Below, one piece after another: positions 1 through 64,000 of a stretch of DNA of 64,000 bases. A program made the position numbers and the translations under genes. The notes beneath the pieces are model-generated. The model ran no database searches. It was given only the letters and a program-made list of their open reading frames with translations, and had not been told where the DNA came from. Numbering within the stretch: position 1 is the first letter of the stretch; the number at the start of each line of letters is the position of its first letter. The stretch covers positions 2,046,001-2,110,000 of the forward strand of contig NZ_JAGKQQ010000001.1 of assembly GCF_017939745.1 (NCBI RefSeq). Reading direction: 5' to 3'. The DNA comes from Gemmata palustris (lineage in GTDB: Bacteria; Planctomycetota; Planctomycetia; Gemmatales; Gemmataceae).

Positions 1-444
1 GAGCTCCCGCGCTGGCTGAACGAGGGGCTCGCGCAGGTGTTCGAGACGGCCGTGGTGGAAGCCGGCGAGCTGCGCGCGGACCACCCGGACAAGGACCGGC
101 TCCAGCGCACCAAGGACTGGCTCAAGTTGAAGAACGGCAACGCGCTCGTTCCGCTCGGCGACCTGCTCGCGACCGGGCGGGACGCATTCATCGCGTCGCA
201 CGCGGACCAGAAGGCCGTATCCGATCGGGCGTACCTGTCGTGCTGGGCGCTGGCCTATTACCTGACGTTCGACCGCCGGCTGATCGGCACGAAAGAGTTC
301 GACAAATACCTGGTCGCGCTCAACAGCGGGGGCGATCCGAAGAAGGCGTTCGCGGCGCTGGTCGATAAGGATCTGCCCGCGTTCGAGAAGGACTGGCACA
401 CCTACCTGACGCACCTACAAACTAACGGCAAACTGGCGAAATGA
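1..444 (+). CDS. DUF1570-type protein, C-terminal fragment
   Basis: The reading frame is open from base 1, so the gene starts before the window; about 147 residues are visible. The visible part begins with LPRWLNEGLAQVFE, the pattern typical of planctomycete DUF1570 proteins, which resemble the C-terminal half of gluzincin-like peptidases. The following helices and the cooperative tail (AALVDKDLPAFEKDW) also fit that family. No catalytic HExxH is in the visible part; it would lie upstream. The function of DUF1570 is not established. The gene ends 118 bp before a convergent DedA gene, with a long inverted repeat between them. The GTG at 37 is internal, not the start. Confidence 0.75.
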   Translation, partial: ELPRWLNEGLAQVFETAVVEAGELRADHPDKDRLQRTKDWLKLKNGNALVPLGDLLATGRDAFIASHADQKAVSDRAYLSCWALAYYLTFDRRLIGTKEFDKYLVALNSGGDPKKAFAALVDKDLPAFEKDWHTYLTHLQTNGKLAK

Positions 445-470
445 GGCGCACTCGAGTGTGGCCTGCGGTG

Positions 471-546
471 TGGGGCGAACGGCCGGTGTCAGCCGGCCGG
501 TGGGAAGCCAAGAACACCGGCCGGCTGACACCGGCCGTTCGCCCCA
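471..546. repeat. Perfect 32-bp inverted repeat between convergent genes
   Basis: Arms 471-502 and 515-546 are exact reverse complements over 32 bp, with a 12-nt loop. The core reads GGCCGGTGTCAGCCGGCCGG. It lies between the convergent stops at 444 and 562, so it could act as a bidirectional terminator. There is no T-run, and the arms are far longer than an ordinary terminator needs, so it may instead be a dispersed palindromic repeat. Confidence 0.75.
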
Positions 547-561
547 CTACTCTACGGGGCT

Positions 562-1416
562 TCACCCGCCCGCCTTCTCGTCTGCTTTCTTCTCGCTCAC
601 TTGGTTCCCGGCCGCGTTGCCGTTGGCGCTCGGCTCCTGAACGCGGATGCCGAACTCCTGGTCCGCAGCGCCGTCGGGCGCGGCGGGCGCCCCCTCGTGC
701 GGTTTGTCGTGGTGCCGGCCGGTCACGGTATCCACTGCCATTTCAACCGCCTGACCGACCACGTGCCCCATCGCGACCGCGGGCTTGGCGATGATGGTGG
801 GCACGTGGGGCGGTTCGCCGGTCGAGACGTGGCGGCCGAAGACGTACTTCTGAATCATCGCGCCCGCGATCCCCGACAGAATGGCGACGATCACCAGCGG
901 TTTGTACTCGTTGATCTTGTTAAAGATCAGCAGCACTTGATCGGTGAGGAAGTAGGACAGCCAAAATATGATGTTGACGAGCGGAATGGCGTAGATCGCG
1001 TCCGCGAGCAGGAACCGGCCTAGCGGCACCCGGAGCACCCCGGCCATCATGAAGATCGGCCCGCGGATGCCCGGCAACATGCGCGCGCCGAGCAGAATCA
1101 TGATCCCGCGGTCGTGGAAGTTCTTCTCGATCTGCTCGCGCTTCTCCGGCGTGATGATCTTGCGCTGCACCCACCCGATGTGGAGCAGCCGGCGCCCCCA
1201 GAACCGGCCGATGCCGTAGAGCGCGCCGTCGCCGATCACCACGCCGGCCATCAGCACCGGCAGCATGATGTACCACCGGAGCGACGTCCCCTCGTGCCCC
1301 ACCAGGATGCCCGCAGTGATGACCGGCAGCTCTTCCGGGAGCGGGACCACCGTCGCCGACGCGATCAGCGCCACGAACACGCCGAGGTAGCCGTAATCGC
1401 CGAAATGTTCCAGCAT
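562..1416 (-). CDS. DedA family membrane protein
   Basis: A 284-residue polytopic membrane protein of the DedA/SNARE-associated family, which acts in envelope homeostasis and probably lipid or undecaprenyl-phosphate translocation. The N-terminal half has the family features: the PLPEELP motif near residue 25, the GDGALYGIGRFWG region, and a GARMLPGIRGPIFMMAG segment matching the conserved F/GRFxPGxR pattern. Several hydrophobic segments follow to about residue 190. The last 90 residues form a charged, Ala/Pro/Asn-rich cytoplasmic tail that usual DedA proteins lack. The ATG at 1416 was chosen because homology begins there; the frame is open further upstream but low in complexity. It ends convergently with the DUF1570 fragment. 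Confidence 0.88.
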   Translation of the reverse strand: MLEHFGDYGYLGVFVALIASATVVPLPEELPVITAGILVGHEGTSLRWYIMLPVLMAGVVIGDGALYGIGRFWGRRLLHIGWVQRKIITPEKREQIEKNFHDRGIMILLGARMLPGIRGPIFMMAGVLRVPLGRFLLADAIYAIPLVNIIFWLSYFLTDQVLLIFNKINEYKPLVIVAILSGIAGAMIQKYVFGRHVSTGEPPHVPTIIAKPAVAMGHVVGQAVEMAVDTVTGRHHDKPHEGAPAAPDGAADQEFGIRVQEPSANGNAAGNQVSEKKADEKAGG

Positions 1417-1602
1417 CAAATGGGTCCGGTGTAAAGTCCCGGCGCCGCCGGGCGGTCTGGTCAACCTACCAGCGCCGGTGGCTTGGGCCAGTGTTTGGCG
1501 TTTTGTGTTTGGGGTTTGGTGCGCGGAGTTTACTGTGTGCGAGCCGGGCGCCGGTGCGCACGGGGCACCGGCCCGGCACCAAACACGAAACACGGAATAA
1601 TC

Positions 1603-2427
1603 ATGAAACTCGGACTCATCAACTCGGCCTGGGCGCAAGCGGGAAAGGGCACGGCGTTCGGTATCCGGCAGACGAAGGCCATCGGGTTCGACACCATTGA
1701 CATCTTCGCGGACCCGCTCGACACCGGCGCGAAGGAGCGCAAGCTCATCCGCACCGAGTGCGCGCGGGCCGACCTGCCCGTCGTGAGCGTCGCGTGCGTC
1801 GCGGTGGGGCTGATCGACTTCAACCCAAGTGTGCAGCGCTTTCACCTCGACCGCTGCCGCGCGTACCTGGATTTTTGCTACGAACTGGGCGCGCGGAACC
1901 TGCTGCTCGTGCTCGGGGAGTACATCTGGGAGCGCCAGGTGATCCCGCCCGCGGAACAGTGGAAGACCGGCGTGGAGCACCTGAAAACGCTCGGCGATTA
2001 CGCGGCGGCCCTCGGGCTCGACGTCGCTCTCGAACTCGAACCGTTCAAGCTCTCACTGCTGAACGACGTGCCGAACATGGTGCGCTTTATCGACGAAGTC
2101 GATCACCCTGCCGTGCGCGCGAACATCGATGTTTCGCACCTCCACCTTGCGGGCAGTAAACCCGAGGAGCTACGCGCATTGAAGGGCAAGGCGATTCATG
2201 TTCACATCAGTGATTGCGACGGGAAGGTTCACGGGGATCTGCCCCCGGGCCGCGGCGTGGTGAATTTCGTGCCCTACCTGAAAGAGATCGCGGCGCTGGG
2301 GATTGATGGGGCGATTAGCATCGAACTGGAGTATTCACCGGAGCCCGAAAAAATCGTCGAGTGGGTAACGGAAGCGTACCGGTCCACGGCAGATTTGATG
2401 CAAGCGGCCGGCATCGCGCGCGAATAA
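1603..2427 (+). CDS. Sugar phosphate isomerase/epimerase family (TIM barrel)
   Basis: A 274-residue protein of the xylose-isomerase-like TIM-barrel superfamily (AP_endonuc_2 fold). Visible family features are the N-terminal strand MKLGLINSAW, an ALELEPF strand carrying a likely metal-binding Glu, the NIDVSHLHLAG strand with Asp and His, the HVHISDCDG strand, and the C-terminal SIELEY strand. Such enzymes isomerise or epimerise sugars or polyols, or act on inositol; the substrate cannot be read from sequence. The start is the ATG at 1603, where the first beta strand begins; the longer frame upstream is repeat-like DNA. It is followed by a hairpin and then a LOG-family gene on the same strand. 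Confidence 0.82.
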   Translation: MKLGLINSAWAQAGKGTAFGIRQTKAIGFDTIDIFADPLDTGAKERKLIRTECARADLPVVSVACVAVGLIDFNPSVQRFHLDRCRAYLDFCYELGARNLLLVLGEYIWERQVIPPAEQWKTGVEHLKTLGDYAAALGLDVALELEPFKLSLLNDVPNMVRFIDEVDHPAVRANIDVSHLHLAGSKPEELRALKGKAIHVHISDCDGKVHGDLPPGRGVVNFVPYLKEIAALGIDGAISIELEYSPEPEKIVEWVTEAYRSTADLMQAAGIARE

Positions 2428-2460
2428 TGGTAGTAGTGGGAAGAGTCCATCCGCGGGCAC

Positions 2461-2527
2461 GAATGACCCACGCAGCGAAGGGGAGCCGGGCGCGGCCCGG
2501 TTTCCCTTCAATTTCGCTGGGTCATTC
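2461..2527 (+). terminator. Long hairpin after the isomerase gene
   Basis: Outer arms GAATGACCCA...CAGCGAA (2461-2479) and TTCGCTGGGTCATTC (2513-2527) pair with a 4-nt bulge. An inner 14-bp stem pairs 2478-2491 with 2495-2508, including G-U pairs. No T-run follows, so it is a terminator or RNA-stabilising hairpin of uncertain type. Confidence 0.5.
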
Positions 2528-2553
2528 GTCATTTCCGCGGCGGAGTAGTTGCG

Positions 2554-3387
2554 ATGGCCGATCGATTGATAGAAACGGATGTCACCAAACTGACCGATGC
2601 CGCCAAACTGTCCGGTGAGTGGCAGCGGCACGCGGGCCGCGCGGTCCCGGAAGCGAAAAAGTTCCTTCAGGGTCCGCAGGCGCGGAAGTTCGAGTTCTGG
2701 CAGGCGGTCAAGATTTTCCGCGAGCTGGTCTACGGGTTCCGCAAGTTGCACTTCGTCGGCCCGTGCGTGACCGTGTTCGGGTCCGCGCGGTTCGACGAGC
2801 ACCACCGCTACTACGGCATGGCCCGGGAGGTCGGCAAATATTTGGCCGAGTCCGGGTTCACGGTGATGACCGGTGGCGGCCCCGGGATCATGGAAGCCGC
2901 CAACCGCGGCGCGCGCGACGTGGGTGGGCGGTCCATCGGCTGCAACATCGTGCTGCCGATGGAGCAGAAGCCGAACCCCTACGTCGATTCGTGGATCGAC
3001 TTTGAATACTTCTTCGTCCGCAAGCTGATGCTTGTGAAGTACAGCTACGCGTTCGTGGTGATGCCGGGCGGGTTCGGGACGCTGGACGAACTGTTCGAGG
3101 TCGCGACGCTCATTCAAACGGGCAAACTGGAACAGTTCCCCGTGGCGCTCATGGGCGTCGACTACTGGCGCCCGCTGCTCGACCAGCTCCGGCTGATGGC
3201 CAACGAGAAGACCATCGACCCGACCGATTTGGACCAACTCATCGTGTCGGACAACCCCGGCGAAGTGGTGTCCGGGATCACCGACGTCGCGATGAAGCGG
3301 TTCGGCCTCACCTACGGTCCGCAGTGCGAGCCGAAGTGGTGGCTGGGCGAGCGCTTCGGCCGCTTGTGGAACAGGGTCCGAAAATAA
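2554..3387 (+). CDS. LOG family protein (TIGR00730, Rossmann fold)
   Basis: A 277-residue LOG/TIGR00730 protein. Family members are cytokinin-riboside 5'-monophosphate phosphoribohydrolases or pyrimidine/purine nucleotide 5'-monophosphate nucleosidases. The phosphate-binding motif GGGPGIMEAANRGA lies at residues 107-120 and PGGFGTLDE at 171-179; both are diagnostic and intact. The N-terminal 65 residues are a longer helical extension than in minimal LOG proteins (about 190 residues), as in the larger bacterial subgroup. The ATG at 2554 follows a GGCGGAG-like ribosome site. The stop codon abuts a perfect palindrome. The exact substrate is an inference. Confidence 0.9.
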   Translation: MADRLIETDVTKLTDAAKLSGEWQRHAGRAVPEAKKFLQGPQARKFEFWQAVKIFRELVYGFRKLHFVGPCVTVFGSARFDEHHRYYGMAREVGKYLAESGFTVMTGGGPGIMEAANRGARDVGGRSIGCNIVLPMEQKPNPYVDSWIDFEYFFVRKLMLVKYSYAFVVMPGGFGTLDELFEVATLIQTGKLEQFPVALMGVDYWRPLLDQLRLMANEKTIDPTDLDQLIVSDNPGEVVSGITDVAMKRFGLTYGPQCEPKWWLGERFGRLWNRVRK

Positions 3388-3468
3388 GTCCCAGGTCATC
3401 AAGTCGTAAAGTCCCAAGTCAGAAGACTGTCTTCTGACTTGGGACTTTACGACTTGATGACCTGGGAC
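3388..3468. repeat. 81-bp near-continuous palindrome between two stop codons
   Basis: Arms 3388-3427 and 3429-3468 are exact reverse complements over 40 bp with a single T between them. It begins directly after the TAA of the LOG gene and ends 5 bp before the stop complement of the convergent Cys-rich gene. Each strand would fold into a 40-bp hairpin, so it can terminate both genes, but its length and perfection point to a mobile or recently duplicated palindromic element. Confidence 0.85.
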
Positions 3469-3473
3469 CAGTC

Positions 3474-3914
3474 TTAGTGGTTGGCGTAGCTGTCGTAGGC
3501 GCGGGGGCAGCCGAAGCCGGTGCCCCACGGCGCGGCCATCGGGGTGATCCCGCAGCCGTGACCCAGATTCGGGCCGCACGGCGAGAAGAACGACTTGCAC
3601 GAGCCGAAGTGGAACGCGAGGTCGCTCTTCACGCTGCCGCACCCGCTCTGGCACGGCGCGCCGTACTGGCAGTTGCCGCCGGTCACACTGGACATCTTGA
3701 ACCCGCGGGTCACCGGACCGACGGGAGCGCAGTTCGTGCAGCCCCCGTTCCCGCGGATGACGGTCGTGCCGGAAACCGGTTGCAGCGGGGTCGCGGCTGC
3801 GGCGCTCGGCACGCTGGCCGGATATTGGGGCACGGGTTGGTACTGCGGCTGTTGCGCGGAGACCGCACCGGAGACGGCGAACACGCCGAGTGCCGCGAGG
3901 AACAGGTTACGCAT
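3474..3914 (-). CDS. Small secreted Cys-rich protein
   Basis: A 146-residue protein with a clear Sec signal peptide: MRNLF, then a hydrophobic stretch to residue 20, with likely cleavage after VSA-Q. The mature part begins with a Pro/Gln-rich tract and continues with ten or so cysteines in pairs (CTNC, CQYGAPCQSGC, CPR) spaced among Gly residues. This pattern suggests disulfide bonding or metal binding outside the cytoplasm. I do not recognise the family; similar short Cys/Gly-rich secreted proteins are common in planctomycetes. Composition and signal peptide support a real gene. It ends convergently against the palindrome at 3388-3468. Confidence 0.75.
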   Translation of the reverse strand: MRNLFLAALGVFAVSGAVSAQQPQYQPVPQYPASVPSAAAATPLQPVSGTTVIRGNGGCTNCAPVGPVTRGFKMSSVTGGNCQYGAPCQSGCGSVKSDLAFHFGSCKSFFSPCGPNLGHGCGITPMAAPWGTGFGCPRAYDSYANH

Positions 3915-4150
3915 CGTGGAGACCCTTCCGAGGTGGAACGCCGCTTTCCGTGGCGGCTATTTCTCAATCGGAGAGCCCGGGACATCGAACGTTGAGAAAC
4001 GTTGAAGTAGGGGGCGGGAATTGCCGCCGACGCTCGTGTTAGCACGGTCGCGGCGCACGGGGCGCCTTCACACGGCAAAGTGAGCGGGCAAGGTTTAGCG
4101 ATCGGTCGGCTTCTTCACCCTCGCCCGGCTCTGCGGGTCGGGCCAACCGA

Positions 4151-5092
4151 TCAGTCGCTCACCGCGATGCGGCGCACGATGCGCCCGTAGTCCGGGGCAA
4201 ACGAGTCCCACACGCCGCATTTCCGCGCCTGGCGGTTCGGCCAGTTCACCAGGTTCAGGTGGTCCCCGTCCCACACTTCGCTGTGTTCGCCCCACGAGGC
4301 CGATGCGACCGATACCACCCCGTCGTTCGGCCCTTCCGCGCGGCTCACGATGCCGTGCGGGAACCGCCACCCCGGGCCGACCCACAAGCCCTCGCACACG
4401 CCCGCAACAGAGTAGTACCGCACGCCCCGCGCGTCGCGCACCGTGGCGTTGAACCGACGGCACGCGGCAGAGGTGAGATCAATGAACGCTTGGTACGACA
4501 GTCCGAGGAACTGAAAGAACGGTGAGAGCACCCGACCGAACCGGCCCACGCCCCAATCCGCGAACGCGCTCCCGCGGTGCGGTGTACCCACGGTGGTGAG
4601 CGACCGCACGCGGTCGGCCATACCGAGTTCGCTCACCATGTAACGGGCATCGAGCCCGCCCATGCTGTGCCCGATCACATGGACCGGACCCGCCGGCACG
4701 TGCCTTTGAATGTACCGCTTCAATTCCCCGGCGCGCGCGGAAACACCGAGTGTGCAGCTCAGTCGGGGCATTAGAACGCGGTTCCCGGCCGCTTCGAGTT
4801 TCTCGCGGATGCCGGGAAAATAGTCCTTGAGCGTCCGCCCGAAGGCCACCACGCGGTCGTACCCGCACAGACCGTGAACGAGCACGATCGGGGCACCGAG
4901 TTTGGGAGTGTCGTTCGCGGTCACGCGGGGCGTTCCTTCGATGAATGTAACGACCCGTTTTTGTCTCTTCTTCAGAGACAAAAGATGGGAAGGTATTCCG
5001 TTCGCGTCCGGTTGTGTCAGCGTGGAGGCGGGTTCACTAACATGAGCGCCAGTCGCCGGCTTCTTGCCAGGGAAGTGAATTTGTCCCGGCAC
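4151..5092 (-). CDS. Alpha/beta hydrolase, triacylglycerol lipase-like
   Basis: A 313-residue alpha/beta hydrolase of the bacterial lipase / PGAP1-like group. The oxyanion loop strand IVLVHGLCG is at about 69-77, the nucleophile elbow GHSMGG at 141-146 (Ser143), the likely acid Asp in NDGVVSV, and the likely catalytic His in GDHLNLVNW. Lipases of this type cleave ester bonds of acylglycerols. No signal peptide is visible; the first 45 residues are polar and may be partly untranslated leader, since no ribosome site clearly fixes the start. It is divergent from the dehydrogenase gene, with only 59 bp between the two starts. Confidence 0.82.
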
Positions 5093-5151
5093 GGTTCAAC
5101 CACTGCGAAAACTGTAAAGAATATACATACTTCCTTAACGAGACGCACGCA

Positions 5152-6060
5152 ATGCAAATTCCCGTCGCGCAACCCGGAAAAACCCGCATCGGCTGGATCG
5201 GCACCGGGGTCATGGGACGCTGGATGTGCCAACACGCCATGACGAAGGGGTACTCCGCGACCGTCTACAACCGGTCCGCGGACAAGGCCCAACCGCTCGT
5301 CGAGGCCGGCGCGAAACTCGCTCATAGCCCGAAGGAAGTGGCCGAGCAAGCCGACATCGTGTTTGCGATCGTCGGCTTCCCGAAGGACGTGCGCGAAGTG
5401 TTCCTGGGCACGGACGGCGCGCTCGCGGGGGCGAAACCGGGCGCGGTGCTGGTGGACATGACGACCAGCGAGCCCTCGCTGGCGAAAGAGATTTACGAGG
5501 CAGCGAAGGCCAAAGGCGTGGCCGCGCTCGATGCGCCCGTGAGCGGCGGCGACGTCGGTGCGAAGAACGCAGCGCTCTCCATTATGATCGGCGGGGACAA
5601 GGAGGTGGTGGCGGCCGTGCAGCCGGTGTTCGAGTGCATGGGAAAGACGATCGTTCACCAGGGCGCGCCGGGGGCCGGCCAGCACACCAAGATGGTGAAC
5701 CAGATCCTCATCTCGTCAAACATGATCGCAGTGTGCGAAGGGCTCCTGTACGGCCACAAGGCCGGGCTCGACCTCGAAACCGTGTTCAAGAGCGTCAGCG
5801 TCGGCGCCGCCGGGAGCAAGGCCCTGGAAGTCCTCGGCCCGCGCATGCTGGCCCGCAACTTCGAGCCGGGCTTCTACGTCGAGCACTTCATCAAGGACAT
5901 GGGCATAGCCTTGGCGGAAGCCGAGAAGATGAACCTCTCGCTTCCGGGCCTGGGCTTGGCGAAACAGCTCTACGAAGCCGTTCGCGCACAAGGGTTTGGG
6001 CGCAAGGGCACGCAGGCGCTGCTACTGGCATTGGAAACGCTCAACAACGTGAAGCGGTAG
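5152..6060 (+). CDS. NAD(P)-dependent beta-hydroxyacid dehydrogenase
   Basis: A 302-residue protein of the 3-hydroxyisobutyrate dehydrogenase / tartronate semialdehyde reductase family. It has the dinucleotide motif GTGVMG at 17-22, the substrate-binding signature [14 protein letters not shown] at about 127-140, and the catalytic lysine in GQHTKMVNQ (Lys180). Length and domain order match the family: Rossmann domain, then all-helical C-terminal domain. Likely reaction: reversible oxidation of a beta-hydroxyacid to a semialdehyde. Which acid is used (hydroxyisobutyrate, glycerate, sulfolactaldehyde) cannot be decided here. The upstream 50 bp are A/T-rich and likely hold the promoter shared with the divergent lipase gene. 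Confidence 0.9.
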
Positions 6061-6194
6061 AGCGGACACCAGAAGTGCTTGCATTGGTGCAAAAGTCATG
6101 CACATGACGGGTGGCGCCCTACAACGCTGCGGATACTCAAGCGAACCCGCAACAATTGCGATAGGCTATTGTGGAGGACGCCTCAGTGCGAAAA

Positions 6195-6216
6195 GGGTGC
6201 GTGACGGCACGCACCC
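6195..6216 (+). terminator. 9-bp hairpin between dehydrogenase and small orphan gene
   Basis: GGGTGCGTG (6195-6203) pairs perfectly with CACGCACCC (6208-6216) around a 4-nt loop. It lies 34 bp before the next start codon. No T-run follows, so it may equally be a leader hairpin of the next gene. Confidence 0.4.
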
Positions 6217-6249
6217 AGTGGACGCGATCCCGATGTACCCGAGGTTCCC

Positions 6250-6636
6250 ATGTACCGCGCGCTCGGCCTGCTCCGTCCCGATTCGGACTTTACACTCGAC
6301 GAAGCTCGCACGCGACTCGCAGCGAAGTTCCCGGGTTTCAGCGTGGCGCGCGAGGGTGAAACGGTCACCGTCAGTAAGGGCGACTGGTGGATCGCGCTGG
6401 CGCTCGCGAACGGGGACCACATCCGCGAAGAAACGAACGGCTTGGTGGGGCACCTCGCGGGCATCGAACCGGCGGAAGCCGAGGCGCTGATCGCGTCCGG
6501 GCGCCGCGTCGAGGTGGGAACCGACGTACCCGATCCCTTCATGGAACACTTCAACGACTATCTTTTCGTGGTCGAAGTTCTCAAAAGCTTCAACGGCGTG
6601 CTCGCGGTGGACCCGAACGAACCGGGCGTGCTGTAA
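6250..6636 (+). CDS. Hypothetical protein, 128 residues
   Basis: A small soluble acidic protein with natural composition: DEARTRLAAKFPGF near the N-terminus, a central SKGDWWIALAL strand, and a C-terminal FNDYLFVVEVLKSF helix. No signal peptide or membrane segment is present. The ATG at 6250 has GAGG six bases upstream, a reasonable ribosome site. I do not recognise the family; the size and alternating strand-helix pattern recall small immunity-type proteins, but nothing specific supports that. It sits between the dehydrogenase and the first TIGR02996 gene on the same strand. Confidence 0.6.
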   Translation: MYRALGLLRPDSDFTLDEARTRLAAKFPGFSVAREGETVTVSKGDWWIALALANGDHIREETNGLVGHLAGIEPAEAEALIASGRRVEVGTDVPDPFMEHFNDYLFVVEVLKSFNGVLAVDPNEPGVL

Positions 6637-6647
6637 CTGCTACCAGA

Positions 6648-6675
6648 TTGGATCGCCCGCCGCGTCTGCTATCAT
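6648..6675 (+). promoter_or_regulatory. Extended -10 sigma70-type promoter for the first LRR gene
   Basis: TTGGAT at 6648-6653 and TATCAT at 6670-6675 are separated by 16 bp. The -10 is extended by TGC directly upstream. Predicted start of transcription is near 6682, leaving a leader of about 120 nt. Confidence 0.55.
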
Positions 6676-6805
6676 GCGGTCGAGCCGCACGCGATTTTTC
6701 TCGGGTTCCCGGTCCCGTTGCCGGCGCCGGCGCCGGTACTTCTCCGGGGGCCGGCACCACGCGCTGGCTCGGAGACGATTCCGCGGTGGGAACCAGGTAA
6801 CCCGC

Positions 6806-8512
6806 ATGTCCACCGAAGCTGCCCTGCTCCGCGCCATTCGCGAAATGCCCGACGAGGACACCCCGCGTCTCGTTTATGCCGACTACCTCGATGAAGAGGG
6901 CGATGCCGCGCGCGCCGAGTTCATCCGCGTGCAGGTTGAACGGGCGCGCCTACCCGAAGGTGCCCCGCAGCGCGCCGCACTCGAGGACCGCGAACACGAC
7001 CTGCTCGCGCAGCACGAGCGCGCGTGGCTCGGCGTCGCCCCCGACGATATGGACGGGTTGACCGAATGGGAATTCGAGCGCGGGTTCGTAAACGAGATCG
7101 CGGCCAACCCGTACTTCATGCTCGGCCCCGGGTCCGATCTGTGTGCGGCACACCCGGTCCGCCGGTGGCGCGTGCAGGGCGGGCAGATGGACATGATCGA
7201 AGACCTGCGCGAAACGGGTCAGAAATCGTGGTTCGGGCGACTCGAAGCGATCGACCTCGCGGGCTGGTACACGACGATCGGCGAACTCGGACAATTCCTG
7301 TGCCGGTCCAACTTCGCACGCCTCCGCGAACTCGACCTCACGGCCCGGCCGGGTTTGGACGCGCTCCCCGAACTCCTGGGGTACGCTCCCTTTCGGGACC
7401 AGTTGAAGATTCTGCGGTGCGGCGCCCCGGCCCAATACTACGACGAAGGCCGGCTCGATGTGTGGGAACTGGTCCGGGCACTCGGAACGGAGAACACGCT
7501 CGAAGAACTGACCGCGGCCGGCGCGCAACTCACAGCGGACGACCTCGGAGGGCTGCTCGCGGCCGCGTGCTGCCAGAGCCTCACGTCGCTGGACATTCGT
7601 TACAACCAGATCGCGCCGAACGGCTGGGAAGCTTTTCGCGACACCAAGTGTCGCCTGCGCGAACTCGACATTTCGGGCACCCCTCTGGGTGCGATCTCGC
7701 TCGATAACCTTCTCGGCTGTGCTTCGGTCGCAGAACTCCAGCGCCTCCAGTTAAACGGGTGCGGCAGCGCGATCACGAACTTGCGCGCCCTCGCGCGATC
7801 CCGCTTCTGGACGCGCGCCGAAGCGCTCCGAATGCAGCAGGGGTCGGTGCCAGAAATCTCGCTCGACCCGCTTTTCACCTCGACCGGCTCGCCCGCACTC
7901 CGTGTTCTCGATGTGGGACAGAACTGGCTCCGCGACGGGGGCGTGGCCCAACTCTGCGAGGCGCCCTGGGCCGGGTCGCTCACGTACCTCGATCTGTCGT
8001 CCAACTACCTCACGGACGAGGCACTTCGTGCCCTCGCGCGCAGCGGGCGGTTCAAGAACCTCCACACGCTGCACCTGAACTTCAACAGTGTGTACCACCA
8101 GGACGGCGCCGAGCACTACGAATCGCTCACCGACAACGGGCTGCGTGCGCTCGCGGAGTGCATCGACCTCGCGAACCTGCGTGTGCTCTCCGTGAGCGGC
8201 ACGCGCATCACCGACGCGGGCGTGGACGCGATCCTCAATTCGCCGCACTGGAGGCTCAGCGGCCTGCGTCTGTCTCAGTGCCAACTGCGCCGGAGCGTGC
8301 TGGACGTGCTCGCGTCGTCCCCGCGCCTCGCGCGCCTTCAAGTACTCGATCTGAGCCGGAACGACGAAATTGACGTGGACGATCTTTCGCCACTGGCGGA
8401 ATCCGAGTACCTTTCGCCCCAAACGGAGTTGGACATCAGCGGAATGTACAACGCCCACTCCGCGGTCCGAACCGCGCTCATCGAGCGCCTCGGTCGGCGC
8501 CTCAGCGAGTGA
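6806..8512 (+). CDS. TIGR02996 leucine-rich-repeat protein
   Basis: A 568-residue protein. The first ~50 residues are the repeat-companion domain TIGR02996, recognised by MPDEDTPRLVYADYLDEEGD and the following AEFIRVQ. The rest consists of leucine-rich repeats of the ribonuclease-inhibitor type (LxxLDLSSNYLTDEALRALA, LRVLSVSGTRITDAGVDAI). No signal peptide or transmembrane segment is visible, so a cytoplasmic protein-binding role is likely; the biological role of TIGR02996 is unknown. The ATG at 6806 was chosen because the domain begins there. A close paralogue follows immediately (8646-9974), indicating tandem duplication and divergence. Confidence 0.88.
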   Translation: MSTEAALLRAIREMPDEDTPRLVYADYLDEEGDAARAEFIRVQVERARLPEGAPQRAALEDREHDLLAQHERAWLGVAPDDMDGLTEWEFERGFVNEIAANPYFMLGPGSDLCAAHPVRRWRVQGGQMDMIEDLRETGQKSWFGRLEAIDLAGWYTTIGELGQFLCRSNFARLRELDLTARPGLDALPELLGYAPFRDQLKILRCGAPAQYYDEGRLDVWELVRALGTENTLEELTAAGAQLTADDLGGLLAAACCQSLTSLDIRYNQIAPNGWEAFRDTKCRLRELDISGTPLGAISLDNLLGCASVAELQRLQLNGCGSAITNLRALARSRFWTRAEALRMQQGSVPEISLDPLFTSTGSPALRVLDVGQNWLRDGGVAQLCEAPWAGSLTYLDLSSNYLTDEALRALARSGRFKNLHTLHLNFNSVYHQDGAEHYESLTDNGLRALAECIDLANLRVLSVSGTRITDAGVDAILNSPHWRLSGLRLSQCQLRRSVLDVLASSPRLARLQVLDLSRNDEIDVDDLSPLAESEYLSPQTELDISGMYNAHSAVRTALIERLGRRLSE

Positions 8513-8645
8513 GGCCGCCATTCAAAGCGGTGAGTAGACCAAGCGTGACGGCGCCGTCGATCGTTCCAGAACGCGAAGTTTGACGTTCGCGGATCGAACC
8601 CGATTCTTTGCTGCATCGCCCCGGCCCACGAGGTACGATGCGGTC

Positions 8646-9974
8646 ATGTACTTCACGGACGAGCAACCATTCCTGGACGCGGTGTTCGCTCGGTTCGCGG
8701 ACGACGGACCGCGCCTGCTGTACGCCGACTTCCTCGACGATTCGGGCGCGCCGGAGCGCGCGGAGCTGATCCGCGTGCAGCTCGCACTCGCGCGGCTGAG
8801 TGAAGACGACCCGCTCCGGCCCGCGCTCTGCGACCGGCAAGACGAACTGCTCACCAGGAACCGCGCCGCGTGGACCGCGCACCTCGCCGGACTGGTCGAA
8901 ACGGTCGATTTCCGGCGCGGCGTACCCGATTCCGCATCGGTCGACGCCGCAACGTTCCTCGAGCGCGGCGAAGAACTGTTCGCGCGCCTCCGGGTCCGCA
9001 GGCTGAGCCTCCGCGACGCGGCACCCGTGATGACGAAACTGGCCGCGTCGCCGCTCCTCGCGCGGGTGCGGGAACTCGATCTGTGCAACTGCGATCTCGG
9101 CAACGGCGGCGTGAACCTGCTCGCGCGATCGCCGTTCCTTGAGAACCTCGCCGCGCTCGATCTCGGCTTCAACCGGATCGAAGATTCCGGCGTGAACCTC
9201 CTCGCTCGGAGCAGTGCGTTCCCGAACCTCACCACGCTCGCGCTCAACGACAACGACACGATCGGCGACGCGGGGGCGACCGCGCTCGCGGAATCGCCGT
9301 TCTTCGCGGGACTGACCGGCCTCGATCTCTCGGGCAACGACATCGGTGACGCGGGGCTCGGGGCCGTAATCGCGAGTAAGTCCCTCACGCGCCTGCACTC
9401 GCTCCGGGTCACGGGGAACCGCATCGGCGACGCGGGCGTCACCCGACTCACGCGCGCGCCCCTTTTCGCCCGCGTGACAAAGGCCCAACCGGAGCTATCA
9501 CTCCGCGCCAACATGATCGGCCCGGCGGGTGCGGCGGCGCTCGCCGCGTGCCCCGCGCTCGCGGCGTGTACCGCACTCGACCTGTCGCACAACTACCTCA
9601 GCGATTCCGGCGTCGCCGCGTTACTGCGCTCGCCGCACATTGGTCGGCTGCAAGCGCTCCGGCTCGGGCGCAACCAGCTCACGGACAACGGCGTAAGCGC
9701 CTGCTGCGAACTCTTCGGCAGACTGTTCGAGCACCTTCAATTCCTGGACCTGTCCGGCAACCGGCTCACGCGCGTGGGGATGGGCATCCTGTCGGCCCGG
9801 CCCGGCGCGCACGCGGTTCACATTGATGTGAGCGGGAACGTGCAGTCCGCGGTGGCCGGGGACGCCCCCGTCGCCGTTGCCGGGTTGTTGGACGGCCTGC
9901 TCGATGGCGTAGCGGAGGCCGCACTGCTCAAGCGCCGAGTCGCCCACCCGCGTCATCTGTCCGACGGTGAGTGA
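8646..9974 (+). CDS. TIGR02996 leucine-rich-repeat protein, second copy
   Basis: A 442-residue paralogue of the preceding gene: TIGR02996 domain at the N-terminus (DGPRLLYADFLDDSGAPERAELIRVQ), then ribonuclease-inhibitor-like repeats with the pattern LDLSGNDIGDAGLGAV and LDLSHNYLSDSGVAALL, more regular than in its neighbour. No export signal is present. The ATG at 8646 is preceded by TACGAT at 8634-8639, leaving exactly 6 nt; if that is the -10 box, the mRNA would be leaderless. About 130 bp separate the two paralogues. Confidence 0.88.
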   Translation: MYFTDEQPFLDAVFARFADDGPRLLYADFLDDSGAPERAELIRVQLALARLSEDDPLRPALCDRQDELLTRNRAAWTAHLAGLVETVDFRRGVPDSASVDAATFLERGEELFARLRVRRLSLRDAAPVMTKLAASPLLARVRELDLCNCDLGNGGVNLLARSPFLENLAALDLGFNRIEDSGVNLLARSSAFPNLTTLALNDNDTIGDAGATALAESPFFAGLTGLDLSGNDIGDAGLGAVIASKSLTRLHSLRVTGNRIGDAGVTRLTRAPLFARVTKAQPELSLRANMIGPAGAAALAACPALAACTALDLSHNYLSDSGVAALLRSPHIGRLQALRLGRNQLTDNGVSACCELFGRLFEHLQFLDLSGNRLTRVGMGILSARPGAHAVHIDVSGNVQSAVAGDAPVAVAGLLDGLLDGVAEAALLKRRVAHPRHLSDGE

Positions 9975-10130
9975 AATTTAACGGCTTCTGCTCGGCTCGC
10001 TTGCAACACTCTTTCTCACAACTTAGAATCCGAGTCCGCGCACGACACGAAGAGTGTGGCGCGAACGGTTCCACCGTCTCGGGCCGGTCCGCGAGGGTCC
10101 GGCCCTACCTCTAATTAACAGCAGCAGGCT

Positions 10131-10871
10131 ATGAACAACACATGCCCATCGTGTGGGGCACTCTACAACGTGGCCGAGAAGGACATCGGTCGGCGGCTCA
10201 AGTGCAAGAAGTGTCGCACGGCCCTCATGGTTACGGACGCCGGCCTGGTCGCGGCTACGGGGACCGAATCGGGGCCCCCCGAGGACCAGGATTTTGATAG
10301 CGACTTGAAAGAATCGTCGTTCTCACGGAGGCGCAAGAAGTACCTTTCGGGGGAGAACCCGCTGGCCGCGATCGGCGGCGTCCCGGGGCTGTTGTTCGGC
10401 ATCGGTGTGTTCTTCGTACTGTTCTTCACGTTCATGCAGGTGCTCTCCACGGCGTCCACCCAGCGCGCGGTGGAGTACGAAAAGAAGGTCGCCCTGGAAG
10501 AAGAGATCCGCGTCCGCAAGTTGCTCCCCAAGGGCAAGAAGGACCGCTCGGAACTCACCGCGGAGGAACAGAAAAAATACGACGACGACAAGAAGAAGAT
10601 CGAGGACGAGTTCGTCATTCAGAAGCGAGAAGCCGACGAGGACAAGCGCTACACCGAGATCGGGAACAAACGGTCGCGGCTGTACGAGGGCTACGGCTCG
10701 ATGCTCGGCTTCATGCTGGTTTCGTTCGGGTGTCTGGGCTTCCTGCGCGCCCAAGAAGCGCTGCTCCTGCGCATCGTGGCCGGGATCATTCTCACGGGAA
10801 TGGTGCTCGGGTTGTTCCGGCTCGCGCTGGGCACCGGGGCCGGAATCGGGGTCGGCGTGAACGTCGGCTAG
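10131..10871 (+). CDS. MJ0042-type zinc-ribbon membrane protein
   Basis: A 246-residue protein. An N-terminal zinc ribbon of the MJ0042 type has Cys5, Cys8, Cys25 and Cys28 (CPSC...CKKC). A short acidic linker leads to a hydrophobic segment near residues 85-105. A highly charged Lys/Glu-rich helix follows (about 115-180, likely coiled coil), then two further hydrophobic segments near the C-terminus. The domain is common in planctomycete membrane proteins and its function is unknown. The ribbon would be cytoplasmic if the usual orientation holds. It precedes pyrH on the same strand with a 99-bp gap, so co-transcription is possible but unproven. Confidence 0.75.
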   Translation: MNNTCPSCGALYNVAEKDIGRRLKCKKCRTALMVTDAGLVAATGTESGPPEDQDFDSDLKESSFSRRRKKYLSGENPLAAIGGVPGLLFGIGVFFVLFFTFMQVLSTASTQRAVEYEKKVALEEEIRVRKLLPKGKKDRSELTAEEQKKYDDDKKKIEDEFVIQKREADEDKRYTEIGNKRSRLYEGYGSMLGFMLVSFGCLGFLRAQEALLLRIVAGIILTGMVLGLFRLALGTGAGIGVGVNVG

Positions 10872-10970
10872 CGTGCCGTCCGCGGAGGCGGTTCGTACTC
10901 TGTCGAGGGGTACCCGCCTCCGCGTGCGCACGTCGCGCCGCGTATCTGTACACGTCCGGTCCGTACCGCT

Positions 10971-11711
10971 ATGCCCGACACCGACACGTCCGCACCGAAG
11001 TACAAGCGCGTTCTGCTCAAGCTCAGCGGTGAAGCGCTCGGCTTCGGCGGGGGCAAACTGGGCATCAACCTCGATGAAACGAAGCACATCGCCGAACAAC
11101 TCGCCCGCGTTGCTGCGAGCGGGGTGCAACTCGCGGTCGTGATCGGCGGCGGGAACCTGCTCCGCGGCGCACAGTTCTCGGCCGGCGACGAGCGGATCAA
11201 GCCCGCGACCGCCGACTACATGGGAATGCTCGCGACCGTGATGAACGGCCTCGCGCTCCAGGACACACTCGAAGCGATGGGCGTGGAAACGCGCCTCCAG
11301 AGCGCCGTGCGCATGGAAACGGTCGCGGAACCGTACATCCGGCGCCGGGCGCTGCGGCACCTGGAGAAGAACCGCATCGTGATCCTCGCCGGCGGCACCG
11401 GGAACCCGTTCGTCACCACGGACACCGCGGCGGCACTTCGCGGAACCGAACTCCAGGCACACGTTCTTCTTAAGGCCACAAAGGTTGACGGCGTCTTCAA
11501 CTCCGACCCCGCGAAGAACCCCTACGCCGAGAAGTTCGAGCGCCTCACGTTCGATCAAGTGATCCAGAAGCAACTCGGGGTGATGGACATCGGCGCGTTC
11601 GAGATGTGCCGGCTCGCAAAACTTCCGATCCTAGTGTTCAACTACAAGCAGGACGGCGCGATCGAACGGGCCGTTGCCGGTCAGCCGATCGGTACCATCG
11701 TCACCGGTTGA
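10971..11711 (+). CDS. pyrH: UMP kinase
   Basis: A 246-residue hexameric-type bacterial UMP kinase (amino-acid-kinase fold). It converts UMP to UDP with ATP in pyrimidine nucleotide synthesis. Visible motifs: KYKRVLLKLSGEAL at the start of the fold, VVIGGGNLLRG in the phosphate-binding loop, GGTGNPFVTTDTAAALR, and KATKVDGVFNSDP. Length is standard. The order pyrH-frr is a classic bacterial pair, kept here with a 157-bp gap, but the usual upstream partners rpsB and tsf are absent from the window. The ATG at 10971 lacks a strong ribosome site; the first ten residues are poorly conserved in the family. Confidence 0.95.
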   Translation: MPDTDTSAPKYKRVLLKLSGEALGFGGGKLGINLDETKHIAEQLARVAASGVQLAVVIGGGNLLRGAQFSAGDERIKPATADYMGMLATVMNGLALQDTLEAMGVETRLQSAVRMETVAEPYIRRRALRHLEKNRIVILAGGTGNPFVTTDTAAALRGTELQAHVLLKATKVDGVFNSDPAKNPYAEKFERLTFDQVIQKQLGVMDIGAFEMCRLAKLPILVFNYKQDGAIERAVAGQPIGTIVTG

Positions 11712-11868
11712 CGGATTCGGTTTCGGTCCGGCGGGTCGTGGGGCGCGTTCCCCGGTGACGTCCGAACCGGAATCGCCGCCCCGGGCTACCTTTCCTACCG
11801 CCCGCCGACCTGCGACAATAGGAATAATTCGACGCCAAAGACCACGGACCAACGCCAGAGGACGTGCC

Positions 11869-12429
11869 ATGACCGCACCACAGATTTTGAAGGATTCCGA
11901 GGACCGAATGGAGAAGGCGACGGACGTGTTCCGCAACGACCTGAAGGGGTTGCGGACCGGCCGCGCGTCCCCGCAAATGCTGGACGCGCTCCGCGTGGAC
12001 AATTATGGCACGATGTCGCCGATCCGCGACATGGCCTCGGTGACGTGCCCGGACGCCGCGACCATCGTCATCAAGCCCTACACGGCCGACAGCCTGAAGG
12101 AAATCGAAAAGGCGATTCGCGCGAGCGACCTCGGATTGGCCCCGAACAACGACGGCAAGGTGATCCGGCTGTCGATGCCCGCGATGAGCGGCGACCAGCG
12201 CAAGAAGATCGTTGCGCAGCTCAAGAAATCGGCCGAGGCCGCGAAGGTGTCGTGCCGCAACATCCGCCGCGACGGGAACAAGCACTTCGAGGACGCCGAA
12301 AAAGCCAAGACCATGACCGAGGACGACCGCGACAAGGGCAAGGCGAAGATGCAGGACTTGCTTAAGGCCTACGAGGGCAAGATCGACGACCTGGCCAACA
12401 AGAAGGAAAAGGAAGTGATGGAACAGTAA
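11869..12429 (+). CDS. frr: Ribosome recycling factor
   Basis: A 186-residue ribosome recycling factor, which with EF-G splits post-termination ribosomes. The family patterns are intact: LRTGRASPQMLDALRVDNYG, the RKKIVAQLKKSAEAAKVSCRN region and the C-terminal long helix. Length matches the bacterial norm (about 185). The frame is open far upstream through the pyrH tail; the ATG at 11869 is chosen because the family starts there and AGAGGA lies seven bases upstream. Confidence 0.96.
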   Translation: MTAPQILKDSEDRMEKATDVFRNDLKGLRTGRASPQMLDALRVDNYGTMSPIRDMASVTCPDAATIVIKPYTADSLKEIEKAIRASDLGLAPNNDGKVIRLSMPAMSGDQRKKIVAQLKKSAEAAKVSCRNIRRDGNKHFEDAEKAKTMTEDDRDKGKAKMQDLLKAYEGKIDDLANKKEKEVMEQ

Positions 12430-12460
12430 TCGTGCTCGGTGCTTCGTCGCCGGTCGATCC

Positions 12461-12506
12461 GCGAGCCGCAGGTCAGCGCGTCCCGACGCGCTCGCCTGCG
12501 GCTCGC
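12461..12506. repeat. 22-bp inverted repeat after frr
   Basis: Arms 12461-12482 and 12485-12506 match at 20 of 22 positions with a 2-nt loop. The ends are GCGAGCCGCAGG and CCTGCGGCTCGC. It follows the frr stop by 32 bp and can form a very stable hairpin. No T-run follows, so it is a terminator-like palindrome. Confidence 0.6.
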
Positions 12507-12577
12507 GCCTTCCGAAATCGCCGAACCCCGCGAGCGAAGCGCCCAATACGAACCGCACACACCCGCCGAGCTGCCAC

Positions 12578-15500
12578 ATGCGATCCCTCCGTGCCGTGTC
12601 CGAGCTGTTCCCGCGCGCGACCGAAGCCGGCCTGAGCGACGAACAGGTTGCCGAGAGCCGATCGAAATTCGGCGCGAACCGGCTCACCCCCCTGCCCCGC
12701 GAACCCGTCTGGAAGAAGTTCCTCGAAAAGTTCGCGGACCCGATCATCAAGATCCTGCTCGCGGCCTCGCTCCTCAAGATCGTGGTGGACCTGTTCGACA
12801 CGTCCCCGCTCGTCGGCGGGCTCGCCCTCGGTGCGGTGCTCGCCGTAGTGATCGGCGCGGTCGTGGCGAAGCTCGGGGAGTGGCTCCCGGCGGTTCTGTT
12901 CGCGCTCGCGGGGCTCCTCGTCGGCGCGAGCGCTGCGCTCGGCGACCCGTCCTACGAGGGGCTCGCGGTGATGATCGCCGTGTTCCTCGCGACCGGTGTG
13001 GCCTTCTTCAGCGAGTTCCGTAGCGACCGGGAGTTCGAGAAACTTAATTCGACTCGGGACGCGATCCGCGTCAAAGTCGAGCGGAACGGCGGGGTCCACA
13101 CGATTCCGCTCGAAGACGCGGTGGTCGGTGACCTCGTCCTGCTCGAAATGGGCGACGAGATCCCCGCCGACGGGCGCATCGTGCGGTCGAACGAACTTCA
13201 CGTCGATCAGGCGCTCATGACCGGTGAGAGCGAGCCGGCAAAAAAAACGGCGGGGCGCGCTGACGAGGACTTCGACGGTCCCGACCAGCCCGGGTGCGTG
13301 TTCCGCGGGACGCAGGTGCGCGACGGCGTCGGCCAGATGGTCGTGACCAACATCGGCGACGACACGATGCTCGGTCAGATCGCCCGGCGTCTGTCGGGCG
13401 AGTCCCCCGCACCGGACGCGAGCGATTCGACGCCCGAGTCGCGTGCCGAGCGCGTGCAGCAGAAACTCACCATCTCGAAAGCGTCCACGCCGCTCCAGGA
13501 GAAGCTCGAAGTCCTCGCGAAGCTCATCAGCAAAATCGGCTACGCCGCGGCCGGCGCGATCTTCGTCGCGCTGCTCGTTCGCGGGCTGATACTGGGCGAA
13601 GTGCGGCTCCCTCAAGAGGGCGAAGACGCAAGCAAGGTGCTGCTCGGGAGCGTGCGGGCGCTGCTCTCGTACTTCGTTTACATGGTCATCGTCATCGTCG
13701 TCGCGGTCCCCGAAGGGCTGCCGATGAGCGTGACCGTGTCGCTCGCGATCGCGTGGCGCAAGATGAGCCAGTCGAACTCGCTCGTGCGGCAACTGGTCGC
13801 GTGCGAGACGATCGGCTCGGCGACCGTGATCTGCTCCGACAAAACCGGCACCCTCACTCAGAACAAGATGACGGTGTCGCGCGTCGGGCTGGGCACGGCC
13901 GTTTACGAGAAAGACAGCGCGATCGCGTCGCCGGGGATGAAGAGCGATGAACCCTGGGTACACTCGCCGCTCTTCTGGGTGATCGTGAACTCGGCCGCGA
14001 ACTCGACCGCGAGCCTCGAACAGAAAAACGGCAAGACCGCGGTCATCGGTAACAGCACGGAAGGCGCGCTGTTGAACTGGCTCACTGCGGGCGCGTGGAC
14101 CCACCCGAACAGTTTGAATTACATCGAACTCCGGGCACAGCACCCCGTGCTGTACCAGATCCACTTCTCGTCCGACCGCAAGCGGATGACGACCGTGGTG
14201 CGAGACGCGGGCCGCGCCGTCACGCTCGTGAAGGGCGCCCCGGAGGTGCTGCTCGCGCAGGCCACGCGGTACCGCTCTCCCGATGGTTCAACGCACGACC
14301 TCACGCCGGAAATTCGTGCCGAGATTCAGTCGCGCATCTCCGCGGCCGCGGGGGACGCGATGCGCACGCTCGCGTTCGCGCACACCGAACTCCCTCCGGA
14401 CTTCCCGCGCGAAGAAGGCGCGATCCACGACCGGCGCGCGGAGATCGAAAACGACCTCATTTTCGACGGCTGGGTCGGCATCCGCGACCCGCTCCGCGAC
14501 GACGTAAAGGAAGCCGTCCGCCAGTGCCGCGCTGCGGGCATCGAAGTGAAGATGATTACGGGCGACACGATCGAAACCGCCCGCGCGATCGGCCGAGAGA
14601 TCGGGTTACTCGACGAGCCGGATGCACTGGCGCTGACGCACGCGGAATTCGCGAAGTTAACCGACGCGGAACTTTCCGCGATTCTCCCGCGGTTGCGCGT
14701 CCTCGCGCGCGCGCTTCCCGGGGACAAGTTCCGCATCGTGGAACTGCTGCAAGCGCAGAACCACGTCGTCGCGATGACCGGCGACGGCACGAACGACGCC
14801 CCCGCGCTCAAGAAAGCGGACGTCGGGCTGGCGATGGGCATTTCGGGCACCGAAGTGGCGAAGGAAGCGAGCAAGATCGTGTTGCTCGACGATGCGTTCA
14901 GCACGATCGTCCGCGGGGTCCACTGGGGCCGCGCGCTCTACGAGAACATTCAGCGGTTCATCCAGTTCCAGCTCACGATCAACGTGTCGGCCCTGTTGAT
15001 CGCGTTCCTGGGGCCGTTCTTGGGGCTCAAACCGCCGTTCACGGTCCTGCAACTGCTCTGGATCAACGTCATTATGGACACGTTCGCGGCGATCGCGCTG
15101 TGCAGCGAACCGCCCCGTGCGAACCTGATGCGCCGGCCGCCCAAGACGCGCAACGAGAACATCCTCACGCCCGCGATGCTCGGCACCATCGGCAGCACCG
15201 CCGCGTTCTTCGTCGTGGTGATGATCGCGATGCTACTCGGGATGCAGCACGCGGGGTGGTTCGCGGGGGACGGGCCGAAGTCGGGCGAGTTCCCCGAACT
15301 GACGATGCGCCAGGTCACGCTGTTTTTCAGCGTGTACGTGTTCTTCCAGGTGTGGAACCAGATCAACTGCCGCTCGCTCGCCCCGGAAGAATCCGGCTGG
15401 CACCGGCTGTTCGAGAACCGGCAGTTCCTGGCGATCGCGTCCCTCACCGTGGTCGGGCAGGTGCTCATCGTCACGCTCGGCGGCGCGGTGTTTAATGTCG

Positions 15501-15613
15501 AGCCGCTGAGAGCGGTAGACTGGTTGGTGGTCGCCGCCGCGACCTCGAGCGTGCTCCTGTTCGCGGAGGTCACCAGGCGCGTCCGCTTGTGGAACACCAA
15601 GAGAAAAGTTTGA
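12578..15613 (+). CDS. Calcium-translocating P-type ATPase (PMCA-like, P2B)
   Basis: A 1011-residue P-type ATPase. Motifs in order: actuator loop LMTGESEPA near residue 215, the membrane helix with VPEGLPMSVTVSLAIAW, the phosphorylation site DKTGTLTQNKM, KGAPEVLL in the nucleotide domain, MITGDT, and GDGTNDAPALKKADVGLAMG in the hinge. The VAVPEGLP helix and overall order fit the calcium-transporting P2 group (PMCA type), exporting Ca2+ with ATP. The transmembrane complement looks complete, including the six-helix C-terminal half. The ATG at 12578 is the first in-frame methionine of the family-like N-terminus. The ion assignment rests on family resemblance. Confidence 0.92.
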   Translation: MRSLRAVSELFPRATEAGLSDEQVAESRSKFGANRLTPLPREPVWKKFLEKFADPIIKILLAASLLKIVVDLFDTSPLVGGLALGAVLAVVIGAVVAKLGEWLPAVLFALAGLLVGASAALGDPSYEGLAVMIAVFLATGVAFFSEFRSDREFEKLNSTRDAIRVKVERNGGVHTIPLEDAVVGDLVLLEMGDEIPADGRIVRSNELHVDQALMTGESEPAKKTAGRADEDFDGPDQPGCVFRGTQVRDGVGQMVVTNIGDDTMLGQIARRLSGESPAPDASDSTPESRAERVQQKLTISKASTPLQEKLEVLAKLISKIGYAAAGAIFVALLVRGLILGEVRLPQEGEDASKVLLGSVRALLSYFVYMVIVIVVAVPEGLPMSVTVSLAIAWRKMSQSNSLVRQLVACETIGSATVICSDKTGTLTQNKMTVSRVGLGTAVYEKDSAIASPGMKSDEPWVHSPLFWVIVNSAANSTASLEQKNGKTAVIGNSTEGALLNWLTAGAWTHPNSLNYIELRAQHPVLYQIHFSSDRKRMTTVVRDAGRAVTLVKGAPEVLLAQATRYRSPDGSTHDLTPEIRAEIQSRISAAAGDAMRTLAFAHTELPPDFPREEGAIHDRRAEIENDLIFDGWVGIRDPLRDDVKEAVRQCRAAGIEVKMITGDTIETARAIGREIGLLDEPDALALTHAEFAKLTDAELSAILPRLRVLARALPGDKFRIVELLQAQNHVVAMTGDGTNDAPALKKADVGLAMGISGTEVAKEASKIVLLDDAFSTIVRGVHWGRALYENIQRFIQFQLTINVSALLIAFLGPFLGLKPPFTVLQLLWINVIMDTFAAIALCSEPPRANLMRRPPKTRNENILTPAMLGTIGSTAAFFVVVMIAMLLGMQHAGWFAGDGPKSGEFPELTMRQVTLFFSVYVFFQVWNQINCRSLAPEESGWHRLFENRQFLAIASLTVVGQVLIVTLGGAVFNVEPLRAVDWLVVAAATSSVLLFAEVTRRVRLWNTKRKV

Positions 15614-15631
15614 CCCCGCCCGTGCGGGGTC
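15612..15631 (+). terminator. 8-bp hairpin overlapping the Ca2+-ATPase stop
   Basis: GACCCCGC (15612-15619) pairs with GCGGGGTC (15624-15631) around CCGT. It overlaps the last bases of the ATPase stop codon and lies 15 bp before the ferredoxin start. It may be a weak terminator or translational-coupling hairpin. Confidence 0.4.
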
Positions 15632-15646
15632 ATTGGGGTCGTTACG

Positions 15647-16042
15647 ATGGCCGTATCGAACGAGAAACTCACCGCGATCGCCGACAAGCTGCTGATCGGC
15701 CACTTCCACCGGCACGTGTTCTTGTGCCTCGGCGAAGCGTGCTGTGCGGACGTCGGCGCGGCAGGAGCCGAAGCCGCGTGGGACAAACTGAAGGGCGAAC
15801 TGAAGGACCGCCAGCTCTCGCTCGCGACCGGACCGGCCGCGTGCTACCGCACAAAGGTCGGGTGCTTGCGCGTCTGCGCCGGCGGACCGATCATGGTCGT
15901 CTACCCCGAAGGGACGTGGTACTCGGGCATGACCGCCGACCGCATCCCGCGCTTCGTGCAGGAGCACTTGGTGGAAGGTCGGCCCATCGAAGAATGGATC
16001 TTCACCCGCAACCCGCTGCCGAACGACGCGGACCGCGAATAG
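15647..16042 (+). CDS. Thioredoxin-like 2Fe-2S ferredoxin
   Basis: A 131-residue protein resembling thioredoxin-fold (Shethna/Clostridium type) 2Fe-2S ferredoxins, which carry electrons in the cytoplasm. Likely cluster ligands are Cys27, Cys32, Cys73 and Cys77 in CLGEAC and CLRVC; Cys33 and Cys66 are extra. The segment RVCAGGPIMVVYPEGTWY is the family hallmark. Length is normal. It follows the Ca2+-ATPase by 33 bp on the same strand; a functional link is not obvious. It ends just before the composite inverted repeat at 16058-16229. Confidence 0.87.
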   Translation: MAVSNEKLTAIADKLLIGHFHRHVFLCLGEACCADVGAAGAEAAWDKLKGELKDRQLSLATGPAACYRTKVGCLRVCAGGPIMVVYPEGTWYSGMTADRIPRFVQEHLVEGRPIEEWIFTRNPLPNDADRE

Positions 16043-16057
16043 CGGTGAAAAGAAATC

Positions 16058-16229
16058 AAATGCGCCGCGGATGAACGCCGATAACACGGATCAAGACAGG
16101 ACAGAAAACTATTGGACAGGATTAACAGGATCGACAGGATTCCGAAATTTTAATCCTGTTAATCTTGTCGATCCTGTCAAAATATTCTTATCTTGATCCG
16201 TGTTATCGACGTTCATCCGCGGCGCATTT
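16058..16229. repeat. Composite nested inverted repeat
   Basis: Outer arms 16058-16096 and 16191-16229 are reverse complements at 38 of 39 positions; the core is GCCGCGGATGAACG. Nested inside are tandem GACAGGAT-type units (about 16115-16140) facing inverted copies ATCCTGT (about 16151-16177). The same outer unit recurs at 43806-43967. The element lies between the convergent ferredoxin and CobW genes and contains no coding frame that I would support. Confidence 0.8.
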
Positions 16230-16252
16230 CTCTTCCTCCGCCACCCCACCAG

Positions 16253-17359
16253 TTAGTTCTTCGCTTCGGTGTACCGGTGCGTCGGAACGGGGCGCCCGGG
16301 GCGCAAGCTCTGGCTCGTGCGGAAGTCCGCGATCACGCCCGCCAGCGCGCACTGCACGGCGACGACGCGCTTCACTTCCGCTTCCAGCACAGCCGGGTCG
16401 ATCGCGACCCGGGCGTTCACGATGAGGTCCGCTTCGCGCGGGCGCAGGCCGCTCGGCAGCGAGAGCTTCGGCGCGGTGTCGCTGCTAATCACGTTCCCGA
16501 CCGCGAACGCGCTCGCGTCGTCCATGCCGATGAGTTTCAGGTGCGCCACTTCGCCGCCCAGCGCGCGGCACACGGTCGCCAGATCGCCCAGGATCGCGGT
16601 GAGCAGCGCGTCGAGGTCGAAGGGCGCGTCCGAGGTGAGCCGGGCGGTCGCGTTCAGCCAGCCGAGTTCGGCCTCGCCCTCCGCATACGTGTCGTAGTCG
16701 ATGTCCAAAATCTTGCGCCCGAACGCGCCCGTCTGGTCGAGCAGTTCTGCGAGCGCGTCGAAGCCCGCGCCGGTGGTCGCACTCACACGGAGGACCGGCG
16801 TCCCGGGGAACTGTTCGCCCAGCAACCGCGAAAGTTCCTCGATGGCTGGCGGGTCGAGTTCGTCGATCCGATTTATCACGATCGCGTCGGCCTCTTCGAG
16901 CTGCTTCTTGAAGATGTACGCGGCCTTCGGACTGAACCCGCCGGCGGACTGGTTGCGCAGGATGCGAATCCCGTGGCTCGGCTTGAACAGGACCGCGTAG
17001 GGCGCGACCTCGAACCGGCCGGCGTACAGGTCCTTGAGCGGTTGGACGACGGTCGCCACGAGATCGGTGCAACTCCCCACAGGTTCGGCGAGTATCACAT
17101 CGGGCCGTTCGGACGCCTCGAGCGCACCGACGCGGCCCACGAGATCGTCGAAGCGACAGCAGAAGCACGCGCCGGGAACCTCCTCCACCGCGATCCCCTG
17201 TCCGCGGAACGTGTTCGTGTCCACGAGATCGTGCGCTTGGTCGTTGGTAACGACCCCCACCCGCTTGCCCTGTGATTGGTACAGGCGCGCGAGCCGCCCG
17301 AGCGCGGTGGTTTTTCCGGCGCCGAGGAATCCGCCAACCATTACAAAACGTGCTGTCAT
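16253..17359 (-). CDS. CobW/COG0523 family GTPase
   Basis: A 368-residue P-loop GTPase of the COG0523 family, metallochaperone-like proteins that deliver zinc, cobalt or other metals. Walker A GGFLGAGKTT is at residues 9-18, the metal-binding CxCC-type motif CFCC at 65-68, and the guanine-recognition-like NRID in VINRIDELD. A CobW C-terminal domain follows. Which metal it handles is unknown; no zinc or cobalamin genes are adjacent. The start is the ATG at 17359, because the P-loop strand begins there; the longer upstream frame overlaps the promoter region of the divergent oxidoreductase gene. Confidence 0.9.
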   Translation of the reverse strand: MTARFVMVGGFLGAGKTTALGRLARLYQSQGKRVGVVTNDQAHDLVDTNTFRGQGIAVEEVPGACFCCRFDDLVGRVGALEASERPDVILAEPVGSCTDLVATVVQPLKDLYAGRFEVAPYAVLFKPSHGIRILRNQSAGGFSPKAAYIFKKQLEEADAIVINRIDELDPPAIEELSRLLGEQFPGTPVLRVSATTGAGFDALAELLDQTGAFGRKILDIDYDTYAEGEAELGWLNATARLTSDAPFDLDALLTAILGDLATVCRALGGEVAHLKLIGMDDASAFAVGNVISSDTAPKLSLPSGLRPREADLIVNARVAIDPAVLEAEVKRVVAVQCALAGVIADFRTSQSLRPGRPVPTHRYTEAKN

Positions 17360-17504
17360 GAGTACCGCCCGGTTCAGAGATCCGCTGAAGTTCGGTGTTA
17401 TCTCTACGCCCCCGCGCCCCGGCCCGCAACTTGCTCTTTCCCAACCGACACCCCCGCTCGTTCGGCCCACCGCGGAGTTTTCGTTGTTCCGCTTACTTCG
17501 TCTC

Positions 17505-18806
17505 ATGACCGTGGCCCCCGGTCACTTCCACGCGGCTCTCGTGCAAAAGCGCGCGCTGTACGGGATCGACCCCCGCACGCACGTGTACGCGCCGCTCGAC
17601 GCCGACACGCTCGCTCACCTCGCGCGGATCGCCGCGTTCAACAACCGGCCCGACCAACCGACGACCTGGGAAGTGGACCTCCGGGCCGGCGCCGACTACC
17701 TCGAACGGTTCGCGCGCGAGCAGCCCGGCAACGCGGTCGTCCTCAGCGGGCGCAACCGGCCGAAGATCGACCTGATGCGGCTCGCCGTGTCGAACTGCCT
17801 ACCCGTTATCGCGGACAAGCCCTGGATCATCGAACACGCGGACTTCCCCAAACTCGAAGCCCTGTTCCGCGAGTCCGAGCTGCGCGAAGTGTTCATGTGG
17901 GACATGCTCACCGAGCGGTTCGAGATCACGAACTGGCTCGTCCGCGAGTTCGCCCGCGACGCGGACCTGTTCGGTTCGTGGCAGACCGGCGCCCCGAACG
18001 AGCCGGCCCTGCAGATGCGGAGCGTTCACTTCCTCAAGAAATTGGTCAACGATCGACCGCTCGTGCGGCCCTGGTGGTGGTTCGACCCGGCCACGTCCGG
18101 TGAAGCGATGGCCGACGTGGGCACGCACCTCGCGGACCTCTCCATGTGGATCACCGCGCCGGACCAGCCGATCGACTACGCGACGCAGATTCAGATGCTC
18201 GCCGCGGACCGGGCGCCGCTGGTGCTCACCCGGGAGCAGTTCGGCGCGGTCACGGGTCTGGGCGGCTTCCCGGACGAGTTGCGCCCGTATGTGGTGGGGC
18301 GAAATTTGCACTACGCCGGGAACAACAGCGCGACCTACACACTTCGCGGCGTTCACGTGAAACTGGAAACGGCCTGGGAGTTTGAATCGCCCGCGGGCGG
18401 CGACACGCACGCCTGCGTCGCGCGGGGAACGCGGGCGACGCTCACGATCCGCCAGCAGCCGGGCGCGCGGCCGGAGATATTCGTCACGGCGACCGACCCG
18501 GCGCGCCACGCAGAAATGGTGGACCGGCTCCGCGGTCGGTGCGATGCGTTCCAGCGCGATTTCACCGGGATGTTCGTCTCCGATCTCGGTACCGAAGCCC
18601 AGGTCGTCATCCCGGACGACTGGCGCGCGAGCCACGAGGACCACTTCGCGGCCGTAATGGACGAGTTCGTGCGGTACTTCCACGCGCCGCGTGCCGTTCC
18701 GCCGTGGGAGCGCCCGAACGCGCTCGCGCGGTACTACATCACCACGAAAGCCGTTGAGATGGCGCGCGGTGCCGCACCGAACCCGCTCCACCCGACCGAT
18801 TATTGA
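17505..18806 (+). CDS. Putative Gfo/Idh/MocA-type oxidoreductase
   Basis: A 433-residue protein matching planctomycete putative oxidoreductases with the Oxidoreduct_C C-terminal domain. The N-terminal segment MTVAPGHFHAALVQ, the VVLSGRNRPKIDLM strand, the loop PVIADKPW and the central GEAMADVGTHLADLSMW are characteristic. These proteins are probably NAD(P)-dependent sugar-type dehydrogenases; the substrate is unknown. A TTG at 17484 would add seven residues (LFRLLRL) that also look conserved and is a possible true start. It is divergent from the CobW gene, with 145 bp between starts. Confidence 0.82.
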   Translation: MTVAPGHFHAALVQKRALYGIDPRTHVYAPLDADTLAHLARIAAFNNRPDQPTTWEVDLRAGADYLERFAREQPGNAVVLSGRNRPKIDLMRLAVSNCLPVIADKPWIIEHADFPKLEALFRESELREVFMWDMLTERFEITNWLVREFARDADLFGSWQTGAPNEPALQMRSVHFLKKLVNDRPLVRPWWWFDPATSGEAMADVGTHLADLSMWITAPDQPIDYATQIQMLAADRAPLVLTREQFGAVTGLGGFPDELRPYVVGRNLHYAGNNSATYTLRGVHVKLETAWEFESPAGGDTHACVARGTRATLTIRQQPGARPEIFVTATDPARHAEMVDRLRGRCDAFQRDFTGMFVSDLGTEAQVVIPDDWRASHEDHFAAVMDEFVRYFHAPRAVPPWERPNALARYYITTKAVEMARGAAPNPLHPTDY

Positions 18807-18870
18807 ATCGGTTCCCCTTGCCTGCGCGCGGTTGTCGCAAAGGCGAAGCGTTGCGGTGTTTCGCACGAGA

Positions 18871-20484
18871 TCACGAGCGCGGGGCGACCCGATCAACGTA
18901 CTCGTAGTAGCCATCGAGGTCGAACTTCCGGGCGGTGTTCGCGGACGACATGTAGCGCACCCCTCCGAAAACCTCGCGCTCCGGGGGCCACGGGCGGTCG
19001 AACAGCCCGAAGCACCACAAAATGCCCGTGTACGAGTTCGGGTCGCGTCCATCGATCGCGTACTTGTTATTGAGGTACTCCAGCACGCGGTACGCGACCG
19101 CCGGCGATTCGCTCCATTCCAATACCTTCTTGCCCCACAACATCCGCAGGTAGTTGTGAATGCGCCCGGTCGCGACCAGTTCGCGCTGGGCCGCGTTCCA
19201 AAGGTCGTCGTGGGTCGCGGCGGCTTCAAACTCTTCGAGGTCGTAGAGGTGCTCGCGCCGGTCGGATTCGTGCTTGCGGAGCGTGGTTCGTGCCCAGTCT
19301 GGCAACACGATGTCCAGGGTGCGTTCGCCACCCGGGGAAAAATCCATCATCTCGAAATTAAATCGCGGAATGTCGGTTGTTGGGGGCGCGCACCAACTGA
19401 CATTGAGGGTGAATTCTAAATTCGCGTTATTCGTCGAATTTCGTGCGAAATGCCAGTGATAACCCACATCGCGCCAGGTAATCGCCTCGTCCAAAAAACT
19501 GTTCACGTTCGCATCGCGACAAAAGAAATCGTCCTTGTTCCGGGTCTTCGGATTGATTTCTTTCGCGGTCCACTCGTCACCCAAAACGGCCTCCGTGACC
19601 TCCTGAATGCTGAGATGGCCGTAGTGCAGGTACGGACTCAGGCCGCTCGCCGCGTTGTGCGCGGGGTCATTCGGTTCGTTGCGCCCCTCCGCGTAGTTCG
19701 GCAGCTTCTCAGCTATAAACGAATCTAGCGCGGTTCGCCCCGCCACGGAGCCGCCTTCGATCCCCGGCACCGGTGGTACGCTCTGATCGACCGGCAGCGC
19801 GGCAACGAACGTCGCGATATTTTCTTTGGGGTTCCACGCGCGGAACGGCGGGTCGAGCTTGCTCTTCGCGACCTTCGACACCTCGGGGACTGGTGCGGAG
19901 CGGTGGTGCCACTCCTCGGCAAACAGCTTGTGAATACGGGGGCGCAGGTGCGCAGCGGCCGCAACAGGCGCCCCGAGTCGCGCGAGCGGCACAACGGAAT
20001 TGCCATCGACCAGAATCACCGGCACGTCACTCTTCGCCGCGAGCGCGCGGTTGTGTGCGGGAACGATGTACGCGGGGTAATCATCGGTTACAACGCACAC
20101 GGCATTCGCGGCGAGTCGCTTCACCAGCCCGCGTCCGGTGTCGCCCAGCGTCTCCACGAACGGCCAGTACGCGACGCCGAGCTTCTTCGCCGCAACCGCG
20201 TTGTCGCGCATTCCTTGCAGAATAAACGCATGGTGCCGGGCATTCGCCCACGGGTAGTTCAGCTTCAGCCCCTCGTACACCACGAGCGGCTTCTTGTATT
20301 CGGCGGCGAGCCGGAGCGCGCAATCGAGCGCGTGGTTCGAGTGCAGCCGCCGAAACATCTGGGGCCAATACAGGATGTACTCGCCCTTCGTATTAACGGG
20401 CCGCTCGTTCGCGAGCCGAACCCGGGCGCTGGCCAACAGTTCCTGGTCCACGATCCTCGGTCCTTCTAGTTTCGGTGGGCGCAT
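18871..20484 (-). CDS. phr: Class II deoxyribodipyrimidine photolyase
   Basis: A 537-residue photolyase that repairs cyclobutane pyrimidine dimers in blue light with FAD. The C-terminal FAD-binding region has class II features: RIHNYLRMLWGKKVLEWS, YLNNKYAIDGRDPNSYTG and WCFGLFDRPWPPER. The N-terminal Rossmann-like antenna domain begins VNTKGEYILYWPQMFRR. Start chosen at the ATG at 20484; upstream in-frame residues do not resemble the family. The gene is divergent from the ABC exporter operon across a 508-bp intergenic region holding a consensus plus-strand promoter and repeated GTTAGC boxes. Confidence 0.93.
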   Translation of the reverse strand: MRPPKLEGPRIVDQELLASARVRLANERPVNTKGEYILYWPQMFRRLHSNHALDCALRLAAEYKKPLVVYEGLKLNYPWANARHHAFILQGMRDNAVAAKKLGVAYWPFVETLGDTGRGLVKRLAANAVCVVTDDYPAYIVPAHNRALAAKSDVPVILVDGNSVVPLARLGAPVAAAAHLRPRIHKLFAEEWHHRSAPVPEVSKVAKSKLDPPFRAWNPKENIATFVAALPVDQSVPPVPGIEGGSVAGRTALDSFIAEKLPNYAEGRNEPNDPAHNAASGLSPYLHYGHLSIQEVTEAVLGDEWTAKEINPKTRNKDDFFCRDANVNSFLDEAITWRDVGYHWHFARNSTNNANLEFTLNVSWCAPPTTDIPRFNFEMMDFSPGGERTLDIVLPDWARTTLRKHESDRREHLYDLEEFEAAATHDDLWNAAQRELVATGRIHNYLRMLWGKKVLEWSESPAVAYRVLEYLNNKYAIDGRDPNSYTGILWCFGLFDRPWPPEREVFGGVRYMSSANTARKFDLDGYYEYVDRVAPRS

Positions 20485-20619
20485 CACGGAGTAACCGTAA
20501 GGCGCTGGGGGAATACAACCAAGAACTGCAGACCCCGGCCGCATACCGCGAGTGGTGGCCAAGACTGCCACGGGAGATGAAGTTTCTACGACACGTTCGC
20601 GATACCCCGACCAAACCGA

Positions 20620-20648
20620 TTGTATCCTTCTGTTCACTATGGTATAAT
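20620..20648 (+). promoter_or_regulatory. Near-consensus sigma70 promoter
   Basis: TTGTAT at 20620-20625, a 17-bp spacer and a perfect TATAAT at 20643-20648, extended by TGG. Predicted start is near 20655. The next gene on this strand starts at 20993, so the transcript would have a leader of about 340 nt containing the GTTAGC boxes, or the promoter drives an unrecognised RNA. Confidence 0.65.
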
Positions 20649-20725
20649 TTGTCGGGTTAGGGTGCTGGCGCGAGAATGATGCGAGTGGTGAGCGACTGAC
20701 AGCGAGCACTCTGAGGGGTGGATTT

Positions 20726-20880
20726 GTTAGCCGAGATGTCAGCGTTTGTTAGCCACAGGCTTGGGGCGGCGAAAGGGAACCTTTGTTACAAGTAATGGAA
20801 AAATCAGCAGTTAGCGCATTGAGCGCGACACGAATCGGCCGCGCGACCGCTCCGGGCCAAAAATGTTAGCAATTGTTAGC
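20726..20880. promoter_or_regulatory. Repeated GTTAGC boxes upstream of the ABC operon
   Basis: GTTAGC occurs at 20726, 20748, 20810, 20865 and 20875, with a GTCAGC variant at 20738 and GTTACA at 20785. Spacings of 10, 10 and 12 bp put neighbouring boxes on one DNA face. A similar pair 10 bp apart lies upstream of cysD (48147 and 48157). They could be operator sites; the binding protein is unknown. The rest of the 20485-20992 gap holds no gene I can support. Confidence 0.4.
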
Positions 20881-20992
20881 CTACGAGCTTCGACAGGCGA
20901 CTTAAATCCATTGCGGGTAGATGGTTAAGGCCACGCGAGTAACCATTCCGTAGATTCCGGTAACTGCAACCATCGTTTCAACAAAGTCCTCC

Positions 20993-22114
20993 ATGCCAGA
21001 AGCGGTACTCGAAGTCACGGACATTCGCAAACGGTACGGCGAAACCGTTGCTCTAGACGGTGTTTCGCTCGCCGTGCAACCGGGCGAAGTCTTCGGCCTG
21101 CTCGGTCCCAACGGTGCCGGCAAGACGACGCTGCTTTCGATCGCGGCCGGGCTGACGCGCGCCGACGGCGGGTCGGTGAAACTCTTCGGCCGACCGTTCA
21201 CGCACGACGACCGCGCACTGCGCCACCTCATCGGCATCGGTACGCAAGACCTCGCGATCTACCCCGACCTGACCGCACGCGAGAACCTCCGGTTCTTCGG
21301 CAAGCTCTACGCTCTTCGCGGGAAGCAACTGGAATCGCGGGTCGCCGAGGTGCTCGCCGCAGTGGAACTGACTGATCGCGCGAACGACCGCGCCGGCGCG
21401 TTCTCCGGCGGCATGAAGCGCAGGCTGAACCTCGCGGTCGCGGTCGTACACGCGCCGAAGTTGCTCATTCTGGACGAGCCGACAACGGGCGTGGACCCAC
21501 AGAGCCGCAACCACATCTTCGAGCAGGTGAAGGCCCTCAACGCGGCCGGGCTCACGGTGATTTACACGAGCCACTACATGGAAGAGGTGCAAACGCTGTG
21601 CAAGCGCATTGCCGTCCTCGACAACGGCACGCTCCGGGCCTGCGACACGCTCCCGAACCTGCTCCGGCGCCTCGACACGACCGTCCGCGTCACGGTGTCC
21701 GGCGCGCCGAGCAACTTCCTCCAGCGTCTGCAAGCGATACCGGGTGTGAAGAGAGTGGGGGAGCAAAGACAACCTAACCCCCTAACCCCCTTCCCTAAGA
21801 AGGAAGGGGGAACAGAACAGAACCCCTCCCCAGCCCCTCCCCTAAACGGAGAGGGGCTTAATACCGAAAACAGTTCCGCACCTGTTCTTGGCTCTGCTCC
21901 CCCTTCTTTCTTAGGGAAGGGGGTTGGGGGGTTAGGTTCTTCGGGCATAGGTTTCTCCACCTTCGATGTCGTGGTCGAAGACATCGGCCCAGTCCTGGCG
22001 CGGATTGCGTCCGAGTGCGCCGCAAGCGGGGCGAACCTCACCTCCGCGACCACCACCGAGCCGACTCTGGAGCGCGTGTTCCTGAACCTCACTGGCCGCG
22101 GGCTAAGGGATTAG
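20993..22114 (+). CDS. ABC transporter ATP-binding protein with in-frame palindromic insertion
   Basis: A 373-residue ABC-2 type ATPase. Walker A GPNGAGKT is at 38-45, the signature FSGGMKRRL at 137-145, and Walker B LLILDEP at 157-163, so it looks catalytically intact. Typical members are about 310 residues. The extra length comes from residues ~260-315, a low-complexity Pro/Gly/Lys segment encoded by a palindromic repeat (21771-21938, 168 bp, in frame). Flanking sequence (GVKRVGEQ before, FDVVVEDIGPVLARI after) matches the usual C-terminal accessory domain. It pairs with the permease gene 3 bp downstream. Substrate unknown; exporters of this type move lipids, drugs or polysaccharides. Confidence 0.92.
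   Translation: MPEAVLEVTDIRKRYGETVALDGVSLAVQPGEVFGLLGPNGAGKTTLLSIAAGLTRADGGSVKLFGRPFTHDDRALRHLIGIGTQDLAIYPDLTARENLRFFGKLYALRGKQLESRVAEVLAAVELTDRANDRAGAFSGGMKRRLNLAVAVVHAPKLLILDEPTTGVDPQSRNHIFEQVKALNAAGLTVIYTSHYMEEVQTLCKRIAVLDNGTLRACDTLPNLLRRLDTTVRVTVSGAPSNFLQRLQAIPGVKRVGEQRQPNPLTPFPKKEGGTEQNPSPAPPLNGEGLNTENSSAPVLGSAPPSFLGKGVGGLGSSGIGFSTFDVVVEDIGPVLARIASECAASGANLTSATTTEPTLERVFLNLTGRGLRD
21771..21938. repeat. Palindromic repeat inserted inside a coding sequence
   Basis: Arms 21771-21810 and 21899-21938 are reverse complements at 38 of 40 positions. The left arm begins AACCTAACCCCCTAACCCCC. Between the arms is a second C-rich unit (about 21821-21860). Total length is 168 bp, exactly 56 codons, so the ABC ATPase frame is kept. 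Confidence 0.88.
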
Positions 22115-22117
22115 CGC

Positions 22118-23770
22118 ATGCCCATTCTCACACTCGCCGCGAAAGACCTTCGACTGTTGCTCCGCGACCCGCGGAGCGCGGTCATTCTGCTTGTCACGCC
22201 GCTGTTGCTCATTCTCGTGCTGGGGCTGGCGCTGGGTGAGGGTTTCGGCGAGAAGCCGGACGATCGGCTCCGCATCTCCGTCGTGAACCTCGATCGCGGG
22301 CTGCCCGGAAAGGTGCCCTTCCCCGAAAAGCCGTGGTCGGAAGTCGTGATCGACGACATGAGCGCGACGCAAGACATTCGGCTGGAAATCATCCGCGACC
22401 GCGGTGAAGCCGAGCGCCTGATCGCGAAGAACCGGCGCGCCGCGGTCATCGTGTTCGAGGAGGATTTCAGCGAACGGATGCACCGCTGCTCGTTCCTCAC
22501 GAGTGCCGATTCCGTTAACCCGTTCGGGCGCGACGGCGTGCGCCTTAACCAACTCGGCGCCTCGCTGCTAAACGACCGCACGCAACCCGTGTCCGCGTCC
22601 ATCATCGAGCAGGTCACGCAGGTCACGCTCCTGCGCGTGGTGATTCCGTGGATGATCGGGAAGGCGTTCGCCCGCGTCGGTGACGAGAAGTTCATGGAAC
22701 TGGTCGCGAACCGCCTCAACGGTGTGAAGCCGATCGCACCGGAGGTTCTTCAGGAACTCGACCCGGTGGTGCAGAAACTGCTCGTCGCGCTCACCAGCGA
22801 TAAGGACTTTCCGAAGATCGTGCTGGACGAGTTTCGCGCAACAAAGGGGAGCAACTTCTTCAAAGCCAGTGAAGACGCCCTCGTCATCGCGAACCGCAAG
22901 GGCGAGTTCCAGCGCGCGGTTCATAAGGCGTTCCAGAACCGCGCGATCATGGAGCGCGTGGGTAAAGACGTCGCGTTCGGCGAGGTACTCACGCCCTCGG
23001 TGCAAAAGCAGGTGGGACCAACGGTGAAGCGCGGGGTCGGCGATTTGTTCTCGAACTACAACTTCGAGGCGACGCGATGGAGCGATCTGGTGAAGAGCGA
23101 TACCCGCGAGGGCGTCGCCGCGAACCGCATCGAGTACCACGACACGGCCGGTAGCGGCGTGCTAAATCGCGGCGCGCTGCGGTACCAGATCCTGGTGCCG
23201 TCGTACACGGTGATGTTCGCGTTCTTCCTGGTACTGAGCGTGGGCTGGCTGTTCGTCGGCGAGCGCAAGCACGGCACGATGGTGCGCCTCCGCGCCGCCC
23301 CGCTCACACGCGGGCAGATCCTCCTCGGCAAACTGCTCCCGTGCCTCGCGGTGTCGCTGCTCCAGGGGGCGTTCTTGCTCGCGGCCGGGCAGCTCCTCTT
23401 CGGGATGACGTGGGGTTCGCGCCCGGAGCTTCTACTGCCCCTCGTGGCCAGCACCTCTTTCGCGGCCGTGGGGCTCGCGATTCTGGTCGCGAGCGTCGCG
23501 CGCACCGAAACACAGGTCGCGGTCTACGGCACGCTGCTGGTACTCGTGCTCGGCGGCGTGAGCGGATCACTGATGCCGCGCGACCTGATGCCTGAACAGA
23601 TGAAGACGATCAGCCTCGTGACCCCACACGCTTGGGCGCTGGACGCTTACAACCAACTGCTCGCGACCCCGGCCCCGGACATATCAGCCGTGCTCACCGC
23701 GTGCGCGGCATTGTGTGCGTTCGGCGCGGTGTTCACGGCGCTCGCGTGGTGGCGAATGGATTTGGAATAA
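22118..23770 (+). CDS. ABC-2 type transporter permease
   Basis: A 550-residue membrane permease, partner of the ATPase encoded 3 bp upstream. An N-terminal membrane anchor (about residues 18-40) is followed by a large extracytoplasmic domain of ~320 residues. Five or so hydrophobic segments follow from about residue 365, with the ABC-2 signature VGERKHGTMVRLRAAPLTRGQILLGKLL. This YhhJ/YbhR-like layout is usual for ABC-2 exporters. The C-terminal cassette includes SLVTPHAWALDAYNQLL, another family hallmark. Translational coupling with the ATPase gene is likely from the spacing. Confidence 0.9.
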   Translation: MPILTLAAKDLRLLLRDPRSAVILLVTPLLLILVLGLALGEGFGEKPDDRLRISVVNLDRGLPGKVPFPEKPWSEVVIDDMSATQDIRLEIIRDRGEAERLIAKNRRAAVIVFEEDFSERMHRCSFLTSADSVNPFGRDGVRLNQLGASLLNDRTQPVSASIIEQVTQVTLLRVVIPWMIGKAFARVGDEKFMELVANRLNGVKPIAPEVLQELDPVVQKLLVALTSDKDFPKIVLDEFRATKGSNFFKASEDALVIANRKGEFQRAVHKAFQNRAIMERVGKDVAFGEVLTPSVQKQVGPTVKRGVGDLFSNYNFEATRWSDLVKSDTREGVAANRIEYHDTAGSGVLNRGALRYQILVPSYTVMFAFFLVLSVGWLFVGERKHGTMVRLRAAPLTRGQILLGKLLPCLAVSLLQGAFLLAAGQLLFGMTWGSRPELLLPLVASTSFAAVGLAILVASVARTETQVAVYGTLLVLVLGGVSGSLMPRDLMPEQMKTISLVTPHAWALDAYNQLLATPAPDISAVLTACAALCAFGAVFTALAWWRMDLE

Positions 23771-23845
23771 CGGTATGCGTTGGCGAACGGCCGGCGTGAA
23801 TCGGTTGGTGTAAGCTCCCCAACTCTTGAAGCCATCACGTGTATC

Positions 23846-24098
23846 AAAAAGACGAGCCGCCGCCTGGGGGAGGCGGCGGCATGGGGGAGTGTTGCCGTAA
23901 GACGGGGGAACGGACGTGTTGTCTGAAAGGTTCGGGAGAGGGGGGAAATCTCTCCCGTGGCCGCGACCTTGGGGGAAGGTCGTTGTGGCCCTGGTGTTCC
24001 GCAGTTCCGGGTCGCCCTTGGGGGTGACGAACTTTGGGGGAAAGTTCGTCGTTGAGCGATCCGGCACCGATCCGCGATTCACTTGGGGGTTGTTCGTC
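23846..24098 (-). ncRNA. Candidate small RNA with eight C5 runs, mostly in hairpin loops
   Basis: Read on the minus strand, the region encodes a chain of hairpins. Clear perfect stems in plus coordinates are 24097-24103/24071-24077 (7 bp), 24041-24050/24026-24035 (10 bp, loop CCCCC), 23976-23982/23964-23970 (7 bp, loop CCCCC), 23950-23957/23933-23940 (8 bp) and 23872-23880/23856-23864 (9 bp, loop TCCCCCA). Eight runs of five or more C occur in all. The last hairpin is followed after 5 nt by TTTTT (23850-23846), resembling an intrinsic terminator. A promoter lies just upstream (24105-24133). No open frame here looks coding. Family unknown; the repeated UCCCC-type loops resemble sRNAs that bind Shine-Dalgarno sequences. 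Confidence 0.62.
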
Positions 24099-24104
24099 GC
24101 GGAC

Positions 24105-24133
24105 GGTATAACTGAAAGCAGCGACCGTGCCAA
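24105..24133 (-). promoter_or_regulatory. Promoter of the candidate small RNA
   Basis: On the minus strand, TTGGCA (24133-24128), a 17-bp spacer and TATACC (24110-24105). Predicted transcription start is near 24098, at the first hairpin of the RNA. The same TTGGCA -35 occurs before the MoxR operon (26215). Confidence 0.55.
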
Positions 24134-24351
24134 TTGCCGGAGTATCGCGGGGCACCAAATGCTCGATTCGGCGCAACTCCTCTGATGCCATAAGTCCGCG
24201 AAAATTGACCAATCGGTGTACCGCGGCAAAAATTCGTGCCACAGTTCGGAAACCTCGCCTAGTTTGTAAATCTTGCCGGGCGTTGTAAGACGTGTCATTG
24301 GTAAAACTGACACAACCGCCCACCTTTCTACCTGCTGCTGAAGAGGGCGCC

Positions 24352-25611
24352 ATGCCGGCCGATCAACTGGTGCAGAACCTGGAATCCGCACTGTCCAAGG
24401 TTCCCCTTATTGACCCGCACTCGCACATCGACCCGCTCAGCCCGGTCTCGAAGTCCCTCGACGACATCCTCGGCTACCACTACTACACCGAACTCGCCCA
24501 CTCCGCCGGGATGGGTCAGGCACTCCTGTCACGGGACGCGGACCCGCGCGAGCGCGTGCGCGAAATCGTCCGGTTCATGGACCGGTACGACAACACTGCC
24601 CAGTACGGCTGGTTCGTGGACATCGCCCGCACGTTTCTGGGCTTCGACGAACAGGAAACGCACGTCACCGCGGCCGACGCGGACAAACTCTTCGACGCTG
24701 CGCAAAAGACGTTCGCGCAACCGGACTGGGAAGCGCAGGTGTTCGCGAAGTCGCGCCTCGAAAAGATCTTCCTGACGAACGAGTTCGACGACCCGCTCCA
24801 GGGCTTCGACACCACGAAGTACGTCCCGTGTTTGCGGACGGACTCACTGGTGTTCAATCTCGATAAGCCCGACACGCGGCGCCGGCTCGAGGCGATCAGC
24901 GGCGTCCACGTTCACGACGGGGCGACGCTGCGAATGGCGCTAGCGAAAGTGTTCCTGCACTTCACGCGGAACGGGGCGAAGGCGTGTGCGATCTCGCTCC
25001 CGCCCAACTTCCACCCGGCGAAGTTCGACGACGAGCACTTCTACGAACAGATGCAGTTCCACGGGTACCACGACCTCGCGCCCGGCATGTTCTGGCTGAT
25101 CGCCGAGTTCTGCCGCGACTTCCGGCTCCCGTTCGACTTAATGATCGGCGTGAACCGTCGTGTTTACGAGAAGGGCGTTTACCAGGGGCAAGACCTGTTC
25201 GACCAGCGCACCAGTTTGCTGCAATACAAGGAACTGTTCAACGCCTTCCCGGACGTGACGTTCCCGGTCTCGGTGCTGACGAGCGCGCAGAACCAGGAAC
25301 TGATGGCGTACTCGTGGATCTTCCCGAACGTGCTGCCGAACGGCCACTGGTGGTACTCGAACACCCCGCCGTTCATCCGCAAGGACTTGACGGAGCGCAT
25401 CACCGCGGTGCCGAAGACGAAGCTGATCGGGTACTATTCGGACGCCTACAAGCTGGAGTTCGTGAAGCCAAAGTACGGCATGTACCGGCGCATTCTTGCG
25501 GGCGTGTTGGCAGACGAGTTCGTCCGCCCCGGGGCACTCAGTGAGACGGACGCGGTCGCACTGGGCACGCGGCTCCTGCGCGACAACGTGAAGGACGTGT
25601 TCAAGGTGTAG
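24352..25611 (+). CDS. Uronate-isomerase-like amidohydrolase
   Basis: A 419-residue amidohydrolase-superfamily protein resembling planctomycete proteins annotated as glucuronate isomerase or amidohydrolase. The metal-binding motif DPHSHIDP lies at about residues 20-27. The C-terminal half has NVLPNGHWWYSNTPPFI and PKTKLIGYYSDAYKLEF, features of the uronate isomerase fold. True uronate isomerases convert glucuronate to fructuronate; whether this one does is unproven. The ATG at 24352 is preceded by GAAGAGGG, a good ribosome site, so it is preferred over an in-frame ATG at 24292. The 24134-24351 stretch upstream holds no gene that I see apart from a likely promoter region. Confidence 0.75.
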   Translation: MPADQLVQNLESALSKVPLIDPHSHIDPLSPVSKSLDDILGYHYYTELAHSAGMGQALLSRDADPRERVREIVRFMDRYDNTAQYGWFVDIARTFLGFDEQETHVTAADADKLFDAAQKTFAQPDWEAQVFAKSRLEKIFLTNEFDDPLQGFDTTKYVPCLRTDSLVFNLDKPDTRRRLEAISGVHVHDGATLRMALAKVFLHFTRNGAKACAISLPPNFHPAKFDDEHFYEQMQFHGYHDLAPGMFWLIAEFCRDFRLPFDLMIGVNRRVYEKGVYQGQDLFDQRTSLLQYKELFNAFPDVTFPVSVLTSAQNQELMAYSWIFPNVLPNGHWWYSNTPPFIRKDLTERITAVPKTKLIGYYSDAYKLEFVKPKYGMYRRILAGVLADEFVRPGALSETDAVALGTRLLRDNVKDVFKV

Positions 25612-25738
25612 TGCTCGGCGATGCGGACCGAGAACCGCGATTCGCCCGCGGGGAGAGGCGGCACGTCACAATCTCGCCCAGTGTCTCCGGTGCCCCGCCA
25701 GCAGCATGGCGGCGCCACTGACGGGTGAATGCGTTTGC

Positions 25739-25783
25739 GCGTGGCGAGGGCCACCGGTTTGCTACCAGCGGCCCTCGCCACGC
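25739..25783. terminator. 14-bp inverted repeat between convergent genes
   Basis: GCGTGGCGAGGGCC (25739-25752) pairs perfectly with 25770-25783 around a 17-nt loop. It lies between the convergent amidohydrolase and zinc-finger genes and could stop transcription from both sides; no clear T-run is present. Confidence 0.55.
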
Positions 25784-25796
25784 ATCTTCAATCGAA

Positions 25797-26027
25797 TCAC
25801 TCGCTACTCTTCGGCTTGATCGGCCTCCGGATCTTCTGGGTACTGTACCCGCCGTAGTTCTTCTTGAGGCTGCCCTCCTTGCTGATCCGTTCCGGTGTCG
25901 CGACCACCGTGAACTCGCCGCCCATCTCTTTGCTGCACGCCACGCACACCCTCGTCTCGGGGATGGCTTCCAACCGCTCGGGCGGGATCTCGCCGCCGCA
26001 CCGTGCACACGGTTGTGGAACGATCAT
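25797..26027 (-). CDS. DksA/TraR-type C4 zinc-finger protein
   Basis: A 76-residue protein with a C4 zinc finger: Cys7, Cys10, Cys28 and Cys31 in CARCGGEIPPERLEAIPETRVCVAC. This is the TraR/DksA finger. The long coiled-coil of DksA is missing, so it is only the finger plus a basic tail (KKNYGGYSTQKIRRPIKP). DksA proteins bind the RNA polymerase secondary channel; a finger-only protein could be a truncated regulator or a general zinc-binding protein. GAGGAGG lies about ten bases before the ATG, a strong ribosome site. Confidence 0.82.
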   Translation of the reverse strand: MIVPQPCARCGGEIPPERLEAIPETRVCVACSKEMGGEFTVVATPERISKEGSLKKNYGGYSTQKIRRPIKPKSSE

Positions 26028-26214
26028 CGTTCGCGTCCTCCTCGAAGTGAAGTAGAGTCACCGACGGGGTCGCGTTCACCCCGCCATTCGTATAACGCCC
26101 GGCGGCGCCGATTTACTCCCGCGTATCACGAGAAATGAGCCCAAAACGACGCAAACGAACCAATTCGCGACCGGCGCTGTCTTCCGATTATCGGCACCGC
26201 TTTTCCGCCGCCCG

Positions 26215-26243
26215 TTGGCACATCCCAGACCGTGTGATACCAT
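26215..26243 (+). promoter_or_regulatory. Promoter of the HEAT-MoxR-VWA operon
   Basis: TTGGCA at 26215-26220, 17-bp spacer, TACCAT at 26238-26243 with TGTGA just before it. Predicted start near 26250. An in-frame ATG at 26253 would then give a nearly leaderless message; the ATG at 26298 gives a leader of about 45 nt. Confidence 0.55.
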
Positions 26244-26297
26244 CCAACTGCAATGGTTATCGCTCCGCCGCTGAAGATCGCGCTCGAACACCCGCGC

Positions 26298-28643
26298 ATG
26301 TCCGATACCCCCACGTTCGCGAACCTGCTCACGCAATGGAGCACCGGCGGACCCGCCGTGCGCGGGGAGATCTACGCCCACCTGCGTGCGACCCCCGCCG
26401 AGGCCGCCGCGCTCGAATCGTTCATCCGCGCCGAGTTGAACGCAGCGCTCCCCGCGCGCCGGGTGATCGCGGCCGAGGCGATGGTCGAGGTGTACCGCGA
26501 CGAAGGTGCCGCCGGTGCCGCGCTCGCGTGGGTGCTGCGTCGAGCGAATTTGGCCGCGTCCGCGGACGCGGTCGCCGTGATGCGCAAACTCGCGCCGGAC
26601 CGGGCCGGACCGCTGATCGTGGACTTCGCCCTTCACGCGCCGGCGGAGTTCCGCGGGCTGGCGCCGGGGGACCAAAAATGGGCCGGCGAAACTGTGGTTC
26701 GTTCCGGCGAACGCGCGGCGGAACTTTGGCTGGCGCTTCTCGGTCACGCCGGTCCGCAAGTCGAATCCGCCCTGCTCATGGGTCTGGCCGATGGCGCGGG
26801 ACACGCAACCAGCGACCTCTCGATCACACTGGAACCCGTTCGTGCCCGGTTGCTCCACCCCGAAGCGGGGTTCGCGGCCGGTGCCGCGCTCTGGCGACTG
26901 ACGTGGCGAGTCAACCGCGCGTGGCTCGCAACTATCGATCCGCAAAGCCCGCAATTTGAAAACGACCCGCTCCTACTCGCGCTCCTGACGGACGTGCTCT
27001 GTGAGCACCTCGGTCGGCGACCGGACCTCGAGCCACTCGCGCGCGAGCTTTTGGTGCGCCTGGGCACCGAGGCGCAGGACTTATTTGTGCCCGCGGTCCA
27101 GCGCGTGGCTCGCCTCGGCGCACGGGGGTGGGCCGTACTGATCCCGATCCTCAGTGATCCAAACATACCGGCGCAAACGCGGGCGGTCGTATTCAGTAAA
27201 GCCGCGAAGTGCGTTCCAGCGCGCCTGCTCGCGCGCCCCCACGCACACAACGTGATTCTGGAGCGCACGCGCGATTGCAGCGCGGTGCCACTGGACTTGC
27301 TCGAGGCCGCGGGCCGGGTGCTGTACGCGCTCGGTTCGGGCGCCAGTTCCGTGCTACCGGACGTTCTGGAACTGATCGCGAAGCAGCCCGAAACCGCGCG
27401 CACGGTGTGCCCGGTTCTGCCGTGGATCGCGCAGGGCGATCCGAACGCGACCACCCTGGTCGCGCGAACCCTCGACCGGCTCCGGCGGTCCGTCGTATTC
27501 ACCCCGGATGCGTTCGCGGCTCTGGCCAAGGTGTTCGCGGGACTGAATCTCGACGGGGCCGTAGCGCTGGTGGAAGACACGAACCTCGACCCGCGCACGC
27601 TGGAGTGCGTCCTCCAACAACCGGCCTGGAAGACGGCGCCGACCGAGGTACGCCGGCGGCACGCGACCGCGCTCGCAAACAATCTGAGTTCGCCGGCCCC
27701 CGAGGTGCGGGTGCGAGCGGCCGATGCGCTCCGCCAGTACCCGGACCAGTTGCCGACGGTGTGGCCGGCCCTGGTCGCGCTTCTGACCAGCAGCGACGAG
27801 CGATCTGTGGTGCTGGTGCTACCATTGTTCCGCCACCTCACCTCGGTGGCCGACGACGTATCTCCCGAACTGCGAGAGCTGTTACGCGAACCGAACCCGA
27901 CCCTCGCAGCGCGAGCGGCGGTCGCACTCGGGCACCTCGGGCAGATGCGACTCGTGGCGCCCGAACTGCGCGAAACCGTTATCGCAGCAACAGACAATGC
28001 CCGGGGATGGGCGGTGCTCCGCGAGTTGGCGGATCGGGTCACGTGTGCGCACAAACTACTTCACGATCTCGTGCTCGTATTTGCGGATGCGCCACAAGAA
28101 ATCGTAGCAAGGGTGTACGCACTGCTATACCCGCCGGACTTGGACGAAGAGTCCGCGATCGCGGTTCACGTCCCGCGCCCGGGTGAACCGACCTCCCCAC
28201 AAGCGGTGGATTGGGACGGTGTTTATCAGTGCGTCGGGAGCAATCCCGAGGGCGGGTTGCTGTTCGTCGCACTCATGTGTGCGTTCGGTTCGGGCGGGTT
28301 CACGGCGCAGAAGATCTGGCTCATCAAGCACCAGAAAGCACTGGCCGGCACCAGTCTGGCGGAGGCAAGAGACATTGTCGAACGGGCCATCGATCAGCTC
28401 ACCGCATCGGTGGCCCCGGGCGTAAAACGAGGGTGCGTTCGCGAATATTTCCGCGCCACCGACGCGCTACCATCGAGTATTCCCGAGTTGTTGGGGCACC
28501 GTATCAGTTGGTACCGGTGGGCGGGTCTGGAACTGCTCGACGCTTGGGGCGCGCCCGAGTACCCGGCCGCATTGCTCGAAGACCGTATCTGGGACCGCAG
28601 CACGCTTGTGCGTACTCGCGCCCTGCGCATGAACCAAAGGTAA
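26298..28643 (+). CDS. Large HEAT-like repeat protein, first gene of MoxR-VWA operon
   Basis: A 781-residue soluble protein built of repeated helix pairs rich in Ala and Leu (for example VRVRAADALRQYPDQLPTVWPALVALL and LAARAAVALGHLGQMRLVAPELRE), the pattern of HEAT-like repeats. No catalytic motif, signal peptide or membrane segment is seen. The C-terminal ~150 residues are more unique (WYRWAGLELLDAWGAPEYPA). It starts a tight same-strand run of five genes; the next gene begins 16 bp after its stop. A scaffold or substrate-recognition role for the downstream MoxR ATPases is an inference from context. Start uncertain: ATG 26253 is also possible. Confidence 0.7.
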   Translation: MSDTPTFANLLTQWSTGGPAVRGEIYAHLRATPAEAAALESFIRAELNAALPARRVIAAEAMVEVYRDEGAAGAALAWVLRRANLAASADAVAVMRKLAPDRAGPLIVDFALHAPAEFRGLAPGDQKWAGETVVRSGERAAELWLALLGHAGPQVESALLMGLADGAGHATSDLSITLEPVRARLLHPEAGFAAGAALWRLTWRVNRAWLATIDPQSPQFENDPLLLALLTDVLCEHLGRRPDLEPLARELLVRLGTEAQDLFVPAVQRVARLGARGWAVLIPILSDPNIPAQTRAVVFSKAAKCVPARLLARPHAHNVILERTRDCSAVPLDLLEAAGRVLYALGSGASSVLPDVLELIAKQPETARTVCPVLPWIAQGDPNATTLVARTLDRLRRSVVFTPDAFAALAKVFAGLNLDGAVALVEDTNLDPRTLECVLQQPAWKTAPTEVRRRHATALANNLSSPAPEVRVRAADALRQYPDQLPTVWPALVALLTSSDERSVVLVLPLFRHLTSVADDVSPELRELLREPNPTLAARAAVALGHLGQMRLVAPELRETVIAATDNARGWAVLRELADRVTCAHKLLHDLVLVFADAPQEIVARVYALLYPPDLDEESAIAVHVPRPGEPTSPQAVDWDGVYQCVGSNPEGGLLFVALMCAFGSGGFTAQKIWLIKHQKALAGTSLAEARDIVERAIDQLTASVAPGVKRGCVREYFRATDALPSSIPELLGHRISWYRWAGLELLDAWGAPEYPAALLEDRIWDRSTLVRTRALRMNQR

Positions 28644-28659
28644 AAGGCAACTACACACC

Positions 28660-29733
28660 ATGCGGGTGATTGAGCAACTCGTTCACCACTTCTGGGCGCG
28701 CGGCGCGCTGACCCGGGCGGAGGCGCTCTACCTCGTGAAGCACGGGTTCGCGCGCGAGGGCGACCTCCCCGGCCTTGCCGAACCGGGTCAGCCGATTGAC
28801 CCCGCCACCTACGCTCAGCCGGCATACGACGCAGAGGAATACGATTACCGCGACCGAGACCGAGAAGCTGCTGACGAAAAAGCGCGCGCGGCTGAAGAGC
28901 TGGAAGACGAACTCGTGGGCCGGAACGCGGGGAGCCGGAAGGCCGGCGGTAAGAAAAAGAAACCGACCGGCCACAACCTCGCGCCCGCGGTCGCGATGAT
29001 CGCCGCACACGTCGCCGCCCGCGAACCGTACCCGGCGCTCTGCGAACTGGGCACCCGCATCGCGCCGTGTGGGTCGTGGCGCGATGCGGCGCAGGTCGTG
29101 GGGGCGGCGAAACCGGCAGCGCTCGAAACGGCCCTCGTGGGGGCGCTGACGGCGCGCCCGCGTGCGCTCGGTGAACTGTGGTTCTGGTTCGACCTGGAAC
29201 CGCTGTTCGAGTGGACCGATGACGAAGACAACGCGGGGCCGGTTGCGGACGGCCTCTCGAAACTGCTCGGCGCGGACAACCTGGCCCAAGTCGGCCGCCT
29301 GGGGCAACTGCTGAAGGCCGCAGAAGTGCAGATGCTCCTCGACTTGCTCCCGGCCCGGCGCGCGTTCTTGAACCTGCTCCCGGTGCTGTACCACGCCCAC
29401 TTTCCGAAGTTCGGTTTGTGGCTGGTTCCACCAACCGGAGCCGCACGCGCGTGCTGGCCCGCGCTGCCCTGGGCGTTCGTGCTCGTATACAACGCGAGAC
29501 AGGGCACGGCCGAGCGCCCCCCGCAGGGGTACCCGCTCGACCCCAACGTGCTCCCGCCGCGGCTCCTCCGAATGGCACTGACGACGGCGTTCGCACAGGC
29601 CCCGGTCGCCGTGCGCGAGTTGCTCATTCAGGGGCTCCGCGACAGCGACACCCCCGCGGACGACGTGCGCGACGCGACCCGCCCGGTCTTCGCGCGGAAG
29701 ACGTTCCACTGTCCGTTCACGTGGCGCGTGTAA
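28660..29733 (+). CDS. Unknown protein of the MoxR-VWA operon
   Basis: A 357-residue protein I do not recognise. The N-terminal ~50 residues contain a helical segment with REGDLPGLAEPGQPID. A strongly charged tract follows (about 65-105: Asp/Arg/Glu/Lys, ending GGKKKKPTGH), then an all-helical domain of about 240 residues with many Leu, Ala and Trp (ELWFWFDLEPLFEW, WPALPWAFVLVYNAR). No membrane segment or signal is present. Location between the HEAT gene (16-bp gap) and the first MoxR gene (96-bp gap) implies a subunit or adaptor of the same system. Confidence 0.7.
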   Translation: MRVIEQLVHHFWARGALTRAEALYLVKHGFAREGDLPGLAEPGQPIDPATYAQPAYDAEEYDYRDRDREAADEKARAAEELEDELVGRNAGSRKAGGKKKKPTGHNLAPAVAMIAAHVAAREPYPALCELGTRIAPCGSWRDAAQVVGAAKPAALETALVGALTARPRALGELWFWFDLEPLFEWTDDEDNAGPVADGLSKLLGADNLAQVGRLGQLLKAAEVQMLLDLLPARRAFLNLLPVLYHAHFPKFGLWLVPPTGAARACWPALPWAFVLVYNARQGTAERPPQGYPLDPNVLPPRLLRMALTTAFAQAPVAVRELLIQGLRDSDTPADDVRDATRPVFARKTFHCPFTWRV

Positions 29734-29829
29734 TCGGAAGCGGGCCGGCGCGCCGAGTTTTCGACGCTGTGCTTCCGACCGACGCTGTGTTAGAACCGCC
29801 GTGTCCCGCTCCCTTCACGGGAAGTGCTG

Positions 29830-30816
29830 ATGAGTTCCGGCCCGATCACTGAAACGGTCACACTGTCACAGGCGCGCGACCTCATTGGCTGCCTGTCGCA
29901 CGAACAGAGCGTGCTGTTACTCGCGCCGCCGGGCGTCGGCAAATCGGACGTGGTGCATCAAGCGGCGCGCGCCGCAGGGCTGGAGTGCAAATCGCTCCTG
30001 GGCACGCAGATCGCGCCCGAAGACGTGTCCGGCGTTCCGCGAATCGTCGGCGAGCGCAGCGTGTTCTGTCCGCCGCGCGTGCTGCTACCCGAGAACGCGA
30101 CCAAGTTCTGCCTCTTCCTCGACGAACTCCCGGCCTGCGCCCCGGACGTGCAGAAAGCCTTTTATTCGCTGCTGCTCGAACGGCGCATCGGGGAGTACCT
30201 GTTGCCCGAAGGCACGTGGGTCGTCGCGGCCGGCAACCGCGCGGAAGATAAGGCTCTTGTGCGCACCATTTCCAGCGCGCTCGTGAATCGCGTACTCATT
30301 CTGAACGTGCGCATCGACGTACCGGAGTGGATCACCTGGGCGCACGCCAACTACGTTCGCGCGGACGTGGTGGCGTTCATCGAGCAGAACCCGGACGCCC
30401 TGCTCCGCCCGGTACCGGACAAAGTCGCGCCCTTCTCCACCCCGCGGGCGTGGGCTTCACTTGCGCGCGCGCTCGACCTCGTCGGCGCACGCGGTCAGCT
30501 CACGCCCGCGCTGGTTCGTGCCCTCGCGGTCGGGCGCGTCAGCGAGGACGACGCCCGCCGGTTCGCGACCGCGTGGCTCGGGAGCCCGGCCGAATCGACC
30601 GCGCTGGAAGAAAAATTGAACTGGGCACTCGCGGAGCTGGGGCTGTCCGCGCGCGCGCACAATTGTCTCGAGTCAGAAAGTATCGCGACCGTGCGCGAAC
30701 TGGTCCGGCGCAACGACGACGAGTTACTAGAGGTTCGCAACTTCAGTGAAACGACTCTGCGCGAGGTGAAGGCCAAACTCGCGCTCCACGGTCTGAGTTT
30801 GGGCATGAAGGTGTAA
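29830..30816 (+). CDS. MoxR-family AAA ATPase fused to an RNA polymerase alpha-CTD
   Basis: A 328-residue protein with two domains. Residues ~10-250 are a MoxR-type AAA+ ATPase: Walker A APPGVGKS 32-39, Walker B LFLDEL 95-100, sensor AGNR 134-137, and Arg154 as candidate arginine finger. Residues ~259-328 match the RNA polymerase alpha-subunit C-terminal domain: [21 protein letters not shown], then LLEVRNF and [10 protein letters not shown]. The Arg and Asn corresponding to E. coli Arg265 and Asn268 are kept, while the GKKS loop (296-299) is SETT here. The tail is in frame with no sign of error. GTG 29824 is an alternative start. The next gene is a MoxR paralogue without the CTD. Confidence 0.9.
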
Positions 30817-30861
30817 CGCGGTCGCGCCGCCTTCGCAAAACGGGCACTGCCCGACACAACT

Positions 30862-31923
30862 ATGACCCAACCCGCCCCCCCGCCGGCCGTCACACTATCG
30901 CAGGCCAAGGAACTGATCCGGTGCCTCGCGGACAGTGAGAGCCTACTGTTACTCGCACCACCCGGAGTGGGGAAGTCCGAAGCGGTACGGCAAGCGGCGC
31001 GGGAAGCCGGCCTCGAACTCCGCTCGCTTCTGGGAACACAGATCGCGCCCGAAGACGTGTCCGGGGTGCCAAAGTTGGTTGGCAACCGCGCGGTCTTCTG
31101 CCCGCCGCGCCTGCTGCTCCCGGATGACAACGAGCCGTTCTGCCTCTTCCTTGATGAACTCCCGGCGGCGCCGCCCGAAGTGCAAAAGGCTTTCTATTCG
31201 CTGCTCCTGGAGCGCCGACTCGGTGAGTACCGGCTCCCCAAAGGCACGTGGGTCGTTGCGGCCGGGAACCGGAGCGAGGACCGCGCGCTGGTGCGAACAC
31301 TCTCTAGCGCGCTCGTGAACCGCGTGTTCGTGGTGCCGGTGCGTGTCGACCTCGACGAATGGCTCGCGTGGGCGGAACGGAACGGTGTGCGCCCGGAGAT
31401 CCGCTCTTTCATTCGCCACGTCCCGCTCGCGCTCCAGCGCCCCGTACCCGCGGACCCGGTGCCCTTCTCCACGCCGCGCGCCTGGGCGCTGCTCTCGCGC
31501 GACCTGCAGCTCGCGGAAGGGGCCGGAAAGCTGTCACGGGACGAGCGCCGCGCGCTCGCGTTCGGGCGCCTGACGCCACACGACGCCGGGTTGTTCTGCG
31601 CGCTGTGCGAAGACGGCCTCGCCGACCTCCGCCCGGCCGCGGACTACATCGAGAACCCGGCGCTCCTACCGGCGTCGGAAACCGCGATGTGGTTCGTCGT
31701 CAACCGCGTCCGACAAGCGATCGGCGCGCAACAGCTCCGCGCTCCAGACGGGCAACCAGCGCCCGCGTTCGGCGCGAAGGTCAACACGTTCCTGGCCGCG
31801 GTCGGCGAAGAGTACCGCTTCGCGCTGATGCTGGATCAGGTCGACCAGTGGGCCGCACTCGGCGCAAACGCCGTCATGCTCGACACACTGAAAACTGTAA
31901 CCGGCTTGCCTCCGGGAGAATGA
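30862..31923 (+). CDS. MoxR-family AAA ATPase
   Basis: A 353-residue MoxR-type AAA+ ATPase, a tandem paralogue of the preceding gene; the two are nearly identical over motifs such as [15 protein letters not shown] and PSTPRAWA-like FSTPRAWA. Walker A APPGVGKS is at 32-39; the Walker B segment reads [12 protein letters not shown] sensor present. Instead of an alpha-CTD it has its own C-terminal helical region (ETAMWFVVNRVRQAIG...). MoxR proteins act as chaperone-like unfoldases with VWA partners, and the VWA gene follows 47 bp downstream. The two paralogues may form a mixed hexamer. Confidence 0.92.
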   Translation: MTQPAPPPAVTLSQAKELIRCLADSESLLLLAPPGVGKSEAVRQAAREAGLELRSLLGTQIAPEDVSGVPKLVGNRAVFCPPRLLLPDDNEPFCLFLDELPAAPPEVQKAFYSLLLERRLGEYRLPKGTWVVAAGNRSEDRALVRTLSSALVNRVFVVPVRVDLDEWLAWAERNGVRPEIRSFIRHVPLALQRPVPADPVPFSTPRAWALLSRDLQLAEGAGKLSRDERRALAFGRLTPHDAGLFCALCEDGLADLRPAADYIENPALLPASETAMWFVVNRVRQAIGAQQLRAPDGQPAPAFGAKVNTFLAAVGEEYRFALMLDQVDQWAALGANAVMLDTLKTVTGLPPGE

Positions 31924-31970
31924 TTCTTTCCCGGGAGCGTAGGGAAAGCCCGTGGTCCCAGAGATGATCT

Positions 31971-33296
31971 ATGCTACCCGAGCCACCTTCACCCGAGCAA
32001 CTCGCTGTCGCGAACGCGGCCCGCGCGCTCAAACTCGTTTCCGCCACACTCCCGCACCTATCGGGGCTGTGCCACAGCGTCCGCGTGCGGGTCACGAAAA
32101 AGTACCCGGTCGCGGCCATCGGCGCCTCCGGGCTGCTGCTCGTGAACCCCACCGTGTTCGTGTCCGCGTCGCTCCCGGATCTCGTGTTCGTGGTGGCACA
32201 CGAACTGATGCACCTCGCGCTCGACACGTTCGGCCGGGGCGGGAACGCCAAGCCGCGCCTCGTAAACATCGCACACGACTACGTCATCAACGACATCCTC
32301 TCGGTCGAACTGAACCGCCCGGTCCCGCTCGGCGGGCTAGTGCGCCCCGGAGCACGCCGGGAATCGCTCGAAACACTGGTCCGGGAACTCGCGCGCAACG
32401 GGAACAGACTCGACGACTGCTGGACCGTGGAGCGCAAGAAGAAGCCGAAGCGCGTGAAGAGGCCCAAGAGCGCGATTCAGCAGGAACTCGAGCGCGCGGG
32501 CCTGGTTCCCCCGGAGCCCGATGAACCCGACGAAGACGATACCGATTCGGACGAGTTCCCGGCGGGCGACGCGCTCACCGCCGAAGAGGAGGGCGAACTG
32601 GAACCGGAGTTGGGGCCGAAAGACTGGTCGGCGCACCGCGACCGGGTGCGCCGCGAGGCGGTCCGGTCGATCAGCCTGAAGGAGCTCCGCGACCAGATGG
32701 ACCAAGCGACCGGTTACGGGCACGGCGCGGACGCCGGCGCGACGCGCACCCTCATGGAAGCGGTCGCCACCGCGTACCAACCGCCGTGGCAACTCGCGCT
32801 CCAGCACTGGCTCGACGCCGTTTCGCCCGGTCCGCGCAGTTACGCGCGCCCGAGCCGGAGGGGGGCCGAGCGCGACGACGGCGTGATCCTCGCCGGGCGC
32901 AGGCGCGAGGGCTGGGCGCTACACGTCGTGCTGGACACGAGCGGCTCGATGATGAACACGCTCCCGCACGTCCTGGGGCTCCTCGCGTCGTTTTGCGAGG
33001 GCGCGGGGGTGAATCAAGTTCACGTCGTGCAGTGCGACGTCGGCGTGACGGCCGACGAGTGGATCGACCCGGCCGAGCTCGCGCGTTACAAGATCACCGG
33101 GTTCGGCGGGAGCGACATGAGCCCCGCGCTGGACGAACTCGCGGGCGACCCGGAAGTCCGCGCGGTGCTGGTGCTCACCGACGGGTACATCTCGTACCCG
33201 GACACGGAGCCACCGTACAGTGTGCTCTGGGGACTGGTGGACGGGTACAGCACGTTTCGCCCGCACTACGGCACGGTGGTTCACATCAAAACGTAG
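31971..33296 (+). CDS. DUF2201 putative metallopeptidase with VWA domain
   Basis: A 441-residue protein with two domains. The N-terminal putative metallopeptidase domain has HELMH at 77-81 (zinc-binding HExxH) and the later NIAHDYVIND at about 99-108, a candidate third-ligand region. A charged, Glu/Asp-rich linker (about 155-220) leads to a von Willebrand A domain with intact MIDAS DTSGSM (322-327), a metal-binding Thr/Ser region GGSDMSPAL and TDGY. This is the DUF2201_N plus VWA-like architecture normally encoded beside MoxR ATPases, as here. Likely role: metal-dependent partner of the ATPase complex; the peptidase activity is not proven. Its 3' end overlaps the convergent membrane gene by 11 bp. 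Confidence 0.9.
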   Translation: MLPEPPSPEQLAVANAARALKLVSATLPHLSGLCHSVRVRVTKKYPVAAIGASGLLLVNPTVFVSASLPDLVFVVAHELMHLALDTFGRGGNAKPRLVNIAHDYVINDILSVELNRPVPLGGLVRPGARRESLETLVRELARNGNRLDDCWTVERKKKPKRVKRPKSAIQQELERAGLVPPEPDEPDEDDTDSDEFPAGDALTAEEEGELEPELGPKDWSAHRDRVRREAVRSISLKELRDQMDQATGYGHGADAGATRTLMEAVATAYQPPWQLALQHWLDAVSPGPRSYARPSRRGAERDDGVILAGRRREGWALHVVLDTSGSMMNTLPHVLGLLASFCEGAGVNQVHVVQCDVGVTADEWIDPAELARYKITGFGGSDMSPALDELAGDPEVRAVLVLTDGYISYPDTEPPYSVLWGLVDGYSTFRPHYGTVVHIKT

Positions 33297-34512
33297 CCAC
33301 GCGGTACTCGCGCCCGCCCCAGTAAATACACATCCGCACGATCGTGTAGATCGTCGCCACCGCGCCTGCAACGGTAAACGCAATCGCAACGCGGCGCGAC
33401 AGCGAAGCCAGGGCCATCGCCAGCACCGGGACCGCGAACGGGACCGCCTCCAGGAACCCGCGGTGCCCGAACCCGGCGCCGAGGTGCCACGACCACCAGT
33501 GCCCGTACAGCACCGTGTAAGCCGCGACCACCCCCACCAGGGCGACGGCGGCGCCCCGCAACTCCCGCACGATGAGGGGCGCGAGCAGCGCGACCGCCAT
33601 CACCGGGTAGTAGCGGAACAATCCGTGCTCCTCGCCCCCGAGAACGAGGAGCATTTTGGGATCGTTCCAAATGAACCTTTCGCCGGGGTACGTGTTGAGC
33701 GTGAACCGGCCGAACATCTCGTGATTGACCGCGAGCGTGACCGCGAGCCCGACGCCCACACCCACACAGGCCGCGCCCGTCGCGCGCAACCGGAAGCCGG
33801 GCGACGCGCGCCCCGCACCCGCCCACCCCACACACGCGGTGCTCCAAAAGCCGATCAGCACGACGTTCGTCGTGCGCACCAGAAGTAACAGTGTCACAAG
33901 CGCGACGACGGGCCACAGCGGGAGCGGGCGCTTCAGTTGTACGGCCCGCACCGCGAGCCACACCGCGCCCGCCGCGAGCAGCGCCGAGTAAACGTGACTG
34001 AAACTCGCGTCGTAGGTGCCGTAACTGTACAACCCGGTGCCGAACGTGAGCATCAGGACGGAAGCGTTCGCCCACCCCGGCGTCACACCGAGACGGTAAC
34101 ACGCATCGAGCCCGAGCGCAGTGGTCGCGACAAGTGCGGCGGCACCAAGTGCGAGGCAGGCCCAGTGTTCCGCGGGCGAATAGGGCAAACCGTTTCGCGC
34201 GGGATCGGTGACGCACGCCATAACCGGCAAGCGGATGAGTGCCACCCCGAGCGGGTACTTACACGTGTACCGGGGCACCGCCGGGTCCGGTTGCAGGAGC
34301 GCGACGTCGGCGGGTTCGCCCTCGTACCACGAGAACGACAGGTCGCCCTTCAGGATGGCGTAAGTCCAGATGTGGTACCCGGCGCCGTCGGAGCGGATCG
34401 GCGGCCAGTTGGCGTAAGTCGGGTACACGGTCACGGTGGTGGCCGCGAGCGCGACCACCAGAACGGAACTCCACCGCCAGCACCACGCGCGGGCCGGGCG
34501 AACACCGATCAT
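33286..34512 (-). CDS. Polytopic membrane protein, possibly GT-C glycosyltransferase-like
   Basis: A 408-residue protein with about ten hydrophobic segments. The first loop after the N-terminal helix has the acidic pair-like RSDGAGYHIWTY, and a loop before helix 2 reads CKYPLGVALIRLP. Such layouts occur in lipid-linked-sugar (GT-C) glycosyltransferases and related DUF2029-type proteins. No diagnostic motif proves it. The gene ends 11 bp inside the 3' end of the convergent VWA gene. It is followed on the same strand by thrS with a 66-bp gap, so it may lie upstream in one transcription unit with thrS only if read-through occurs. Confidence 0.7.
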   Translation of the reverse strand: MIGVRPARAWCWRWSSVLVVALAATTVTVYPTYANWPPIRSDGAGYHIWTYAILKGDLSFSWYEGEPADVALLQPDPAVPRYTCKYPLGVALIRLPVMACVTDPARNGLPYSPAEHWACLALGAAALVATTALGLDACYRLGVTPGWANASVLMLTFGTGLYSYGTYDASFSHVYSALLAAGAVWLAVRAVQLKRPLPLWPVVALVTLLLLVRTTNVVLIGFWSTACVGWAGAGRASPGFRLRATGAACVGVGVGLAVTLAVNHEMFGRFTLNTYPGERFIWNDPKMLLVLGGEEHGLFRYYPVMAVALLAPLIVRELRGAAVALVGVVAAYTVLYGHWWSWHLGAGFGHRGFLEAVPFAVPVLAMALASLSRRVAIAFTVAGAVATIYTIVRMCIYWGGREYRVATF

Positions 34513-34578
34513 GCCGAATCTCGTGGTGGCTTTCGCGGGGACCGCGAGCAGGCGCCCGCGGTCCGGGGTGGGAAACGA

Positions 34579-36447
34579 TCAGGCGCCCGGAACCAGCTTC
34601 AGGGTGCGAGTCGCAATGGCCTTCTCCAGCATCGCGACGAACTCCGCGACCGGCTTGGCCCCGAGGTCTTCGCCGCTCCGGAGGCGCACGGCTACCGCGT
34701 TCGCTTCCATCTCCTTGTCGCCGATGACGAGGATGTACGGGATCTTCTGCAACTGCGCGTCGCGAATCTTCGCCTGCATCCGCTTGCTGCTCAGGTCCAC
34801 ATCGACGCGGTGGTCCTTATCGAGCAACTGGTCGCCGAGCTTCTGGGCGAACTCGAAGTGCCGGTCGCCGATGGGCACGATCGCGACCTGCACCGGCGCA
34901 AGCCACACCGGGAACGCGCCCGCGTACAGTTCGATCAGGTACGACATCATCCGCTCCATCGTGGAGATGACGCCGCGGTGGATCATCACCGGGCGCTTCG
35001 GGGTGTCGTCGCTGTCCTTGTACTCCAGCTCGAACTTCGCCGGCAGGTGCTGGTCGGCCTGGATGGTGCTGAGGGTCTCCTCGCGCCCCATCACGTCTTT
35101 CACCTGCACGTCGATCTTCGGCCCGTAGAACGCGGCCTCGTTCCACGCCTCGAAGAACGGCATCCCGGATTCGGTCAGCACCTCGCGCAGCATCGTGGTA
35201 CTGCTCTCCCACATCGCCGGGTTGTCGACGTACTTGTCGGTCGCGGGACCGTCCGGGTCGCCGTTCTTCGACAGCCGGAACCGGTATTCGGTGATGCCCA
35301 GGTCGGTGTAGGCCTTTTTCATCAGGCTCAGGACGCCCGCGATCTCCTGCTTCACCTGGTCGGGCCGGACGAACAGGTGCGCGTCGTTGAGAGTCATGCA
35401 CCGCACCCGCGACAGCCCGCCGACGACCCCGCTCCGCTCGAACCGGTACATGTTGCCGAGTTCCGCGATGCGGATGGGCAGGTCGCGGTAGCTCCGCGCC
35501 TTGGTCTTGTACACCTGGATGTGGTGCGGGCAGCACATCGGCCGCAGGCACAGCTCCTCGTCGTCGTTCCCCCCCTCGCCCATGTCCATCGGCGGGAACA
35601 TGCTGTCCTTGTAGTGGTCCCAGTGGCCGCTGATCTTGTACAGCTCCTTCTTGGCAATGTCCGGGGTGAACACGTGCAGGTAGCCGGCGCGGCGCTCGTA
35701 ATCGGTGATGAAGGTTTCCAGCAGCCGGCGCACGGTCGCACCCTTCGGCAGCAGCATCGGGAACCCGGAACCGAACACCGGCTCGTTGGCGAACAGTTCC
35801 AGTTCGCGGCCCACCTTGCGGTGGTCGCGCTTGGCCGCCTCTTCGAGCCGCGCGAGGTGCGCCTTCAGGTCGTCGCCGTTGACCCACGCGGTCGCGTGGA
35901 ACCGCTTGAGCGCCTTGTTCTTGCTGTCGCCGCGCCAGTACGACCCGGTGACCTGCTGAATCTTGAACCCCTTCGCGTCGAGATCGCCGGTGGTTTCGAC
36001 GTGCGGCCCGCGGCAGAGGTCGGAGAAGGTGTCCTGCTGGTAAACGGTGATGGTCGGTGCGTCGGCCGAGGCGTTCCCGTACTCGTCCTTACCCGCGGTC
36101 AGCCCGTCGATGAGCTCGAGCTTGTACGGGTTGTCCTTGAAGAGTTCACGGCCCTCGTCGGCGCTGATCTCGCGCACCTTGAAGGCGTGCTTCCCCTTGA
36201 TGATCTGCCGCATCCGGTTGCCGATCCACTCCAGGTCGCCGTCGGACGGGTTCACGTCGAGGTCGAAGTCGTAGTAGAACCCGTACTCGACGGGCGGGCC
36301 GATCGTGGGCTTCGCCTGCGGGAACCGCTCGACGACCGCCTGTGCGAGGACGTGCGCGAGGGAGTGGCGCAACTTGTAGAGCGCGGGGTCGTAGCCCTTG
36401 GGGATGTACTTTTCGCCCGCCGCCTTCAGCTCCGCTTCGGTTGCCAT
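34579..36447 (-). CDS. thrS: Threonyl-tRNA synthetase lacking the TGS domain
   Basis: A 622-residue class II threonyl-tRNA synthetase. The editing (SAD) domain is present with HSLAH at 28-32 and CRGPH at 145-149. The catalytic core has the zinc Cys in MCCPHHI, the histidines in LNDAHLF and MIHRGVISTMERMM, and the HGxxP-like and class II signature regions. The anticodon-binding domain closes the protein (LVIGDKEMEANAVAVR). The usual N-terminal ~60-residue TGS domain is missing: the SAD domain starts after only 27 residues. In-frame upstream sequence does not resemble a TGS domain. The ATG at 36447 is the first plausible start, with GGACA upstream. Confidence 0.95.
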   Translation of the reverse strand: MATEAELKAAGEKYIPKGYDPALYKLRHSLAHVLAQAVVERFPQAKPTIGPPVEYGFYYDFDLDVNPSDGDLEWIGNRMRQIIKGKHAFKVREISADEGRELFKDNPYKLELIDGLTAGKDEYGNASADAPTITVYQQDTFSDLCRGPHVETTGDLDAKGFKIQQVTGSYWRGDSKNKALKRFHATAWVNGDDLKAHLARLEEAAKRDHRKVGRELELFANEPVFGSGFPMLLPKGATVRRLLETFITDYERRAGYLHVFTPDIAKKELYKISGHWDHYKDSMFPPMDMGEGGNDDEELCLRPMCCPHHIQVYKTKARSYRDLPIRIAELGNMYRFERSGVVGGLSRVRCMTLNDAHLFVRPDQVKQEIAGVLSLMKKAYTDLGITEYRFRLSKNGDPDGPATDKYVDNPAMWESSTTMLREVLTESGMPFFEAWNEAAFYGPKIDVQVKDVMGREETLSTIQADQHLPAKFELEYKDSDDTPKRPVMIHRGVISTMERMMSYLIELYAGAFPVWLAPVQVAIVPIGDRHFEFAQKLGDQLLDKDHRVDVDLSSKRMQAKIRDAQLQKIPYILVIGDKEMEANAVAVRLRSGEDLGAKPVAEFVAMLEKAIATRTLKLVPGA

Positions 36448-36634
36448 GATTGGAGATGTCCTGTTGTGATGGCGCGTGGCACGCGGACATACAGCCGCAA
36501 CCTCCCGCACCACCACCGACCATGTTACGGGTGAAGGGACACCGCGACAGGTGGCCGCGTTCGCGCTCCGGTGCCACCGCCCGCTCCCGTCCGTTACGAA
36601 CAAATCCCTCCACGACCTCCGAAACCACCCCCGC

Positions 36635-36975
36635 GCGGAGGCGCTCGAGAAAATCAAGAAAGCGTCCGTCTACATCCGGGTCGGGTTCGCCGGCGATGGG
36701 TGCGCAGCGGGAGCGGCTTCTTTATCCCCGGGCGCGGGCAGGTGGTCACCAATTCACACGTGGTCGGTCCCGGCGCGGAGGAGATCGAGGTGGTGATCGA
36801 GATCCGCTTCGCGATCCCGAGCGAAGGTGTGAAGGATTTCCTCCGTCGGGCCGCGTGCCAGCCCCGCCGCTCGCCGTTCGTCCGCGATATCGAGATCGTG
36901 AGCGTGTCGCACCACCCGAGCGTCATGAAGGCGGCCGAACGCGCGTCCGTGATCGGGGGCCAGGTGACCTATTGA
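36635..36975 (+). pseudogene. Decayed trypsin-like (HtrA-type) serine protease
   Basis: Two frames together resemble a planctomycete trypsin-like peptidase. First, AEALEKIKKASVYIRVGF (from 36635). After a frameshift near 36700, GSGFFIPGRGQVVTNSHVVG carries the catalytic-His strand. The sequence then jumps directly to a C-terminal-like IRFAIPSEGVKDFLR, with the Asp and Ser regions absent, implying a large internal deletion. It ends at a stop at 36975. No intact reading frame remains, so this is a relic. The rest of 36448-37043 shows nothing else supportable. Confidence 0.6.
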
Positions 36976-37043
36976 CGGGCGATCTCCTGGCGCTGAGAAT
37001 TGACCGACCTCCACTTACCCCCTCCGCAAATGCCAGGTGCCAC

Positions 37044-38783
37044 ATGGTCTTGCGCCGCTACGCGCTCCTCGCCGCCTTCCTCATCGCCGTGGGAGTCACG
37101 TCGTCTGCCGCCCAACAGGGGCAGCCGCCGAAGGGCGACCCGCCGAAGGGCCAGGCGCCACCCAAGGATGAGAAACCCCGGCCCGCGGACGACAAGAAGG
37201 CACCCCAGGACGGCAAGGCGCCCCCAAAAGACGAGGCGCCCGGGGCCAAGGACGAAAAGAAGGTGCCACCGACCGTTGTTACGGACGGGTCGGTCATCAT
37301 CGCCGGGCAGAAAGTCGAGTACAAGGCGACTGCCGGTATGCTCCCGGGGACCGACAAGACGGGTAAGGCGAAGGCGAACATCTTCTACATGGCGTACACC
37401 CGGAAGTCCGGGGACGCCCCCGCCGCCCGCCCGCTCACCTTCTGCTTCAACGGCGGGCCGGGGTCCGCCTCATCATACGTCCACCTCGGGTTCTTCGGCC
37501 CGCGCCGGGTGCTGATTAACAACGACGGGCTGACCGCCCCCAGCCCGGCCGAACTGGTGGAGAACGACTGCTCGATGCTGGACGTCACCGACCTAGTGTT
37601 CATCGACCCGGTGAGCACGGGCCTGAGCCGGGCCGAAACCCCGGCCGACGCCAAGCTGTTCCACGGGCTGGAGGAGGACACCCAGTCGGTCGGGGATTTC
37701 ATCCGCGACTACGTGGCCAAGTTCGGCCGGAAGGAGTCGCCGGTGTACGTGGCCGGGGAGAGCTACGGCACCACCCGGGCGGCGTCCCTGTCCACCTACC
37801 TCCAGAACCGGGGCGGGGTGAAGTTGGCCGGGATCGTCCTCATTTCTACCGTGCTGGACTTCCAGACCATCCGGTTCGGGGGCAGTAACGAACTGCCATA
37901 CGCCCTTTTCCTGCCCACCTACACGGCCACCGCGTTCCACCACGGGAAGCTGGACAAGAAGTGGGCGGTCGACCTGCCGACGGCCCTGCGCGAGTCGCAG
38001 AAGTACGCGGCCGGGCCGTACCTGGAGGCGCTGCACAAGGGCACCCTGCTGACCGATTACGAGCGGCAGGCGGCGGCCAAACAGGTGGCCATGCTGACCG
38101 GGCTGTCGGAGGAGTTCGTGCTCCGGTCCGACCTGCGGGTGGAGGCGACCCGGTTCCGTGCCGAGCTGCTGCGGGACCAGCAGACCGTGGTCGGGCGGTA
38201 CGACTCCCGCGTGTCGGCGAAGGTCGCGTCCCGACCGGCCGCCGGGGGCACGCCGGGCGCGAACGGCACACCGGGTGCCGGACCGGGTGCGAACGGCGCG
38301 CCCCCGCCCGCGAGCGGCCCCGGTGGCGGACCGCGGGGCGAACGGGTAGGCGGCGGCGACCCGGCGGCGGCTCTGCTTTCCCCGTTGTTCACGGCCGCGA
38401 TGCGGCAGTACCTGCCGGACGGGTTGGGGTATAAGGCGGAGGCCCCGTATGTGCTAAGCGCCCCGGTACAGCCGTGGAACTACGGGTCGGCGGGCACGAA
38501 CCAGTACGCCAACGTCACCCCCCGCCTGCGGGCGGCGCTGGAGAAGGATAAGGGGCTGCGGGTGTTCGTGGCCAGTGGGTACTGCGACCTGGCGACCCCG
38601 TTCGCCGCTACCAACTACACGTTCTCCCACCTCGGACCGCGCCCCCTGATGGACCGGGTGACGATGGCGTACTACGACGCCGGGCACATGATGTACACCC
38701 ACGAACCGTCGCGCAAGAAGCTCCGAGAGGACCTGCGGAAATTCGTCACGGCCCCCGGCGCGGAGTCCACGCCGAAGCCCTGA
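37044..38783 (+). CDS. Secreted S10 family serine carboxypeptidase-like peptidase
   Basis: A 579-residue protein. A signal peptide (residues 1-23, cleaved near SSA-A) is followed by a ~50-residue Pro/Lys/Asp-rich linker. The S10 fold has the oxyanion motif NGGPGS at 136-141, catalytic Ser240 in GESYGT, Asp in GYCDLATPF and His in DAGHMMY. A Gly/Pro-rich loop of about 40 residues (near 410-450) is an unusual insertion. Carboxypeptidases of this family remove C-terminal residues at acid pH. Export to the periplasm or cell surface is likely. The upstream frame contains the protease pseudogene; the ATG at 37044 starts the signal peptide. Confidence 0.9.
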   Translation: MVLRRYALLAAFLIAVGVTSSAAQQGQPPKGDPPKGQAPPKDEKPRPADDKKAPQDGKAPPKDEAPGAKDEKKVPPTVVTDGSVIIAGQKVEYKATAGMLPGTDKTGKAKANIFYMAYTRKSGDAPAARPLTFCFNGGPGSASSYVHLGFFGPRRVLINNDGLTAPSPAELVENDCSMLDVTDLVFIDPVSTGLSRAETPADAKLFHGLEEDTQSVGDFIRDYVAKFGRKESPVYVAGESYGTTRAASLSTYLQNRGGVKLAGIVLISTVLDFQTIRFGGSNELPYALFLPTYTATAFHHGKLDKKWAVDLPTALRESQKYAAGPYLEALHKGTLLTDYERQAAAKQVAMLTGLSEEFVLRSDLRVEATRFRAELLRDQQTVVGRYDSRVSAKVASRPAAGGTPGANGTPGAGPGANGAPPPASGPGGGPRGERVGGGDPAAALLSPLFTAAMRQYLPDGLGYKAEAPYVLSAPVQPWNYGSAGTNQYANVTPRLRAALEKDKGLRVFVASGYCDLATPFAATNYTFSHLGPRPLMDRVTMAYYDAGHMMYTHEPSRKKLREDLRKFVTAPGAESTPKP

Positions 38784-38788
38784 CAGCC

Positions 38789-38836
38789 CCGATCGTGGGA
38801 CGGGGCGGTGAATTCATCGTCCCGTCCCACGATCGG
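38789..38836 (+). terminator. 16-bp inverted repeat after the S10 peptidase
   Basis: CCGATCGTGGGACGGG (38789-38804) pairs perfectly with 38821-38836 around a 16-nt loop. It begins 6 bp after the peptidase stop. The remainder of the 398-bp gap to the antiporter gene (38837-39181) holds no gene I can support. Confidence 0.6.
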
Positions 38837-39181
38837 CTCCTCTACCCCGCCGGCCGTCTGGATTGGGGATCGCGTCACCTGCCTGTTCTGCGACTGTGAC
38901 GCCGGGTCACACCCGTCTGCGCCCGCGTGCAAGCGACGACTCTGCTACTCCTTATCCGGGCGCCAGATCGACGCCCCCCCGCACCCGCGCGCGTGCGCGG
39001 CCGTCATCGAGCACGTCGACGCTATCGCACCCAGCGTCCCGGAGCGCGTAGGTCCACGGCCCGGTCCGCGAGTGCCGCCCGCGCGATCACCGGCTGTGGC
39101 CCGAGCGAGGTCCGTTGGTACATCGGCATCGCGGCGAACTCCGGTGTCACGGAGGGGGTCGGAACGATATCTTTAGCCGCG

Positions 39182-40498
39182 ATGGACAACACGGAGGTTA
39201 TTGTGCTTCACCCGGTTGAACTGATTCTGGCCCTGCTCGCGGTTACGGTGGCGCTCGGTCTGGTCGCGCGTCGGTTCAATATCGCGGAGCCGATTCTGCT
39301 CGTCGTCGGGGGGTTGGTTCTCGGGCTCCAGCCGTGGGCGCCGGGCGTCGTGATCGATCCCCAAATCGTGTTCCTGCTGTTCCTTCCGCCGCTTCTGTAC
39401 GCGACCGCGTTCCGGACGCCGTGGCCGGAATTTCGCGACCAGATCCGGCCGATCACCATGCTCGCGGTGGGATTGGTGCTGTTCACCGTGGTCGCGGTCG
39501 CCGCCGCCGCGCACTACTTCGTCGGTCTGCCCTGGCCGTCGGCGTTCGTGCTCGGGGCGATCGTTTCCCCGCCGGACGCGGTCGCCGCGGTCGCCATTAC
39601 CCAGCGCCTGCGGGTCCCGCGCCTCATCACCACGATCCTCGAGGGCGAGAGCCTAGTGAACGATGCGTCCGCGCTCGTGGCGCTGCGGTTCGCGGTCGCG
39701 GCCGTGCTCACGGGGACGTTCTCCCTGGTCAACGCGAGCCTCGAGTTCTTGTACGTCAGCGTCGGGGGGATCGCGATCGGGATCGCCGGCGGGTGGCTCG
39801 TGGTGTGGCTCCACGGGTGGCTCGAGCGCAAGAAGCTCGCGGAGACGAAGCTCGTCATCACCATTACCCTGCTCACGCCGTTCTCGGTGTACCTGACGGC
39901 GGAGCACCTGCACCTGTCCGGGGTGCTCGCGGCCGTGAGCGCCGGGTTCTGGGTCGGCAACCGGTGCGAGCGCGTGTTCAGCGCGGAACTCTACGAAGAG
40001 GCCCGGGCCGTTTGGGAGTGGATCGAGTTCCTGTTGAACGGGCTGATCTTCATCCTGGTCGGGTTCGCGCTGCGGCAAATCATCGATCAGGCCGAGGGAG
40101 CGTACTCGCCGGGGGCGCTGTTCGCGGCCGCGGCCGTGGTTTCGGGCGCGGCAATCGGCGCTCGGCTCGTGTGGATGTTCCCCGGCGCCTACGTGCCGCG
40201 CTGGATCGACCGCAGGCTCGGCATCCCGACGCCGTACCCGCCGTGGCAGGGCGTGACCGTCGTGGGTTGGACCGGGATGCGCGGCGTCGTGTCGCTCGCC
40301 GCGGCCCTCGCGCTGCCGCTCGCCACCGAGAACGGTCAGCCGTTTCCCAACCGCAACCTGATCCAGGTTCTCACGTTCGCCGTGATCTTCGCCACGCTGG
40401 TGGGCCAGGGGCTCACGCTGCCCCTCCTGATCCGCGCGCTGGGCGTTGCCGATCCGACGGGCGGGCCGGAATCGGACCGCGAGGAACCGGCCGTTTGA
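39182..40498 (+). CDS. CPA1-type Na+/H+ antiporter
   Basis: A 438-residue membrane protein with about twelve hydrophobic segments, of the CPA1 cation:proton antiporter family. Diagnostic segments: FLPPLLYATAF, VSPPDAVAAVAI with the cation-binding Pro-Asp pair, ILEGESLVNDASALV, and the GMRGVVSLAAALALP segment near the C-terminal end. It exchanges external H+ for Na+ or K+. The start ATG at 39182 opens the first membrane helix; the long upstream frame lacks membrane or family features. TATCTT lies 8 nt before the start, a possible -10 of a leaderless transcript. Confidence 0.9.
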   Translation: MDNTEVIVLHPVELILALLAVTVALGLVARRFNIAEPILLVVGGLVLGLQPWAPGVVIDPQIVFLLFLPPLLYATAFRTPWPEFRDQIRPITMLAVGLVLFTVVAVAAAAHYFVGLPWPSAFVLGAIVSPPDAVAAVAITQRLRVPRLITTILEGESLVNDASALVALRFAVAAVLTGTFSLVNASLEFLYVSVGGIAIGIAGGWLVVWLHGWLERKKLAETKLVITITLLTPFSVYLTAEHLHLSGVLAAVSAGFWVGNRCERVFSAELYEEARAVWEWIEFLLNGLIFILVGFALRQIIDQAEGAYSPGALFAAAAVVSGAAIGARLVWMFPGAYVPRWIDRRLGIPTPYPPWQGVTVVGWTGMRGVVSLAAALALPLATENGQPFPNRNLIQVLTFAVIFATLVGQGLTLPLLIRALGVADPTGGPESDREEPAV

Positions 40499-40600
40499 GG
40501 GCCACATTCCCGACGTTTTGGCGCTCGCCGATAATCGGGCGCTCGAATAGTCTGTTTTGGCCGGCGCCGCAGGGGCGCTGCACCCTCACAGGAGCGTGAA

Positions 40601-40969
40601 ATGCGGACGCTACTCGGACTCGGGATCGTTCTGGCGGTGGTCTGCGGCGCGAACGCTGCTGACGAAAAGAAGCTCGACGAGAAGAAGCTCGTCGGCAAGT
40701 GGGAGCCGGTCAAGCCCAAGAAGGGCGAGGCGATGGTGATGGAGTTCACCAAGGACGGCAAGCTCACCGTCACCGGCGACATGGGCGGCAAGGAAGTGAA
40801 GATCGAAGGCACCTACAAGCTCGACGGCGACAAGCTCACCTTCGCCCTGAAATTCATGGACCTCGATATCAAGGAAACGGTCACGCTCACGAAGCTGACC
40901 GACGACGAGATGGAAGGCAAGGACAAGGACGGGAAGGTCGAGTCCTTCAAGAAAGTGAAAGCGAAGTAA
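40601..40969 (+). CDS. TIGR03066 family secreted protein
   Basis: A 122-residue protein with a 19-residue signal peptide (MRTLLGLGIVLAVVCGANA) and a beta-rich mature part: KKLVGKWEP, LTVTGDMG, KIEGTYKLDGDKLT, ETVTLTKLTDDEM. This is TIGR03066, a paralogous family described from Gemmata; function unknown. AGGAG lies eight bases upstream of the ATG. It is the first of three related genes (next at 41145 and 41628). A classic terminator follows. Confidence 0.9.
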   Translation: MRTLLGLGIVLAVVCGANAADEKKLDEKKLVGKWEPVKPKKGEAMVMEFTKDGKLTVTGDMGGKEVKIEGTYKLDGDKLTFALKFMDLDIKETVTLTKLTDDEMEGKDKDGKVESFKKVKAK

Positions 40970-40990
40970 CGACCGCGTTCGATCGGACCC

Positions 40991-41032
40991 CGGAGCCGGC
41001 CGCGATAACCCTCGCGGCCGGCTCCGTTTTTT
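40991..41032 (+). terminator. Rho-independent terminator after TIGR03066 gene 1
   Basis: A 14-bp perfect stem (CGGAGCCGGCCGCG, 40991-41004; 41013-41026) with an 8-nt loop, followed by six T (41027-41032). This is the clearest textbook terminator in the window. Confidence 0.92.
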
Positions 41033-41144
41033 GTACCCCCGCATCGATTTGTTGTCGCCGCGCTCGGGCAGACCGCGTACCTTCTCCTCCTAACAACGGC
41101 CGCGTGGCGGCCGCCGGACCAGTATCGTTCACCGGAGAAAGCAA

Positions 41145-41516
41145 ATGCGTGCGCTCGCCGCGTCGGTTGTGGTTCTCGTCCTCGCCGGGTTCGCCGGCGC
41201 CGCGGACGAAAAGATCGATGCCAAGAAGCTGATCGGGAAGTGGGAGCCGGCCAAGGCCGAAAAAGACGGCCCGAAGATGGTGCTGGAGATCGGCGAGAAG
41301 GACAAGTTCACCCTGCACGTGACCGTAAACGGGAAGACCGAGAAGATCGACGGCACGTACAAGCTCGACGGCAACAAACTGGAAGTCGAAATGAGCTTCG
41401 GCGGGAAGACCGAGAAGGAAACGATCACGATCACCAAACTCACCGACACGGAGCTGGTGGCCAAGGACTCGAAGGGCAAAGAAGACACGATGAACCGCGT
41501 GAAAGAAAAGAAGTAA
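41145..41516 (+). CDS. TIGR03066 family secreted protein, second copy
   Basis: A 123-residue paralogue of the preceding gene: signal peptide MRALAASVVVLVLAGFAGAA, then KKLIGKWEPAKAEKDG, a KIDGTYKLDGNKLE strand pair and KETITITKLTDTELVAKDS. Conserved length and composition confirm the family. Each copy has its own hairpin terminator, suggesting separate transcription. Function unknown. Confidence 0.9.
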   Translation: MRALAASVVVLVLAGFAGAADEKIDAKKLIGKWEPAKAEKDGPKMVLEIGEKDKFTLHVTVNGKTEKIDGTYKLDGNKLEVEMSFGGKTEKETITITKLTDTELVAKDSKGKEDTMNRVKEKK

Positions 41517-41536
41517 CGGGGCCGCGAAGTTACGCC

Positions 41537-41569
41537 GACGGCCGCGGGGAGTTGTTCCCCGCGGCCGTC
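41537..41569 (+). terminator. 14-bp hairpin after TIGR03066 gene 2
   Basis: GACGGCCGCGGGGA (41537-41550) pairs perfectly with 41556-41569 around GTTGT. Only a weak T-rich stretch follows (CGCTTTA), but position and stability suit a terminator. Confidence 0.75.
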
Positions 41570-41573
41570 TCGC

Positions 41574-41602
41574 TTTACGCGCTCGCGCGGCGGTGGTATG
41601 CT
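41574..41602 (+). promoter_or_regulatory. Promoter of the third TIGR03066-like gene
   Basis: TTTACG at 41574-41579, 17-bp spacer, TATGCT at 41597-41602 extended by TGG. It sits just after the previous terminator and 26 bp before the next ATG. Confidence 0.5.
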
Positions 41603-41627
41603 GGCCCCACCACAGTGGAGGCCCGCC

Positions 41628-42050
41628 ATGCGCTGCGCCGTCATCAGTCTGGTCGCGTTGGGGATCGGTAGTTTCGCGGGCGCGGCGCCGGTGCCGAAGG
41701 AGCGCACCGAGGCCGAGAAGGTGGTCGGCACCTGGAAAATGGTGCTCGATTCGCGCGGGAACAAGGACACCGACGTGGAACTCGACTTTTCCCAGGGCGG
41801 GAAGATGGTCATTCGCCAGCGGCTCGACAAGGACACGGTGTCCGTCTACGAGGGCACGTACCGCATCGTCGGGAACGAACTGCCCTATGACGTGAAGCAA
41901 GGCCCGCGCGTCAAGAAAGAGACGCTCACCATCAAGAAGCTCACCGCCGACGAACTGATCCTCATCGACCCGGACGGGTTAAAGGAAGAGTTCGTTCGCG
42001 TGAAGAAGAAGGACGAGAAGGTCGAGCCGAAGAAGGACGACAAGAAGTAA
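41628..42050 (+). CDS. TIGR03066-like secreted protein, third copy
   Basis: A 140-residue protein related to the two preceding genes but more divergent: signal peptide from MRCAVISLVALGIGSFAGAA, then KVVGTWKMVLDSRGNKDTD, a VYEGTYRIVGNELP strand pair, and a KKETLTIKKLTADELILID segment. The C-terminus is a lysine/glutamate tail. The ATG at 41628 was chosen over the upstream ATG at 41598 because AGTGGAGG precedes it and the signal peptide starts there. It ends convergently, only 11 bp from the threonine aldolase stop. Confidence 0.85.
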   Translation: MRCAVISLVALGIGSFAGAAPVPKERTEAEKVVGTWKMVLDSRGNKDTDVELDFSQGGKMVIRQRLDKDTVSVYEGTYRIVGNELPYDVKQGPRVKKETLTIKKLTADELILIDPDGLKEEFVRVKKKDEKVEPKKDDKK

Positions 42051-42061
42051 AACCGGCCGCC

Positions 42062-43093
42062 TCATGAAGCCAATCGGCGAATCGCCGCAGCCGCGGTTAC
42101 GCACTGCGCGCGAGTCACGTCCAGGTGCGTGACGGCCCGAACCACGCGCGTTCCTAGCGGGGCCACCAGCACGCCATTCACTTTCAGGCGCTCCGCAACA
42201 TCCTTCGCGCTGCCGTGCTTCTCACCCACCTCGAACCACACCAGATTCGTTTCCACTTCCTGGGGCTTGAGTGTGAAGCCCGGCACTTCCGCCACCGCGT
42301 CCGCGATGATTCGCGCGTTCGCGTGGTCCTCCGCGAGCCGATCAATGTTGTGATCGAGCGCGTAGTCGCACGCCGCAGCGAGGAACCCGATTTGCCGCAT
42401 CGCCCCGCCGAACAGCTTGCGGATGCGCCGACCGTGGGCGATCAGGTCGCGCGGGCCGAGCAGCATTGAACCGACCGGCGTGCCCAAACCCTTACTGAAG
42501 CACACGTTCACGGTGTCGAACATCCCGCCCCAGACCTTCGCGGGCACGCCGGTCTTCACGATCGCGTTCCAGATGCGGGCGCCGTCGAGGTGCAGCGCGA
42601 GTTTGTGCTGTCGCGCCCAGTGCGAAATGTCGCGGACCGCGTCCGGCGAGGTGATCGTGCCGCCCCCGCGGTTGTGCGTGTTCTCCAAACACACCAGCCG
42701 CGTGCGCACCGAGTGCATGTCGTCGGGGCGAACTTTGTCGGCAAAGTCACTTCCGTCGAGCCGCCCGTCCCCGGTGCGACTGTCGATCGTGCGGAGCGTG
42801 ACGCCGCTCAGCGCCGCTGCGCCCCCGGCCTCCCACAAGCAGATGTGACTGTTGGTTTCGAGGAGGATCTCGTCCTGCGGGCGGCAGTGAACCCGCACCG
42901 CGATCTGGTTGGCCATTGTGCCGCTGGGCACGAACAGCCCGGCCTCGCACCCGAACAGCGCCGCGGTGCGCTGTTCGAGTTCGTTTACCGTCGGGTCTTC
43001 CCCGAACACGTCATCACCGACCGGTGCGGCCATCATCGCCGCCATCATGCCGGACGTCGGCTTCGTCACGGTGTCGCTGCGGAGGTCGATCAT
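42062..43093 (-). CDS. ltaE: Low-specificity L-threonine aldolase
   Basis: A 343-residue PLP enzyme of the threonine aldolase family, splitting L-threonine or allo-threonine into glycine and acetaldehyde. Family hallmarks: [13 protein letters not shown] at the N-terminus, [37 protein letters not shown] and the likely PLP lysine in [12 protein letters not shown]. Length is standard. The gene is convergent with the TIGR03066 cluster. Low specificity is a family property, not shown by the sequence itself. Confidence 0.94.
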
Positions 43094-43125
43094 TCGAGGT
43101 GCCCAACGCGGGTCGGTGCGGCCGC

Positions 43126-43737
43126 TTACGGCTCTTTCTTCGGTTCCTCGGCCTGCTTGTTCTCGATGAACCAGCGCTCGCCGATCTTCTTGAAATACAG
43201 CGTGCGCCCCTTTACGTCTGCGTGGGAGGCCGTTGCCGTCCCGTCGGCTTCCGCAAACGCGCCGTCGCGCAGGAGCTTCCGCATGTCCTTCTGGGCCTGC
43301 GGATCTTCTTTCAGTTTCGCTTCGATGTCCTTGAGGAGCTGTTTGAAGCCCAAATTGCGGGCCTTCGCTGTTACGGCCGCGCGGAACTCCTTCGGATCGA
43401 GCGGGACGCGGTTCTCTTCCACCACGGTGTTCGGGTTGGCCCGCTGGAAGTCCCGGAGCTGGGCGAGTTCGCGCTCGGTAGCGGCCTCGAGCGCGCTCGC
43501 GCGATCGGTGACGACCTCGTCCACGAACTTGGGATCGAGGAGGTGTGCGACGAAGTACGAGTAGTCGCCGGCATCAACGCGCTCGAGGGCCGTTCTGAGG
43601 GTGCCCTTGGGCGTGGCTTGCGGGTACAGCCGGACGCGGGCGGTAACGCCGTACCGCGGGTCGGGTTCTTTGGCGGGCTGCGCGTGGACCAGCGCGCCGA
43701 TACTGAGCAGGACGACACCAGCGAGCGCAGTTCGCAT
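43126..43737 (-). CDS. Secreted hypothetical protein
   Basis: A 203-residue protein with a signal peptide ([19 protein letters not shown], cleaved before QPAKEP). The mature part is helical and charged ([37 protein letters not shown]) and ends in a strand region [20 protein letters not shown], a pattern common in planctomycete exported proteins with a DUF4878-like or SnoaL-like end; I do not assign it. GGAGG lies seven bases upstream of the ATG at 43737, fixing that start over an earlier in-frame ATG at 43785. Confidence 0.75.
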
Positions 43738-43805
43738 CGGCAACCTCCGTAACGAGTTGCCCCACTCTACCCGGGTGCGTCGCAACGCTCCACCCCAAGC
43801 GGCAG

Positions 43806-43967
43806 AAGGGAAGAGCCGCGGATGAACGCAGATAAACGCGGATCAGACACGAAGAGATGGTGTTCAAGAACTACTCGCGGCGTCCTATTGTGAACTGGGG
43901 CACTTCGGAACTAATCCGTTTTGGGTCCGATCCGCGTTTATCTGCGTTCATCCGCGGCTCTTCCCTT
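43806..43967. repeat. Perfect 39-bp inverted repeat between divergent genes
   Basis: Arms 43806-43844 and 43929-43967 are exact reverse complements over 39 bp with an 84-nt spacer. The unit (GCCGCGGATGAACGCAGATA) matches that of the repeat at 16058-16229. Unlike most others here it lies upstream of both neighbours, between a leftward gene and aroC, so it may overlap promoters. Confidence 0.85.
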
Positions 43968-43992
43968 TCCCCGCACGCAATACAATCGAAGT

Positions 43993-45150
43993 ATGGCAGG
44001 CAACACATTCGGTAAACTGTTTCGCGTCACCACGTCGGGCGTCAGTCACGGCCCCGGGTACCTGTGCATTATTGACGGCTGCCCGGCCGGGTTGGAGCTG
44101 TCGGTTGACGACCTCCTGCCCGATCTGCTCCGGCGCCGGCCGGGTCAGAGCAAGCTCACAACGCAGCGCGACGAATCTGACACCCCGGAAATCTGGTCCG
44201 GCGTGTTTGGAGGCAAAACGGACGGCACGCCGATCGGCATCCTGTTCCGCAACGCCGACCAGCGCAGCGGTGATTACGGCGATATCAAGGACAAGTACCG
44301 GCCGGGCCACGCGGACTACACGTTCGATGCGAAGTACGGGTTCCGCGACTACCGCGGCGGCGGGCGGTCGAGCGCGCGCGAAACGGTGAGTCGCGTTGCG
44401 GCCGGGGCGGTCGCGAAGAAGATACTCGCGCTCTCGGGTATTGGCGTGCTCGGATACGTAAAGCAGGTCGGCGACGTGGTCGCGGACGTTCCCGATCCCA
44501 CTACGGTAACGTTGGAGCAGATCGAAGCGACGCCCGTCCGGTGCCCCATCCCCGACACCGCGGCGAAAATGATCGCGCTGATCGATTCTGTTCGCATGGA
44601 CCGCGACTCCATCGGCGGTGTATGTGAACTCGTCGCCACCGGCGTTCCGCCGGGCCTGGGCGAACCGGTCTTCGACAAGCTGAAGGCGGATTTGGGCAAG
44701 GCGCTGCTCTCGCTCCCCGCGGTGCTCGGCTTCGAGTACGGGGCCGGCTTCGCGGTGGCGAACATGCGCGGCAGCGCGAACAACGACGTGTTCGTCCCCG
44801 CGGAGGCGCACGAATCGCCCGTTGCACCGGACGCGGCCGACTGTAACACCGCAGTCTGGGAACCGCACCACGAGGCCCGCGCCCGAACCGAATCGAACCG
44901 TCACGGCGGGATGCTCGGCGGGATCTCCAGCGGGATGCCGATCGTGTGTCGCGTCGCGGTGAAGCCCACGAGCAGCATTCCCCGCTCCCAGCGCACGGTG
45001 ACACGGGCCGGGGAGCCGACCGAAATTCTCGTGAAGGGCCGGCACGATCCCTGCCTGCTCCCGCGCTTCGTGCCGATGGGCGAAGCGATGATCGCGCTCG
45101 TGTTGGTCGATCACCTCTTGCGGAGCCGCGCGAGCCGACTTCCCGGTTAG
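43993..45150 (+). CDS. aroC: Chorismate synthase
   Basis: A 385-residue chorismate synthase, which converts EPSP to chorismate using reduced FMN as the last step of the shikimate pathway. Family motifs: [18 protein letters not shown] at the N-terminus, [20 protein letters not shown], and [20 protein letters not shown] with the GRSSAR flavin region; [18 protein letters not shown] completes the set. Length is normal. The ATG at 43993 was chosen because the family begins there. TACAAT lies at 43981-43986, exactly 6 nt before the start, so a leaderless mRNA is possible. A hairpin region follows the stop at about 45184-45213. Confidence 0.96.
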
Positions 45151-45248
45151 TGGTCGTGACGGCACATCGGTTGCATGATTGTTGTTCGTTTCCCGCACGT
45201 CATTGAGCGGGAACGGACTCCGATCTTCCTCGCCCGAGGAGCAACCCG

Positions 45249-45743
45249 ATGCAAACGATCAGCTCAATACTCTTTTTCGCCGCTACCGTCATCGTCGCCA
45301 CCATGACGGAGCCACCCACTCCGGACAAGCCGCCGACAACTCCAGAGAAGCAAACTGCCGCTTCCCTGGAAGGCGGGTACACACTCGTCTCCGGTGAAAA
45401 AGACGGGAAACCGATTCCAGAAGCGGAGATTAAAGGGTCGATCGTCAAGTTCACCGGCGATACCGTTCTCGGTACCGACAAGGACAAGAAAGAGTTCTTC
45501 TCCGCGACCTACACACTTGACACGTCGAAGACCCCGTGGGTCATCACGATGAAGAGCAAGGAGCCCAAAGAATCGACCGCGACGGGGCTTATCAAGAAGG
45601 ACGGCGACACGATTACGCTGATCTACGCGCTCCCGGGCGGCGAGATGCCAAAGGAGTTCATGACGCGGGAGAAACAGCACCTCTTCGTGCTGAAGAACAC
45701 GGATAAGGGCGTGAAGGCGCCGAACAAGTTCACGAAAGAGTAA
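45249..45743 (+). CDS. TIGR03067 family protein
   Basis: A 164-residue protein of TIGR03067, an uncharacterised planctomycete domain. A hydrophobic N-terminus (SILFFAATVIVATM) may be a signal peptide or anchor. A short Pro/Thr-rich linker leads to the domain: LEGGYTLVSGEKDGKPIPEAEIKG, then IVKFTGDTVLGTDKDKKEFF, YTLDTSKTPWVITM, and a closing GDTITLIYALPGGEMPKEF. GAGGAG upstream supports the ATG. It is paired with a second copy at 45927. Confidence 0.85.
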   Translation: MQTISSILFFAATVIVATMTEPPTPDKPPTTPEKQTAASLEGGYTLVSGEKDGKPIPEAEIKGSIVKFTGDTVLGTDKDKKEFFSATYTLDTSKTPWVITMKSKEPKESTATGLIKKDGDTITLIYALPGGEMPKEFMTREKQHLFVLKNTDKGVKAPNKFTKE

Positions 45744-45926
45744 ACGGCTCCGATTTCAAAACCCGGAATCTCCCCGGGCCATTGCTATTTGAGGTGCGCT
45801 GCCCCTACACTGCCATCGCCGTTGAAGGTAACGGCCACCTCGACTGACCTGTCGCCCGCTCTCGCGTCCGACGCTGCCATCGCCCCGACATTTCGCCCGG
45901 CACTCTCGCCCGACACGGAGGATTTC

Positions 45927-46364
45927 ATGTCGATGTTCGTGCGCGCCGCACTGGTTGCGGTCCTGTCTCTGAACGTTCACGCAGTGGTAATTTCGGCCGA
46001 AAACGAGAAACCGAAGTTGGACGGCCAGCACCAAATCGTCGCCGGGGAGCGGAACGGCCAGGCGGTTGCTGAAGCTGATTTCAAGGGCGCAACGTTCCGG
46101 TTCACGGGCAACAAACTCACCGGATCAAATAAGGACGGCACCGAGTTCCTGGTCGCCGAGTTCACACTGGACTCGACCAAAAATCCGTGTGTGATCGTTA
46201 TCAAGCCGACCGCCGGCAGTGACAAGGACAAAGAAATGCACGGGCTGATCGAGCGGAAGGACAACACCATCCGCATCATCTACACCGCGCCGGGCGGCGA
46301 GAAGCCGACCGAGTTCAAGACGAAAACCAACCAGGCGATGTACACGCTGAAGTGCGAAAAGTAG
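45927..46364 (+). CDS. TIGR03067 family protein, second copy
   Basis: A 145-residue paralogue of the previous gene: signal-peptide-like start MSMFVRAALVAVLSLNVHA, then LDGQHQIVAGERNGQAVAEADFKG, FRFTGNKLTGSNKDGTEF, FTLDSTKNPCVIVI and RIIYTAPGGEKPTEFKT. GGAGG lies seven bases before the ATG at 45927, which decides the start over the longer frame from 45789. A strong hairpin follows the stop. Function unknown. Confidence 0.87.
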   Translation: MSMFVRAALVAVLSLNVHAVVISAENEKPKLDGQHQIVAGERNGQAVAEADFKGATFRFTGNKLTGSNKDGTEFLVAEFTLDSTKNPCVIVIKPTAGSDKDKEMHGLIERKDNTIRIIYTAPGGEKPTEFKTKTNQAMYTLKCEK

Positions 46365-46383
46365 GAGTAACGAGTAGCAACGA

Positions 46384-46412
46384 CGGGCCGCAGCATCGAA
46401 TGCTGCGGCCCG
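46384..46412 (+). terminator. 13-bp hairpin after TIGR03067 gene 2
   Basis: CGGGCCGCAGCAT (46384-46396) pairs perfectly with 46400-46412 around a 3-nt loop (CGA). A short GTTCGTT tail follows. The hairpin is very stable and well placed. Confidence 0.8.
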
Positions 46413-46812
46413 CGTTCGTTGAGTGATTTACTCCGCGCCAGGGTATCAACGATACTTGTCTTAGCGCTCCCAGGGTTTGCGCGGGGCCGACTCTGCGCCC
46501 ACGCTGTTCGAGATGGAATTCATCACGTCGTTGGTCACGTCTCGCCCGCCGTTCAAGTTAGAGACGGTTTCAAAAGGTCATGCGGCAGTCGGGCGCTTGC
46601 ACCGAAACTTCCGTTGCCCCCGCAGCGGTCGTGTCACTAGCTCCTGCACCCGGTTACCGCCATTTGTTTAGGTATCGTGGTCACAGTAAGGGAAATCGCG
46701 AAACTGATCCACGGGCATTCTACCATCGGCCCCGCGGGCACCCGGTGTGAACTCCGGGCACCGGAACGGGCATGCGGGGAGCAGTTCCACGGCGTTGGGT
46801 GTCGGAGAGCGT
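46413..46812. other. Intergenic region without recognised gene
   Basis: About 400 bp between the TIGR03067 gene and the TIGR02996-SMI1 gene. Open frames here are short and compositionally odd. Base composition is a little less GC-rich around 46540-46580. I see no gene, repeat or tRNA that I can support; it could be the remnant of a lost gene. Confidence 0.4.
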
Positions 46813-47742
46813 ATGAACGAAGATGGCGCGTTCTTGGCGGCGATCAAAGCGGACCCGAGCGACGACACCACGCGCCTCGTGTTCGCCGACTGGCTGGACG
46901 AGCGCGGGCGGCGCGGTGGCGAATTTATCCGCGCCGAGTGCGCTCTCGCGGCCGAACCCTCCGGCTCTGCCAAGTGGCACGAGGCGCTCGCTCGATACCG
47001 ACGGGCCGGCGAGGGCTTATCCGAGGAGTGGCGCGGAGCCATTGGCCGATATCCCTTGGCGCACTGGCTGGCGGCGTCGGCCCGGAGCGCGTGGGTACGA
47101 TTAGAAAACTGGTGCCGCCAACACTACCCCGCGCTACTCGAAGCCCTCGCACCCGGCGCCACGGGCGAAGAGATCGAGGAACTCGAACGAGCGATCGGGC
47201 AGCCACTCCCGCCGGACGTGCGGGAATCGTTCGCGATCCACAACGGAAACAACAGTTTCATCTTCGGGTGCGAGCTGCAAACCACTCAAGGCGCCGCCCA
47301 CGACTGGCAAATATGGCGGGACGTTGCGGGTCACAATGAGGAGTTTCGGGACCGGCACAAGTCATTCCCGGTGGGGGCGGTCGCGCTCGATTACACGAAT
47401 GCCGGTTGGGTTCCTCTAACCCGGGACGCGGGCGGCAACCACATCGGAGTTGATCTCGCGCCCGGCCCCGCGGGCACGGTTGGGCAGGTCATCATCTTCG
47501 GACGGGACGAGGACCAGAAATGTGCATCGGCCTCCGGGTGGGCAGAGTTCCTCGCCGACTACGCGACCTTCTTGGAGTCCGGCGCGGCCGGTGAGTTCGA
47601 CCCGAATTCCTCGGACCCGCTCGCATGGTATTCCAATGCCCTGGGTGACCGGCATCCCCATGATGTGCTGCGCAAATGGCGCATGGAAGGAAAGTGGCCG
47701 TGGCGCGCCCCGGAGCCGGGTGCGACCGCGCCGACGTCCTGA
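46813..47742 (+). CDS. TIGR02996 domain protein with SMI1/KNR4 (SUKH) domain
   Basis: A 309-residue protein. Residues 1-45 are a TIGR02996 domain (DDTTRLVFADWLDERGRRGGEFIRAE). From about residue 100 follows a SMI1/KNR4 (SUKH-1) domain: EEIEELERAIGQPLPPDVRESFAIHNG, a VPLTRDAGGNHIGVDLAPGPAGTVGQVI core, and WAEFLADYATFLESG. SUKH proteins are frequent immunity proteins against toxins, but also housekeeping regulators. No toxin gene is adjacent. GGAGAG upstream supports the ATG at 46813. TIGR02996 fused to a SUKH domain is a further example of the modular use of this companion domain in Gemmata. Confidence 0.85.
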   Translation: MNEDGAFLAAIKADPSDDTTRLVFADWLDERGRRGGEFIRAECALAAEPSGSAKWHEALARYRRAGEGLSEEWRGAIGRYPLAHWLAASARSAWVRLENWCRQHYPALLEALAPGATGEEIEELERAIGQPLPPDVRESFAIHNGNNSFIFGCELQTTQGAAHDWQIWRDVAGHNEEFRDRHKSFPVGAVALDYTNAGWVPLTRDAGGNHIGVDLAPGPAGTVGQVIIFGRDEDQKCASASGWAEFLADYATFLESGAAGEFDPNSSDPLAWYSNALGDRHPHDVLRKWRMEGKWPWRAPEPGATAPTS

Positions 47743-47864
47743 ATCACTGCCGCGATCCAGGACCGCACGTGCGCTAGAGGCCGGGGCGTTGATCTCGTGC
47801 TCGGTTAAGGGCCGGGATTCGGCGGCCCCCTTGATGGCTTCTGTTCTTATTTTCACTACTGTTC

Positions 47865-47894
47865 TTGATATCGCTATTTTTATGTGAGTATAAT
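47865..47894 (+). promoter_or_regulatory. Near-consensus promoter in AT-rich patch
   Basis: TTGATA at 47865-47870, 18-bp spacer, perfect TATAAT at 47889-47894. The surrounding 60 bp are unusually AT-rich for this genome. The nearest gene downstream is cysD, 430 bp away; no good frame starts nearer. It could drive a long cysD leader or an unrecognised RNA. Confidence 0.5.
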
Positions 47895-47997
47895 GCCGCG
47901 AGGAAGCGGTGCGCGTTGTGCCGACCGGGATCGCGCGAGTGTAGTCCGCGAGCGGGAGCCGCTCCACACCAAGAATCGCACGCACACCGGGAGCCAA

Positions 47998-48021
47998 CCG
48001 CTCGCGAAGCGAGCGGACTAC
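47998..48021. repeat. CCGCTCGC hairpin repeat, degenerate copy
   Basis: CCGCTCGC (47998-48005) and GCGAGCGG (48009-48016) form a hairpin around GAA, followed by ACTAC. A partial inverted copy (GTAGTCCGC) lies at 47941. The unit is the one found as a perfect pair at 55684-55785. Confidence 0.55.
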
Positions 48022-48146
48022 CCTGACGAGCGGATTGCACTTGTGACCCGGGGCGGGCGGTTTGTGGCGCGAATGCTAGCCGGTATAAGGAGAAACTGTC
48101 GTTTCTCCCAAGCGAAATGAAGGCGCGTACCCCGCGGTCCCGAAAT

Positions 48147-48162
48147 GTTAGCCGATGTTACC
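48147..48162. promoter_or_regulatory. GTTAGC/GTTACC box pair upstream of cysD
   Basis: GTTAGC at 48147 and GTTACC at 48157, 10 bp apart, in the context AAATGTTAGC also present at 20861. Possible operator shared with the region before the ABC operon. The rest of 47743-48323 has no gene I can support. Confidence 0.35.
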
Positions 48163-48323
48163 CGCGCGCCGGAACGCACGGGCGGCCGGGGCCGGTTCGG
48201 TTTCGGCCTTTCTCCGCGCCCTCTCGTGCCCTCTGCGGTGAAATACTCTCCACTGATGTGCCAGCGATTGAGTTTGCGGTGACGGACACGCCATTTGGCG
48301 GCCCGACCTCATAGAATTAAGGG

Positions 48324-49259
48324 GTGAAGACTCCAGGAGGGCGGGCCATCAGCAGCAGTTACAACCTCTCCCACTTGAAAGTGCTGGAGGCGGAGAGCAT
48401 CCACATCATCCGCGAGGTCGCCGCCGAGTTCGAGCGGCCCGTGATGCTCTATTCGATCGGTAAAGATTCCGCCGTCATGCTGCGGCTGGCGCAGAAGGCG
48501 TTCCACCCCGGGCGCCTGCCGTTCCCGCTGCTGCACGTCGACACGACCTGGAAGTTCCGGGCGATGATCGAGTTCCGCGACCGGTTCTGCCGCGAGCAGA
48601 ACCTCGACCTGAAGATCTGGATCAACCCCGAGGGGCAGGCCCAGAACATCAACCCGTTCGACCACGGCTCGAAGAAGCACACCGACGTCATGAAGACGGC
48701 GGGGCTAAAACAGGCGCTGAACCACTACCAGTTCGACGCCGCGTTCGGCGGCGCCCGGCGCGACGAGGAGAAGAGCCGGGCCAAGGAGCGCGTCTACAGT
48801 TTCCGCGACCGGCTGCACCAGTGGGACCCGAAGAACCAGCGGCCCGAGCTCTGGAACCTGTACAACTGCAAGGTGAATAAGGGCGAGAGCATCCGCGCGT
48901 TCCCGCTGAGCAACTGGACCGAGCTGGACGTCTGGCAGTACATCCACCTGGAAAACATCCCCATTGTTCCGCTCTACTTCGCCGACGTGCGCCCGGTCGT
49001 GGAGCGCGACGGCACACTCATCATGGTGGACGACGACCGCATGCGGCTGCGCCCCGGCGAGGTGCCGATGATGAAGCGCGTGCGGTTCCGCACCCTGGGG
49101 TGCTACCCGCTCACCGGGGCCATCGAGAGCACCGCGACGACCCTCCCAGAGATCATCGAGGAGATGCTCCTGGCCCGGAACTCCGAGCGCCAGGGCCGCA
49201 TGATCGACCACGACGAGTCGGGCTCGATGGAGCAGAAGAAGCGCGAGGGGTATTTCTGA
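48324..49259 (+). CDS. cysD: Sulfate adenylyltransferase subunit 2
   Basis: A 311-residue PP-loop ATP sulfurylase subunit, which makes adenosine 5'-phosphosulfate from sulfate and ATP. Family hallmarks: [18 protein letters not shown], the PP-loop [49 protein letters not shown] and LTGAIESTA. The start is GTG at 48324, the only candidate before the conserved region. TAGAAT lies at 48312-48317, exactly 6 nt before the GTG, suggesting a leaderless mRNA. The partner gene cysNC is not adjacent: two unrelated genes intervene. Confidence 0.95.
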
Positions 49260-49278
49260 GCGGGGCGTGCGGGAACGC

Positions 49279-49287
49279 TGGTACAAT
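49279..49287 (+). promoter_or_regulatory. Extended -10 promoter of the inserted two-gene module
   Basis: TGG TACAAT with the -10 at 49282-49287, 23 bp after the cysD stop and 57 bp before the next ATG. No convincing -35 is present. It would give the inserted pair expression independent of cysD. Confidence 0.45.
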
Positions 49288-49343
49288 GAGGGCGGAACCC
49301 GTTGAGAACCCAGCGAACCGCTTCACGGGAGCAGGAGAGCGCC

Positions 49344-49625
49344 ATGAAGGTCACCAAGACGGCAGATGTCGATGCGGCCCTGCGGACGCTCGACGTCGAC
49401 GAGCGGCGGAAGGTGATCTCGTGGTTCGACCACCTCGGGAATTGGGAGAACGACGAGCACCTGCGCGAGATGGCGAGGGCCACGATCTACAAGGACACCT
49501 ACTTCCTGAATACGTCCGATGATATGAGGATCTTCTTCACCCTGAGCGAGGCGAACAGAGAGATCGTCATTATGGACCTGGCAAAGCCCTCCCGGTTAAA
49601 GATTGCCGGGGCCGCATCGGAGTGA
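49344..49625 (+). CDS. Small protein next to Shedu-like gene
   Basis: A 93-residue soluble protein. AGGAGAG precedes the ATG at 49344. The C-terminal half reads TYFLNTSDDMRIFFTLSEANREIVIMDLAKPSRL, weakly like RelE/ParE toxins (a strand with Arg followed by FF-strand and IVIMD strand), but the N-terminus is helix-rich and no catalytic set can be named with confidence. It lies 6 bp before the Shedu-like gene, so the two are probably translated together. It could be a regulator, inhibitor or toxin partner of that nuclease. Confidence 0.65.
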   Translation: MKVTKTADVDAALRTLDVDERRKVISWFDHLGNWENDEHLREMARATIYKDTYFLNTSDDMRIFFTLSEANREIVIMDLAKPSRLKIAGAASE

Positions 49626-49631
49626 TCGACT

Positions 49632-50261
49632 GTGGCCCAGCAATTCACCAGCGTCACGTTCGATCCGAAGCAGTGTCGCACCGAAATCGATGAGTTCGGG
49701 GCCATGCTCCGGACCAAAACCGAGCTGTCAGAGAAGTACGACATCCAGCCGTTCTTCAAAAGCCGAATGCAGGCGTCCGCGTATATCGGTTCGTTCATGC
49801 GGAACATCGGCCCGGCCACACAAATCTGCTTTGAATACGGCTTCTTCGGTGACTACGCGGCCGACCTCGTTCTGGGCGACAAGGCGTACCGTCAGTTCTG
49901 CGTGATCGAGTTCGAGGACGGGCGGTTGCAGAGCATCTTCAAACCGTCACAGACCGGGAACGCGCGGGTGTGGAGCCCCCGGTTCGAGCACGGCTACTCG
50001 CAGATCATCGACTGGTACACGATGCTCGACGACCTGAAAAAGAGTGAGAGATTCAAACGGGATTTTGGGGACGGGCACATCCGGTTCTCGGCAATGCTTA
50101 TCATCGGCCGGGACGCCGGGATCACGGACTCCTACGACCGGTTCCGGCTGAATTGGAGAGCCGACAAGGTCAGTGTCGATAGCAACAACGTGATCTGCGT
50201 GACGTTTGACGAACTTCACCGCCACATGGATCGGCAGCTGCGGTTGACCACGAACCACTGA
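49632..50261 (+). CDS. Shedu-like DUF4263 nuclease-family protein
   Basis: A 209-residue protein resembling the C-terminal DUF4263 domain of the Shedu anti-phage defence nuclease (SduA). Likely PD-(D/E)xK positions: Asp78 in AADLVLG, Glu93 and Glu95 in CVIEFED, then Gln124 in HGYSQIIDWY. The usual lysine of ExK is glutamate here (ExE), as in some DUF4263 subgroups. The C-terminal part (FSAMLIIGRDAGI, RLNWRADKV, ICVTFDEL) fits the family. The start is GTG at 49632. It sits between cysD and cysNC with the small gene before it, which strongly suggests insertion of a defence module. Activity is inferred from family only. Confidence 0.75.
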   Translation: MAQQFTSVTFDPKQCRTEIDEFGAMLRTKTELSEKYDIQPFFKSRMQASAYIGSFMRNIGPATQICFEYGFFGDYAADLVLGDKAYRQFCVIEFEDGRLQSIFKPSQTGNARVWSPRFEHGYSQIIDWYTMLDDLKKSERFKRDFGDGHIRFSAMLIIGRDAGITDSYDRFRLNWRADKVSVDSNNVICVTFDELHRHMDRQLRLTTNH

Positions 50262-50297
50262 TGTTATTCCTTTGGGAACGCGAGAGAAAGCTCTGAG

Positions 50298-52232
50298 ATG
50301 CAAGCTGTTGACCTGAGTCAGGAAGACATTCACGCCTACCTCGCCCGCCACCAGAAGAAAGAGCTGCTGCGGTTCCTCACCTGCGGCAGCGTCGACGACG
50401 GCAAGAGCACGCTCATCGGCCGGCTCCTGCACGACACCAAGATGATCTACGAGGACCAACTCGCCGCGGTGAAGCGCGACAGCGAGAAGGTGGGCACCAC
50501 CGGGGCCGGCGAGATCGACCTCGCGCTGCTCACCGACGGCCTCAAGGCCGAGCGCGAGCAGGGCATCACCATCGACGTCGCGTACCGGTACTTCTCGACC
50601 GACCGGCGCAAGTTCATCATCGCCGACACCCCCGGCCACGAGCAGTACACGCGCAACATGGCCACCGGCGCCTCGACGTGCCAGCTCGCCATCATCCTCA
50701 TCGACGCGCGCCACGGCGTGCAGACCCAGACGCGCCGGCACTCGTTCATCGTGTCGCTCCTGGGCATCCGCCACGTCGTCGTCGCGATCAACAAGATGGA
50801 CCTCGTCGGGCACTCGCAGGAGGTCTTCGAGCGCATCAAGGACGACTACACTGGGTTCGTCGCCAAGCTCGGGCTGCCGGACATCACGTTCATCCCGATG
50901 TCCGCGCTGAAGGGCGACAACGTCGCGTCCAAGAGCGACGCGATGCCGTGGTACCACGGCCCGGCGCTGCTCGACCATCTGGAAACGGTCCACATCGCCA
51001 GCGACCGCAACCTGACCGACCTGCGGTTCCCGGTGCAGTACGTCGTGCGCCCGAACCTCGACTTCCGCGGGTTCGCCGGAACGGTGGCGTCCGGGATCTT
51101 GCGCAAGGGCGACGAGGTGATGGCGCTGCCGTCGGGCAAGCGCAGCCGGGTGAAGTCGATCGTGACCTACGACGGCGAACTGGACGAGGCGTTCGCGCCG
51201 CAGGCCGTGACCGTCACGCTGACCGACGAGGTGGACGTCAGCCGCGGCGACATGCTGGTGCGGCCCGACGGCCCGCCGCACGTCAGCGCCCAGATCGAGG
51301 CGATGGTGGTGTGGATGTCCGAGCAGCCGCTCGTGCCCGGCCGGACGTACACACTCAAGCACACCACGCGGCAGGTGTCGGCGGAGGTCGCGGCGTTCCG
51401 CTACGGCGTCGACGTCAACACCCTGGAGCACCGGGCCATCGCGCGGCTCGGGCTGAACGAGGTCGGGCACGTGCAGCTCGCCCTGACGCAACCACTGGCG
51501 TGCGACCCGTACCGCACCAACGCCGCGACCGGGGCGTTCATCCTCATCGACCGGCTGACGAACAACACGGTCGGCGCCGGCATGATCCTGGAGGCCGGCA
51601 GCGGCCGGGCGCCGGGCGACGTGTGGGGGGCGGAGCCGGCGGCCCGCCTCAAACTACGCCAGAGCCTCGTCGCACCCGCCGAGCGCGAGCAGCGCTACAA
51701 ACACGTGCCGGTGACGGTGCTGCTGGTCGGGCTGACCGGGAGCGGCAAGAGCCGGATCGCCTACGGCCTGGAGCGCCGGCTGTGGGACGAGGGCCGCGCG
51801 GTGACGGTGCTGTACGGCCAGAACATGCGCCAGGGGCTGAACCGCGACCTCGGGTTCACGGCCGACGACCGCTCGGAGAACCTACGGCGCTCGGCCGAGG
51901 TCGCGAAGCTGATGAACGACGCGGGGGTGATTACGATCGCGGCGTTCGTGGCCCCGCACGACGCGGTGCGCGAGAAGGCGAAGCAGTTGATCGGGCGGGA
52001 CCGCGTGCTGGAGGTGTACTGCACGGCCCCGATGGAGGTGCTGCGTGCGCGCGACCAGAGCGGCGCGTACCGGCTCGCCGACGAGGGCAAGATCGCGCAG
52101 ATGCCGGGCGTGACGGCGGCGTTCGAGGAGCCGAAGGCGCCCGACCTCGTGCTGCAAACCGACCAAACCAATGTCGAGGAAAGCGTCGAGCGCATCGTCG
52201 CGCTGATGAAGTCGAAGGGTTACCTGCACTAG
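50298..52232 (+). CDS. cysNC: Sulfate adenylyltransferase subunit 1 / adenylylsulfate kinase fusion
   Basis: A 644-residue bifunctional protein. The N-terminal translation-factor-like GTPase CysN has G1 GSVDDGKST (30-38), [12 protein letters not shown] and NKMD. The C-terminal APS kinase domain has Walker A GLTGSGKS at about 478-485, followed by [14 protein letters not shown] in the acceptor region and [11 protein letters not shown] later. Together the halves activate CysD and phosphorylate APS to PAPS. It completes the sulfate activation pathway started by cysD, from which it is separated by about 1 kb of inserted genes. The ATG at 50298 is preceded by GAGAGAAAG, an acceptable ribosome site. 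Confidence 0.95.
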
Positions 52233-52347
52233 AAGCGCCGACTGACCTACTCAATCGGTGCGCAACTCGGAGCCAACGGGGACGACCGGACGCTGAAACG
52301 GCAATTTCGGAACGCGATTGCTCACTATATGAGTACACGCCCGGTCT

Positions 52348-54210
52348 TTACCCCCCGCACCCGGTGGGGCTCTTGTCCCCGCCCTCGCCGCTGACGGCGT
52401 CCGCCATCACGCGGAGCTGAATGACGCTCCGCTCCTGTTCCTTCTCCAGGTACGCGCGGCCCTTCTTTACGTTGACGTGGTCCCACGGGAGCTTCTCGCC
52501 GATCGGCCGCTGCCGCGAGCGGTAGAAGTCCACGTCGATTCCCAGGTCCGCGAACGACTTCCACCAAATGTCCGGGCGGAAGCACTCCTTCCAGCCGTCG
52601 AAGCGCGCGCCGCGCTTCCAGGCCTCGTGGAGCCCGGGCGCCACGCGCCGGTCGCCGCGCGTGAGGATGCCTTCGAGGAGGCTCGTCTCGATGTCGTGCT
52701 GCTTGATCTTCACCCACTTGTTCCGCTTCTGGCGGTGCAGGTAGTCGCCGGCCCAGCGGAAGTAGTCGCGCGTCTGCATCCCGTTCCACTGGTAGGGCGT
52801 GTGCGGCTTCGGGATGAAGTTGGACACGCTCGCGGTCACTTCCTTGTAGCGCCCGGTCGCCTGCTTCCCGACCTCGCTGATCGCCTCCGCGAGTTCCACG
52901 ATGCCGTCCAGGTCCACCGAGCGCTCGCCCGGCAGTCCGCACAGGAAGTAGAGCTTCACGTGCGACATGCCCGCCTTGAACGCTTCGCGACAGCCTTCGA
53001 TGAGGTCGTCGTTCTTGATCGGCTTGCGGATCTGCGTCCGCATGTCGTCGCGTGCGACTTCGGGCGCGAGCGTCAGCCCGGCCCGGCGCCACCCCTGCAT
53101 CAGTTGGGGGACGCTACGGAGTTGGTGGTTCACTCGCAGGCTCGGCAAAGAAACGTTGACCCCGAGCGGCCCGAACACCTCGTGCATCCGCTTGACCAGC
53201 TCCTCGAAGTGCGGGTAGTCGCTGCTCGAGAGCGACAGCAGGCTGATTTCGTTCATCCCGGTATTGCGGTAGCTGTCGAGCGCGGCCTGAACGATGGTCT
53301 CGACCGAGCGCACCCGGAGCGGGCGCTTGATGACCGTGGACTGGCAGAACCGGCACTGCCACGGGCACCCGCGCATGATCTCGATCGCGATGCGGTCGTG
53401 GGGCGTCTGCACGAACGACACGACCGGCTTCGTCGGGAGCGGGATCGCGTCGAGGTCCTGGTTGATCGTGCAGCTCTCGATTTGCGCCGGCACGTCGCTC
53501 CGGGTGCGGTTGACGGTCGCGATGGTGCCGTCCGCGTGGTAGTCGAACACGTAGAACGCGGGCGCGTAGGCCCACTTCGTACTGCCGACCAGTTCGGCCA
53601 GCATTTCCATCCGGCGCTTGTGCGTCAGATCCCCTTCACGAATCGCGACCTCTTTCAGCGCCATCCACTTTTCCATCACCCAGGGCAGTGATTCTTCGCC
53701 GTCGCCGATGATGAAAAGATCCACGAACGGCGCGAGGAGTTCCGGGTTCTGCGCGCCCGGGCCACCCGCGATCACGAGCGGGTCCGTCACCATCCGCTCG
53801 TTGCTGAACATCGGAACGCCGCCGAGGTCGATCATCGTGAGCAGGTTCGTGTAGCACACCTCGTACTGGAGGCTGAACCCGATCACGTCGAACTCGTACA
53901 GCGGCGTGAAGGTCTCGAGCCCGTACATGGGCAGTCGGTTGCGGCGCAGTTCGCCCTCGAAGTCCATCCACGGCGCGAACGCCCGCTCGCAGGCCCACTG
54001 CGGGTCGTTGTTCATGATCGTGTAGAGCACCTGGAACCCGTGGTGGCTCATCCCGAGCGTGTAGGCGTCCGGGAAGCACAGACACAGTTTTCCGCGCACC
54101 TGGCGGTGATCTTTCGCAACGGAATGGAGTTCGCCGCCGGAGTACTGAGCGGGCGTTTTCACGCGCGGCAAAACCCGCATGACGGCTTCACGAACGGCGG
54201 TGTTCAGCAT
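52348..54210 (-). CDS. TIGR03960-type B12-binding radical SAM protein
   Basis: A 620-residue protein with an N-terminal cobalamin-binding-like region (residues ~30-210; LCLCFPDAYTLGMSHHGFQVLY) and a radical SAM core. The iron-sulfur motif is RGCPWQCRFC at about 290-299 (Cys-x3-Cys-x2-Cys). Later motifs include TLAPEVARDDMRTQIRKP and GLPGERSVDLDGIVELA. TIGR03960 proteins have unknown substrates; a companion DUF2344 gene is not adjacent here. The ATG at 54210 was chosen because the family starts there; TATAAT lies 40 bp upstream on this strand. Confidence 0.9.
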   Translation of the reverse strand: MLNTAVREAVMRVLPRVKTPAQYSGGELHSVAKDHRQVRGKLCLCFPDAYTLGMSHHGFQVLYTIMNNDPQWACERAFAPWMDFEGELRRNRLPMYGLETFTPLYEFDVIGFSLQYEVCYTNLLTMIDLGGVPMFSNERMVTDPLVIAGGPGAQNPELLAPFVDLFIIGDGEESLPWVMEKWMALKEVAIREGDLTHKRRMEMLAELVGSTKWAYAPAFYVFDYHADGTIATVNRTRSDVPAQIESCTINQDLDAIPLPTKPVVSFVQTPHDRIAIEIMRGCPWQCRFCQSTVIKRPLRVRSVETIVQAALDSYRNTGMNEISLLSLSSSDYPHFEELVKRMHEVFGPLGVNVSLPSLRVNHQLRSVPQLMQGWRRAGLTLAPEVARDDMRTQIRKPIKNDDLIEGCREAFKAGMSHVKLYFLCGLPGERSVDLDGIVELAEAISEVGKQATGRYKEVTASVSNFIPKPHTPYQWNGMQTRDYFRWAGDYLHRQKRNKWVKIKQHDIETSLLEGILTRGDRRVAPGLHEAWKRGARFDGWKECFRPDIWWKSFADLGIDVDFYRSRQRPIGEKLPWDHVNVKKGRAYLEKEQERSVIQLRVMADAVSGEGGDKSPTGCGG

Positions 54211-54249
54211 GGGACGGCTCTCGCGGTCGGCGCAACTGGGGACGCAGCG

Positions 54250-54258
54250 ATTATACCA
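54250..54258 (-). promoter_or_regulatory. Extended -10 promoter of the radical SAM gene
   Basis: On the minus strand TGG then perfect TATAAT (54255-54250). Predicted start near 54243, giving a leader of about 33 nt. No clear -35 is present, which is tolerated by extended -10 promoters. Confidence 0.6.
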
Positions 54259-54316
54259 GCCGGGAGCGAGAAAGCCCCGGGCTCTGCGGGGCTTTCGGTG
54301 CAGTATGGATGTGCAT

Positions 54317-55561
54317 TCAAAACTTGGCGCGGGCAAACTCTTCGAGCCACCCGGCGGCGACTTCCAGCCCGTTCTCTCCCCGCGCCTTGGCCGCGACCTC
54401 CGCGCACCGAGCACGCACGGCCGGGGTCACGAGTCGAGCCAGCGCGCGGGCCATGTGACCAGAGGTCCGTTGCCGCGATCCGAGAGACGCACCCACTCCC
54501 AATCGCGCAACCCGAGCCGCGTTGTCGGGTTGATCCCACGCCAACGGAAGTACGAGTTGTGGACACCCCGACTCCAGTGCGGCGGCAGTCGTTCCAATTC
54601 CGCCGTGGTGAACCACCGCCCCGCACAGCGGAAGCAGCGCCCGGAACGGGGCGAACCCGCAGTGACGGATCGTGGGCGGCAATCGGGCGGGGAGCTGTTC
54701 CGGGTATTTCGTCAGGAGCAGTCCGCGTGCGCCGAGGGATTCGCACGCAGCAACCGCAGTGCGAAAGAACCCGCGCGCGCGCGTCATCCCCGTTCCCAGC
54801 GTGAACGCGACCGGCGGCGAACCGGCCGTGCAGAACGCCCGGACGCCGTCGGGCAGGTCGTTCCGCGTGCCATCGAACCGGCCGAACCCGGCGAGCCGGA
54901 GTTGAGGGGGCCAATCCGGTTGCGGTTCCGCGTACCAGTTCGGGAACAGCCCGATCACGAGATCCGGCGACCACCACCAGCGGAACAGGCGCCGAACAGG
55001 AGCTAATTTGAGCGTGGCTCGAACCGAATTGAGTGATCGGGCGACGAGCCAGTACCCTGCGACGTCGAGTGCCAACCAGTACAGCTCCCGCAGCGGTCGG
55101 GGAAACCACGACGGGATCGTCAGCCCGCCGGTCATTTTGGGCGGCGCGGTGCTGCTCGGCACCAGCCCGGGTTGGAGGAGCAGAGATGCGGTCGGGCACC
55201 GCACTTTCTCTTGAACGAGCCGGCCGGCCAGAAGCCCGGGATTGGTGACGAGGACGGTTCCCGGCTCGCGTGCGAGATCGGCCAGCAGTTCGTACTGGCG
55301 GGGAATCATCGGGGCGCCCCACCGGGCCATCATCCGACCACTGCGGAGCGGGTGAAAGAGGTCGGGATGGGCGAGCATCCGGCCGACTTCCGCGGTCGTC
55401 ACGAGGGACGCGAACGCGAGCCCGAGCGCCTCCGCCCGGGCGCGATACGTTTCGGGCGCGGCCAGAGTGACCCGGTGCCCGCGTTCGCGCAGAACCGACC
55501 CGAGCCCGAGGTGCGGGAACACGTCCCCGTCGGTACCCACTGTGGCGAGGATAACGTGCAT
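54317..55561 (-). CDS. YjiC/UGT-like glycosyltransferase
   Basis: A 414-residue GT1-family glycosyltransferase with GT-B fold. The N-terminal MHVILATVGTDGDVFPHLGLG and the C-terminal nucleotide-sugar signature VVHHGGIGTTAAALESGCPQ...PLAWDQPDNA are diagnostic of UDP-glycosyltransferases of the macrolide/flavonoid/sterol type. It would attach a sugar to a small lipophilic acceptor. Acceptor unknown. The ATG at 55561 begins the conserved strand; the longer upstream frame is not conserved-looking. It lies downstream of a 620-bp intergenic region and upstream of the radical SAM gene on the same strand. Confidence 0.9.
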   Translation of the reverse strand: MHVILATVGTDGDVFPHLGLGSVLRERGHRVTLAAPETYRARAEALGLAFASLVTTAEVGRMLAHPDLFHPLRSGRMMARWGAPMIPRQYELLADLAREPGTVLVTNPGLLAGRLVQEKVRCPTASLLLQPGLVPSSTAPPKMTGGLTIPSWFPRPLRELYWLALDVAGYWLVARSLNSVRATLKLAPVRRLFRWWWSPDLVIGLFPNWYAEPQPDWPPQLRLAGFGRFDGTRNDLPDGVRAFCTAGSPPVAFTLGTGMTRARGFFRTAVAACESLGARGLLLTKYPEQLPARLPPTIRHCGFAPFRALLPLCGAVVHHGGIGTTAAALESGCPQLVLPLAWDQPDNAARVARLGVGASLGSRQRTSGHMARALARLVTPAVRARCAEVAAKARGENGLEVAAGWLEEFARAKF

Positions 55562-55683
55562 GCGGCCGCTCTCGTTGGGGCGCTTCGTGCCTCCACAAAC
55601 AAGACGCCTCGCAGCAACGGCCAACTCACTGCTGCCGACGCGATACCAACGAGGATGTTGATCGTGTGGGATCTGGAGTTCGG

Positions 55684-55785
55684 AGTGTGGTCCGCTCGCT
55701 CCGCGAGCGGTTCACCCCACCAACTGGACCACTCAACCCAACACATCGGGCCGAAGCACCGCTCGCGGAGCGAGCGGACCACACT
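55684..55785. repeat. Perfect 28-bp inverted repeat of CCGCTCGC hairpins
   Basis: Arms 55684-55711 and 55758-55785 are exact reverse complements over 28 bp with a 46-nt spacer. Each arm itself folds: CCGCTCGC-TCC-GCGAGCGG in the left one. A degenerate copy lies at 47998-48021. Confidence 0.75.
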
Positions 55786-56181
55786 CACGAGCACAACCAC
55801 GCGGAATCACTGACACCATCCACATGAGCGGCTCGTTCTGCACGCTACGAGAGTGATTCCGAGAAGAATGAGCGCCGGAGAAATGTTGGTCGCGTCGGGT
55901 TCTACTTCTGGACCTGGGGCGCGGAAGGCTCACGGCACCGCTGGGGTGCGATGCCCCTAAAAAATGAGTACAGGATCGGGACCGCGGTCGGCGCGGTCGG
56001 CCCGGTCCTGGGGGCGAGCACCCCTGCGGTGCTGGAACAGCCGTTCCCCGCGCAGCAGTGCTCGGAACGTTCTCGGGCGACGCAACATCGCCCGGTGCTG
56101 CAAAGCAGCGAGCTAGACCCCGACGCGACACAACAGCGATAAACTACCCCGGGACCGACTCGCGTGCAATCGGGGGAGCAC
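55786..56181. other. Intergenic region with small hairpins
   Basis: About 400 bp with several 6-bp hairpins, such as AGCACC/GGTGCT near 56018 and GGGCGA/TCGCCC near 56076. Frames here have odd composition, and I support no gene. The region may contain leader structure of the DUF1415 gene. Confidence 0.4.
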
Positions 56182-56733
56182 ATGCCGGACGCAGAAACCG
56201 TGATCGAACAGACGCGCCGGTGGATTTCGGACGTGGTGATCGGACTGAACCTGTGCCCGTTCGCCCGGCGCGTGTTCGATGGCGGGCTGATCCGGTTCTC
56301 GGTCACCGACGCGGTTAACGGGGAAGCGCTCCGAACCGCTCTGGCCCTCGAACTCAAGTCCCTTGCCGATACTCCCGCCGAACAGATCGAAACCGCGATT
56401 CTGATTCACCCGCACGCACTCGGCGACTTCCTCGATTACAACGATTTCGTTGTCGAAACCGAATCCCTGCTCGAGGAACTCGAGCTGACCGGCGTGATCC
56501 AAATCGCGGGGTTCCACCCGCACTATCAGTTCGGTGGGACGCGCCCGGACGACGTGGAGAACTACACCAACCGGTCGCCGTTCCCCATGCTGCACCTGCT
56601 GCGCGAGGACAGCGTTACCGCCGTAAACGACGACCCGGAACAGCTCCTCGAGATCCCGCGGCGGAACATCGAAACGCTCCGCCGGCTGGGGCGCGCCCGC
56701 CTCCAAAAAATGCTCGGTCGCATAACAACCTGA
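56182..56733 (+). CDS. DUF1415 domain protein
   Basis: A 183-residue DUF1415 protein: TRRWISDVVIGLNLCPFARRV at the N-terminus, ETAILIHPHALGDFLDYNDF, and the C-terminal IAGFHPHYQFGGTRPDDVENYTNRSPFPMLHLLRE. The Cys in NLCPFAR and the two conserved His-rich segments suggest metal or substrate binding, but no function is established. The ATG at 56182 is preceded by GGGGGAG four bases upstream, an extreme G-rich ribosome site that is fully complementary to the CUCCCCC loops of the candidate small RNA at 23846-24098. Confidence 0.88.
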   Translation: MPDAETVIEQTRRWISDVVIGLNLCPFARRVFDGGLIRFSVTDAVNGEALRTALALELKSLADTPAEQIETAILIHPHALGDFLDYNDFVVETESLLEELELTGVIQIAGFHPHYQFGGTRPDDVENYTNRSPFPMLHLLREDSVTAVNDDPEQLLEIPRRNIETLRRLGRARLQKMLGRITT

Positions 56734-56817
56734 CCATCAAGTGATGGCGAGTGGTTCCCGATCGCCCCGACCATACGATAGCCGGACTCACCCCCGCTCG
56801 CAGGAGTTCGCGCGCCC

Positions 56818-58122
56818 ATGCTCAACGACGTGTTCTACGGGTCCGTTGAGGGCGGGTGGGTGTACCCGCTGGTCAACGGGGACGCCGACTGGCCGGTGCA
56901 GATGGGGGTGGCACTGTCCGTCGCGGCCGCGGCGCTCGTGTGGGTCTCGTACCGGTTCGTGGAGCGGTGGCCCCTCGCCGTCATTGGCGCGTGGCTCGTA
57001 TTCGGGACCGGCGCGCAACTGGTCATGCGCACCCTCGCGCCGTTCCCGGACACGCACGTGGTGGGCAGCCCGACGGACTATTTCAACAACGAGGCCCGGA
57101 ACTACCCGCCGGGCAAGTTCCTCCGCGACTTTCGGGAACTCGCCCCGCACCTGCACTTCCACGCCCGCGCGAACATGGCCGGGAAGGTGCTGTTCTACCA
57201 CGTGATCCGGGCCGTTTGGGACACGCCCCCGGGCCTGCTCGTTCTCATTATTGGCGCGTCGAACCTCGGCGCGGTCCTTGCCTACGCGATCGCGCGCGAG
57301 TTGTTCCGGGACCGGTGCGCCGGGCTCGCGGCGCTGGCGCTGTACCTGTTCCTGCCGTCGAAACTGTTCTTCCTCCCGCTGCTGAATTCCGTCACGCCGG
57401 TGTTCATCCTGTTCGCCCTCTGGTTGTTCCTTCGCTACCTTGCGGACCGGCACCCGGGCTGGTTGATCGCGACCGGAACCGCGCTGTACGCACTGGTCCT
57501 GTTTGAACCGCTCCCTCTGGTCACCGGGCTGACGTTCCTCGCGCTTATTGGTCGGGCCTGGACCCAGCGCGCGATCGGCGCGCCACACGTGCTCGCGATC
57601 TTCACCCTGATTCCGCTCGCGTTCTTCGCGACGAACCTCGCTGTGGCACAACTCTTCGGGTACGAGATCGTGAGCGCGTTTCTGTTCGCCCTGCGCGACG
57701 CGACGGAGTTCAACATCGCGGAGAACCGCCCCTACTGGGTGTGGCTCGTCTACAACCTGATCGAAACGCTCTCGAATACGGGGGTTCTCACCTCCGCGCT
57801 CGTGCTGGGAATCGCCGGCACTGGCGCGTACCGGATGGCGCGGGCGCTCGGGGCCGAAGGGTGGAGCGGGCCGAGGGCGGTCGCGTGCGAGCCCGGGGTG
57901 TGCCTGGCGCTCAGCGTTTTGACGTGTCTCGCGGCCGTTGATGTGATGGGCGTGAACCGGGGCGAAACGGTTCGGCTGTGGATTTTTCTGGGGGCGTTCC
58001 TGCTCCTACCGGGCGCCGGTTTCTGTGCCCGGCGCCCGGTAGCGTTGATGATCCTGCTAACCGGGTCGATCGTGCAAGCGTGCGTCGGGCTGGGCACCCG
58101 CGGGTTCATTATGCCCGGTTGA
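56818..58122 (+). CDS. Polytopic membrane protein, unknown function
   Basis: A 434-residue protein with about ten hydrophobic segments. An early extracytoplasmic loop reads NNEARNYPPGKFLRDFRELAPHLHFHARANMAGK; such polar loops occur in GT-C-type mannosyltransferases, for which a DxD/ExD pair near the first loop is typical but not evident here. The C-terminal part contains further membrane helices and GETVRLWIFLGAFLLLP. The gene is on its own strand after DUF1415 (84-bp gap) and ends 6 bp before the convergent heme protein gene. Confidence 0.7.
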   Translation: MLNDVFYGSVEGGWVYPLVNGDADWPVQMGVALSVAAAALVWVSYRFVERWPLAVIGAWLVFGTGAQLVMRTLAPFPDTHVVGSPTDYFNNEARNYPPGKFLRDFRELAPHLHFHARANMAGKVLFYHVIRAVWDTPPGLLVLIIGASNLGAVLAYAIARELFRDRCAGLAALALYLFLPSKLFFLPLLNSVTPVFILFALWLFLRYLADRHPGWLIATGTALYALVLFEPLPLVTGLTFLALIGRAWTQRAIGAPHVLAIFTLIPLAFFATNLAVAQLFGYEIVSAFLFALRDATEFNIAENRPYWVWLVYNLIETLSNTGVLTSALVLGIAGTGAYRMARALGAEGWSGPRAVACEPGVCLALSVLTCLAAVDVMGVNRGETVRLWIFLGAFLLLPGAGFCARRPVALMILLTGSIVQACVGLGTRGFIMPG

Positions 58123-58128
58123 CCCGGT

Positions 58129-61100
58129 CTACTTCTTGAACATCGAGTGGTTCGGATCTCCGCGGCTCAGGAGGTACGCGAGCATGTCGAGCACCTCGCG
58201 CTCGTTCAGCTCGTTCAACAGCTTCTCGGGCATGAGCGAAATGTTGGACGCCTTGACGCTCGCGACGTCCTCCTTCTTCAGTTCCAGAACCTTCGACGAG
58301 TTTTCGGGGTCGAGGACGACGGTGTACTTGCCGCCCGCATCATTCACGATCTTGCCCGTGATGGTCTTGTCGTCGGTGGTCTGAATCACCGACGCCTTGT
58401 ACTGGTCCGAAATCACCTTGCTCGGCTCGGTGATCGATTCGACCAGGTCTTTCAGACCGAACCGCCCCGCGACCTGCGACAGATCGGGACCGGTCGCACC
58501 GCCCTCGCCGCCGAAGCGGTGGCACACCACGCACCGCGCCGCGGCGAACGCCCGCGCGCCGTTCTTGAAGTCGCGCCCGCTCTTGAGTTTGTCTCCGAGC
58601 GCAACGATGTCCGTGGTCGCCCACGCCCGACCGGGGCCGATCGGCTTGGGGAGCGCGGGCACCTTGTACGCGGGGCGCAGCCCGCCCGCCTCGATCGCGA
58701 GCCGGTCGCTGTCGGTCGCGTTGGTGAACGCATCTTTCTCGATGTTCGTGAGGAAGCCCTGGTAGCTCGCGCCGCCCGCCTTCGTGCGAGCTTCGGCGAG
58801 GAAGCCGTAATACGTCTTCCACCGGTCCATGTTCCAGCCCACGGTCGCATTACGGAGCGTGAACAGGTAGGAAAGTTTTTGCTGATCCGGGGCGTTCTTC
58901 AGCATGTTCGCGACCGTACCGCCGTACCCGCGGTTGCGGAGCAGTACCTCGTCCAGCCCCTCCTGCGTGAGCGGCTTCGACGGCTTCTTCAGTTCCGCGC
59001 AGATCTTCTCAACGATGGTCGGTGACTTCAGGTAGACGAGCAGTTGGGCCATTTCGCGATTCAAAGTGTCGTCCGGAGACGGGAAGGCCCTATCGAACCG
59101 CTGCGAAAGCCGCTCCGCAGTGGCCTTATCCGGTTCACCCGTCCGAAGGAACACGAGCGAGTAAACCCGGCTGAGGTCCACCAACTGCCCCAGAGAAAGC
59201 CCGTTGCCCGGTTCCTTGATCCCGACGAACACTCGATCCAGGGTTTCGAGCAGTTTCGGCTGGAGAGCCTTGTCGCCCTGGCGCGCCAGAGCGACAACAC
59301 CGTTGAGAATCGCCCCCCGATCCTTCTCCGCAAGCACTTTGTCCTGCCAAAACTTCACCGGTTGGTGTTCGAGCGCGACGCGAGCCGCGTAGCGGATGAA
59401 GCGGTCCTCGTTTTTCAGGTGCGGGTAGAGGAACTCCACAGCCTTCGCCGGGTCATCGGCGAGCTTGTGATACTCCTCGATCTGCTTCAGCAACTTTAGT
59501 TCGGCCGTCGGCGCTGCTTTGTATTCCACTTTCTCGGTCGGCTCCTTGCCCACATACGTCACGCGGAACAGTTCGCTCTGCGTCCCGCGCCCGCCGATGG
59601 TGAAATACATCGCCCCGTCGATCGGGTTAATGACGACGTCCGTCAGTGGGAGCGGCGTGCGGCTCAGGAACTCTTCCTTCGTAGCCTTGTAGGTCGCCCC
59701 GTTTAGTTCGGTGTGAATCGCGTACATCGTGCCGAACGTCCAGTCGCAGATGAACAGCGCCTTCTGGTACTTCGCGGGAAACTTCGCCCCGTACCCGAAT
59801 TCGACGCCGACCGGCGACCCCGGCCCGATGTCCACCATTGCGGGCAGCGAATCGATGTAGTACGCGGGCCACTTACCGGTCCCGCTGCGCCAGCCGAGTT
59901 CGCTGCCACTCGTCGCGTGGTTCACCCGCGTCGGGCGGTACCACGGCATCCCCAGATCCCACTCCATGTCCGCGTCGTAGACGAACATCTCGCCGTTCGC
60001 GTTGAACGCGAAGTCGTAGGGGTTCCGGTAACCGCTCGTAAAGATCTCCCAGGTCTTGCCGTCGAAATCCGTCTTCGCAACGTACCCGCCCGGAGCCAGG
60101 ATACCGCGTGCGTGCCCGTTCGCGTCCCACTGGCGCGGAAGAATGTGGTCCTCGCTCCAGTTCTTCGGCACGCGGCTGTGATTGAAATTTTCCGGCGGCT
60201 GCGTGTGGTTCCCGCAGATGACGTACAGCGACTTGCCGTCCGGCGCGAGGCGCACCGCGTGCGGCCCGTGTTCGCCGCCGCCCTGGATCGCCTTCAGCTT
60301 CTCGACCTTATCGAGTTGGTCGTTGTTCTCTGAAGACGTGACGCGGTACAGCCCGCTCCCGGGGCCGCCGTTACACACAACGAACAGCGCCCCCTTGTGC
60401 CACAACAGCCCCTGCGCCGCGGTGACCTTCGCGGGGATCTTCTCGACCCTTGTTTCTTCTTCCGTGCCCACTTTTCCGGGCGTGATGCGGTACAGCCCCT
60501 GTCCGCCCTGGTCGCTCGCGATCAGCCGGCCCTTGTCGTCTGCGGTGAGGCACACCCACGAACCGAGCGTGTCCTGCGGGACCGTGAACAGCTTCTCGAC
60601 CTTGAAGCCGGGGAGCGCGACGAACGTGTTCGCGGGCACCTTCGAGCCGGGTTGCGCGCCCGTACTCGCATCAAACACCTTGCCCCACGGCCCGTCGCCG
60701 TAGGTACCGATCTTCTTGACCGGCTTGTTCTCCTTCGTCTTGCTCCCCTCCACGCTACACGTCCACGATTCGTCGGTGACGATGTACGCCGGCGCGCCCT
60801 TTTCGGGCACCAGAACCAACTTGAGCACGAAGCCCGCGGCGCCGCCCTCGTTGCCCGCGCGGGCGTCGATGACGTTCCCCGTCTCTTTCAGCAACTTGGT
60901 GACGTCGACCTCGACCGGTTCCTGCCACTCGTTCGACGACGCGACCTGCTTCTGGTTGACGTACAGCGTGACGCGGTTGTCGCACGTCGCGACGAGGCGC
61001 GCGGCCTTGATGCCCTTCGCATCAAACGTTTTCTCGATGCGGTAGTCCTTTTTCGCGTCCGCGCCCCACACCCACAACGGGGTCGGGCCGTCGGCGAACC

Positions 61101-61260
61101 GCTTCGACCAGTCGACCGTCGCCACCTCGACCTTCGGTGGCAGCGGGGTCGCGCCGCGCTCGACCGTCGGAGCGGTGACCGGTTTCTGCGCCTTGGCGTC
61201 GTCTGCACTTGCAGACGAACAGAGTGTTGAGGCAACGAGTGCGAGTGCCGTAATACGCAT
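58129..61260 (-). CDS. PVC-type heme-binding CxxCH membrane-bound dehydrogenase-like protein
   Basis: A 1043-residue exported protein. Signal peptide MRITALALVASTLCSSASA. A beta-sandwich-like region with Lys-rich segments comes first, then a PVC membrane-bound dehydrogenase/glucose-sorbosone-like beta-propeller (about 230-600; NAWLTGV-type blade sequences such as RLAPDGKSLYVICGNH), a helical HEAT-like region and a C-terminal cytochrome c domain with CVVCH at 910-914. The tail (GKIVNDAGGKYTVVLDPENS ... LAYLLSRGDPNH) matches the TIGR02603 heme-binding domain. Such proteins are characteristic of Planctomycetes-Verrucomicrobia-Chlamydiae and probably oxidise sugars or related compounds outside the cytoplasm. 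It follows the DUF1501 gene on the same strand. Confidence 0.9.
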   Translation of the reverse strand: MRITALALVASTLCSSASADDAKAQKPVTAPTVERGATPLPPKVEVATVDWSKRFADGPTPLWVWGADAKKDYRIEKTFDAKGIKAARLVATCDNRVTLYVNQKQVASSNEWQEPVEVDVTKLLKETGNVIDARAGNEGGAAGFVLKLVLVPEKGAPAYIVTDESWTCSVEGSKTKENKPVKKIGTYGDGPWGKVFDASTGAQPGSKVPANTFVALPGFKVEKLFTVPQDTLGSWVCLTADDKGRLIASDQGGQGLYRITPGKVGTEEETRVEKIPAKVTAAQGLLWHKGALFVVCNGGPGSGLYRVTSSENNDQLDKVEKLKAIQGGGEHGPHAVRLAPDGKSLYVICGNHTQPPENFNHSRVPKNWSEDHILPRQWDANGHARGILAPGGYVAKTDFDGKTWEIFTSGYRNPYDFAFNANGEMFVYDADMEWDLGMPWYRPTRVNHATSGSELGWRSGTGKWPAYYIDSLPAMVDIGPGSPVGVEFGYGAKFPAKYQKALFICDWTFGTMYAIHTELNGATYKATKEEFLSRTPLPLTDVVINPIDGAMYFTIGGRGTQSELFRVTYVGKEPTEKVEYKAAPTAELKLLKQIEEYHKLADDPAKAVEFLYPHLKNEDRFIRYAARVALEHQPVKFWQDKVLAEKDRGAILNGVVALARQGDKALQPKLLETLDRVFVGIKEPGNGLSLGQLVDLSRVYSLVFLRTGEPDKATAERLSQRFDRAFPSPDDTLNREMAQLLVYLKSPTIVEKICAELKKPSKPLTQEGLDEVLLRNRGYGGTVANMLKNAPDQQKLSYLFTLRNATVGWNMDRWKTYYGFLAEARTKAGGASYQGFLTNIEKDAFTNATDSDRLAIEAGGLRPAYKVPALPKPIGPGRAWATTDIVALGDKLKSGRDFKNGARAFAAARCVVCHRFGGEGGATGPDLSQVAGRFGLKDLVESITEPSKVISDQYKASVIQTTDDKTITGKIVNDAGGKYTVVLDPENSSKVLELKKEDVASVKASNISLMPEKLLNELNEREVLDMLAYLLSRGDPNHSMFKK

Positions 61261-61416
61261 ACAAACACAGGTAGGGGTTGGGGGCGAACGAGCTTTTGCG
61301 GGCGGTGGGGTTGTCGAGCGAACGGGTGGCGGCGAGTTTACCCACGATTCACGGCCGTGATACGTGACTCGCGGGGCGGGCGAGTCGTGACCCGCGGCCC
61401 TTGCGGGCCGGGCTCA

Positions 61417-62865
61417 CTATGCCAGGATCTCTTTCACGACCTTACCGTGAACGTCGGTGAGACGGTAGTCGCGCCCCTGGAAGCGGAACGTCAACTTCGT
61501 GTGGTCGAAACCGAGGCAGTGCATGAGTGTGGCTTGCAGGTCGTGGACGTGGACCAGGTCCTTTGCGACCTTGAAGCCGAGGTCGTCGCTCTCGCCGTGG
61601 GTGTGCCCCGCCTTGATCCCGCCGCCCGCGAGCATGAGCGAGAAGCTGTCCGGGTAGTGGTCGCGGCCCAGAATCTTACCCTCCGCGGTGCGGCCCTCGC
61701 GGAACGGCGTGCGCCCGAACTCGCCGCCCCAGACCACGAGCGTGTCTTTCAAGAGGTCGCGGTTCTTCAAGTCCTTGATGAGCGCCGCGACCGATTGCGC
61801 GGTGGTGGTGCCCTTCCGCGTCAGGCCGTCGCGGATGTCTTCGTTCGCGTTGGTCCCGTGGAAGTCCCAGCCCCAATCGAAGAGCTGAACGTACCGCACG
61901 CCCTGCTCGATGAGGCGCCGGGCGAGCAGGCAGTTGTTCGCGAAGCTCCCCGCGCCCGGCTTCGCGCCGTAGGAGTCGAGTACCTTCGCCGGCTCCTTGG
62001 AAATGTCCATCACCTCGGACGCCGAGAGCTGCATCCGGAACGCGAGTTCGTACTGCGCGATGCGCGTCCGCGTTTCGGGATGGCCGAGTTCTTTTTCTTG
62101 CAACTCGTTGAGGTCTTTCATCGCGTCGAGGCCGAGCCGGCGCGTGTCGCGGTCGAGGCCGGGCGGGTCGCTGAGGTACAGGACTGGCTCGCCCTTGCTG
62201 CGGCACTGCACGCCCTGAAACACGCTCGGCAGGAACCCGCTCCCCCAACAGCCCTGCCCGCCGCTCGGCTGCACGCCGTTGGAGATCAGCACGACGAAGC
62301 CGGGCAGGTTCTCGCTCTCGTTGCCGAGGCCGTAACACGTCCACGCGCCGAGGCTGGGCCGCCCCTGCCGCGCAAAGCCGGTATAGAGCAACAGTTCCGC
62401 GGGGGCGTGGTTGAACTCGTCCGTCTTCATCGAGCGGATCACGGTCACGTCGTCCGCGACCTCGTGCAGCGGCTTGATCGCGTCCGACATCCAGACCCCG
62501 GCCTTGCCGTGCTGGTTGAACGGCTGCCGCGTGCCGAGGAGCTTGGGCACGCCCGCCGTGAACGCGAACCGCTTGCCCTTCAGGTACTCGTCTGGGCAGT
62601 TCTGACCGTCGTGCTTCTGGAGTTCCGGCTTGTAATCGAAGATGTCCAGGTGCGGCGGCGCGCCCGACATGTGCAGGTAAATGACCCGCTTCGCCGTGCC
62701 CGGGAAGTGCGGCTTCTTCGGCGCGAGCGGGTTCTCGATCTTCGGCCCATCGGCGCGGGCGCCCCCCATCAGCGACGACAGCGCGAGCCCCCCTAAACCC
62801 ATCGAGGAGGTTTGCAGGAAGTTCCGGCGAGTAACGGCCTGAAGGCGTTCGAGTGCGGGGTGCAT
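61417..62865 (-). CDS. DUF1501 family Tat-exported protein
   Basis: A 482-residue DUF1501 protein with a twin-arginine signal: VTRRNFLQTSSMGLGGLALSSL (Arg13-Arg14). DUF1501 proteins belong to the alkaline-phosphatase/sulfatase-like superfamily and are encoded beside DUF1549/DUF1553 genes in planctomycetes, as here. Further hallmarks: VIYLHMSGAPPHLDIFDYKP, GVWMSDAIKPLHEVADDV, and VVWGGEFGRTPFREG. Substrate unknown. The ATG at 62865 is chosen over an earlier in-frame ATG (62901) because the Tat signal follows it at the usual distance. The 61261-61416 gap contains short hairpins (GACTCGC at 61366-61372 with GCGAGTC at 61380-61386) but no gene. Confidence 0.92.
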   Translation of the reverse strand: MHPALERLQAVTRRNFLQTSSMGLGGLALSSLMGGARADGPKIENPLAPKKPHFPGTAKRVIYLHMSGAPPHLDIFDYKPELQKHDGQNCPDEYLKGKRFAFTAGVPKLLGTRQPFNQHGKAGVWMSDAIKPLHEVADDVTVIRSMKTDEFNHAPAELLLYTGFARQGRPSLGAWTCYGLGNESENLPGFVVLISNGVQPSGGQGCWGSGFLPSVFQGVQCRSKGEPVLYLSDPPGLDRDTRRLGLDAMKDLNELQEKELGHPETRTRIAQYELAFRMQLSASEVMDISKEPAKVLDSYGAKPGAGSFANNCLLARRLIEQGVRYVQLFDWGWDFHGTNANEDIRDGLTRKGTTTAQSVAALIKDLKNRDLLKDTLVVWGGEFGRTPFREGRTAEGKILGRDHYPDSFSLMLAGGGIKAGHTHGESDDLGFKVAKDLVHVHDLQATLMHCLGFDHTKLTFRFQGRDYRLTDVHGKVVKEILA

Positions 62866-62935
62866 GCGTCCCGTCCTGATATTCAGAAACTTGGTGGGCA
62901 CGAAGTATCCGGGAGCGAGGCCCGGAGCACCGACA

Positions 62936-64000
62936 TCAGCGTTTCATCAGCATTTCGTCGAGGTTCATGACGACGTTGACGACCACGGTCCACGCCGCGG
63001 CGTCGGTCACCCCCACGCCCTTCGGGAGCGGGCCGAGCGGGTTCGTCGCGAACTGCGTCGCCTTCGCCGCGTCCTTCGCGAACTTCGCCTCGGCCGCTTC
63101 GTAGAGCGTCACGAGGCGCTCGACTTCGGCCTCGCTCGGTGCTCGAACGAGACACGCCCGGAACGCGAACGCGGCCTTCTCCGCGGTAGTCTTCCCGCCC
63201 TTCTCAATGGTTCGGCGCGCGAGTGCTTGTGCGGCTTCCGTATACACCGGGTCGTTCATCAGCACGAGGGCCTGGAGCGGCGTGTTCGTGCGCGCCCGGC
63301 GCACGATGCAGATGTCGCGGTTGGGCGCGTCGAACGTGGACATCGAGGGGTACGGGTTCGATCGGCGCCACTGCGTGTAAAGCCCGCGCCGGTACTTGTC
63401 CTCGCCCGTACTCGTCTGCCAGTCGATCGAGCCACCGAACGCGGCCGTCACGCCGAGGTTCGGTTGCTGCGGTCGGACCGAGGGACCGAGCGTTTTGGCA
63501 CTGAGCAGCCCGGCCGCGAAGAGCGCCTGGTCGCGGATCATTTCGGCCGAGAGCCGGACGCGCGGCCCACGCGCGAGCAGCCGGTTTTCGGGGTCGCGCT
63601 CGAACAACTCGGGCGACACCTTCGCCGACTGGCGGTACGCGGTGGACATCACAATGAGTTTGAGGAACTGCTTCACGTCCCACTTCTGAGCGACCAGTTC
63701 CGTCGCGAGCCAGTCGAGCAGTTCCGGGTGACTCGGCTGCTCGCCCTGTGCGCCGAACTCTTCGCTCGTGCGGACGATCCCGGTGCCGAAGATTTGCTCC
63801 CAGAACTTATTGGCGATCACGCGAGCGGTCAGCGGGTTCTCGGCACTCACGAGCCACTTCGCGAACTCCAGGCGCGTGCGCGGCGCTTTCTCGGGAAGCG
63901 CGTGAAGTGCGGCCGGCGTACCCTCCGTCACCTCGTCGCCCAGATCCATGAAGTTCCCGCGGAACTGCAACTTCGTCTTCCGGCGTGCTGTGCCGGTCAG
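62936..64000 (-). CDS. DUF1553 (DUF1549-partner) protein, partial
   Basis: The frame runs beyond the right edge; about 355 C-terminal residues are visible. They match DUF1553: FRGNFMDLGDEVTEGTPAALH, then LEFAKWLVSAENPLTARVIANKFWEQIFGTGIV, TSEEFGAQGEQPSHPELLDWLA, MSTAYRQSAKVSPEL, and TFDAPNRDICIVRRARTNTPLQALVLMNDP. The expected N-terminal DUF1549 and cytochrome-like domains would lie outside the window. It is the first visible gene of a minus-strand set running DUF1553, DUF1501, heme protein, with a 70-bp gap to the DUF1501 gene. The TTG at 63970 is internal, not a start. Confidence 0.92.
   Translation of the reverse strand: MTGTARRKTKLQFRGNFMDLGDEVTEGTPAALHALPEKAPRTRLEFAKWLVSAENPLTARVIANKFWEQIFGTGIVRTSEEFGAQGEQPSHPELLDWLATELVAQKWDVKQFLKLIVMSTAYRQSAKVSPELFERDPENRLLARGPRVRLSAEMIRDQALFAAGLLSAKTLGPSVRPQQPNLGVTAAFGGSIDWQTSTGEDKYRRGLYTQWRRSNPYPSMSTFDAPNRDICIVRRARTNTPLQALVLMNDPVYTEAAQALARRTIEKGGKTTAEKAAFAFRACLVRAPSEAEVERLVTLYEAAEAKFAKDAAKATQFATNPLGPLPKGVGVTDAAAWTVVVNVVMNLDEMLMKR

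Follow-up and report, generated by a model that had tools for sequence, protein, structure and literature searches.

The question raised by this locus is whether the hairpins rich in C runs on the minus strand at positions 23846-24133 of the window (the whole analyzed stretch of 64,000 nucleotides) constitute a genuine RNA gene and, if so, what the repeated runs would do. The first-pass annotation had proposed a small RNA there, with eight C5 runs exposed in a chain of hairpins. On recounting and folding, the hairpin chain was confirmed as real: eight runs of at least five C were recounted on the minus strand, spanning 224 nt, at 23866-23870, 23883-23887, 23904-23908, 23940-23945, 23971-23975, 24020-24024, 24036-24040 and 24085-24089 (plus-strand coordinates). 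In 2000 dinucleotide shuffles of the 288 nt, such runs numbered 2.09 ± 1.09, with a maximum of six. The minus-strand fold reached -113.8 kcal/mol compared with -86.2 ± 5 kcal/mol after shuffling (z -5.5), and was better than 200 of 200 shuffled sequences.

At least three C5 runs had been described as apical loops of perfect stems, and these were recovered in an inner hairpin at 24026-24050, in the hairpin at 23959-23990 and in the terminator. All but one of the eight runs had a mean unpaired probability of at least 0.83; the exception, at 23904-23908, had a value of 0.37.

An open frame of 169 amino acids (23844-24353, minus strand) runs across the element, and in 21 of 24 homologues one or more sense frames stay open across the transcript; such frames are common because stops are rare in a sequence so rich in C. 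Despite them, the coding reading was rejected, since, of 286 internal gaps tallied sequence by sequence in the alignment, 248 had lengths not divisible by three, and for the same reason the 169-amino-acid frame is regarded as non-coding.

One full-length DNA match was found in the organism's own genome. Within the genus, the DNA search matched the element in 17 of the 19 genomes, its own included, the two without it being 82% and 68% complete; within the family, 24 of 95 genomes were matched. The covariance-model search of other Gemmataceae that had been suggested along with the initial description gave matches in 39 of 95 family genomes, representing 14 of 39 genera, at E <= 0.01; this is an upper figure, because the weakest matches are short terminator-hairpin matches or tRNA-like sequence (L084). 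Across the class, 35 of 297 genomes were matched at E <= 0.001, in 11 genera that all belong to the same family. When one conserved hairpin was used to scan a public genome collection, 10 matches were obtained, all in planctomycete records.

Among 24 homologues, 95.2% of the cells in 47 consensus pairs were standard pairs, and 29 of the 47 pairs had both positions altered in one or more sequences. With slid controls, 35.5-46.1% of cells were paired and 3-8 pairs had both-side changes; this control favors the consensus structure, which had been built from those very sequences, but the gap is large despite that bias. The C runs behaved differently from the stems. In 23 close homologues, selected on DNA similarity and not on C runs, run lengths of three, four, five, six and seven occurred 51, 20, 129, 38 and 2 times, respectively, and a U stood directly before 110 of the 129 C5 runs. 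G runs of five or more were absent from these sequences. The C-run counts covered 52 of 55 loci, with two near duplicates (L010 and L130) and one locus in which no terminator was called (L125) dropped, and the RNA end of L116 was misplaced in them. From these alignments, exactly five C's after a U look selected while the stems drift. The comparative outcome that the first-pass annotation had named as decisive against an RNA, stems without compensatory changes and loops not conserved in close relatives, was therefore not what the relatives displayed, and its reading of the locus as the gene of a structured, minus-strand small RNA is upheld by stems that change in a compensatory way and C5 runs that persist.

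These data also bear on the reading that no RNA gene exists here and that a G/C-run repeat or a DNA-level element folds by chance. Other C5/G5-dense repeats do occur in the same genome; against this stand the single full-length genomic match, the same neighboring gene in many relatives, the conserved promoter and terminator, and compensatory changes with the C runs kept. We consider this reading extremely improbable.

The promoter had been given as TTGGCA-17 bp-TATACC. The letters are present, but TATACC is not conserved, and the assignment to the sigma70 type was wrong: in the 24 close homologues, second hexamers at the 17-bp spacing match TATAAT at 1-4 of 6 positions. The conserved block is instead of the sigma54 type, TTGGCACG-N5-TGC-TT (GG-N10-GC), occurring once per locus in 24 of 24 close homologue loci; in the window it is TTGGCACGGTCGCTGCTT, at 24116..24133 on the minus strand. 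The GG-N10-GC arrangement is the -24/-12 signature of sigma54. With this type of promoter, the start is expected near 24106 and not near 24098 as previously placed. The organism itself has a sigma54 gene (PF04552), as do 87 of the 95 genomes of the family.

The covariance model, built on the 3' part of the RNA only and thus not containing the sigma54 box, gave 23 matches in the family beyond the 24 close homologues. A sigma54 box lay at most 200 nt upstream in 15 of these 23, and at about 280 nt in two (L077, L081); one (L071) had a looser GG-N10-GC, and no box was found upstream in five (L079, L080, L082, L083, L084). On sequence grounds, the locus is very probably a sigma54-dependent small RNA gene.

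The predicted RNA is about 259 nt long (23848..24106, minus strand), as judged by conservation and structure; its start is placed 12 nt downstream of the GC in the -12 element and its end inside the U run. From the 5' end, hairpin 1 (24070..24104) carries a C5 run in its loop and comprises helices 1 and 2, with 95.8% and 100% of cells paired. Hairpin 2 (24002..24069) consists of a long outer stem, helix 3, in which 9 of 11 pairs changed on both sides, enclosing an unpaired C5 run and the inner hairpin with a CCCCC pentaloop (24026..24050); the latter was obtained by folding the window sequence and is absent from the consensus because its length differs among homologues. Hairpin 3 (23959..23990) also ends in a CCCCC pentaloop, and 7 of 8 pairs of its helices 4 and 5 showed both-side changes. 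Hairpin 4 (23933..23957), with its loop in the ATTTCCCCC region, corresponds to helix 6, where 98.4% of cells were paired and 5 of 8 pairs changed on both sides. It is followed by a mostly unpaired linker (23881..23932) containing two C5 runs and conserved without a consensus stem. The terminator scan identified an intrinsic terminator hairpin with a CCCCC loop at 23846..23880 (helix 7, 98.7% of cells paired). All of these features lie on the minus strand. The five U said to follow the last hairpin are present as five T, separated from the stem by five nucleotides (TCGTC).

The RNA is assigned to the minus strand because its promoter and its U-run terminator both lie there. Folding was less decisive. 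The plus strand folded with lower energy in 23 of 24 homologues (in L036 the energies were about equal), while the consensus folds were approximately equal. Counts of G-U versus A-C favored, for each fold, its own strand, and for helices common to the folds of both strands they were 28 versus 20 (24 sequences) and 20 versus 10 (17 sequences); these counts leave the strand unsettled. A functional plus strand would be a CsrB-like RNA whose GGGGGA hairpins titrate CsrA, and the fold energies as well as the occurrence of CsrA in 19 of 19 genus genomes, with four matches in the organism's own, speak in its favor. The conserved promoter and U-run terminator, however, are both oriented for the minus transcript, and no promoter- or terminator-like site oriented for a plus transcript was found, the sole plus site, at 24205, lying downstream of the element. 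The plus-strand reading is accordingly very unlikely. The number of CsrA-family matches in this genome (C1:5120376, C1:7317257, C1:7066793 and C1:4191170) is unusual in itself; across the genus it ranges from one to six per genome.

On the plus strand, a divergent gene of the glucuronate isomerase family (UxaC-like; Pfam PF02614, E 1e-9) occupies 24352..25611. A homologous neighbor was present at 24 of 55 loci, a count that leaves out the window locus itself, comprising 20 close homologues and four others (L066, L072, L076, L131). We treat this gene as context and do not claim it as a member of the RNA system.

Gibbs sampling of the regions upstream of 52 of the 55 loci (L009, L010 and L130 were left out) revealed a further conserved site, a cluster of the form TTTTACC ... 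CTTACAACGCCcGGCAAGAATTACAAAC mostly 100-160 nt upstream. Most close homologues showed it clearly, and in some other loci it was weak; the sampler always assigns a site, and some of those assigned (e.g., in L062, L074 and L116) are poor. In the window, this enhancer-like site (TTTTACC ... CTTACAACG ... GGCAAGATTTACAAAC) lies at 24262..24307 on the minus strand, about 130-175 nt upstream of the promoter. The upstream consensus GGYAAGNNTTRCAA had five matches in the 9.2-Mb genome compared with two for a reversed control. Four of the five lie upstream of C5 small RNAs, namely the window RNA and three others, at C1:2418069, C1:5630380 and C2:412279. The fifth match (L209), downstream of which no sigma54 box was seen, is probably due to chance.

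The first-pass annotation had thus been incomplete in treating the window RNA as a single RNA: it is one of several paralogues with shared control. A pattern combining a sigma54 box with two C5 runs gave six matches in the same genome and one for the reversed control, and the window RNA was recovered by the pattern with a wider gap. Four of the six matches were small-RNA-like, three with clear terminators and one, C1:2496431, less so, its terminator having three T only and its upstream region lacking the consensus. The match at C1:283422 was set aside because it shows no small-RNA layout, and the one at C1:5930872 was set aside on its matched letters only. The organism's genome therefore holds at least five sigma54-type C5 RNAs, which by reading of their sequences fall into three classes. 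C5 RNAs of the same design were also present in other genomes of the family. A stricter TTGGCAC pattern was matched in 28 of 64 family genomes versus 2 of 184 genomes of other families, with three genomes for the reversed control. The joint occurrence of sigma54 boxes and C5 runs in the 17 other RNAs compared is not independent evidence, because the pattern by which they were chosen contained both.

As to function, the C5 loops are complementary to GGGGGA, and the reading we prefer, with roughly even confidence, is that the sigma54-dependent RNA of about 260 nt acts as a multivalent, Hfq-free anti-Shine-Dalgarno regulator of many messages. A sigma54 activator would bind the shared upstream site and switch on the promoters of the C5 RNAs, whose transcripts would end at the terminator hairpins. 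Each hairpin would present the same unpaired (U)CCCCC, and the RNA would base-pair, independently of Hfq, with G-rich segments of messages, above all with GGGGG in ribosome-binding sites, thereby blocking translation of several messages at a time. At the level of the letters, this reading draws on the promoter, the shared upstream site, the terminator, the structure, the kept C5 runs, the paralogues and the enrichment of G5 at the Shine-Dalgarno position; transcription, the identity of the activator, pairing with messages and their repression are what we infer.

The enrichment was examined in a 1.29-Mb sample of the genome. There, the main Shine-Dalgarno sequence was GGAG/AGGAG and not G5, while runs of at least five G peaked just upstream of starts: 23 of 896 sampled genes had such a run in the Shine-Dalgarno window, against 6.8 expected. 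No obvious common function was apparent among 25 listed genes with G5 at this position, and no case of G5 at this position was found among 18 orthologue pairs. Corresponding values in two other genomes were 8 of 275 genes (G003) and 2 of 317 (G019). C5 RNAs were not detected in the latter, a relative, and its difference from the organism's own genome (G000; Fisher p 0.04) is given little weight because the lower GC of G019 confounds the comparison. Hfq (PF17209) was detected in none of 19 genus genomes, whereas five control genomes were positive.

The main rival to pairing is titration of a protein: the C5 loops would bind an RNA-binding protein recognizing (U)CCCCC, and sigma54 induction of the paralogues would free its targets. 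Protein-titrating RNAs carry one short motif repeated many times; CsrB/RsmZ titrate CsrA through GGA loops and CrcZ titrates Hfq. The window RNA shares this repetition, with one short motif of fixed length in up to eight copies on drifting stems; the motif recurs in several RNAs that share the upstream site, and the loops do not match the main Shine-Dalgarno sequence, GGAG, of their own genome. Against titration, G5 at ribosome sites offers a simple partner, and among candidate proteins Hfq was not detected, while CsrA, although present, prefers GGA. We hold titration to be possible, at clearly less than even confidence. The motifs of CsrB/RsmZ and CrcZ are GGA or A-rich, as opposed to C5. Five GGA occur in the 288 nt of the minus strand, none of them within a C5 run. 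CrcZ is likewise linked to sigma54.

A broader and rather doubtful form of the titration reading is a Gemmataceae-wide regulon, in which one enhancer-binding protein together with sigma54 would induce C5 RNAs that titrate the putative (U)CCCCC-binding protein. If such titration were true, it would equip bacteria without detectable Hfq with a hitherto undescribed kind of global post-transcriptional switch. Pairing of the C5 loops with G5 loops in a second small RNA or in palindromic-repeat transcripts, as an RNA sponge or antisense RNA acting away from ribosome sites, appears quite improbable, even with G5-rich palindromic repeats lying within open frames in at least three sampled places.

Returning to the anti-Shine-Dalgarno reading, the closest known anatomy is that of the rhizobial alpha-r14 RNAs (NfeR1; SmelA075 and SmelA099 models). 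These are described as having three or four hairpins with the same C-rich loop motif on variable stems, with loops acting redundantly and messages silenced by pairing with the Shine-Dalgarno site (PMC10746234, PMC3927594). A common loop motif on varying stems is also found here, a likeness of design and not evidence of descent. The alpha-r14 motif, CCUCCUCCC, is absent from the window RNA, in which C5 is the motif and CCUCC occurs once; moreover, up to eight motif copies compare with three or four hairpins, the phylum is different, and NfeR1 has LsrB as its activator and NtrC as its repressor, whereas the window RNA has a sigma54 promoter.

In Gram-positive bacteria, RNAIII, the Rsa RNAs and LhrC are reported to pair with Shine-Dalgarno sites through unpaired UCCC loop motifs, LhrC being multicopy, with three redundant UCCC sites and with stability and target pairing independent of Hfq (PMC3861533, PMC4132741). 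The window RNA differs by its fixed C5 run, more copies per RNA and sigma54 control, and no sequence relation is indicated, as there was no Rfam match. As regards the general C-rich anti-Shine-Dalgarno kind, the unpaired motifs fit, with seven of eight C5 runs mostly unpaired and G5 enriched at the Shine-Dalgarno position.

For the Vibrio Qrr RNAs, several sigma54-dependent paralogues, an enhancer-binding protein and upstream sites are described (PMC10162802). The likeness lies in the sigma54 promoter of the window RNA, recognized from sequence only. In contrast, the LuxO site TTGCAWWWTGCAA was absent from the 300 nt upstream of the window RNA, where a different conserved site is located. Hfq is used by the Qrr RNAs but was detected in 0 of 19 genomes of the host genus, and this also sets the window RNA apart from Hfq-dependent small RNAs in general. 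To our knowledge, the Qrr RNAs do not have C5 loops.

With Rfam 15, no family reached its gathering threshold in the window, and no match was obtained in 10 loci carrying other C5 RNA members; as far as this collection goes, the RNA represents a new family. By kind, it is a variant of the multi-hairpin RNAs with C-rich loops; what distinguishes it is the C5 motif and the number of its copies, the combination of a sigma54 promoter and a shared upstream site, and a host in which Hfq was not detected. In the open-access literature, no described planctomycete regulatory small RNA of such a kind was found; a 'Rhodopirellula-1' motif is tabulated in PMC2864571. If the proposed system is real, the Gemmata group gains a testable regulon of at least five RNAs in a single genome, four of them with a matching upstream consensus, with one sigma factor and a single repeated motif, and this in a genus in which no Hfq was detected. 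It would then allow a clean test of whether multivalent C-rich loops operate by pairing or by protein titration.

Some further observations were made in the course of the analysis. Three short C5 RNAs of one class (L115, L116 and L117, near position 4000) adjoin apparently stress-related genes, which on reading of their protein sequences are thioredoxin-like, general-stress-like and catalase-like. C5 RNAs of another class (L119, 4230-4710; homologues L120, L123, L130 and L132) lie upstream of or beside a conserved gene, whose protein in L119 starts with MSAPVYV. A G/C-rich palindromic repeat, composed of AGAACCTA, C runs, CCTTCCCT and its complement, G runs and AGGTTGT, was seen in the organism's own genome at L151 (about 11230-11620), L189 (about 9550-9990) and L192 (about 16400-16900). 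It had no such sigma54 box, and in three of three places it lay inside frames that stay open through the repeat; in-frame palindromic repeats are known in other bacteria, and this one resembles them.
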